Virus record (IMG/VR): IMGVR_UViG_3300009506_000702
Span: 1-31,309 of that record
Direction: 5' to 3' (one strand)
Source of the DNA: a virus
Length of the DNA stretch: 31,309 bases
The position numbers were made by a program, and so were the translations under genes. Positions 1-31,309 of this stretch are shown here, piece by piece; the first letter of the stretch is position 1, and each line of letters opens with the position of its first letter. Under the pieces are notes generated by a model. It was not told the DNA's origin. It worked only from the letters and a program-made list of their open reading frames with translations, and ran no database searches.

Positions 1-84
1 CTAGCAGACCCCTTGGGGTACGTCCGACAGTATCTCGAGGAAATCACGGCGGCCGGTGTCATTGCCGATTTTCAGATTGTGTGA
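1..84 (+). CDS. C-terminal end of an unidentified protein (5' partial)
   Basis: The first reading frame is open from base 1 to a TGA at 82-84 and encodes 27 residues ending ADFQIV. It stops nine bases before the ATG of the fibre-like gene, so it is the tail of the preceding gene in the same operon. Codon choice (CTC, GAG, GCC) matches the neighbours. The position suggests a virion structural protein, but too little is visible to name it. Confidence 0.6.
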   Translation, partial: LADPLGYVRQYLEEITAAGVIADFQIV

Positions 85-93
85 GGGACCAAA

Positions 94-2205
94 ATGTCAA
101 CAGACCTACTCAAATCTCAAGCAAACGAGCGCGTGGACCTCGTGGATTTCGATTTCCTTGCAAACGAGTGTTTGCAGGACATCGTGAACGAGCCCGTCTC
201 CAAATTTTTGACCGACCCGTCCGGGCAGCGAGCTTGGATTTTGGACGGTTTTGGAATCGACTGTCCCACGGGCAAACAACTCCGAGTGACCAAGGGCCGG
301 GCCATGCTGTCCACGAGGCAAGCGGGCCAAATCAAATACGGATACCTCACCACCCTCGGGGACAGCACCAAGACGGTGGACCTGGCCACGTACAGCCCTG
401 GCACGTACAACGTCTACATCCGATTTGAGTACGTGGACGGTGACTCCTCGAGCCGCGTATTTTGGAATCCGGCCGGTGGCGGTGGTGAATTCGCGTCCAC
501 CATCCCAACGCGAATCAAAGCCAATTGGTCCATCCGAGTTGAGGCAACGTCTCCGGGAGCCGAGTGGCTGAAAATTGCCGAGGTGGACCAAGCGACGTTG
601 GCCCCGTCCACCACAGGCATCACGGATCAACGTCCCTTGTATTTCGAGGGGGATGTCCACAACAGTTACCAAAGCGGGTGGAGTAGCGATGGGGGCGGTG
701 GCGCGAATGACCGAAACGCGGACCGTCAACAGTACGGCGTCAAAGACCTCCAAGCCTTTACGGCTGCCATGCGCCAATCGCTCGAGGACATCAAAGGCCG
801 CGGGCTCAGACGATGGTGGGACCGAGACATTGGGGGCATGAACATCGGTTTTGACGCGGCTCCGACTGAGGACACCTTGGCTGTTGGGGATGCCGATTTC
901 AACATTTGGAATGACGGTGTTGCCAACCAACCAACGATTCAATGGGATACCGATGATTATACGTGGTACGACCGAGCCACCAACGAGTTTCGTTGGGAGA
1001 TAGGTGGCGCTGCCAACTATGAGATGGTTCTTGGTGGGACCGGCTTGAGAATCAAAAACGGGCTCTATGTTGGCGACTCCGGGGGCTCACCAACCGACAA
1101 CGAAATCTATGCCGAGGGAGCAATCTACTCAGCAACCGGGTATTTTCGACGTGACTCCAATGACTACATTTTGATTGGAGATGGTGGCAACCAAGATTTC
1201 GTCTTGGGCGGCACCACGGAAATGAGTTTGGCGTCAACCGGTCTCCGAATTCTCAACGGTCTCTACGTGGGCTCGGCCACAGGGGCGCCCACGGACAATG
1301 ACATCTATGCCGAGGGCTCCATTGAGTGTGGCACCACGATTGACGCGGGTGGGGATGCCACTTTTGGCACCATCACAATGACCGGTTTTACTGTGGATGC
1401 CGATGGTGACACGGATGTCAAAAGTCTGGACGTGACCTCGGGGCCATCGTTGAGCACTACCGGGCTCAACATGAACAGCAAGGCGATTTCCGGAGCCACA
1501 AGCATTGATGGCTCGGGAGACCTCACGGTGGGAACCATCACGATGACCGGATTTTCGGTTGACGCCGATGGTGACACCGATGTCAAAACTTTGGATGTGA
1601 CGAGCGGCCCATCTCTTACCTCGTCCGGCATTTCAACGGCCAAGGCTATCTCCGGAGCAACGAGCATTGACGGCTCCGGTGATTTGACGATGGGCACCAT
1701 CACGATGACCGGATTTTCGGTGGATGGCAGCGGAAACGTAGGAGCCGCTTCGCTCAATGCGGGCTCGGGGCTCATTCAAACTACGGGAGGTGTCCAAGCC
1801 GGTTGGTTCCAACCACAAGACTATCTTGGCGGCTCTGACCCCGGAAGCTCGGACGCGACATTCAAATACAACCGATCAAACGGAATCCGAATGGCTGGCT
1901 ACGTTAGCTCAACCGGGTCCGTCTACACCTCCTCATGGAACATTGCCTCAGCAACGTGGGTTTCAACGGGGATTTGTGAAATCACTCCCTATCAAGGTTG
2001 GTGTGGTTCCAACGTATGCGGAGCGGTTGCAACAACGGCCGCGTATGGCTCCTACTCGACTCCGGACCATACGGCTTGTGTCCAAACGTGGTATCAAGGC
2101 ACGTACCCGTTGGGAAATTACCAACCCGAGGTGAAGTGCTACGATCATGGGTCCTCGGCCCTTGCTTCTCGGGTGTTCAAAATACTTTGGGCCGGGACCG
2201 CTTGA
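94..2205 (+). CDS. Tail fibre-like virion protein with internal repeats
   Basis: 703 residues. The start ATG follows GAGGGA by 6 bases. The N-terminal ~230 residues look like a virion-attachment region, including a region around 225-250 rich in R/W/D (GRGLRRWWDRDIGG). Two repeats built on NGLYVG..G.PTDN.IYAEG.I lie near residues 317-344 and 383-410. They are followed by 54-55-residue repeats beginning GTITMTGF at residues 425, 480 and 534, rich in G, S, T and D, as in beta-structured phage fibres. The last ~130 residues are non-repetitive, with several Cys, Tyr and Trp, as in a receptor-binding tip. Function is inferred from architecture and from the lysis genes just downstream; I cannot match it to a named family. 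Confidence 0.6.
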   Translation: MSTDLLKSQANERVDLVDFDFLANECLQDIVNEPVSKFLTDPSGQRAWILDGFGIDCPTGKQLRVTKGRAMLSTRQAGQIKYGYLTTLGDSTKTVDLATYSPGTYNVYIRFEYVDGDSSSRVFWNPAGGGGEFASTIPTRIKANWSIRVEATSPGAEWLKIAEVDQATLAPSTTGITDQRPLYFEGDVHNSYQSGWSSDGGGGANDRNADRQQYGVKDLQAFTAAMRQSLEDIKGRGLRRWWDRDIGGMNIGFDAAPTEDTLAVGDADFNIWNDGVANQPTIQWDTDDYTWYDRATNEFRWEIGGAANYEMVLGGTGLRIKNGLYVGDSGGSPTDNEIYAEGAIYSATGYFRRDSNDYILIGDGGNQDFVLGGTTEMSLASTGLRILNGLYVGSATGAPTDNDIYAEGSIECGTTIDAGGDATFGTITMTGFTVDADGDTDVKSLDVTSGPSLSTTGLNMNSKAISGATSIDGSGDLTVGTITMTGFSVDADGDTDVKTLDVTSGPSLTSSGISTAKAISGATSIDGSGDLTMGTITMTGFSVDGSGNVGAASLNAGSGLIQTTGGVQAGWFQPQDYLGGSDPGSSDATFKYNRSNGIRMAGYVSSTGSVYTSSWNIASATWVSTGICEITPYQGWCGSNVCGAVATTAAYGSYSTPDHTACVQTWYQGTYPLGNYQPEVKCYDHGSSALASRVFKILWAGTA
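1042..1323 (+). repeat. Two degenerate coding repeats in the fibre-like gene
   Basis: Units beginning at 1042 and 1240 both encode GLRI.NGLYVG followed by PTDN.IYAEG. They are diverged at the DNA level (for example ggcttgaga against ggtctccga), which indicates selection on the protein rather than a recent duplication. Confidence 0.65.
1366..1740 (+). repeat. Tandem ~165-bp coding repeats in the fibre-like gene
   Basis: Three units start at 1366, 1531 and 1693 (spacing 165 and 162 bp), each encoding GTITMTGF.VD. The first two continue with ADGDTDVK.LDVTSGPSL and end with AISGATSIDGSGDLT. The third is truncated after about 15 residues. Such tandem units usually set fibre length. Confidence 0.75.
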
Positions 2206-2220
2206 GAAAGGAGAGCGAAA

Positions 2221-2475
2221 ATGTCGGCTGTATTGGTTGTCAAACTGAATGATGGGACAAGCATGCTCCACGGTAGGCACGATTTGAATTACGGCGTGAC
2301 CCGTGCCGAGCAACAGGCGCTTGCCGAGTCTTTGGTTGCTCAGCACAAGCCAGACAAAACCCTTGCGGCTTTTGGATTGGCTGAGAATGAAATTCTCGAG
2401 CCCTACATTGAGGGTGGGCACAACCAAGACGAGATTTTGGTTGATGAGGAGGGCAACGTCACGTTGCCCGAATAG
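2221..2475 (+). CDS. Small acidic protein of unknown function
   Basis: 84 residues, start chosen from the strong ribosome binding site GGAGAGCGA at 2210-2218. The sequence is acidic towards the C-terminus (DEILVDEEGN) and has no membrane segment or cysteine. It sits between the fibre-like gene and a coiled-coil protein, so a virion or chaperone role is possible, but nothing in the sequence shows it. Confidence 0.6.
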   Translation: MSAVLVVKLNDGTSMLHGRHDLNYGVTRAEQQALAESLVAQHKPDKTLAAFGLAENEILEPYIEGGHNQDEILVDEEGNVTLPE

Positions 2476-2488
2476 TGAGGTTTGAAAA

Positions 2489-3031
2489 ATGAACAGGAAA
2501 GCGAGGAGAGCGATGGCAGCTAAAGAACGAAAAGACGGTGAGAAACCAAAGGGAATAGATGCAACAGCACGGGAGATCCCCAAGCCTATTGATCCTTTGG
2601 GTGACGCCATGCAAGCCAGGATGCACGCATTGGCCAATCAAGAGAAAATCAAGTTGCTCATTTCGGGCAAAGTGCCGTGTTCCAACGAGATGGTGGACTA
2701 TCTCGTGGGGCAATACCGTGGAGCACGGGCCGAATACGATGGCACGGATTCCTTGGTGCGGGAGTTGGAGGCCAAGCTCGTTGCGGCCAAAGAGAAACGG
2801 CTCGTCCTACAGGGCGGGGTCAATAAGTATCTCGAGGACATTCGGCATTGGTTGGAAAGGGACGAGCAAGAGAAACGATCTCGAGAATCCGCAAGAGAGG
2901 CGTACAACTCAGAGGCCAGAAAGAAACAATTTGAGAAAGTAGTTGGCAAAAAGGACGAGCCCCCCAATGGAGAGGCGCCTCCCAAAGACGGCGAGCCCAA
3001 AACGGAGCCCGTGGACGAAACCAAGCACTAG
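2489..3031 (+). CDS. Coiled-coil protein of unknown function
   Basis: 180 residues. It opens with the basic MNRKARRAMAAKERK, a beginning common in phage proteins. Residues ~60-150 are rich in E, K, R and A with heptad-like spacing (LVRELEAKLVAAKEKRLVLQ), predicting a coiled coil. The C-terminal 25 residues are a K/E/P-rich disordered tail. There is no signal peptide or membrane segment. Position between the fibre gene and the lysis cassette fits a structural or assembly protein, but this is inference. Confidence 0.6.
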   Translation: MNRKARRAMAAKERKDGEKPKGIDATAREIPKPIDPLGDAMQARMHALANQEKIKLLISGKVPCSNEMVDYLVGQYRGARAEYDGTDSLVRELEAKLVAAKEKRLVLQGGVNKYLEDIRHWLERDEQEKRSRESAREAYNSEARKKQFEKVVGKKDEPPNGEAPPKDGEPKTEPVDETKH

Positions 3032-3077
3032 ACCGTCCATCAAAAATCTGGAATTCTCTCGGCCATGGAGGTGATCC

Positions 3078-3443
3078 ATGACTGAGGAAACCAAAAGCAA
3101 AATCGTGGCGGCGGCCGATGCCACCAAACACCAAGCGTGGAAGTGGTTGGGCGCTCTCATTATGACCCCCAAGCAAAACGCGGCGGGGGAGACCCACCTT
3201 GCGGTCTCGTTGACCAAGCTCCAAAAGCTCGTCTCAATCATCATGGGGGTGGTGCTCTTTGTGGTGATGGTGGTGCTTTGGGTGGTGAAGCCCGAGGCCG
3301 TGGCCGAGACGGCAACCGTCACGGACCCCATTCCTGATTCCATGCTCTACACTCTTTGGGGGCTCTTGGGGCTCCAAGGCGTGAACATGGCGGCCGGTGC
3401 CTACTACGGCAAAGGCAACGGAAACGGGAACGGCGCCACATGA
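3078..3443 (+). CDS. Holin-like small membrane protein
   Basis: 121 residues with a polar N-terminus (~50 residues), a strong hydrophobic segment at ~51-70 (LVSIIMGVVLFVVMVVLWVV) and a second, weaker one at ~88-110, then a short Gly/Asn tail. Size, two membrane segments and position immediately before two spanin-like genes fit a holin that permeabilises the inner membrane. Its stop overlaps the next start (ATGA at 3440-3443). SD is GGAGGTGA at 3067-3074. No family motif is diagnostic, so the call rests on topology and context. Confidence 0.55.
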   Translation: MTEETKSKIVAAADATKHQAWKWLGALIMTPKQNAAGETHLAVSLTKLQKLVSIIMGVVLFVVMVVLWVVKPEAVAETATVTDPIPDSMLYTLWGLLGLQGVNMAAGAYYGKGNGNGNGAT

Positions 3444-3751
3444 AAGCGCTCCGGTGGTTGGCGGACTACTGGTACATTCCGGTGCTCGCCATTGTGGCCG
3501 TGCTCGGGGTGGTTTGGTTTCGCAAGACAGACCCCCTCAAGTTGATCGAGCGTGAGCTACGCGGAATTGACTCGGCTCGTGAGGCTCGAGCCATGGTGAT
3601 CGAGCTTGGTGCCGAGCAAGCCACCCAACACGTCAAAGACAAGTACAAGGCCAAGCGTGCCGAGCTTGACGCCAAGGCCGAGGCCAAGGTGGCGAAGCTC
3701 GAGAATGATCCGGTGGCGCTCGCCAAGTTTCTCGAAAAGGTGACCCGATGA
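3440..3751 (+). CDS. Spanin-like (Rz-like) membrane-anchored coiled-coil protein
   Basis: 103 residues when read from the ATG that overlaps the upstream stop codon. The N-terminus holds one membrane segment at ~10-28 (YWYIPVLAIVAVLGVVWF). It is followed by a charged, alanine-rich helical region (RAELDAKAEAKVAKLE) predicted to be a coiled coil. This is the topology of an inner-membrane spanin: N-in anchor with a periplasmic coiled coil. It overlaps the next gene by 4 bases (ATGA at 3748-3751). The role is inferred from topology and neighbourhood. Confidence 0.5.
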   Translation: MKALRWLADYWYIPVLAIVAVLGVVWFRKTDPLKLIERELRGIDSAREARAMVIELGAEQATQHVKDKYKAKRAELDAKAEAKVAKLENDPVALAKFLEKVTR

Positions 3752-4173
3752 TTGTAAGCGTTTTGGCCATCGTGAGCACGGTGCTTACAACACCCCCTAC
3801 GCTTCCATCCCAATGTGACCCCGAGGACAAGACCTCGTGCGTCCAACCGTTGCTCGAGGGAGAGGCGGCTCCGTTCGCCGGCCAATTGCTCACTCCCAGG
3901 CGGGCGGCCAAGCTCGGTGTGCGAGCCGGGGACGTGGACGAGCGGGTGAGGTTGGCAATCGAGGAGACCGAGGAGCTTTGGCGCATCAAACTCCAAAAGG
4001 AGCAAGCGCTCCGGGAGAATGACAACGTGGCCAACGCTCTCAAGATTGACCTACTCACCAAGGCGGCGGACCGTCCCTTTTGGGAGCATCCGGTCTTTGT
4101 GGCGGCGGCCACGGTAGCGGGATGCGTGGCCGTCTACTTTGTGGCGGTGGAGACGGTGAAGGCCACCAAGTAA
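3748..4173 (+). CDS. Exported lysis-accessory (spanin-like) protein
   Basis: 141 residues. Residues 1-15 are hydrophobic and resemble a signal peptide or anchor, followed by a Cys pair at 23 and 31. Residues 42-50 read PFAGQLLTP, followed by RRAAKLG; this PF.G.LLTP-A.L pattern is one I associate with phage lysis proteins of Gram-negative hosts. A charged helix spans ~65-105 and a C-terminal membrane segment lies at ~115-135. It ends the lysis cassette, and a perfect palindrome starts inside its stop codon. Confidence 0.5.
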   Translation: MIVSVLAIVSTVLTTPPTLPSQCDPEDKTSCVQPLLEGEAAPFAGQLLTPRRAAKLGVRAGDVDERVRLAIEETEELWRIKLQKEQALRENDNVANALKIDLLTKAADRPFWEHPVFVAAATVAGCVAVYFVAVETVKATK

Positions 4174-4193
4174 ATGTGGCAATTGCCACATTT
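4172..4193. repeat. 22-bp perfect palindrome, copy 1 (terminator hairpin or operator)
   Basis: The half-site AAATGTGGCAA is followed directly by its exact reverse complement. It begins within the TAA of the lysis-accessory gene and ends in TTTT. As RNA it forms a 9-bp stem with an AAUU loop and a short U run. The same 22 bp recurs at 29100-29121. Confidence 0.85.
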
Positions 4194-4223
4194 TACAGAA
4201 ATTTCGAGCCCCCTCATTTTTTC

Positions 4224-4253
4224 TTGGCCAAAGTTGGCCATCGATCCGTTATA
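4224..4253 (+). promoter_or_regulatory. Bipartite promoter-like motif, site 1
   Basis: TTGGCCA (4224-4230), 16 bases, CGTTATA (4247-4253). Spacing is identical to four other intergenic sites. It lies 190 bases before the helicase ATG, so a start near 4260 would give a long structured leader. A second TTGGCCA lies inside the spacer (4234-4240). Confidence 0.7.
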
Positions 4254-4285
4254 GAGTGTGAGGGCATTGGTCGCCCACCACAACT

Positions 4286-4335
4286 ACCCCCACCATACCC
4301 CGATTAGAAGGCTCAAAAGAGTCAGGGGTGGGGGT
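4286..4335 (+). promoter_or_regulatory. Long inverted repeat in helicase leader
   Basis: ACCCCCACC (4286-4294) is the exact complement of GGTGGGGGT (4327-4335), with a 32-base loop holding CTC-AAAA-GAG. It lies just downstream of promoter-like site 1. There is no U-tract after it, so a terminator is unlikely; leader structure or an origin element is possible. Confidence 0.55.
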
Positions 4336-4347
4336 GTATTAGAGACT

Positions 4348-4419
4348 GATCGATCTGTTGATCTGTATTCTACGTTGATCATGTAGATCAAAAGATCAAA
4401 GATGAGGCGCACGCGCCTC
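4348..4419. promoter_or_regulatory. GATC cluster plus hairpin (possible origin or leader control)
   Basis: Six GATC tetramers lie within 50 bp (4348, 4352, 4360, 4377, 4386, 4394), with a seventh at 4427. TCTAC/GTAGA arms (4369-4373, 4383-4387) flank a TGATCA. A hairpin with arms GAGGCG/CGCCTC (4404-4409, 4414-4419) follows and is succeeded by GGTTTT. The cluster sits directly before the first replication gene. Origin function is inference only. Confidence 0.4.
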
Positions 4420-4440
4420 GGTTTTCGATCTGAGGTGAAA

Positions 4441-5949
4441 ATGTCTGGACGAGTGCTTTTTGAAGTCGGGAACACGTGGACCAACATCTTGGAATGGGAT
4501 GATTTCATTCTCCACGTGTTGGACAGAGAATCCCGCTACCCCACGCCACAGGCCCTAGCCTACGAGGCCGGTTTCAAAAATCCGGAGCAAGAGGAAAGTG
4601 GGTGGGACGGTTGGATTCGTCTCCTACGGACACCCAAGACCATGTACCCCTACTTTCCAACGGGGCTCCTCCCGAAGCTCGTCCGCATTTGTTACAAGAT
4701 GCAGTACCAACCCTTGGTCAAGGATTTGCGGGCGCGTCCCGAGGAGGGCTTTCCAGAATTCCCGGTGGTGGAATTGCGAGACTACCAAGAGGCAGCGGTG
4801 GAGGCCGGCATCAAACTCGGCCGCGGCGTTTTCGACATGCCCCCTCGGAGCGGCAAGACTCGAGTGATGTGTGAGCTACATCGGAGAATCAGTCTCCCCA
4901 CGATTTGGATTGCCCCCACGGACCGCATTGTCCAACAGACGGCTCGGGTGATTGAGGGTCATTTCGGCAAGCATTACGTGATCCACCAAATCGGACAAAA
5001 GGGGCTCGAGGACGCGGCACGCCACAAGGTTGTGGTGTGTACCGCCAACACGGCCGCGGTGTTGCCGGCCGAATTCTACGCCACCCGGCAAATGATTGCG
5101 GTGGACGAGTGGCACCACGGAGCGGCCAAGACGTACACCCACGAGATTTTTCCCAAGTGCGACCACGTGTTTTTTCGCTACGGGATGACCGGCACGTTTT
5201 TCCGGTCCGGTGGCGATGACATGGCCATGCACGGTGTTCTTTCGGACACCATCTACAAGGTGACCTCGCACGAGCTTTTGAGCCGGGGCTTTTTGGTCCC
5301 AACGCACGTGGCGTTTCTACCGATACCGGCCAAGCCCAAGCTCCGGGGAGCGGGCTCGAGCTTCAATGGCGGCTTTGGAAAGGCCGGCATCCACGAGCAC
5401 ACCTACCGAAACCAGCTTGCGGCCCACGCGGCTTTGCTCCTCCACCAAATGGGTCGCAAGGTGCTCATTCTCGTGGGGACCAAGGTGCAAGGCCGGGAGC
5501 TTTCCCACATTCTCCACCATTTTCTCCCCGAGGCTCCGGCTGGCTGCCAATTCAAGGCGGTGGAATTCCTGTCCACAGACCGGGACCGCTACATCCAAAC
5601 TCAGGTGATCGATTCGTTCCTAGCCAACCAAGAGGTGAAAATCCTGTTGGGGACCTCGCTCCTCGGTGAAGGCGTGGACCTCCCGGACGTGGATGCGCTT
5701 GTTTACGCTCGAGGGGAAAAGGCTGAGGTGAGCCTCACCCAAAATGCCTACCGCGTATGTACGGCCATCCACGGGAAGCCCAACGCAATCATCGTGGATT
5801 TCGCGGACCGTCACCACAGGCGGCTCATGGAGCACAGCCAAGAGCGGTTGGCCGTCTACTACCACGAGCCCACGTTTTCGGTTTCGATTCTGGACGAGGT
5901 GGGCCAATTGGCCGGGTGGGTCGAAAACCTTGGCCAAAAAGCGGCCTAG
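4441..5949 (+). CDS. UvsW-like SF2 DNA helicase
   Basis: About 502 residues from the ATG preceded by GAGGTG; an ATG 39 bases upstream lies inside a hairpin and lacks a binding site. Superfamily 2 motifs are clear. ELRDYQEAAV is the Q-like motif, MPPRSGKT the Walker A (Lys ~139), VDEWHH the DExH box (Asp ~222), and GMTGTFFR motif III (~248). LLGTSLLGEGVDLPD is motif V, and a motif VI region lies around residue 434. In T4-like phages UvsW unwinds and anneals branched DNA in recombination-dependent replication and repair. Motif VI reads QNAYRVCTAIHG rather than the usual Q..GR..R, so it is a divergent member. The N-terminal ~110 residues are probably the substrate-binding domain. Confidence 0.85.
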   Translation: MSGRVLFEVGNTWTNILEWDDFILHVLDRESRYPTPQALAYEAGFKNPEQEESGWDGWIRLLRTPKTMYPYFPTGLLPKLVRICYKMQYQPLVKDLRARPEEGFPEFPVVELRDYQEAAVEAGIKLGRGVFDMPPRSGKTRVMCELHRRISLPTIWIAPTDRIVQQTARVIEGHFGKHYVIHQIGQKGLEDAARHKVVVCTANTAAVLPAEFYATRQMIAVDEWHHGAAKTYTHEIFPKCDHVFFRYGMTGTFFRSGGDDMAMHGVLSDTIYKVTSHELLSRGFLVPTHVAFLPIPAKPKLRGAGSSFNGGFGKAGIHEHTYRNQLAAHAALLLHQMGRKVLILVGTKVQGRELSHILHHFLPEAPAGCQFKAVEFLSTDRDRYIQTQVIDSFLANQEVKILLGTSLLGEGVDLPDVDALVYARGEKAEVSLTQNAYRVCTAIHGKPNAIIVDFADRHHRRLMEHSQERLAVYYHEPTFSVSILDEVGQLAGWVENLGQKAA

Positions 5950-5959
5950 AAACGTTAAA
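5930..5959 (+). promoter_or_regulatory. Bipartite promoter-like motif, site 2
   Basis: TTGGCCA (5930-5936), 16 bases, CGTTAAA (5953-5959). The -35-like half overlaps the last codons of the helicase gene. The expected start (~5966) is exactly where the first of three hairpins begins. Confidence 0.75.
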
Positions 5960-5965
5960 GCATGT

Positions 5966-6104
5966 AGAGGGGCAGGCTACGCAAGGATGGTGTGGTTGCC
6001 CCTTTTCGTGAATGAAACGACGTGCTACGTTGCGTGAAATTCGCGTATCGCACGCAAACAAGGCCCGGTCGCAGCACCCTTCCGTTGTGGCCGGGCGTTT
6101 TTTT
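5966..6104 (+). ncRNA. Candidate ~140-nt structured small RNA or leader
   Basis: The 166-base gap after the helicase holds no convincing ORF. Three hairpins follow the promoter-like site. The first has arms AGGGGCA/TGCCCCT (5968-5974, 5997-6003), extendable to nine pairs and ending in TTTT. The second has TTGCGTG/CACGCAA (6030-6036, 6051-6057). The third is the terminator at 6063-6104. A transcript begun at the promoter would end about 140 bases later, before the next gene. It could be a free small RNA or an attenuated leader of the gene at 6116. No tRNA features (no T-arm GTTCGA) are present. Confidence 0.45.
6063..6104 (+). terminator. Strong intrinsic terminator
   Basis: A 13-bp stem joins 6063-6075 with 6084-6096: GCCCGG pairs with CCGGGC, extended inward by seven pairs of which three are G-U. 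The loop is 8 bases and the stem is followed by GTTTTTTT (seven T, 6098-6104). The next gene's ribosome binding site GGAGGAGAGCG begins right after the T run. Confidence 0.85.
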
Positions 6105-6115
6105 GGAGGAGAGCG

Positions 6116-6514
6116 ATGGCTGAGGCCGAAATCCCGCAAGTGCGAAACATGAAGCCGGACGAGAAAATCCAAGCTCGGATTCAGGTGTCCATGAAGGACC
6201 CGGAGCACATGAAACGATGGCTCCGAGAGTCGGGCCGTCCGTTCATTGTGTTCAAGGCGGACGATGTGATTGACGCGCTACCGTGGCCCCATGGGGCTGA
6301 GGCGTTGCAGCAAGTCTCCGATGCCTATGACCACCACCGAGCAACCATCCCCACGGGCAGGACGAGGACCGAGGTTGATCCGATAACCAAGGAAAAGGTG
6401 GAGGTGCCCGTGATGAAAGGGCAACAGTTGGAGCGTGATGAGATGGAAGCGTTGATCCGGTTTTACGTCAACGCGATCAGCGAAAACGATCCTACTTGGA
6501 AATTGGAAATCTGA
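6116..6514 (+). CDS. Hypothetical phage protein, 132 aa
   Basis: Start fixed by GGAGGAGAGCG directly before the ATG. The protein is soluble and highly charged, with no cysteine, membrane segment or repeat. Segments such as PFIVFKADDVIDALPWP and QLERDEMEALIRFYVNAI suggest a compact alpha/beta fold. It opens the stretch leading to the replicative helicase and lies directly after a strong terminator, so its expression depends on read-through or on an undetected promoter. I do not recognise the family. Confidence 0.65.
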   Translation: MAEAEIPQVRNMKPDEKIQARIQVSMKDPEHMKRWLRESGRPFIVFKADDVIDALPWPHGAEALQQVSDAYDHHRATIPTGRTRTEVDPITKEKVEVPVMKGQQLERDEMEALIRFYVNAISENDPTWKLEI

Positions 6515-6515
6515 G

Positions 6516-6740
6516 ATGTCACGTGAAAGAAATCCCGAAAGCATCGAATACGACAAGCTAAAGGGGCAAATGATCAAGCTGTGGCCGTCCGAGAATTGGA
6601 CCGAGGAGCCGGTGATTGGTCGTTTGCTTTGGGTTGCTACCCACACCCTTGGTGTGGCATTTGGTGATGGGACGCCGGGAGCGTGCGAAAAGGTGTCCAT
6701 GATTTTCAAACGAGGTGGTATGCGAATCGATCCAATGTGA
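6516..6740 (+). CDS. Small hypothetical protein, 74 aa
   Basis: The ATG lies two bases after the preceding stop codon, indicating coupling. The sequence contains WVATHTLGVAFGDGTPG flanked by basic and aromatic residues and looks like a small beta-rich domain. No known motif. An inverted repeat CCAATG/CATTGG (6732-6737, 6744-6749) surrounds its stop codon. Confidence 0.55.
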   Translation: MSRERNPESIEYDKLKGQMIKLWPSENWTEEPVIGRLLWVATHTLGVAFGDGTPGACEKVSMIFKRGGMRIDPM

Positions 6741-6766
6741 CCGCATTGGTCGGAGGGGAATGAGAG

Positions 6767-7399
6767 ATGACAGACAATGGGCGTGCGTTGTCCCTATTGA
6801 GAGAATTCAATGAGTATTTTCCCTACACACAATTTTTCCAAGAGCGCACGAGGCAAGCCGGAGTCTGCAAGCTCTACGTGATGACTCCCGAGCGCGAGCA
6901 AGCGCTCCTCGAGTTGGACGAGTGGTGTAGGGAGCGCGGTTTTGACACGCGGTTTTGGATCTACTCGAGATTCAGAATCACAAATTGGCGATTCCCACCA
7001 AAGTTTTCCGCTCTCATTCCATCCAAACGAAACCAAAAGAAAGCGATAGCCTACTACCAAAAGATTCAGGCTGAGACCTCTCCCCTCTTTTCTCAAGTCA
7101 CCCACCAACGAATTGAACAACAGGCGTCCTACGATGGGCGGTTGTGGCAACCACTCGTTGCGCTCAACCGGACCGTGGAGCTTCGCAAGGCTCGCTACCT
7201 GAGATTGGGACAAGCTCACGTTTGTTTGTCCAACGTCCAAAGCGAGACCTATGGCTACCATCCGGGCTCGCAAGCGTGCTTGGCGTGCCCGCGTGCATGG
7301 GACTGCACAATGGAATTGAAGCGGCTGTATCCGACCTTTGACCTCGTTGCCGAGCGTCACAAGGCCGTGGTGAGCGGGAGCGTGCCCGGTGTCGGGTAA
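6767..7399 (+). CDS. Hypothetical protein with C-terminal four-cysteine cluster
   Basis: 210 residues. The N-terminal two thirds are rich in aromatic and basic residues (FWIYSRFRITNWRFPPKF). Near the C-terminus four cysteines are spaced C-X17-C-X2-C-X5-C (the last three in CLACPRAWDC), a pattern that binds zinc or, in some DNA-repair enzymes, a 4Fe-4S cluster. Similar clusters occur in the gene at 10883 and in the frameshift extension at 16096. It overlaps the helicase start by 11 bases. Probably a DNA- or RNA-associated protein; function unknown. Confidence 0.65.
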   Translation: MTDNGRALSLLREFNEYFPYTQFFQERTRQAGVCKLYVMTPEREQALLELDEWCRERGFDTRFWIYSRFRITNWRFPPKFSALIPSKRNQKKAIAYYQKIQAETSPLFSQVTHQRIEQQASYDGRLWQPLVALNRTVELRKARYLRLGQAHVCLSNVQSETYGYHPGSQACLACPRAWDCTMELKRLYPTFDLVAERHKAVVSGSVPGVG

Positions 7400-8849
7400 T
7401 GCCCAACCCACAGCCCAACAACGATTCCCTTTTGACGCCGAATTCCAAAAGAGCTTGTTGAGGCTACTCACCGAGGATGGCCATTTTGCCCATTCGGTGG
7501 AGAGGTATCTCGAGCCGAGCTATTTTGAGAATGAAGTGCTCAATTGGGCGTGGTCATTCTGCAAGCAATTCCGTGAGCAGTACGGAGCGATCCCGGCTGT
7601 CCAGACCATTCGGCAACAGGTATTCAAGTTGGACGGTCGGCTCCAACCACTCTACCAAGCTGTGCTCGAGCAAGTGGACCAAGCCCCCATCCGTGATGAG
7701 CAATTCATGCGGGACGCTGTGCTCGATTTCGTGAGGCGCAATCTTTTCGTCCAAGGCTTCCATGAGTCACGTCAACTCTACAACTCAGGCAAGGTGGAGG
7801 ATGCGTATGACACCATGATGCAACGGATGGAAAAGATCCATGCGACCATTTGGAAGTCTGAGGACGATGAGTGGGTGTGCAAAAATCTCCCGAGCCGTCA
7901 CGTCCATCGAATGTGTGATGACTACAACTCCAACACCATCACAACCGGCTTTGAATTCTTGGATCACGTGTTGGGTGGTGGGGTGAGCAAGGGGGAGCTT
8001 GCCGCGTGGATTGCCTACGCCAAAATTGGCAAGTCCACCATGCTCGTCAACCATGGTCTCTCGGCGGTCAAACTACAGTTGGCCAAGGTGGCTCATTTCG
8101 TTTTTGAGGGCTCCCGAAAGCAAGTGGTGGACCGCTATGAGGCGGGATTCACGGGCGAGCTTTACCGCACCATTCGTGAGCACGGTCTCTCCTCTGAGGC
8201 GTACCGAAAAGCCTATGAGGAGTATCAGTATTACGGGGACCGTCTCTATGTCCGTGGCTTCACGGATCGATGGGACTACTCGGTGGTGGACATCCACGAT
8301 GCACTCAAGGAATTGAAGCGGCGGCACGGATGGATACCGGACCTCGTGATTGTGGACTACGGTGATCTCCTCACGGGGCGAGACAAGCACTACCAAGGGG
8401 AGACCGAAAAGCAAAAGGCAGCATGGAGAGACCTCAAGAGCTTGGCCAATCGTGGATACGCGGTGTGGTCGGCTGCCCAAGCGAGACGGCCGGAAAAGGG
8501 TGCCGAGGACCGTCCCCATTGGCTCTACTCGAGGGAGATTGCCGATTGCTATGAAAAGGTGCGGGTGTGTGATTTCTTGGGGAGCTTGAACGCCACCAAC
8601 ATCGAAAAATCTCAACGGGTGATGCGACTGTTGGCCGAGCTTTACCGAGATAATGCGGCCAACGTGATGCGAGTGGTGAGGGCGGATTTTGACCGCATGG
8701 TGATCCGTATGGACCCCGAGGTGCGGTCCGAGGTGATGCCCCACGTCCTAAGCTCACCCAAACTCGAGGCCAACGAGAGAGCGGCCGAGGCTGCCCGCGT
8801 GGCTCAGACCCAAGCTCAGCCACAGCAAATGACGGCGCGATTCACATGA
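7389..8849 (+). CDS. DnaB-like replicative DNA helicase
   Basis: 486 residues from a GTG start with GGGAG eight bases upstream. The N-terminal ~160 residues are helical, as in DnaB N-domains. The RecA-type core begins near TTGFEFLDHVLGGGV. It has Walker A AYAKIGKST (Lys ~215; the first position is Ala instead of Gly, allowed by the [AG]x4GK[ST] consensus). Walker B is DLVIVDYGDLL (Asp ~323), followed by VWSAAQARR, the equivalent of the conserved SAQ.nR segment. It would unwind the fork ahead of the PolA-family polymerase and work with the primase gene that overlaps its stop (ATGA at 8846-8849). Confidence 0.88.
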   Translation: MSGNAQPTAQQRFPFDAEFQKSLLRLLTEDGHFAHSVERYLEPSYFENEVLNWAWSFCKQFREQYGAIPAVQTIRQQVFKLDGRLQPLYQAVLEQVDQAPIRDEQFMRDAVLDFVRRNLFVQGFHESRQLYNSGKVEDAYDTMMQRMEKIHATIWKSEDDEWVCKNLPSRHVHRMCDDYNSNTITTGFEFLDHVLGGGVSKGELAAWIAYAKIGKSTMLVNHGLSAVKLQLAKVAHFVFEGSRKQVVDRYEAGFTGELYRTIREHGLSSEAYRKAYEEYQYYGDRLYVRGFTDRWDYSVVDIHDALKELKRRHGWIPDLVIVDYGDLLTGRDKHYQGETEKQKAAWRDLKSLANRGYAVWSAAQARRPEKGAEDRPHWLYSREIADCYEKVRVCDFLGSLNATNIEKSQRVMRLLAELYRDNAANVMRVVRADFDRMVIRMDPEVRSEVMPHVLSSPKLEANERAAEAARVAQTQAQPQQMTARFT

Positions 8850-9862
8850 TCGAGTTGGCCATAGAGCGGTTTGATCTCCTCTCCTACGTGAGAGACCTCG
8901 GAGCCAACGAGGAGCAATTTGGGGAGTGGGTGCTCACGTGTCCAACGTGCGGCAAAGAAAAGCTCGTGGTCAATGTGCGCAAGAAAACGTGGCATTGTTG
9001 GGTCTGCCAAAAGCTCGTCACGGTACAGACCGCGAATGGACCTAAGCTCAAAGCTGAGAGTGGCGGTGGTGGTCTGTTGGACCTGCTACAACTACTCGAG
9101 AATTGTGACCGCAAGAGGGCCGTGTCTTTGTTGTTTGCCGGGGCTCTTTTCACGGCCAAAGAGCTAGACCAAATCACCCACTCAGATTTCTACGGAGACC
9201 TTTTCGGACCGAGCTTGAGCGCTCCCACGATAGGGCTCCCACCAAATGCTCGAGCAATTGATGGGTGGCTCCCGTACCTCAGTGAGCGCAACATCTCGTG
9301 GCAAGACGTGCAATCGTTTCGTCTCTTTTGGTGTGACCAAGGGAGGTTTGCCAATCGGTTGGTGTTTCCGGTTTTCGAGGATGGCCGATTGGTCTACTGG
9401 CAAGCTCGAGCAATGTGGAAGCTCGGACCCAACGAGAAAAAGGTGCTCAATCCTCGAGCCCATGACGGGGCAGCAACATCGGGAGAGGTGTTGCTCAACC
9501 TGGACGTGGCCAGGCAATTCCCTCGAGTGTGCATCACAGAGGGACCGATTGATTGCGTGCATACCGGATACGATGCCGTGGCAACATTCGGAAAGAAAAT
9601 CTCTCCCGTGCAAATTGCCAAGCTCATTCATGCGGGCGTGAAATCTGTGGACCTAATGTGGGATGGTCCATCTCCTCGTGAGCCACAGGGAGCTTGGCCA
9701 GACATGGTGAACGCGGCGCAAATGTTGGCCCCGTTCTTTGACGTGAGGTTGATCAAACTGCCCCATGGTGATCCGGGAGATTGGGACAGAGAGCGGCTTT
9801 GGGAGTTTCGTCAACGATGCTTCCAACCGTTTGGTCGGACCTCTGTGCTAGCGAGTGTGTGA
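8846..9862 (+). CDS. DnaG-like primase (zinc finger plus Toprim)
   Basis: 338 residues. A CHC2-type zinc ribbon uses C32, C35, C51 and C54 (CPTCG ... WHCWVC). The central region ends in a Toprim-like core with CITEGPIDCV (catalytic Glu ~232) and DLMWDGPSP (Asp ~273). It is shorter than bacterial DnaG (~580) and lacks the C-terminal helicase-binding domain, as in many phage primases. It would make RNA primers for lagging-strand synthesis. It is translationally coupled to the helicase gene. Confidence 0.83.
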   Translation: MIELAIERFDLLSYVRDLGANEEQFGEWVLTCPTCGKEKLVVNVRKKTWHCWVCQKLVTVQTANGPKLKAESGGGGLLDLLQLLENCDRKRAVSLLFAGALFTAKELDQITHSDFYGDLFGPSLSAPTIGLPPNARAIDGWLPYLSERNISWQDVQSFRLFWCDQGRFANRLVFPVFEDGRLVYWQARAMWKLGPNEKKVLNPRAHDGAATSGEVLLNLDVARQFPRVCITEGPIDCVHTGYDAVATFGKKISPVQIAKLIHAGVKSVDLMWDGPSPREPQGAWPDMVNAAQMLAPFFDVRLIKLPHGDPGDWDRERLWEFRQRCFQPFGRTSVLASV

Positions 9863-9863
9863 C

Positions 9864-10094
9864 ATGAGCAAAAGACGAATGACGATCATTTTTCCGTTGG
9901 GGTTGGCGTTGAAGTTGGATGAGGTGTCCAAGAAAATTCTCGGCGTGCCTCGCAATGCCTTTGTGTGCATGGCCGTGGCCTACATGATTGTGAAAGTGTC
10001 CCCCATCTTGGATTCTCGGAAGCGAAATCAGATGTTGAAAAAAATCCAAGAGACGTTTGATGAGGCCATGGAGGAGGCGCGAAAGTCCGCATGA
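9864..10094 (+). CDS. Ribbon-helix-helix-like small protein
   Basis: 76 residues from the ATG one base after the primase stop. The sequence MTIIFPLGLALKLDEVSKK, then LGVPRNAFVCMAVAYMI, fits a short beta strand followed by two helices, as in CopG/Arc-type regulators. The C-terminus is a charged helix. It is the last gene before a regulatory-looking 170-base gap and the sigma-like gene, so it might act there as a repressor; this is inference. Confidence 0.55.
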   Translation: MSKRRMTIIFPLGLALKLDEVSKKILGVPRNAFVCMAVAYMIVKVSPILDSRKRNQMLKKIQETFDEAMEEARKSA

Positions 10095-10134
10095 AAGCTG
10101 GACGAGCGGATTTTTAGAAAACGAGCGACAAAAA

Positions 10135-10177
10135 TTGACGAAAACATTTGACAAAATACAGCAAAAAGCTGTAAAAG
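10135..10177 (+). promoter_or_regulatory. Possible sigma70-type promoter region upstream of sigma-like gene
   Basis: Two -35-like elements, TTGACG (10135-10140) and TTGACA (10148-10153), lie in an A-rich stretch. The second is 18 bases from TAAAAG (10172-10177). ACAGC-AAAAA-GCTGT (10158-10172) forms a small dyad in the spacer that could be an operator. The -10 elements are weak. Confidence 0.4.
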
Positions 10178-10199
10178 GGCGGTCTTTTTTAATGAAACC

Positions 10200-10249
10200 G
10201 GGGGTTTACGAGCCCCCCACAATGCGAAAACCGGGTGACCACCCGGTTT
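10200..10249 (+). promoter_or_regulatory. Two consecutive hairpins in the leader of the sigma-like gene
   Basis: Hairpin 1: GGGGGTT/AGCCCCC (10200-10206, 10211-10217) with loop TACG. Hairpin 2: AAACCGGGT/ACCCGGTTT (10228-10236, 10241-10249), nine perfect pairs with loop GACC. Hairpin 2 ends two bases before the Shine-Dalgarno GAAGGGA. Neither is followed by a T run, so control of translation or message stability is likelier than termination. Confidence 0.6.
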
Positions 10250-10264
10250 CGGAAGGGAAAAGCG

Positions 10265-10804
10265 ATGAACGCGAAAGGGATGCAATCCACAATAGACGAG
10301 TATGACCAAGCCGCAAAGGCGATTTCCAAACATCTCGGTCACATGATTCGAGGAGACGTTGATGAGCAAGGGCGCTCCCGAGATGACTACCACCAAGACC
10401 TGAGACTCCACGCGATTGAGACGGCCGAGCGTTTCCAAAACACCAAAGGCTTTTGCTTGCCGGCCGAGCGTCGGTACGTCCACAAGAGTCTTTGGAATCT
10501 CGCACGAGATTGGCAACGCACCAACAACAAGGCGCGGTCTATCCGATACAGTGTCCCGATTGATGAGATGAGAGAGGAGCGTACCGAGCAATGGTATGAC
10601 CCTCACGATCAACTCAGCGCAATCCATGACATCAACCGACTGAAAGAAAAGCTCCCAAGCAACACGTGGGAATTGCTGTGCCGCGTGGCCGAGTGTGGAA
10701 GCGCTCGAGCGGCGTTTGATCCCGCACGAGACGGCAACATAAGCACGCATCGGTTGCGCGTGGCGACGGCCGTGACTCAGGCCAAAAAAATCCTGAGAAC
10801 GTGA
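10265..10804 (+). CDS. Sigma factor-like protein (ECF-like)
   Basis: 179 residues from the ATG after GGAAGGGAAAAGCG. Residues ~40-100 contain ERRYVHKSLWNLARDW, resembling sigma-70 region 2, followed by a basic stretch and SVPIDEM. The C-terminal ~55 residues (LKEKLPSNTWELLCRVAECG, then STHRLRVATAVTQAKKIL) fit a region-4 helix-turn-helix. Two such domains in ~180 residues is the ECF sigma layout. It could direct RNA polymerase to the bipartite motif present five times here; one copy (10804-10833) starts at its own stop codon. Similarity is by pattern only, and a different HTH protein is possible. Confidence 0.5.
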   Translation: MNAKGMQSTIDEYDQAAKAISKHLGHMIRGDVDEQGRSRDDYHQDLRLHAIETAERFQNTKGFCLPAERRYVHKSLWNLARDWQRTNNKARSIRYSVPIDEMREERTEQWYDPHDQLSAIHDINRLKEKLPSNTWELLCRVAECGSARAAFDPARDGNISTHRLRVATAVTQAKKILRT

Positions 10805-10833
10805 TGGCCAAAATGGTGGCGTCCAACGTTAAA
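10804..10833 (+). promoter_or_regulatory. Bipartite promoter-like motif, site 3
   Basis: ATGGCCA (10804-10810), 16 bases, CGTTAAA (10827-10833). One mismatch in the first half-site. It lies directly behind the sigma-like gene and ~50 bases before the gene at 10883. Confidence 0.7.
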
Positions 10834-10857
10834 ACCTGGAAAGGGAGAGCGATCCCC

Positions 10858-10899
10858 ATGGGCGTTTACCGTGGAGCTATGAATGGGTGCGATTTATGA
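10858..10899 (+). CDS. Possible 13-codon leader peptide
   Basis: ATG five bases after the ribosome binding motif GGAGAGCGA (10844-10852) opens a 13-residue frame, MGVYRGAMNGCDL, ending in TGA inside the start of the next gene. In seven other places this exact motif is followed at once by a real start, so ribosomes probably initiate here. It could couple or tune translation of the gene at 10883. Confidence 0.35.
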   Translation: MGVYRGAMNGCDL

Positions 10900-11833
10900 A
10901 AATGGAACGTGGGTGATTGAGGGCAATTTGCCCCTCGGTATCACTACGGGCCAAACGGACAGCGGGTTGGTTTTCTACTCGGCTGAGGGAGAGAGCCAAC
11001 CCGAGTGTTTTGGAATGTGGTGGGAGAAGTACGGCCCACCCGAGGAAACGGCCGAGTGCCGGTCATGCGTATTCACCGATCTGTGTCTCGAGAAAATGGC
11101 CAAGGCTCGATTGCCCGAGGCTCGAGCCCGCGTGAACAAGCTCAACCCCTCGTTGGAGGAGTTGTCCAAAGCGTTGGACGTGAATGACCAAGCGGTGTTG
11201 GCTATCGTGGCGCATGCTCGAGGTGATTTGCCGGCTACTCCACCCAAGAAAAAGAGAGCCCCGGTCACCGATGAGACGGTGACGGCTGTGGCTTTGGGTG
11301 AGGAGCCCGCTACGTCGGACGGTGGTGAAAGGGGAAAACCGCGGGACCCTTCCCATGCCCCGTCTGCCAAGAGTGCGGTGGATGGGGCACGTCGAAAAAA
11401 GGCTCCGAGTGCCAGGCGTGCGAAGCAACCGGACGTACCGCGCAAAAAGACGTGGACGTGGGGGACACACACATTCACCAAGCGATTTCTGAGGGAGAGG
11501 CGGCAAAACAATCTGATAGGGGCGATCCCAATTGGGACGGTGCTCGAGACCAAGTACAAGAAAACGCCGTATCAATGCACGTGCCTCAACAACGGATGGC
11601 AGTACCAGGGGGAGAGGTTTCCAACCCTGCAAGCGGTGACCGAGGCGATAGTTGGCAAGGTGGAGCGGCCCAAGTCTCCCAAGTCGGGCAACCGGGCACA
11701 GGGGACGCGCAAGCTGTGCAACTATTCAGCGGCCAAGTTTTGGAAGCTCCACAAGACGGTGCCCGAAATTCTCAAGAGTGGGTGCTTGCCCGGATCGCGT
11801 ACAGCGGACACACGACTGAGCAAAACGGGGTGA
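10883..11833 (+). CDS. Protein with cysteine cluster and RAMA/DUF2924-like domain
   Basis: 316 residues; GGAG lies six bases before the ATG. Residues ~40-70 hold a cysteine cluster C-X16-C-X2-C-X5-C starting CFG (ending CRSCVFTDLC). A disordered, K/P/S-rich linker spans ~120-190. The C-terminal part has IPIGTVLETKYKKTPY, then NNGWQYQGERFPTLQAV and AAKFWKL. This matches the spacing of RAMA/DUF2924-type domains (G..L......g..y.G..f.sl..A...itg....fW), which are found with restriction-modification and phage proteins and are thought to bind DNA. The final ~20 residues overlap another coding frame, and the true end may differ. Confidence 0.6.
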   Translation: MGAIYENGTWVIEGNLPLGITTGQTDSGLVFYSAEGESQPECFGMWWEKYGPPEETAECRSCVFTDLCLEKMAKARLPEARARVNKLNPSLEELSKALDVNDQAVLAIVAHARGDLPATPPKKKRAPVTDETVTAVALGEEPATSDGGERGKPRDPSHAPSAKSAVDGARRKKAPSARRAKQPDVPRKKTWTWGTHTFTKRFLRERRQNNLIGAIPIGTVLETKYKKTPYQCTCLNNGWQYQGERFPTLQAVTEAIVGKVERPKSPKSGNRAQGTRKLCNYSAAKFWKLHKTVPEILKSGCLPGSRTADTRLSKTG

Positions 11834-11913
11834 GGCTCTATTGGTCAAATGCCATGCAACGTTGGTTGACGTGGGAACAAGCGTGGGAGGCTGCTAATGG
11901 CCGTCCAGCTTAG
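11782..11913 (+). CDS. Small overlapping ORF, ~43 aa, or frameshifted end of preceding gene
   Basis: In the -1 frame relative to the preceding gene, a GTG at 11782 opens a protein-like frame rich in Trp (RLYWSNAMQRWLTWEQAW) running into the polymerase start. The stretch after 11833 has no other + strand gene, and its codon use resembles the neighbours. Either this is a separate small gene with a weak binding site, or the upstream protein shifts -1 on GGGG just before its TGA (ACG GGG TGA). Both are unproven. Confidence 0.4.
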   Translation: MLARIAYSGHTTEQNGVRLYWSNAMQRWLTWEQAWEAANGRPA

Positions 11914-13861
11914 GGCGTTTTATCCCGAGTACGATACCGACCCCCGCAAGCAAATCATCACGACCGCGGACAGGTTTGAAAAGCTCGTTCGATTCATTGC
12001 GAGCCGAGACAAATTCGTTTTCGACTATGAGACATCCGGAACGGCATGGTTCAAACATGCCGAGGCGGTTGGCATCGGTTTGGGTGCGTGGGATGACAAC
12101 GGGACTCTGTGGTCAGCTTACGTCCCATTCCGACATCGGAGCGGGGAGCAACAGTTGGACATCGGGGTCATTGGCCCGGCTATCCGCATGCTCCTCGCTT
12201 CCCCCAACGTGATGAAAATTTGCCACAACATCAAATTCGAGGATCATTTTTCGCGCAAAGAGGGATGGACGCTGGCCGGACCTCGGTATGACACCATGGT
12301 TGCGGCGCGTCTCTACAATGACAATGAGGCTTTGAAGCTCGAGCACAGGGCCGAGGTGGACCTTGGTATTGAGGGCGCCAAGAAATGGGAGCAAACGCTC
12401 AATCAAGAGGTGCGCCAATTGGCTCGAGCCAACAAGATGGGGGTGAAGCTCTACAAGTATCTCCATGGCTACTCTGAGGTGAACGTGGGGCTCTGTGGCG
12501 TCTACGGATGCACGGATGTTTTGCACACGGGATGGCTCCACGAGAAATACGAAAAGTGGGGAGTCTCGAAACACTACCCAAGGATTTGGCCCACCGAGAT
12601 GGAATTGACTCGGGTGCTCTGCGACATGGAGCAAACCGGTATGCCGGTGGATACCGAATACCTCAACCAACTACGTGGGCAAGTTCAAGACGCCAAGGCC
12701 AGGCTCGAGGCTGAGCTAAGTCGGCAATTGGGGGGCCACGTTTTCAATCCGGGCTCGGACGATGAGGTGAGAGAGCTTTTGAAGTGGATGGGGCTCCCTC
12801 TCGAGAAACGGACCAAAGGCAATCAATTGTCTGTGGACAAAGAGGTCTTGGACCAATTCTCGGATCACAACGTTGTGGTCAAGCTCCTCTTGGATTGGCG
12901 TGAAGCGGACAAAATCGACACGACCTATACCGCGTCCATTCTCAATCTCTTGGATGCCAACAACGTGGTCCACGGAAATCTCAAGCAAGTAGGGACCAAC
13001 ACGGGCCGGCTCTCATGCGAGGAGCCCAACTACCAAAACATGCCGTCCGAGAATGATGACCGGGCCATTCGTCACAGCGGCAAAAAAGTCAAAGAGGGTG
13101 GAGTGGACCCGTGGAGCATCCGGAGAGGGTATCCCGTCCGTGGTGTGGATTGGGTGCGTCTCTTTTTGGACTACTCTCAAATTGAGCTACGGGTGCTCGG
13201 CCACTACAGCAAAGACCCCATCATGGTGGGCGCTTTCATCAATGGTGAGGACATCCATGATCGTACCGCCAAAGAGGTGGGCGCAATTCTCCAACGTGAG
13301 TGTCCGAGGCGTGTGGCCAAGGTGGTCAATTTCGGGCTGTCCTATTGCATGAGTGAGATTGGTCTCCACCGACAAGCCAAGGTGCCGTTGGATGAGGCTG
13401 AGCATTTCCTTGCCGCGTTTTTTCAACGGTACAGGGGCGTGGAGCGTTTCAGGCTCGAGCTTTGGGCGCAAGCAAGGCGTGACGGCTGCCAATGGAACAA
13501 TCTTTTTGGCCGGACACGTAGGCTCCCGGATTTGAGGAGCGAGACGTTTTGGAGAAAGAAACGAGCCGAGCGCCAAATGGTGGCGAGCGCAATCCAGGGG
13601 ACCGCGGCCGAGCTTACCAAAGAGAGCTTGGTGCGGATTGACCGTTGGTTGAGGGACGAGAAAATTCCAGGTTTCTTGGTCAACACGGTCCACGATGAAA
13701 TCCAAATTGACGTACCTCGAGAGTATGCTCCCGTGGTCGCAAAGGCGTCCAAGGCGTTGATGGAAGCGTACCCCGAGTTTGACCCGATCCCGATCATCAC
13801 GGATTGCGAAATCTCGGAAACGAATTGGGCCGAAAAGCACGGCTACAAGGTGGCGGCATGA
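11897..13861 (+). CDS. Family A DNA polymerase with 3'-5' exonuclease
   Basis: 654 residues. Exonuclease motifs: Exo I FDYETSG (D43, E45), Exo II CHNIKFEDHF (~109-118), Exo III YGCTDVLHT (Y203, D207). Polymerase motifs: A LFLDYSQIELR (D425), B (O helix) RRVAKVVNFGLSYCM (K475, F479, Y483), C NTVHDEIQID (H599-D600-E601). There is no 5'-3' exonuclease domain. This is the phage replicative polymerase. The usual Gly after the O-helix Tyr is Cys (C484), and Phe at F479 (E. coli F762) predicts discrimination against dideoxynucleotides. SD is GGGAGG seven bases upstream; the stop overlaps the next start. Confidence 0.95.
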   Translation: MAVQLRAFYPEYDTDPRKQIITTADRFEKLVRFIASRDKFVFDYETSGTAWFKHAEAVGIGLGAWDDNGTLWSAYVPFRHRSGEQQLDIGVIGPAIRMLLASPNVMKICHNIKFEDHFSRKEGWTLAGPRYDTMVAARLYNDNEALKLEHRAEVDLGIEGAKKWEQTLNQEVRQLARANKMGVKLYKYLHGYSEVNVGLCGVYGCTDVLHTGWLHEKYEKWGVSKHYPRIWPTEMELTRVLCDMEQTGMPVDTEYLNQLRGQVQDAKARLEAELSRQLGGHVFNPGSDDEVRELLKWMGLPLEKRTKGNQLSVDKEVLDQFSDHNVVVKLLLDWREADKIDTTYTASILNLLDANNVVHGNLKQVGTNTGRLSCEEPNYQNMPSENDDRAIRHSGKKVKEGGVDPWSIRRGYPVRGVDWVRLFLDYSQIELRVLGHYSKDPIMVGAFINGEDIHDRTAKEVGAILQRECPRRVAKVVNFGLSYCMSEIGLHRQAKVPLDEAEHFLAAFFQRYRGVERFRLELWAQARRDGCQWNNLFGRTRRLPDLRSETFWRKKRAERQMVASAIQGTAAELTKESLVRIDRWLRDEKIPGFLVNTVHDEIQIDVPREYAPVVAKASKALMEAYPEFDPIPIITDCEISETNWAEKHGYKVAA

Positions 13862-14121
13862 GGAGTCCTGTTTTCAAAAACGAGGCTCAACGGGCATTGG
13901 AGGCGGCAAAGATTGCCGTCCAAAAACCTGGAAGGCCAAACCGGAGACAAAAAGCTGTACCGACTACCAAAGAGGCGGCCGATCATTTCAACGTCTCGGA
14001 GAGAAGCGTGCGGCGTGCGAGGCGTCTTTTGGAGTCCGGGAGCGCGGCATTGGTCCGGTCTATTGAGCGTGGAAAGGTGTCTTTGCTTGCGGCCGAAAAA
14101 GAAATGCGGGGAGCGACATGA
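13858..14121 (+). CDS. HTH DNA-binding protein (ParB-like HTH region)
   Basis: 87 residues from the ATG overlapping the polymerase stop. A basic N-terminus (KPGRPNRRQK, AT-hook-like GRP) is followed by TKEAADHFNVSERSVRRARR, a clear helix-turn-helix. Then LVRSIERGKVSLLAAEKE resembles the segment after the HTH in ParB-like and phage regulator proteins. Likely a sequence-specific DNA binder in replication or transcription control. The next gene overlaps by 4 bases. Confidence 0.7.
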   Translation: MRSPVFKNEAQRALEAAKIAVQKPGRPNRRQKAVPTTKEAADHFNVSERSVRRARRLLESGSAALVRSIERGKVSLLAAEKEMRGAT

Positions 14122-14639
14122 GTAGCTACACGATCCTTGATCAATACATCCACCGAGTCCAAAACATCCCCTCGTGGAATATCCACTCAATCTCGGATGA
14201 CGGCATGCACGCCAATCCGTGGTTTGAGGTGACGTGTGACCAAGCGGTCCGGGACCTCGTGTTGGACGAGATGCGACTCCACGAGCAAGTCTCTACGGTG
14301 ACCGGGGAGATTCAAAAGTGGGGCCGGCTTTCCGCGTTGGCCAGGCGAGCTTGGGAAGTGGAGGAGCGTGCCTACCGCACGTGGCGGTCCGCGTACATGC
14401 TCCAAAAGATGGACCCCGAGGAGAAAACGAAAGGTTGGAAGCGGCCAACCAAAGAACAGTTGGAGGCCATGTACCGCATGGAGCCGGCCTACCACCAACT
14501 ACAGGCTCGAATCGAGAGAGCCGAGGAGGCGTTTCATGCGACTGAGGTGATGCTCGAGGCGATGCGAGCGAAAAAGGACATGCTATTGAAATTTGCGTAC
14601 AGACGCCGGGACGATGGGCTCCCTCAATTGTCAGTTTGA
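14118..14639 (+). CDS. Helical protein next to SSB, possibly a recombination or replication accessory
   Basis: 173 residues. The C-terminal two thirds are strongly helical, with MYRMEPAYHQLQARIERAEE then MLEAMRAKKDMLLKFAY, a coiled-coil layout I associate with a common phage family encoded beside ssDNA-binding proteins. No catalytic motif. Its gene is coupled to the HTH gene and is followed two bases later by a promoter-like site that begins a new unit with the SSB. A role in loading or modulating recombination proteins is inference from position. Confidence 0.55.
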   Translation: MSSYTILDQYIHRVQNIPSWNIHSISDDGMHANPWFEVTCDQAVRDLVLDEMRLHEQVSTVTGEIQKWGRLSALARRAWEVEERAYRTWRSAYMLQKMDPEEKTKGWKRPTKEQLEAMYRMEPAYHQLQARIERAEEAFHATEVMLEAMRAKKDMLLKFAYRRRDDGLPQLSV

Positions 14640-14640
14640 G

Positions 14641-14670
14641 TTGGCCACAATGACCCGGTGAAACGTTAAA
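14641..14670 (+). promoter_or_regulatory. Bipartite promoter-like motif, site 4
   Basis: TTGGCCA (14641-14647), 16 bases, CGTTAAA (14664-14670). It lies in the 68-base gap before the ssDNA-binding protein gene and would drive the SSB-RecA-SbcCD-RuvC block. Confidence 0.78.
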
Positions 14671-14707
14671 CCCTTTGAGGCGATTGCCGAAAAAGAGGAG
14701 AGTGACC

Positions 14708-16099
14708 ATGACAAGTTATCAGCAACCACCACCCCCACCCGGCTATCCGCCGCAACAGGCTCCGGCCGGGTATCCGCCACAGTACGGCGGACAACCACAG
14801 CAACCACAGGGCTATCCCCCGCAACCCCCGCAAGGGGCTCCCGGTGGATACGGAGCCCCACCACCTCCACAGGCGGGCGGTTATCCCCCGCAAGGTGGTG
14901 GTTACCCACCACAGCAACAGGCGCCCGCGGGCATGCCTCAATTCTATGAGGCCGATGAGGCGGCCACGGCCGCGGCGTTGCAGCAATCCACGGCAAATTC
15001 GGGCCGGCAAGGCGGACCGTTCCCCAACTATCTCCGGGTGCCCGGACCTCGTGGGGAGCAATCGTGGAAGGATGTCCATACCGGATACGAGGGCGCGATC
15101 ATCATTCGTGTGTGCCCACCATGGGCGGCCGGCAAGCCGGTTTTCGTGGAGACCAAGACCCATTTCTACAAGTCGTCTCAGAATCCCAAGGGCAAGGTGA
15201 TTGGCTTCACGGGTGAGGACGGTCTTTTCATGGCGGCCATCCGAATGGCATCCGAAAGTCCGGACCCGAGGCTCCAACAGCTTGCCACCAACTACGGGCG
15301 AGTGCGGACCCAATACATTTGGAACGCATTGGACCTTTCCAATCCCGCGTCCCATTACGGTGACGATGGGATCATGCGTCCCTACATCCTCCCGGCCGGG
15401 GCTCAGCTACAGAATGACCTCAAGAGAGTCATTGAGGCTCGAGGCGGCATCAATGCGGTGATCCATCCTCACGGTGGACGGCCGTTGCGGTTGATCAAGA
15501 AAAAGACCGGACCCGAGGAGCGCAACGTTGAATACAGCGTGATCGATTTGAACCCGGCACCATTGGACGGGTATTTCTATCCCGCGTTGCAGAATCTTTG
15601 GGATCTCGAGGCCCAAATCAAAACACCAACCCATGAGGAGGTTGTCTCGGCCATCCAAGAATTGGGGCTCCCGATGCCGGCAACGGGGCAATCGTTTGCC
15701 CAAGTGCCAGCGAGCTACCAGGCCGGGCCACAGGCTCCCTATCCCAATCCGTATCCGCAACCGGGGCAACCCCCGGCTCAGCAACCGGGCTATGGTGCGC
15801 CACCTCCCCCACAGCAACCGAGCTACGGGGCGCCACCTCAGCAACCGGCATACGGGGCTCCCCCTCAACAACCGAGCTATGGGGCTCCCCCTCAGCAACC
15901 GAGCTATGGGGCTCCTCCCCAAGCTCCGGGTGGCTACCAGCAACCGGGAGGCTACCCTCCACCTCCACAGCAACCGGCTGGACCACCACCGATGTCTCCA
16001 CCCCCGGTGCAATCGCAACCGGGAGCGGCGCCGGGGTATCCCCCACAAGCCGGGGCTCCGGTCGGGCAACCACAGGGGGGAGGGCAAGCCCCTTTTTAG
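14708..16099 (+). CDS. gp32-like ssDNA-binding protein with low-complexity tails
   Basis: 463 residues from the ATG after GAGGAGAGTGACC. Residues ~1-80 and ~330-463 are P/Q/G/Y-rich and disordered. The C-tail includes four tandem QQPSYGAPP-type units and ends QAPF, keeping the terminal Pro-Phe of bacterial SSB tails without the acidic residues. The central ~240 residues (IIIRVCPPW, THFYKSSQNPKGK, RTQYIWNALDL, GIMRPYILPAG, PHGGRPLRLIKKKTG, EYSVIDLNPAPLD) follow the layout of phage gp32-type SSBs. It lacks the internal zinc cysteines of T4 gp32. It would coat ssDNA for the PolA replisome and the downstream RecA. A probable -1 frameshift at its stop codon adds a cysteine domain. Confidence 0.75.
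   Translation: MTSYQQPPPPPGYPPQQAPAGYPPQYGGQPQQPQGYPPQPPQGAPGGYGAPPPPQAGGYPPQGGGYPPQQQAPAGMPQFYEADEAATAAALQQSTANSGRQGGPFPNYLRVPGPRGEQSWKDVHTGYEGAIIIRVCPPWAAGKPVFVETKTHFYKSSQNPKGKVIGFTGEDGLFMAAIRMASESPDPRLQQLATNYGRVRTQYIWNALDLSNPASHYGDDGIMRPYILPAGAQLQNDLKRVIEARGGINAVIHPHGGRPLRLIKKKTGPEERNVEYSVIDLNPAPLDGYFYPALQNLWDLEAQIKTPTHEEVVSAIQELGLPMPATGQSFAQVPASYQAGPQAPYPNPYPQPGQPPAQQPGYGAPPPPQQPSYGAPPQQPAYGAPPQQPSYGAPPQQPSYGAPPQAPGGYQQPGGYPPPPQQPAGPPPMSPPPVQSQPGAAPGYPPQAGAPVGQPQGGGQAPF
15812..15919 (+). repeat. Four tandem 27-bp units in the SSB tail
   Basis: Units start at 15812, 15839, 15866 and 15893, encoding QQPSYGAPP, QQPAYGAPP, QQPSYGAPP and QQPSYGAPP. The third and fourth are near-identical at DNA level, suggesting recent unit duplication. 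Confidence 0.85.
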
Positions 16100-16284
16100 G
16101 GCGGTCCCTACCGGGAGGCCGGGAGCGGTGCTTTGGTCGATTCGAGCTTGAGGATCGCTACTGTATCGACTGCCCGAGCCACGTCCGGAACCGTTGCATC
16201 ACGACCACTCCCGGAGCCCAAGACAAGCTCCGGGGTGGTGATGCAGGGCTTGAGGAATTGAAACAGAAGCTAAAAGGCGCGTGA
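16090..16284 (+). CDS. -1 frameshift extension of the SSB: 62-aa cysteine-cluster domain
   Basis: The slippery heptamer C CCT TTT (16090-16096), in the SSB frame, is followed immediately by TAG. Slipping back one base continues at TTA (16096) for 62 codons to a TGA at 16282-16284. The extension contains RCFGRFELEDRYCIDC, then HVRNRC (C-X11-C-X2-C-X7-C), and ends in a helix (LEELKQKLK). No ATG, GTG, TTG or CTG occurs in this frame downstream of the SSB stop. Six bases after the heptamer a stem GG-TCCC/GGGA-(GG)-CC (16103-16120) could stimulate slippage. Its stop overlaps the RecA ATG as TGATG, the usual junction in this genome. A lost T in the T5 run would give the same picture. Confidence 0.65.
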   Translation, partial: PFLGRSLPGGRERCFGRFELEDRYCIDCPSHVRNRCITTTPGAQDKLRGGDAGLEELKQKLKGA

Positions 16285-17480
16285 TGGCTACCAGGAAAAA
16301 AGCGGCGAGCAAGGCCAAAGCAAAACCAAAGGGCTCTCCAAAAAAGAGAGCCGTGAAGGCCAAGACTCGTGTGAAAGCAAACCCCGAGGCTGAGTACGCG
16401 GCCACGATGAAAAAACAAGGGGTAGCCACCATCTCTCAACTCTCCAACGATGAGGCATTGCCGAATATCCGCGGGAGGATTTCGACTCAGAGCTTGGCAT
16501 TGGATGCCTTGTTGCGAAATCCACGGGAGCCCGTGGGGTGGAGGGGGATACCGTTGTCTCGGGTGACTGAGATTTTCGGTCCCCCCTTCATTGGCAAATC
16601 CACTCTATTGGACCTCATTTTTGGGTCCGTTCAAAAGGACGGTGGGACCGCGATTTTGGCCGACACGGAGACCTCAAGGGACCGTCACTACGTCAATCGT
16701 CTCGGGGTGGATTTGGATCGTCTCCAATACATGGAGTTTGTGGACGGCGTGGTCCATATCGAAAACGTGATCAAGGCTTTCATCCACACCATTGAGTGGT
16801 GGAAAGCAAACTATCCGGACCAAAAGGTGGTGATCGGATGGGATGCTCTTGGCTCCACGGCCACCAAAGACTCGTGGGACAAGGGCGTGGAATTCGACAA
16901 GGCCAACCAACCCGGTGCCGCGGCTCGAGCCATGAATGAGGCGAGCCGTCACCTACCTCCCAGGCTGGCCGGCACCAACATTGCGCTCGTGATCATCAAC
17001 CATGAGTACGAAATGATCCGGACGGGAATGGCAGCCAAGTTTGGAGGAAAGAAACGGGAGACCTACGGTGGCCATGGTGTGCGGCATGCGGACAGTTTGC
17101 GAATCAAGCTCTACTCGGCCGGCACGTACATCAAAGACGCGGCCGGGCGCATGCTCGGGCGCGTGGTAGCGGCCGAGCTAATCAAAAATCGTCTTGGTGA
17201 ATCGAGCGTCACGGCCCACGTTCCCATCATGCAAGGCATTGGTGTGGACAACGTTTGGACGGTGCTCGAGGATTTGAAAAAGGAAAAGATAGTGGTCACC
17301 AACGGTAGTTGGTCGGCCATCAACATAGACGGTCAGCAAATCAATTTTCAGGGATGGGCCGGTCTCAAGCTCAAGTGCGTTGAGGACGAGTCTCTTTTCC
17401 CGAGATTGCTGAGCGTTTGGAATCAGGTGACAGGAAATGCCCCTTTACACGTACCAGTGTCCGAAGTGTCGGACGATTGA
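16284..17480 (+). CDS. RecA/UvsX-like recombinase
   Basis: 398 residues from the ATG that overlaps the frameshift ORF stop (a GTG three bases upstream is also in frame). The first ~35 residues are very rich in K, R and A, an extra DNA-binding tail. The core has Walker A IFGPPFIGKST (Lys ~105), ILADTETSRD with the catalytic-type Glu, Walker B QKVVIGWDALGS, a likely L2 segment, and GGHGVRHADSLRIKL, which matches the GG.a..f.a..R region of RecA-family proteins. It would catalyse strand exchange on SSB-coated DNA. The gene overlaps the next one by 44 bases. Confidence 0.8.
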   Translation: MATRKKAASKAKAKPKGSPKKRAVKAKTRVKANPEAEYAATMKKQGVATISQLSNDEALPNIRGRISTQSLALDALLRNPREPVGWRGIPLSRVTEIFGPPFIGKSTLLDLIFGSVQKDGGTAILADTETSRDRHYVNRLGVDLDRLQYMEFVDGVVHIENVIKAFIHTIEWWKANYPDQKVVIGWDALGSTATKDSWDKGVEFDKANQPGAAARAMNEASRHLPPRLAGTNIALVIINHEYEMIRTGMAAKFGGKKRETYGGHGVRHADSLRIKLYSAGTYIKDAAGRMLGRVVAAELIKNRLGESSVTAHVPIMQGIGVDNVWTVLEDLKKEKIVVTNGSWSAINIDGQQINFQGWAGLKLKCVEDESLFPRLLSVWNQVTGNAPLHVPVSEVSDD

Positions 17481-17682
17481 CGAGCATCTTGTGACGTACA
17501 CGGAGCGGGACACGTCCGGTTTCGTGTGTAGCAAATGCGGTGGACCGGTTGAGCGCTCGGGAGTGGAGCATTTTGCGTTGGGCAAAGAGCCCTACCAACC
17601 CGGTGCGGTGCTCAGCAATGGCGCAAAGGTGAAAGGACATTTCGGAAAAGAGGCCCCTCTCAAGAGGAGAGGACGGAAATGA
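17437..17682 (+). CDS. FmdB-type zinc ribbon protein
   Basis: 81 residues. The N-terminus MPLYTYQCPKC and a second pair CSKCGGP form the zinc ribbon typical of FmdB-family regulatory proteins. The C-terminus is basic (APLKRRGRK). The start is unambiguous from the family N-terminus and the GACAGGAA upstream, although it lies 44 bases inside the recombinase gene. Possibly a small nucleic-acid-binding regulator. Confidence 0.75.
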   Translation: MPLYTYQCPKCRTIDEHLVTYTERDTSGFVCSKCGGPVERSGVEHFALGKEPYQPGAVLSNGAKVKGHFGKEAPLKRRGRK

Positions 17683-18284
17683 ATTTTGATGAGGCCATGG
17701 ACATTTTGCGTGACCGCTACAAAGCGGACCCGGTTGCCAGGCAAGCGCTCACGGTGGTTGGTACGCACGCCACCAAGACGGTTGAGGCGGCGCGGTTGAA
17801 ATTCATTGAGGATACTGAGACCCAATTTGAAAAGGGCAACAAGATCGTAAAGTGTGTGGTGTGCCAGGAAAGGCACACTATCTATTATCGGACTATTTGC
17901 GAGAAAATGGTTGGTGCGTTGGGTGAGTTGTGCCGAATTTACTACCTAACTCGTGATTGGGTCCACTACTCCAAAGCGGTAAAGGTGGTGGAGCCTTTTC
18001 ACGATTACGCCAAATTGCAATGGTGGGGATTCATGGTTCCGAAACCGAGGGACCTTGATGATTCAAAACCATCGAATGGCTATTGGCGGCCCACACCCAA
18101 GGCATACGATTTTTTGAACGGACGGATTAGGGTCCCATCTCATGTTTGGGAGCGGGATTCAGAGCCCAAGGCGTGGTCCAACGATACGATCAACAGGGAT
18201 GAGGTGAAGTACAAGAAATTCGTATTTGACGACCTTTGGAAACCGATTGACGTGGAGAATTCGAGACAGGTGATTTTTCGATGA
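17679..18284 (+). CDS. Conserved phage protein of unknown function with CxxC
   Basis: 201 residues from the ATG overlapping the preceding stop. It has CVVCQERHTIYYRTICEKMV, then a long hydrophobic-aromatic region, LQWWGFM, and NGYWRPTPKAYDFLNGRIRV with VPSHVW. This arrangement (CxxC, a Y/R-rich helix, W-x-L block, G-W-x-x-T-x-x-G-x-x-F near the end) is one I associate with an uncharacterised protein common in replication regions of tailed phages. A small nucleic-acid-binding protein is likely; no enzymatic motif is visible. Confidence 0.65.
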   Translation: MNFDEAMDILRDRYKADPVARQALTVVGTHATKTVEAARLKFIEDTETQFEKGNKIVKCVVCQERHTIYYRTICEKMVGALGELCRIYYLTRDWVHYSKAVKVVEPFHDYAKLQWWGFMVPKPRDLDDSKPSNGYWRPTPKAYDFLNGRIRVPSHVWERDSEPKAWSNDTINRDEVKYKKFVFDDLWKPIDVENSRQVIFR

Positions 18285-19282
18285 TCGTTTTTAGTGACGT
18301 ACATCTCCGGGAGGAGACGGCCGATGTTGTGTTGGGTGAAGTGTTGCCAGGATTGCGCCAAGCGTGTCTCCAACACGGTCGGGACCCCGGCGGCTACTGC
18401 GAGGCGGTTTGCCTCGGTGATTTTTTCCATATCCGCTACAAGATTGATGCGCGGATTCAGAATTTGGTGGCGGACGAATTCAGAGCTTGGTCTGAGGCGG
18501 GCATCCACACGAGAATCCTGCCCGGTAATCACGATCAATATGATGTGAACGGGCGCAATGCGCTCGAGCTTTTCAACGAGATTCACCACGTTGATGTCTA
18601 CACGCAACCAACCGTGGACGGTGACGGCGTGTGGATACCCTATCGGCGCAACCCCGAGGACATCTTGCGGGCTCTGCAAACGTTGCCCCGAAACGTCAAC
18701 CTACAGGGAAAGCTCGTCTTGTGGATGCACCATGGGGTGAGGGGAGCGTGGGCCAATGACAACATACAAAATCGGGATGGATTGGAGCCGGAGAAATTCG
18801 AGGGCTTCCACATTGTTCTTTGTGGCCACTACCACAAAAGGCAAACCGTGGGGCGAGTGCATTACGTTGGTTCCCCATACCAAACACGGGCCGATGAGTC
18901 CGGACAAGCTAAAGGCTACTGTTCATTCGATGGTGAAACGCTACGCTATTTTGACGCCATTTGGGGACCACGTTTCCACAGGCTCGAGGTACGAGCGGGC
19001 GAGACGTTGGATCTCTCGGGCGTGGCTCCACGTGACGAGGTGCGTGTCCGGACTGTTGGGCCGGGTGCTGAGAGGTTGGCCGAGGAGCTAGGCAAGCAAT
19101 TGGCCGGCTCCGGTATCGAGCGGCATACCGTGACCCCCGAGGTGGAGCCCCCCGAGGCTCGGTTGGATGTCCAGGCCAATGCCACCATGGATGACTACGT
19201 GAGAGCTTACGTGGCGCAATTCGGTGGCGAGTTGGACCCCAACAGGCTCGTGGCCACGTTCAAGGAATTGGTAGAGGCATGA
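18281..19282 (+). CDS. SbcD/gp47-like exonuclease subunit
   Basis: 333 residues. All metallophosphoesterase motifs are present in order: FSDVHLRE (motif I), CLGDFFH (II), LPGNHDQYD (III), LWMHHG (IV) and LCGHYHKRQ (V). The C-terminal ~120 residues form the capping and partner-binding part. It forms the nuclease of the Mre11/Rad50-type complex with the next gene, overlapping by ATGA, and resects ends for the RecA-like protein. T4 gp47 (339 aa) is nearly the same length. Confidence 0.9.
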   Translation: MIVFSDVHLREETADVVLGEVLPGLRQACLQHGRDPGGYCEAVCLGDFFHIRYKIDARIQNLVADEFRAWSEAGIHTRILPGNHDQYDVNGRNALELFNEIHHVDVYTQPTVDGDGVWIPYRRNPEDILRALQTLPRNVNLQGKLVLWMHHGVRGAWANDNIQNRDGLEPEKFEGFHIVLCGHYHKRQTVGRVHYVGSPYQTRADESGQAKGYCSFDGETLRYFDAIWGPRFHRLEVRAGETLDLSGVAPRDEVRVRTVGPGAERLAEELGKQLAGSGIERHTVTPEVEPPEARLDVQANATMDDYVRAYVAQFGGELDPNRLVATFKELVEA

Positions 19283-21372
19283 GAATCGAGGCTCTTGAAT
19301 TGCACAACTATGGCTCGTTTCACGGGAGCCACGTTTTTCCGTTGGCCAACCGTGGATTGACCATGGTGCTCGGAAAGAACGAGGACGAGCCCCGAATGAA
19401 TAGTAACGGGGCCGGGAAATCCTCACTCTTTGACTGTTTGGATTGGACTCTTTTTGGCGTGATCCCAAAAGGGGACCACGTGGACAGCGTGATCAATGAT
19501 GAGGAGTCGGAGGCGCGTGGGGTAGCTCGATTGTTCGATGAGGAGCGCGGGCTACCCCTCGTTGTCCAGCGTACCAAGAAAAGGAACAAGGGAGGCACGC
19601 TCGAGTATTGGTTGGGAGACCAACACGTCCAAGCCCAAGACACCAAAGAGACCCAACGGCTCCTCGAGCTTGAGCTTGGGTTGGACCGGGATGTTTTTCA
19701 TTCGGCCGTGCTCTTTGGTCAGAACGACATCAAACATTTTGCGGACGCCACGGGCGGTGAGCGCATGGACATGCTCACCAAGATTTTGCCCGAGTTGAAC
19801 GAGATAGACGGATGGCTCGAGAAAGCCAAAGCCGTGGCCAAGGATATTGATGACCAACGGCAACGGGCTGAAATGGAAGCCTCGAGCCTACAAGGCCAGC
19901 AACAGAGCTTGGAGCAAACCTACTCGAGCAACGATGTCCAAATCCAACGATGGGAAGCGGACAAGGCTCAACGGCTACAGCAAATCCAGGTGGACATTGA
20001 CGCGGCGTTGGCTCGGTACAATGCCGTCAAATCTGAGCTTGTGGATGATACTCAGGCCAAGGGGGAATTGGCAGCGCTCGAGGCCCAAATGGCTCAACGC
20101 CAGGCGGACCAAGACAGGCAACGGCAAGACATAGACATCCGACTGAGACAGGCGCTCGAGCAAGGGACCAAGGCTCGGTCCACCCTCGATTTGTGCAAGT
20201 CCGCGGTGTCCCGTCTCCAAGGGGAGGTGGCGGCGCTTCAATCCAAGGTTGGTGTTTGCCCCGAGTGTGGTCAGCCGGTGACTCAAGAGCACATGGCGGG
20301 GAGAATTGCCGAAAAGCAAAACGAGTTGGTGGCCAGGCAAACCGAGGTCTCTCAGTTGGAGGCCAACGTGACGAGCTTGCGAGCATGCTACGTGGAGGTG
20401 GACGCCGAGAGAAAACGGTTTGAGGAGTCCGTGCGAGCGGACAATCAACAGTTTGGTGAGGTGGTGATCCAAGCGCGTCAACGAGTGGCCTACATGGACC
20501 AACGGCGCGGTGAGGCGGCTCAATTGGAGGCTCGGTGGCGTGGGGAGCAACAGCGGTTGCAGCAAGCCCAAGAGGCCACCAACCCATTCGTGGGTGAGCA
20601 ATGGAAGCTCCACGATAGGCTCCAAGGGCTGTCCCAAGGCGCACACCATCAAAGACAGTTGGCGGCAAAGCATGCCGATGATCTCCGATACTTCGATTTT
20701 TGGGTGGAAGCGCTCGGGTCCAAGGGGCTCAAAAACTACATCTTGGATGGGCGGCTCCAAGAGATGACGGACGCGGCCAACCAATGGGTCAAGTTATTGA
20801 CCGGGGGCACCATTTGGATTCGATTCGAGACCCAAAAGATGGGGCGCTCCACCAAAAAGCTCACCAATGATCTCAACGTCCGGGTGTTTCGCTACAACCC
20901 CAACGGGAGCATCACGGAGCGCAATTACCGGTCATGGTCGGGCGGTGAGAAAAAGCGAGTCTCATGGGCCATTGATTTTGGCCTCTCGAGGCTCGTGGCG
21001 GCTCGAGCCCGCAAGCGCTATGACCTGTTGGTCTTGGATGAGCTTTTCTCCTACGTGGACGCGGCCGGTGGTGAGGCCGTGGTGGAGATGTTGTCCCATC
21101 TCAGGCAAGAGAAAAACTCAATCTTTGTGATAGAACACGATGCCGATTTTCAGGCGCATTTCGAGAATCACGTTTGGGTCCGTCTCAAGAGTAGACGGAG
21201 CGTGATTTTGGAGAGGGAGAGCGACGATGAGCGAGCCCAAGGGTTTCAAGGTGACGGACAAGCGGGGGAGCAAGCCGTGGAGAAAAAGAAACCGCCAAGA
21301 AAGAAAAAACGCGGTGGTGTACGAGTTGACCCCGATGTTCGCAAAAAGCGACCGCCAAGAAATCGAGCTTGA
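19279..21372 (+). CDS. SbcC/gp46-like ATPase subunit
   Basis: 697 residues. Walker A is NSNGAGKSS (Lys ~47), with the first Gly replaced by Asn as in other phage members and a short insertion before it. A long coiled coil is interrupted by the zinc hook VCPECGQP (C327, C330). The ABC signature WSGGEKKR (~554), Walker B LLVLDELFSYVD (Asp ~587) and the H-loop IEHD follow. The C-terminal ~50 residues are K/R/P-rich and overlap the next gene by 146 bases, so this tail is either a genuine basic extension or tolerated double coding. It drives end resection with the SbcD-like subunit. Confidence 0.9.
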   Translation: MRIEALELHNYGSFHGSHVFPLANRGLTMVLGKNEDEPRMNSNGAGKSSLFDCLDWTLFGVIPKGDHVDSVINDEESEARGVARLFDEERGLPLVVQRTKKRNKGGTLEYWLGDQHVQAQDTKETQRLLELELGLDRDVFHSAVLFGQNDIKHFADATGGERMDMLTKILPELNEIDGWLEKAKAVAKDIDDQRQRAEMEASSLQGQQQSLEQTYSSNDVQIQRWEADKAQRLQQIQVDIDAALARYNAVKSELVDDTQAKGELAALEAQMAQRQADQDRQRQDIDIRLRQALEQGTKARSTLDLCKSAVSRLQGEVAALQSKVGVCPECGQPVTQEHMAGRIAEKQNELVARQTEVSQLEANVTSLRACYVEVDAERKRFEESVRADNQQFGEVVIQARQRVAYMDQRRGEAAQLEARWRGEQQRLQQAQEATNPFVGEQWKLHDRLQGLSQGAHHQRQLAAKHADDLRYFDFWVEALGSKGLKNYILDGRLQEMTDAANQWVKLLTGGTIWIRFETQKMGRSTKKLTNDLNVRVFRYNPNGSITERNYRSWSGGEKKRVSWAIDFGLSRLVAARARKRYDLLVLDELFSYVDAAGGEAVVEMLSHLRQEKNSIFVIEHDADFQAHFENHVWVRLKSRRSVILERESDDERAQGFQGDGQAGEQAVEKKKPPRKKKRGGVRVDPDVRKKRPPRNRA

Positions 21373-21757
21373 CGGGTCCAAGCATTGGATTGAGGGCGAG
21401 CTTGGGAATTACCTCGTGGTGAGCGTGCCCGAGACTACTTCCCACAACCAAATGGAGGCCATCAAAAGGGCGGCCATGCAGATTGGGCAAAAGCCGGTGG
21501 TGGTGCTCACACACAACATCACGTTTTTGCGAGCCGTGAAGCTCTCCCCATCCGAGGCCGCGGACGTGATCAAGAGAGGTGAGGACCATGCCGAGCAAGA
21601 GGCTAATATCCTTGGGAGTGGACCCCGGACTAGCAGCGATGGGGATAGCGATTCTCGAGAGGGACGAGACCAAGACCAAGCTGAGGTATCTGAATCTGTT
21701 GGAGACGAAAAAGGCGACGAAAAAGGCGCTACGGAATCTCCGGATAGCGGACGATGA
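21227..21757 (+). CDS. Hypothetical protein overlapping SbcC and RuvC genes
   Basis: 176 residues from an ATG with the strong motif GGAGAGCGA (21216-21224). The N-terminus is very basic (RGSKPWRKRNRQERKN). The middle, about residues 35-120 (ELDGSKHWIEGELGNYLVV, MEAIKRAAMQIGQKPVVVLT), looks like a folded alpha/beta domain and is the only part not double-coding. The acidic, S/G/D/E-rich tail lies over the RuvC start. Overlaps of 146 and 170 bases on either side are unusual here. Unknown function; the recombination-gene context suggests a DNA-processing accessory. Confidence 0.65.
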   Translation: MSEPKGFKVTDKRGSKPWRKRNRQERKNAVVYELTPMFAKSDRQEIELDGSKHWIEGELGNYLVVSVPETTSHNQMEAIKRAAMQIGQKPVVVLTHNITFLRAVKLSPSEAADVIKRGEDHAEQEANILGSGPRTSSDGDSDSREGRDQDQAEVSESVGDEKGDEKGATESPDSGR

Positions 21758-22163
21758 CCAACGGAGAATCAAAGAGCTTTGGGATGCGACTGAGGCAACG
21801 ATCAAAAAGTACGAGCCCCACGCAATTGGCGTGGAGTCCTATGCTCCCAATCCGGGACGCATGGGAGGCAATGCGTGGAAGGTTGCCAATGTGGCTCAAT
21901 CCATTGTGTGCCTTGGTTGGACCAACGGCTATCGTCCCATGTTGTTTCGAGCCGATGACCTCAAGAGGTATTTTCTCGGACGAAACAAAGGCACCAAGGA
22001 TGACGTGGAAAAGGCTCTCTATGAACACGTGGAGGGTTTGTCCAAAGCGATTGAGCGATTTCCAGAAACAAAGCGCGAGCACGTTGCAGACGCGGTTGGC
22101 CATGCCGTATTGGCTCTAAACGAGTTGGAGGAAATGCGCCGTATGGCCGGCTTTTTTCGATGA
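21588..22163 (+). CDS. RuvC-like Holliday junction resolvase
   Basis: 191 residues from the ATG preceded by GAGAGGTGAGG (an in-frame GTG nine bases upstream lies inside that binding site). RNase H-fold motifs: SLGVDPGLAAMGIAIL (D12), GVESYAP (E83), and EHVADAVGHAV giving the H/D-x2-D pair (H165, D168). In phages this enzyme cuts branched recombination intermediates before packaging. It follows the RecA and SbcCD genes, completing the recombination module. Confidence 0.85.
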   Translation: MPSKRLISLGVDPGLAAMGIAILERDETKTKLRYLNLLETKKATKKALRNLRIADDDQRRIKELWDATEATIKKYEPHAIGVESYAPNPGRMGGNAWKVANVAQSIVCLGWTNGYRPMLFRADDLKRYFLGRNKGTKDDVEKALYEHVEGLSKAIERFPETKREHVADAVGHAVLALNELEEMRRMAGFFR

Positions 22164-22173
22164 GGAGAGCGAG

Positions 22174-22866
22174 ATGACACCCAGGAAAAAGAAAACAGCA
22201 ACCAAGGCTCCGGCCAAGCGTCCGGGCCGTCCCAAGAAACCAGAAACCGAGACCCCGGTGGAGACCGAGGCCGCGGCTCCGGCTGCCCCCAAGAAAAAGC
22301 GAAAGGCCGTGAAGTCCGCGGCCAAGGAAACCGAGGGCTCTCAAATGGAGACCCCTCCCCCCGAGCCGAAACCAACGGCATCGGGACACAAAGACCCCAA
22401 CGTGGGTAAAGAGGGCTTTGGTCCGTGTGCCGCGTGCGGGTGGTGGGGGCCGAATGGCGCCACGCTCTGTCACCATTGCGGGATGCCGCGGTCCGGCCGT
22501 CCCCTCTCAGCCGAGGAGAAAGCGGCTCGAGAGGCAACGGCTATGACCGAGACAGAAATGCCGGAGTCCGCGTTGGAGGAGACCGAGACCGAGGAGGAAA
22601 TTGAGGAGGACGAGCCCGAGGAGGAGGCGCCGGAATACTACCAAGTGGAGTTGTCCATGACGGTAGCTCTCCACGATGCGCTCGTTGCCCAAGCCCAATC
22701 TGAGGGCCGAGATTTCCATGACATCCTTGTCCGGGCTGTGGAGCTTGGCGCTATTCAAATGAGAGAGAGTGGCGAGCTTACAGACCTGCCAGAAAAGGCC
22801 GCTTTGGAATACGATGATCAAGAGGACATCGAATTTCAAGAGGCGTTTGAGATGGCAGCGAGGTAA
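22174..22866 (+). CDS. AT-hook/zinc-knuckle protein with RHH-like C-terminus
   Basis: 230 residues; GGAGAGCGA two bases before the start. The N-terminal ~60 residues are K/A/P-rich with an AT-hook-like KRPGRPKK. A zinc ribbon CAACGWWGPNGATLCHHCG lies at ~88-106, then a strongly acidic linker (EEEIEEDEPEEEAPE). After that, YYQVELSMTVALHDALVAQA, followed by a second helix, resembles a ribbon-helix-helix. Probably a DNA-binding or scaffolding protein. The modular basic-zinc-acidic layout is unusual. Confidence 0.65.
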   Translation: MTPRKKKTATKAPAKRPGRPKKPETETPVETEAAAPAAPKKKRKAVKSAAKETEGSQMETPPPEPKPTASGHKDPNVGKEGFGPCAACGWWGPNGATLCHHCGMPRSGRPLSAEEKAAREATAMTETEMPESALEETETEEEIEEDEPEEEAPEYYQVELSMTVALHDALVAQAQSEGRDFHDILVRAVELGAIQMRESGELTDLPEKAALEYDDQEDIEFQEAFEMAAR

Positions 22867-23243
22867 TGATGATCATTGCTCTGACACGTGCGGTGGTGAG
22901 CACAGAGGTTTTGGATTTGGCCCGGTATCGAATGGCCCAAATCCTACAAGCCTCTCCTCGAGCTATCAGCGCTCAATGGGTGTTGGGAGAGCATGGTCCG
23001 GAGCCGCGTTTCCAGGTGGACACGGGACTCTGTGCTTTTGATCTCAACGAGGTGCAGGCTCTCTACAAAGAAACATGGGGCACGGAGTTTCCCGAGGATT
23101 TGAAAACTCGGGAGGACGTGGTGGTGGAAATCACCAAAACCGTGTGGTCCCGGTATCGGGAAGTTATGGCGGACCGATTGCTCGGGCTGAAATCAAGGTG
23201 GCATGGCTTCAAAAAAGAAAAAGACGGCCAAGAGGGCGGCTGA
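22866..23243 (+). CDS. Hypothetical protein, 125 aa
   Basis: The start ATG shares one base with the previous stop (TAATG) and follows GCGAGG. The protein is soluble, with segments EVLDLARYRMAQILQASPRA and EDVVVEITKTVWSRYREVM suggesting a helical fold, and a basic, Lys-rich end. It overlaps the next gene by 41 bases. Not recognised. Confidence 0.6.
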   Translation: MMIIALTRAVVSTEVLDLARYRMAQILQASPRAISAQWVLGEHGPEPRFQVDTGLCAFDLNEVQALYKETWGTEFPEDLKTREDVVVEITKTVWSRYREVMADRLLGLKSRWHGFKKEKDGQEGG

Positions 23244-23958
23244 AAAAGAGCCGGTCACCAAGCCGGTCAAGAAAAAGCCTCCCAAGAAAAAGCGGCCACC
23301 ATCAACGCCGGCTCCCAAATCTCCGGGCGTGTCCGAGGAGATGACTCGTGAGGAGTTGAGGCGTTGCGCCGGCCAAGATTACGTTTACAGCCCACAGCAT
23401 TTGAGCATTGTCCGATTGTCTGAGCACCCATTCTACGCCGGACGTGTGCCGGTACGCACGTTGGAGTATTGGGCCGTCCAAGACCGATGGGCCGAGCGTA
23501 GAAAAAAGTGGTTTGAGGAAATTCAGAAGCGAGCCGAGTCCGAGCTTGGCAACCGTCTCACTCAGGCACGCATTGCAGAGTTGGAGGCGGTGGATCGTCT
23601 CATACAGGCGATTGACGCTGAGATGTTCAAGGTGGTCAAGGGCGCTCTCAAATTCAAAAAGGCGCCCAAGAGCATGGAGTCCCTTATCGACAAGCGTATC
23701 AAAGCGGCTCAGTGGCGAGACCAATTGTGTGCGGCTGTTGGAAACCAATTGCCAACGCAAATTGCCACGTCCATCTCCGAGCCGGCTTCCACGTCTAGGC
23801 TACATCCGGCCGTCAAACCGATCATGACCGAGGAGGAGATTTTTCAGGCGGCCAATACCGTTGTCCGCATGCGTATGGACTCGCAACCAAAGGGACCGGA
23901 TGACGAGGATGAGAGGCAACCCTCTCTGAAAGTGCTAGATGGGAAAAAGGAAATCTAA
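23203..23958 (+). CDS. Possible terminase small subunit-like or HTH protein
   Basis: 251 residues. The first ~40 are K/P-rich (KKKPPKKKRPP). Residues ~45-120 hold YVYSPQHLSIVRLSEHPFYA, TLEYWAVQDRWAERRKKW and a long charged helix. The order HTH-like segment, W..RR, then coiled coil is what phage small terminases and related HTH packaging proteins show. No large terminase is visible in this window, so the call is tentative. The C-terminal ~50 residues are acidic and disordered. SD is AAGGTGG. Confidence 0.45.
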   Translation: MASKKKKTAKRAAEKEPVTKPVKKKPPKKKRPPSTPAPKSPGVSEEMTREELRRCAGQDYVYSPQHLSIVRLSEHPFYAGRVPVRTLEYWAVQDRWAERRKKWFEEIQKRAESELGNRLTQARIAELEAVDRLIQAIDAEMFKVVKGALKFKKAPKSMESLIDKRIKAAQWRDQLCAAVGNQLPTQIATSISEPASTSRLHPAVKPIMTEEEIFQAANTVVRMRMDSQPKGPDDEDERQPSLKVLDGKKEI

Positions 23959-24580
23959 GAAACCGGAGCCGTGGTCTGACACGTCGGTCCGCGTGCTTTT
24001 CGATGGGATAGGGATTGCCGGTGTCCGGTGGTTCAAGACCCGGTGCTCACGATCATATTGGGCCGTCTACGCAAAGGCGTCTCGGCTCTACGGAAAGGGA
24101 GGACTCACTCGAGGCTCCTACACTCTTTGGGAGATTGCACAACGGACGGGCTACAACAGAGAGCAAATCAAGAGAGCGCAATCGGCGCTCAACCAAAAGT
24201 GGAAACGGCTCGGTCCGATTGGTGCCCATCTCATTACTGAGGAGCAAGTGGAGGACATTCTCGAGTGGCTGAAACATGATTTTTGGTCCAAGGCAAAAAA
24301 GTTGTACGGATGTCAGTGGTGCGCCACGACAACCCGGCCGCACGTTGGTCGGGGATTGTGCTCGAGGTGCTATCGTCGCCACATCTATTTGTGTGAGCAA
24401 TTGGGGCTCCCGGTCTCAGGGCTCAAGCAAATGAGCATCCTACGAAAAGCCCAACGCCAGGACTGTGCCAATTTGGAGGCTCATGGTAGATTTATCCATG
24501 AGGCCATGGCTCGGCTGCAAACCGGTCTTGCCCTGGACGAGAGCCAGCTTGAGCGGTTGATTGTGGTAGCTGAGAGATGA
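23939..24580 (+). CDS. DNA-binding protein with HTH and zinc ribbon
   Basis: 213 residues, overlapping the previous gene by 20 bases. TLWEIAQRTGYNREQIKRAQ is a good helix-turn-helix. It is followed near residues 125-150 by a zinc ribbon of CxxC pairs (CQWC and CSRC, with GRGLCSRCYRRH). The first eight residues are basic. The C-terminal helical region (LDESQLERLIVVAER) is of unknown role. Likely a phage transcription or replication regulator. Confidence 0.65.
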   Translation: MGKRKSKKPEPWSDTSVRVLFDGIGIAGVRWFKTRCSRSYWAVYAKASRLYGKGGLTRGSYTLWEIAQRTGYNREQIKRAQSALNQKWKRLGPIGAHLITEEQVEDILEWLKHDFWSKAKKLYGCQWCATTTRPHVGRGLCSRCYRRHIYLCEQLGLPVSGLKQMSILRKAQRQDCANLEAHGRFIHEAMARLQTGLALDESQLERLIVVAER

Positions 24581-24792
24581 CCATGAGGTTGGAGTTGACA
24601 ACGAATGAGGCGAGTTTGGCGATACTCGCCATAGGACAAGGGTTGAGCACGGGACAGTTTTCGGATGAGGACCGGAGCGTGCTGCGAGCCCTACTCCAAC
24701 GATTGGGCAACGGAGCGAGACAGGATGCCGGAGAAAATGCAGCGGTTGACCACACACGATCTGATTCGACTGGCCGAGATGTTGGCCAGTGA
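24577..24792 (+). CDS. Small hypothetical protein, 71 aa
   Basis: Starts at the ATGA overlapping the previous stop. Residues 1-45 (LELTTNEASLAILAIGQGL, then helical DEDRSVLRALLQRL) look like a folded helical pair. The last ~22 residues lie over the next gene and are polar. Unknown function. Confidence 0.5.
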   Translation: MTMRLELTTNEASLAILAIGQGLSTGQFSDEDRSVLRALLQRLGNGARQDAGENAAVDHTRSDSTGRDVGQ

Positions 24793-24973
24793 CTTGATCG
24801 ACGTTGGCCGAAACAACCGGATTGCGCCTCGGGACCTGTTGATGGCCATTGCCATGGCGTCTCGTTCCCTCCAATTGGCTTTGTGCGCGTCGGACTATGA
24901 TGCCATCCGTCAAATTCTCCAAGAGGCGGACGCAACATACGAGGCGGCAACAACCGATTTGGAGGGGAATTGA
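24725..24973 (+). CDS. Small helical protein, 82 aa
   Basis: ATG after GAGACAGG; a second ATG at 24737 has a GGAG three bases away and is an alternative. The protein is almost wholly helical (HDLIRLAEMLASDLIDVG, RDLLMAIAMASRSLQLAL). It ends four bases before the clamp-like gene. Its position immediately before a sliding clamp makes a clamp or replication accessory possible, but no motif shows it. Confidence 0.55.
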   Translation: MPEKMQRLTTHDLIRLAEMLASDLIDVGRNNRIAPRDLLMAIAMASRSLQLALCASDYDAIRQILQEADATYEAATTDLEGN

Positions 24974-24976
24974 TCC

Positions 24977-25999
24977 ATGGAATTGCACAAAGCGATTGAG
25001 CGCGTGGCCAAGTTGGCTGCGAAGGGCAAAGGCTCACCCATTCTCTACCAAACCGTGCGGCTGATACCGGCCGAGGTGAATCTCCCGGACAGGGTTTTCG
25101 CCACGGACGGGCTCGTGTGCTCCACGGTTCCCGTTGACCAACCCCTCCCCGATGCGCTCCTACCGGTGGACGCCATGCGCAAAGTGTCCAAGCATGAGAT
25201 TCAATCGGTGGACGTGCATGAGGGAGAGGTGCTTTTCAAGCTCGTGGCCGGTGGCAAATACCGGGTGAAGGAATTGGACCAACGTGGCTATCCGTTTCCC
25301 CCATCCGTTCCCAACGGCATGGTGGAGTTGGATTATTGGAAGCATATCAAGAGGGCTTTCCATGCCGCGGCCGATGACAAAGGCAAGAGCGGGTTTCGAG
25401 CGGTGATGTTTGGACCCAAGTGGGTGGGTGCCACGGACACGGTGAGGGTGGCCGTGGTGGATGCCCCCGGTTGGGGTGAGCAACGGTTGGTCCCGTCCGG
25501 TCTGTTCAAAAGCTGGCCGGCTGGAAAAGTGGAGGCAGCGCTCACCCACACCCATGCGTTTTTCAGAATCGGCGCCGAGGAAATCAGGGCGGCTCCCGTC
25601 CAAGGCGGCTCCGGATTCCCGGACCTCAAAAAGCACGTGGGGGACACATTCGAGGGTGAGGCCATGGCTGTACCGACCAAGGCGTTTCTCGAGTGTGTGA
25701 AGCGGGCGACCGCGGTGAGCCCAACCAATACGGTGGTGCTCCAAATGAAGGCCCCCGAGCTACATCTCAAATCGTGGTCCATGGCCGATGGTGGGAAAGG
25801 CTACTCGGCCGTGCTCGTTGGACCCCGTACCAGGCGAGACGAAAACGCGGTGACCGTGGTGGTCAACGGCAAGATGCTCACTCAAGCGTTGTCCGCGGTG
25901 GATACCCCCAAGGTCCGATTGTGCTACGCTGCCCCCCACAAACCGATCCGGCTCGAGTCCGGACCGTTGGTGGCATTGATTCACCCATGGAGGGTGTGA
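24977..25999 (+). CDS. Divergent beta sliding clamp-like protein
   Basis: 340 residues, GGAGG 13 bases upstream. The sequence reads as repeated beta-rich domains. The C-terminal one, VTVVVNGKMLTQALSAVDTP, then KVRLCYAAPHKPIRLESGP and LVALIHPWRV, parallels domain III of DnaN (F...yl.d.l..l....v.l......spv.i......yvlMPmRL). Size (DnaN ~366) and position between replication genes fit. It would tether the polymerase. Family A polymerases paired with a clamp are uncommon, and the identity of domains I and II is not secure. Confidence 0.6.
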   Translation: MELHKAIERVAKLAAKGKGSPILYQTVRLIPAEVNLPDRVFATDGLVCSTVPVDQPLPDALLPVDAMRKVSKHEIQSVDVHEGEVLFKLVAGGKYRVKELDQRGYPFPPSVPNGMVELDYWKHIKRAFHAAADDKGKSGFRAVMFGPKWVGATDTVRVAVVDAPGWGEQRLVPSGLFKSWPAGKVEAALTHTHAFFRIGAEEIRAAPVQGGSGFPDLKKHVGDTFEGEAMAVPTKAFLECVKRATAVSPTNTVVLQMKAPELHLKSWSMADGGKGYSAVLVGPRTRRDENAVTVVVNGKMLTQALSAVDTPKVRLCYAAPHKPIRLESGPLVALIHPWRV

Positions 26000-27183
26000 T
26001 GGGAAGCAAAGCGCAAGCCGTTGAGTTTTTTCGACAGTTGGACATCTTTTCGGACCGATTCGTCAAAGCCGAGCTTGGGTTGAACACGGCAACGAGCCCG
26101 TGGGGCTCGAGCTTGGAGGCAGATGAGCCCAAGGGAGCGGTGCTCCACTACACGGCGGACGATGACCTTTTGAGAGTGCTCCGGTGGTTTTTGGACCCCA
26201 AGTGGCAATCCAAGTGCTCGAGCCATGCCGTGGTTGCTGACCGCAAGCTCGGGACCACCCAAGAGATGGCCAAAGACCTCCCCCTCGTGGCCGAGCTACC
26301 GGTGACGGTGGTGCAATGCCGGCTCCCTAGCCAAGAGGCGTGGCATGCAACATGGTGCAATGCGTCAACCTACGGCATTGAGAATGTGAACGTGGGAGAG
26401 GTGAGAAAGGCCCCGGATGGGTCAGATGGATGGGTCTGTTGGCGTCCAAGGGATAAATCGAGCCCGGAGTGGACCCTCCCATGGAAAAGCCCGTACAAGA
26501 CCCCTGTGGGGCTCTACGGGAGATTTTGGGAGCCGTACACGTCCGAGCAAATTGAGGCCAATGTGGCGCTCCTACGGTACGTGAGGGACTATTTTGGAGA
26601 GGGGAGGCTCCAAAGACCGTGGATCGTTGGCCATGAGGCCGTCCAAGGGGTGGATACTCGAGGCCGGGGAGGTAGTGGGCCACCCATGAGGACGGACAAG
26701 CGGGACCCCGGACCCACGTTTCCAATCCATGGGATTCGATACGCGGTGTTTGACGGGTGGACTCCGGTGGGGCGTTACGATTGGTTCAACACCTACCGAG
26801 GAGACCCGAGGTGGGGCCAATCTGACCGGGATACCATGGTGGTCCGGGTGGTCCGAGCGATGGCCGGGCGGCCGGAGACGCCGGGAGCGGCGGACCCGAG
26901 CCCTGAGACCGCGTGGGCTCGGTTCAAGTCGGGATTTCAGGCCACGTTGACGAATGGAGAGACCCCGTTTGGAGTGTGGGGCAAGCTGGCTCTGTGGTTG
27001 CTTGGATTCCACGTCTCGAGCTTGAAAGAGGGAGAGCTACGGGACCCGGATTTGGACAGCGAGGACTGTCAATCCGTGTGGATTTTCCAGAGATTGGCGG
27101 GCATCACAACGGACGGAAAACCTGGAAAAGTGACCCGTGAAAATATCTGGAAAAGGCTACAAGACCGCGGATTCATTGCCTAA
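25999..27183 (+). CDS. N-acetylmuramoyl-L-alanine amidase endolysin
   Basis: 394 residues from the ATG in TGATG with the clamp stop. Amidase_2 features: AVLHYTA (H50), SSHAVVADRKLG, AWHATW (H116), YGIENVNVG (E128), GHEAVQGVD (H212) and KRDPGPTFPI (D236). H50, H212 and D236 are the likely zinc ligands. The C-terminal ~40 residues (VWIFQRLAGITTDGKPGKVT) resemble a PG_binding_1 domain. It cleaves the peptidoglycan amide bond at lysis. It has no signal peptide, so it needs a holin, but lies ~22 kb from the holin-like gene. There is a ~35-residue insertion between the H116 region and H212. Confidence 0.85.
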   Translation: MGSKAQAVEFFRQLDIFSDRFVKAELGLNTATSPWGSSLEADEPKGAVLHYTADDDLLRVLRWFLDPKWQSKCSSHAVVADRKLGTTQEMAKDLPLVAELPVTVVQCRLPSQEAWHATWCNASTYGIENVNVGEVRKAPDGSDGWVCWRPRDKSSPEWTLPWKSPYKTPVGLYGRFWEPYTSEQIEANVALLRYVRDYFGEGRLQRPWIVGHEAVQGVDTRGRGGSGPPMRTDKRDPGPTFPIHGIRYAVFDGWTPVGRYDWFNTYRGDPRWGQSDRDTMVVRVVRAMAGRPETPGAADPSPETAWARFKSGFQATLTNGETPFGVWGKLALWLLGFHVSSLKEGELRDPDLDSEDCQSVWIFQRLAGITTDGKPGKVTRENIWKRLQDRGFIA

Positions 27184-27205
27184 TAAAAAGTACAGAAAAA
27201 AGGTG

Positions 27206-27240
27206 TTGACTCCCCTTGAAAACGGGTGTACCGTTTCAAG
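27206..27240 (+). promoter_or_regulatory. Sigma70-like promoter with overlapping inverted repeat (operator)
   Basis: TTGACT (27206-27211), 17 bases, TACCGT (27229-27234), behind an A-rich stretch. An inverted repeat, CTTGAAAACGG (27215-27225) and CCGTTTCAAG (27231-27240) with one bulged A, covers the spacer and -10. This is a typical repressor-operator position. It lies 17 bases before the start codon of the DpdA-like gene. Confidence 0.5.
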
Positions 27241-27256
27241 TGAAGGGAGAAACACC

Positions 27257-28492
27257 ATGGCAAGCACGGCGGCTCTAAAATCTGTACCGACTCAGTTGAC
27301 CCTGATTCACGAGTGCAACCCCGAGGCCGTCTACTTTTGGTCCGGCTCCAACCATGCGGGCGACATTGCCGGGTTGGCGGACAACGGCCGGCACGTGGGC
27401 GTGGCCATCCATCTCTTGGACAAAAAGGGTCATGCGCTCAACGAGCTTTGCTCTCTCCCCACCGATGTCCAAGTCCGCGTGACTGCCAACGTGGCTCGCA
27501 ATTCGAGCGGCAAGCCCATCGTCATGTTGTGCCGGGACCGGGCGCTCCTCCCCGATGGTGACACCGAGGTTGAGGTGGCCGGCTCCAAGTTTGTGGTGGG
27601 TTTCCGGAAAATCGCGGCCAACGTTGCTCGAGCGGCCAAGGGTGGCGCCAACAAGATGGCCGAAATCCTCCAAGACATCTTTGGCCCCGAGGCGGGCAAA
27701 GCGGGCGCCGGTCACAAGGTTGTGATCGAGCTTACCCGGACCGGTTGGAAGCTGAGCCCCGAGGAGCTTGCCTCTCTCAAGCGCTCGGGCTCCCAGGTAT
27801 TCGTTGACTCGGGCGCGTTCTCCGAGGTGAAGCTCAACGATTCATTCGAGTGGGAAGTGACCAAGCCCATCACGGACGCCGATTGGGACGAGCGGTTGGG
27901 CGAGATGACCAAGATTGCCAAGGCGCTCGGTCCCAAGGCGTACCTCGTGGCCCCGGACATGGTGGGTCACCAAGGTCCCACGCTCGAGCGGTTGGCCAAG
28001 TACGCCGGGGTGGTCCGGGAATGGCGGCGGCTCGGTGCCAACGTGATCGTGGTGCTCCAAAAGGGCCGGCTCTCTCAAATCGAGATGGACGCCGAGTGCT
28101 CGAGCATCCTTGGTTTCGATGACTACGTGAGAGGCATCCCCTCGAAAAAGGCAGCGGCCACCACCGAGGAGATTGCTCAGTTGACGGCGGCGCTTCCCGA
28201 GGGCACGAGAGTCCATCTCCTCGGTCTCGGACCGGAGAGCCCCCGCTACAACGAGGTGATCCAAGCCATTGCCCCGAGCATCCGGGTTTTCTGTGACTCG
28301 GTTGGAATCAAGCGGCTCATTGGCAAGGCCAACGGTCCCAAGGGCGGACCCCGGATTCTCACCAAGCTCCGGTACGAAATCCTCGAGGATTGGGGATGGG
28401 ACCCCGAGACCAAGTGCGATTTCGTGGGTGCCTTCCAGACCAAGAGGGAGATGTTGAACCGTTATTTTCGACTGAGCCCGGAATGTGCATGA
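27257..28492 (+). CDS. DpdA-like (TGT superfamily) DNA guanine transglycosylase
   Basis: 411 residues; GAAGGGAG eight bases upstream fixes the start. The N-terminal ~150 residues are a separate domain. The C-terminal barrel carries VFVDSGAFSEV (D184, matching the DSGG(F/Y)Q general-base loop of tRNA-guanine transglycosylase), VAPDMVGHQGPTLERL, HLLGLGPES (matching the HLLG/YLMGVG strand) and FCDSVGIKRL (D347, the nucleophile position of FDC..PTR). In DpdA proteins this fold exchanges guanine in DNA for a 7-deazaguanine base, protecting phage DNA from restriction. No FolE/QueD/QueE/QueC genes are in the window, so the base would come from elsewhere in the genome or from the host. Confidence 0.65.
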   Translation: MASTAALKSVPTQLTLIHECNPEAVYFWSGSNHAGDIAGLADNGRHVGVAIHLLDKKGHALNELCSLPTDVQVRVTANVARNSSGKPIVMLCRDRALLPDGDTEVEVAGSKFVVGFRKIAANVARAAKGGANKMAEILQDIFGPEAGKAGAGHKVVIELTRTGWKLSPEELASLKRSGSQVFVDSGAFSEVKLNDSFEWEVTKPITDADWDERLGEMTKIAKALGPKAYLVAPDMVGHQGPTLERLAKYAGVVREWRRLGANVIVVLQKGRLSQIEMDAECSSILGFDDYVRGIPSKKAAATTEEIAQLTAALPEGTRVHLLGLGPESPRYNEVIQAIAPSIRVFCDSVGIKRLIGKANGPKGGPRILTKLRYEILEDWGWDPETKCDFVGAFQTKREMLNRYFRLSPECA

Positions 28493-28503
28493 GGAGAGCG
28501 ACG

Positions 28504-28758
28504 ATGGAACAACTACCGTTGAAGTTTGAGCACAAGAGCGTGGTCAATGAGGTGCCCCCGAGGTGCAACCAATGCGGCCGAGACCTAGACCCGAAAAAGG
28601 TGGTGTGGCTCGAGTTGAATTGCCACACCAACGAGATTGCTCCCGCGGGTGAGGCTGCGTGGTCGGACGGACCGGAGAGCCAAGGGTGTTTTGCATTTGG
28701 CCCGGATTGTGCTCCCAAGGTGCTCAAGTCTCAACGGTGCAAGTGGGTGGGGACATGA
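28504..28758 (+). CDS. Small zinc-binding protein, 84 aa
   Basis: Start set by GGAGAGCGA (28493-28501). RCNQCGRDL forms one CxxC and ESQGCFAFGPDCAPKVL gives two more cysteines, a likely zinc site. The layout resembles small uncharacterised phage proteins with a CxxC knuckle. It overlaps the next start by ATGA and may share transcription with the DpdA-like gene. Confidence 0.6.
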   Translation: MEQLPLKFEHKSVVNEVPPRCNQCGRDLDPKKVVWLELNCHTNEIAPAGEAAWSDGPESQGCFAFGPDCAPKVLKSQRCKWVGT

Positions 28759-29099
28759 AAAAGAGAGTCTTGGTTGTGGACGATGATCCGATGGTGCTCA
28801 AGGCTACGAGCCGTCAACTCGAGCACACGGGGTTTGACGTGGTGAGGGCTGAGGGCGTTCTCAACGCCAAGTTGTTGCTCGAGAGTCAAAAATTCGATGC
28901 CATCGTGACAGACCGAGACATGCCCGATGGTGGTGGCGCGGTGGTGTGTGAGGTGGCTGTCACCAAGGAAATTCCGTGTGTGGTCTACACGGGAAATGGG
29001 GAGGGTGTGGCCCACCCATGGGTAGTGATGAAACCAGCTACCGAGGAGATTTTGAGCGCGGCCGTGTGGGGCGTGCTCAAAGACATGGGCAGAATTTGA
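28755..29099 (+). CDS. CheY-like single-domain response regulator receiver
   Basis: 114 residues. MKKRVLVVDDDPMVL gives the acidic pair D10/D11, DAIVTDRDMP the phosphoacceptor D53, VVYTGNG the conserved T79, and VMKPATEE the K93-P94. Every catalytic residue of a receiver is present. The interval T79-K93 is short (14 residues against ~22 in CheY), so helix 4 seems reduced. There is no output domain. A phage-encoded stand-alone receiver could take phosphate from, or sequester, a host histidine kinase. No kinase is in the window. Confidence 0.8.
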   Translation: MKKRVLVVDDDPMVLKATSRQLEHTGFDVVRAEGVLNAKLLLESQKFDAIVTDRDMPDGGGAVVCEVAVTKEIPCVVYTGNGEGVAHPWVVMKPATEEILSAAVWGVLKDMGRI

Positions 29100-29122
29100 A
29101 AATGTGGCAATTGCCACATTTT
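29099..29122. repeat. 24-bp perfect palindrome, copy 2 (terminator hairpin or operator)
   Basis: Half-site AAAATGTGGCAA followed by its exact reverse complement, starting inside the TGA of the receiver gene. It is identical over 22 bp to copy 1 at 4172-4193. As RNA: a 10-bp stem, loop AAUU, U4 end. The ribosome binding motif for the next gene starts five bases later. Confidence 0.88.
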
Positions 29123-29136
29123 GAGAGGAGAGCGAC

Positions 29137-29370
29137 ATGGCGGCTGGATATTTGCCGAGCCCCGGCAAGGTTGTGAGCGGGCAAGAAATCGGTCCGTGTG
29201 TGAGTCCATGCAAGCACACCGATTGTGCTGAGACGAGGAGACAGGCCGAGTCTCATTGCCCCTACTGCAAAAAGGCCATCGGCTACGAGACGGCCCACTA
29301 CACGGTTGGCCGAGACGATGACGGTTTGGTCATTCTGGCTCATGCCGTGTGCCTCGAGAGTCAACCATGA
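29137..29370 (+). CDS. Cysteine-rich small protein, 77 aa
   Basis: GGAGAGCGA (29127-29135) sets the start. GPCVSPCKHTDCAETRRQA followed by HCPYCKKAIGYE supplies five cysteines plus histidines for zinc, then a final CLE. The arrangement GPC...C.H.DC, then C..C...IG, is one I associate with small uncharacterised phage proteins. It overlaps the next gene by ATGA. Confidence 0.65.
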   Translation: MAAGYLPSPGKVVSGQEIGPCVSPCKHTDCAETRRQAESHCPYCKKAIGYETAHYTVGRDDDGLVILAHAVCLESQP

Positions 29371-29558
29371 GCACCGAAACCAAGATGTACCGTGGAGCCG
29401 ATGGCTCGCTCCGGGATTGGAGAGCCCACGTGGCCTATCTCCGGGAGTGTGCCACGCTATGGGCAAGCGGGAAATTCGCGTGGGAGCCGGACACCGAAAA
29501 GGCGTCTCAACTCCGTGCTCGTGCTCGAGAGATTGAGAAGCGGCACAAAGGGAAGTGA
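29367..29558 (+). CDS. Small hypothetical protein, 63 aa
   Basis: Starts at the ATGA overlapping the previous stop. A W/R-rich first half (DGSLRDWRAHVAYLRECATL) is followed by a basic helix (ASQLRARAREIEKRHKGK). Not recognised. It ends 12 bases before promoter-like site 5. Confidence 0.55.
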   Translation: MSTETKMYRGADGSLRDWRAHVAYLRECATLWASGKFAWEPDTEKASQLRARAREIEKRHKGK

Positions 29559-29569
29559 GCGAAAAAGGC

Positions 29570-29599
29570 TTGGCCAGTTTGGGAGCCTGATTCGTTAAA
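29570..29599 (+). promoter_or_regulatory. Bipartite promoter-like motif, site 5
   Basis: TTGGCCA (29570-29576), 16 bases, CGTTAAA (29593-29599), in the 59-base gap before the gene at 29618. The start of transcription would fall inside or just before the ribosome binding site, giving a very short leader. Confidence 0.75.
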
Positions 29600-29617
29600 A
29601 CCAGGGAGGAGAGCGAG

Positions 29618-29905
29618 ATGGGCTTTTCTTGGCCGATAGTTGAGACCTTTGGGGACTACCTCAGATTGATGCGTGACGTGGCTCGGACTGCCATGCGCCA
29701 CGAGTTTGAGGCTGAGGCGTGGGCCACCCAAATCAAAACTCTGAAAACCGAAAACGCGGACCTCAAAGCCCGGCTCGAGAAAGAACGATCCGAGAATGAG
29801 GCGTTGCGTCGGTACACGTCCACGTTGGAGGACCGCGCCTACGCGGCTGAGGATGCCGAGTACATTGAGGACCCCGAGCCTTGCGAGACGTGTGGACGGC
29901 CATGA
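29618..29905 (+). CDS. Coiled-coil protein with C-terminal CxxC
   Basis: 95 residues, GGAGAGCGA (29608-29616) before the ATG. Residues ~30-75 form a coiled coil (IKTLKTENADLKARLEKERS). The end EPCETCGRP has one CxxC, which could bind zinc in a dimer. It opens the unit headed by promoter-like site 5. Unknown function. Confidence 0.6.
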   Translation: MGFSWPIVETFGDYLRLMRDVARTAMRHEFEAEAWATQIKTLKTENADLKARLEKERSENEALRRYTSTLEDRAYAAEDAEYIEDPEPCETCGRP

Positions 29906-30129
29906 AAGAGGACGGGCTCACGGGCGGGCGCCGATGGGAGCGCGTGGGGCAGTCAGTCTACCGAAAAGGGGACGTGTACGTGTGGAGAGAGGGCCGAGCT
30001 TGGTGGCGTTGTGTGCTGCCCCCTCAATCGTTTCGATGGGCTCTCCATTCCGTGTGCATGAGCCCATTTGGTATTTGGCAGAAAAGCTCGGGACCATTCC
30101 CGACTATGGCCAAAGCGAGGCGGGGGTGA
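29902..30129 (+). CDS. Small hypothetical protein, 75 aa
   Basis: Starts at ATGA with the previous stop. Residues 1-45 are Trp/Arg-rich and look folded (WERVGQSVYRKGDVYVWREG). The last ~30 are less protein-like and lie over a frame that may be the true start of the next gene. The end of this gene is therefore uncertain. Confidence 0.45.
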   Translation: MKEDGLTGGRRWERVGQSVYRKGDVYVWREGRAWWRCVLPPQSFRWALHSVCMSPFGIWQKSSGPFPTMAKARRG

Positions 30130-30431
30130 TGGTGCGTTGCCGGCATTGTGGGGAGAGATTTCCCACACGTGAAAAGGTGCTCAGCCACCTATTCAAGAAA
30201 CATCCGGACGTGGTGGAGCCTTTGTTGGAGCCCCATCTCGAGGTGTGCCCACCATTCGCAAAAAAGGACGAGGGGCCATCTTTGTTTGATGGGTTGGCCT
30301 CCGGACGGTTCCCACGATTGGACCCGTTGGGATGGGAGTACAACCGGGACGATGACCACGGTGACATGGCGTTTGGTTTCCATGAAATCACCATTGCTGA
30401 TTTGTATTACGAGAATTGGGAGACACAATGA
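30129..30431 (+). CDS. C2H2 zinc finger protein
   Basis: 100 residues from the ATG in TGATG, with GAGGCGGGGG upstream. In-frame starts at 30036 (ATG) and 30054 (GTG) would add 25-31 residues that also look protein-like (IWYLAEKLGTIPDYGQSEAG) but lack binding sites. RCRHCGERF then SHLFKKH is a classical C-X2-C-X12-H-X4-H finger. The remainder is acidic and aromatic. Single C2H2 fingers in phages are usually small DNA-binding regulators. Confidence 0.6.
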   Translation: MVRCRHCGERFPTREKVLSHLFKKHPDVVEPLLEPHLEVCPPFAKKDEGPSLFDGLASGRFPRLDPLGWEYNRDDDHGDMAFGFHEITIADLYYENWETQ

Positions 30432-30958
30432 GCCTCTACAATCTGTTGCATGGCATGAATCCACTCTCTGACCTTTTCTTGGGCATGCTCAATTTGACCC
30501 CAGGGGACGTGGGACGGTTTCGAGATTGCTACCTCCAAAAGACCGAGGCGGGCGAGCTTGAGATCCACGTCTACACTCGCAACGGGGGTGGCAACCGGGA
30601 CCATTGGGATTTCTCCTATGAGGAGGAGACCGAGGGTGAATCCTGCCCGTGTCCAGGCTGCACCATTGAGCACAAGCTCCCCAAGCATCCCCACTACCTC
30701 AGAGATTTTGACGATGATTTTGATTGCACCTACGCCACGGTGGTTTTCAAAGTGCCGGACGAATTCAAGGCGTGGTGCTCGGAAATGATGGCCACGGTGC
30801 TCGAGCAAGAGACGCCGGCCGAGAAGTGGCGAGACCTCTTTGCCAAGCTCCAACAGGGTGACGAGTCTGACCCCAAGGTCCAACGAGCCATGGCGGTGGG
30901 CAAGTCCATCATGGAGCAAATCGACAAGGCCCCCAATGGGGGCGTGATTGAGGTGTAG
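30428..30958 (+). CDS. Conserved phage protein of unknown function
   Basis: 176 residues from ATGA. SLYNLLHGMNPLSDLFLGML, RFRDCYLQ, IHVYTRNGGGNRDHW, HPHYLRDFDDDFDCTYAT and VVFKVP make an arrangement (NP..., RFRD, TR.GGGNR, hp.Y..d.DD.fD.TY) that I associate with an uncharacterised protein of many tailed phages. ESCPCPGC adds a small cysteine group. The strict conservation suggests an enzyme or nucleotide-binding role, but none is established to my knowledge. Confidence 0.7.
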   Translation: MSLYNLLHGMNPLSDLFLGMLNLTPGDVGRFRDCYLQKTEAGELEIHVYTRNGGGNRDHWDFSYEEETEGESCPCPGCTIEHKLPKHPHYLRDFDDDFDCTYATVVFKVPDEFKAWCSEMMATVLEQETPAEKWRDLFAKLQQGDESDPKVQRAMAVGKSIMEQIDKAPNGGVIEV

Positions 30959-30959
30959 C

Positions 30960-31309
30960 GTGTTTGACACAACCATTCTCAAGACCGCGGCTCCCTACCC
31001 ACAAACGGTGCATGAGCATCGTGCTCCCACAGATGACTCGATTCGGATTCTGAGGGAAATGGAGGAAAAGGCGCGGCAACAGGTGGCCGATTCATTCGTT
31101 TTCACGGACAACCACGTCAACGGCTCGGTCACAGTCATGCACAACGAGTTGACCCCGGACCGGACCGTCTACGTGAGGCTCACTCTCAACGGGAGAGAGC
31201 ACAAAGACAAATTTGTGGTCCAAGATGCGTCCCTCATGTTGGACAGGCATGCGGCCGAGGAAATGTTGCTCGAGCGGCTGTCCAAGTTGATCACGGGGAT
31301 GCTCTACCA
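30960..31309 (+). CDS. Hypothetical protein, 3' partial
   Basis: A GTG one base after the previous stop opens a frame that stays open to the window end (116 codons visible). It begins MFDTTILKTAAPYPQTV, continues with a charged helix (IRILREMEEKARQQ) and a beta region (RTVYVRLTLNGREHK), then a helical end. Codon use matches the neighbours. Not recognised. Confidence 0.6.
   Translation, partial: MFDTTILKTAAPYPQTVHEHRAPTDDSIRILREMEEKARQQVADSFVFTDNHVNGSVTVMHNELTPDRTVYVRLTLNGREHKDKFVVQDASLMLDRHAAEEMLLERLSKLITGMLY

Follow-up and report, generated by a model that had tools for sequence, protein, structure and literature searches.

A candidate programmed −1 frameshift that would append a four-cysteine module to a phage single-stranded DNA-binding protein

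In a virus record from IMG/VR, the gene for a gp32-like single-stranded DNA-binding protein (SSB) ends in a slippery heptamer that touches its stop codon, and a small cysteine-rich module is encoded behind that stop in the −1 frame. The best explanation, which we consider probable given the sequence comparisons below, is programmed −1 frameshifting that would yield one SSB form with a Pro-Phe tip and another with a cysteine tail. The record comprises 31,309 bases, and this whole stretch is called the window. Its replication/recombination block comprises genes for a DNA polymerase, the SSB, a RecA/UvsX-like recombinase, and SbcD-like and SbcC-like proteins. The relevant features, by position in the window, are as follows:

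11897-13861: DNA polymerase gene, part of the replication/recombination block
14708..16099, + strand: gp32-like SSB gene, so assigned by profile comparison with gp32-like SSBs; zero-frame product of 463 aa with the C terminus ...GGGQAPF
16077..16084, + strand: GGGGAGGG, a Shine-Dalgarno-like run 5 nt upstream of the heptamer; possible stimulator, not in all relatives
16090..16096, + strand: slippery heptamer C CCT TTT, XXXYYYZ in the zero frame
16097..16099, + strand: SSB stop codon TAG, directly 3' of the heptamer
16096..16284, + strand: −1-frame extension, 62 codons plus TGA (16282-16284), without a usable start codon
16129..16197, + strand: four-cysteine CFG module CFGRFELEDRYCIDCPSHVRNRC, in the −1 frame
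16284..17480, + strand: RecA/UvsX-like recombinase gene (phrog_97, E 1.7e-48); its ATG at 16284 overlaps the TGA of the extension (TGATG)
18281-19282: SbcD-like gene
19279-21372: SbcC-like gene

An earlier note, made from the letters of this DNA, had proposed a programmed −1 frameshift fusing a cysteine domain to the SSB, and our comparisons support that proposal at the level of sequence. The local layout was as the note had described: the SSB gene ends GCC CCT TTT TAG with the heptamer touching the stop (16090-16099), and the −1 frame runs for 62 codons into the TGATG overlap with the recA-like gene (16096-16284). Translated past the SSB stop, this frame reads PFLGRSLPGGRERCFGRFELEDRYCIDCPSHVRNRCITTTPGAQDKLRGGDAGLEELKQKLKGA and ends at the TGA at 16282-16284, with its cysteines spaced CFG-x8-C-x2-C-x7-C. 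The claim that the extension has no possible start of its own also held, as no ATG, GTG or TTG precedes the cysteines; the first such codon is a TTG at 16258, far behind them. The open −1 stretch 5' of the heptamer in the window contains no ATG, GTG, TTG or CTG. A second CFG-cysteine motif, which the note had reported elsewhere in the genome, was found at 11006 with a longer first spacing, within a gene (10883-11833) that precedes the polymerase gene and has a weak DUF2924 match. Separately, a 17,970-base contig (IMGVR_UViG_3300010413_001451) encodes SSB residues 1-176 with 100% identity and ends there, short of the heptamer; it probably belongs to the same phage population as the window.

Using the window recombinase as a search query, we found three diverged relatives with the same layout: two IMG/VR contigs (L003 and L004) and a Myxococcales MAG (L009, CP070713.1). 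Their RecA proteins are 57% (L003 and L004) and 59% (L009) identical to that of the window, and their SSBs 52-54% identical. The SSB genes end CCC CCT TTT TGA in L003, ACG CCT TTC TAG in L004 and AAC CCT TTG TGA in L009, so that the seven bases before the stop are CCCTTTT (window and L003), CCCTTTG (L009) and GCCTTTC (L004). The heptamer is thus kept in full in L003 and L009, whereas L004 has the tetramer T TTC only and not a full XXXYYYZ. In all three relatives, a CFG-cysteine module lies in the −1 frame and reaches up to or into the recA start. The four extensions have 14 invariant residues in common, and the four cysteines, the F and the G are invariant both in these four and in a set of 15 modules. 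Because the three independent assemblies, with proteins 52-59% identical, place the cysteine frame in the same −1 register, the T5/T6 sequencing artefact that the earlier note had wished to exclude can be discarded.

The family has four known members, which share ancestry. Profile scans of IMG/VR with the SSB core and RecA returned no members beyond L003 and L004, tblastn of the window SSB core against GenBank phages gave no match, and an SSB profile run against 379 genomes of the phylum of L009 gave one weak low-complexity match and nothing else. A DNA-pattern scan of IMG/VR (CCTTTNTRR...CFG...CxxC) produced 31 matches, two of them genuine (L003 and L004); a further match, L106, arose by chance and is an in-frame SSB-CFG fusion. 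At positions 8591-10015 of L009 (CP070713.1), the phage block breaks within the SbcC-like gene at an N run and is followed by a host-type acyltransferase; this may mark the end of a prophage or a misjoined scaffold, and the link to a Myxococcales host is weak. The four genomes also have a small −1-frame ORF after the counterpart of gene 10883-11833; the overlap reads GTGA (window and L003), ATGA (L009) or CTGA (L004) and probably reflects ordinary coupling.

The assignment of the SSB is based on the family as a whole. The four-member family matched a gp32-like SSB profile (probability 96%, P 1.3e-9), and the L003 and L009 proteins matched phrog_1192 (E 2e-4 and 4e-4, respectively). The window protein by itself had no PHROGs match because it is too diverged, and an AlphaFold model (pLDDT 35) was unusable. 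From this homology and the gene neighborhood, we predict that the window protein binds single-stranded DNA.

Behind the SSB stop, only the −1 frame behaves as a coding sequence. Across the four genomes it scores 1.83 BLOSUM62 units per aligned codon, the other two frames score about 0, and it alone is free of stops in all four homologues. The codon-alignment score and the lack of stops indicate that the extension is under selection as protein in this frame. The position of the frame change is fixed by L009, where the heptamer is directly preceded by a TAA in the −1 frame; with this TAA upstream and the zero-frame TGA downstream, the change must fall on CCC TTT. In the window, L003 and L004, the −1 frame is open for 139-167 codons upstream, so these three genomes do not by themselves fix the site, and it is the common motif that does. 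A start codon for the tail further 5' inside the SSB gene was rejected, as the open −1 stretch in these three genomes contains no ATG, GTG or TTG.

To gauge chance, we examined 392 frames, each running from stop to stop over 150 codons or more, drawn from 20 sequences. An in-frame XXXYYYZ abutting the stop occurred in three, all of them SSB genes (window, L003 and L009). The penultimate codon is CCT in all four genomes, while CCT makes up 12/95, 8/74, 5/90 and 4/77 of the SSB prolines in them. Among 146 invariant degenerate residues of the SSB core and RecA, codon choice is identical across the four genomes at only seven, and not one of the 22 invariant prolines is CCT throughout. Since synonymous sites are otherwise near saturation, shared ancestry does not easily explain the penultimate CCT. 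The Pro-Phe tip, which the earlier note had seen as the part replaced by shifting, is present in the window and not kept in L009, where the SSB ends PL and the slippery heptamer is retained; the motif is therefore not a mere by-product of the tip. Taken together, the motif appears to be conserved beyond chance, though four related genomes are a small sample.

From the layout, the frame, the conserved −1 product and the slippery site, we infer the following route. Most ribosomes would read CCT TTT and stop at TAG, releasing an SSB that ends in Pro-Phe. On a minority of ribosomes, whose P site holds tRNA-Pro paired to CCT and whose A site holds tRNA-Phe paired to TTT, both tRNAs would slip back one base in tandem (CCT-TTT to CCC-TTT, the simplest route) and the stop would be missed; 62 further codons would then be translated, replacing the tip by the four-cysteine module. 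The tail would be expected to bind metal (4Fe-4S or zinc) and may provide part of the SSB pool with a contact of its own next to the RecA-like recombinase, and the shift would set the ratio of plain-tipped to tailed SSB, by analogy with dnaX tau/gamma. In E. coli, C_CC.U_UU.A,.G and.U shift at more than 0.1% without stimulators, H_HH.U_UU.Y is counted among the most efficient shift motifs, and the tetramer U_UU.Y is weaker, yet shift-prone given a strong stimulator (Sharma et al. 2014, PMC4066793). It is this tetramer alone that L004 keeps.

The earlier note had also placed a stem-loop six bases behind the heptamer. Such a stem-loop can be drawn in the window, but we found no support for it as a frameshift stimulator, as it was neither above shuffles nor conserved. 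For the first 30-75 nt, z against dinucleotide shuffles ran from +1.0 to −1.8, the stability is unremarkable for DNA as rich in GC as this, and the relatives have a different structure or none, L003 lacking any. Pseudoknot-free folding of the four-genome alignment gave no convincing common downstream structure. The Shine-Dalgarno-like run is strong in the window and L009, where it precedes the heptamer by 5 and 8 nt, respectively, and is weak or missing in L004 and L003.

Other phages have gp32-like SSBs that end in the same module, encoded in frame, namely L106, L137, Pseudomonas phage QdP_Psa3 and Bacillus phage SP-15. The SSB gene lies directly upstream of recA in L137, upstream of uvsX in QdP_Psa3 and upstream of recA in SP-15. 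Given these in-frame fusions, what the window holds in its −1 frame is a module that serves other phage SSBs as their normal C terminus. The earlier note had asked whether homologues carry the cysteine domain as a gene with its own start; there was none with a conserved start in the window lineage, and in other phages it is an in-frame part of a gp32-like SSB. In Thermus phiLo and Rhizobium RHph_TM30, the module stands at the C terminus of proteins that could not be assigned to SSBs. CFG-like matches in Rhizobium RHph_Y2_11, Chryseobacterium MA9V-3 and Roseobacter CRP-406 were set aside as not at SSB junctions. In another phage (L126, 2958-3122), a CFG mini-gene about 42 codons long, with an ATG of its own, is found between genes of the tail region, so the module also occurs as a protein by itself.

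Two further phages have the module out of frame behind an SSB stop. In contig G383 (L172, IMGVR_UViG_3300001533_001980; 1660-1874), an SSB that matches phrog_1192 (E 1e-5) ends GAA AAA AAC TGA, followed by the module in the −1 frame and then recA. A tblastn search of GenBank phages with this SSB gave no match. As the canonical heptamer A AAA AAC abuts the stop and the SSB is not a close relative of that of the window, this looks like an independent −1 frameshift candidate; an in-frame TTG at 1692 and an ATG near 1731 with an SD-like element are possible separate starts. In Listeria phage LIS04 (L167, 2861-3095), the module lies in the +1 frame directly behind the SSB stop (AGT CCC AGT TAA), unannotated and with no start codon before it. 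The LIS04 SSB matches phrog_1192 and shares 55% identity over 275 residues with that of SP-15, in which the module is in frame. The LIS04 layout may reflect +1 shifting, a recent mutation or an error.

As for the nature of the module, the earlier note had called it a zinc-type domain. We leave the zinc label aside, as the four-cysteine motif resembles the 4Fe-4S loops of WhiB and endonuclease III at least as much, in sub-threshold matches. Pfam contains no recurrent family for the module, and three modules weakly match the uncharacterised phrog_3616. A profile of 15 modules had sub-threshold matches that included these 4Fe-4S loops (E 0.05-0.12), and unrelated proteins scored similarly. The spacing C-xn-C-x2-C-x5..8-C, with CxxCP in many members, is shared with WhiB and endonuclease III, at this level a resemblance rather than a demonstrated homology. 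The module may be a zinc-binding domain or one that holds a 4Fe-4S cluster.

The module could instead be made as a separate small protein, through termination-coupled reinitiation at a codon overlapping the SSB stop, and we give this a small chance. Overlapping ATGA and GTGA starts are the usual gene junction in the window phage, the small ORF preceding the polymerase gene apparently begins at such an overlap, L126 has a stand-alone CFG mini-gene, and the junction itself reads TTGA in L003 and GTGA in L009. The overlapping codons are, however, TTA in the window and CTA in L004, with no ATG, GTG or TTG before the cysteines there, so that coupling fits two of the four genomes and frameshifting all four. 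Reinitiation also leaves unexplained both the heptamer set against the stop and the in-frame SSB fusions of other phages.

Programmed frameshifting likewise accounts better for the data than changes in the mRNA or in the DNA record. Transcriptional slippage on C4T5, by which a U added to some mRNAs would open the −1 frame, could draw on the T5 run in the window and L003, but normally requires longer homopolymer runs, and with only T3 in L004 and L009 we regard it as very unlikely. Scarcely credible is a sequencing error or broken gene, in which the SSB would be one continuous frame or the tail a decaying remnant: the window is a metagenomic contig and the fusion is in frame in other phages, yet four independent sequences have the same frame break, and behind the stop protein-level conservation is confined to the −1 frame.

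The predicted −1 frameshift resembles the bacterial and phage systems of dnaX tau/gamma, the IS1/IS3 transposases and phage tail-assembly G/GT in its in-frame XXXYYYZ, overlapping −1 frame and conserved register, in a heptamer near the zero-frame stop and in two products with a common N-terminal part, the second of which is here predicted. It differs in lying in an SSB gene, in a heptamer that touches the stop, in having a small cysteine module as the extension, and in that no conserved downstream structure was detected in the window family. Phage programmed frameshifting is known mainly from tail-assembly genes (PMC3483164). The earlier note knew of no such case among gp32-like SSBs, and we found no earlier description of frameshifting in phage SSB genes in the literature searched, with most subscription journals outside that search. 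The in-frame SSBs of L106, L137, QdP_Psa3 and SP-15 share with the window lineage the SSB core, a low-complexity linker and the C-terminal CFG-Cx2C-C module, with recA/uvsX downstream as seen for L137, QdP_Psa3 and SP-15. In those phages the module is always present, whereas a slippery stop precedes it in the window lineage, for which a form without it is predicted as well.

More tentatively, the SSB/cysteine-module junction might be a recurrent recoding point, at which slippery stops evolved in unrelated phages (CCCUUUN UAG/UGA in the window family, A AAA AAC UGA in L172 and perhaps a +1 site in LIS04), keeping a set ratio of plain-tipped to metal-tailed SSB at the replication fork, comparable to dnaX tau/gamma. 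If the frameshift occurs as predicted, standard gene calling separates an SSB from one of its domains, and in LIS04 the module is wholly unannotated. The finding points to a C-terminal cysteine module of phage SSBs, as yet uncharacterised, that is encoded beside recA in phages of very different hosts.
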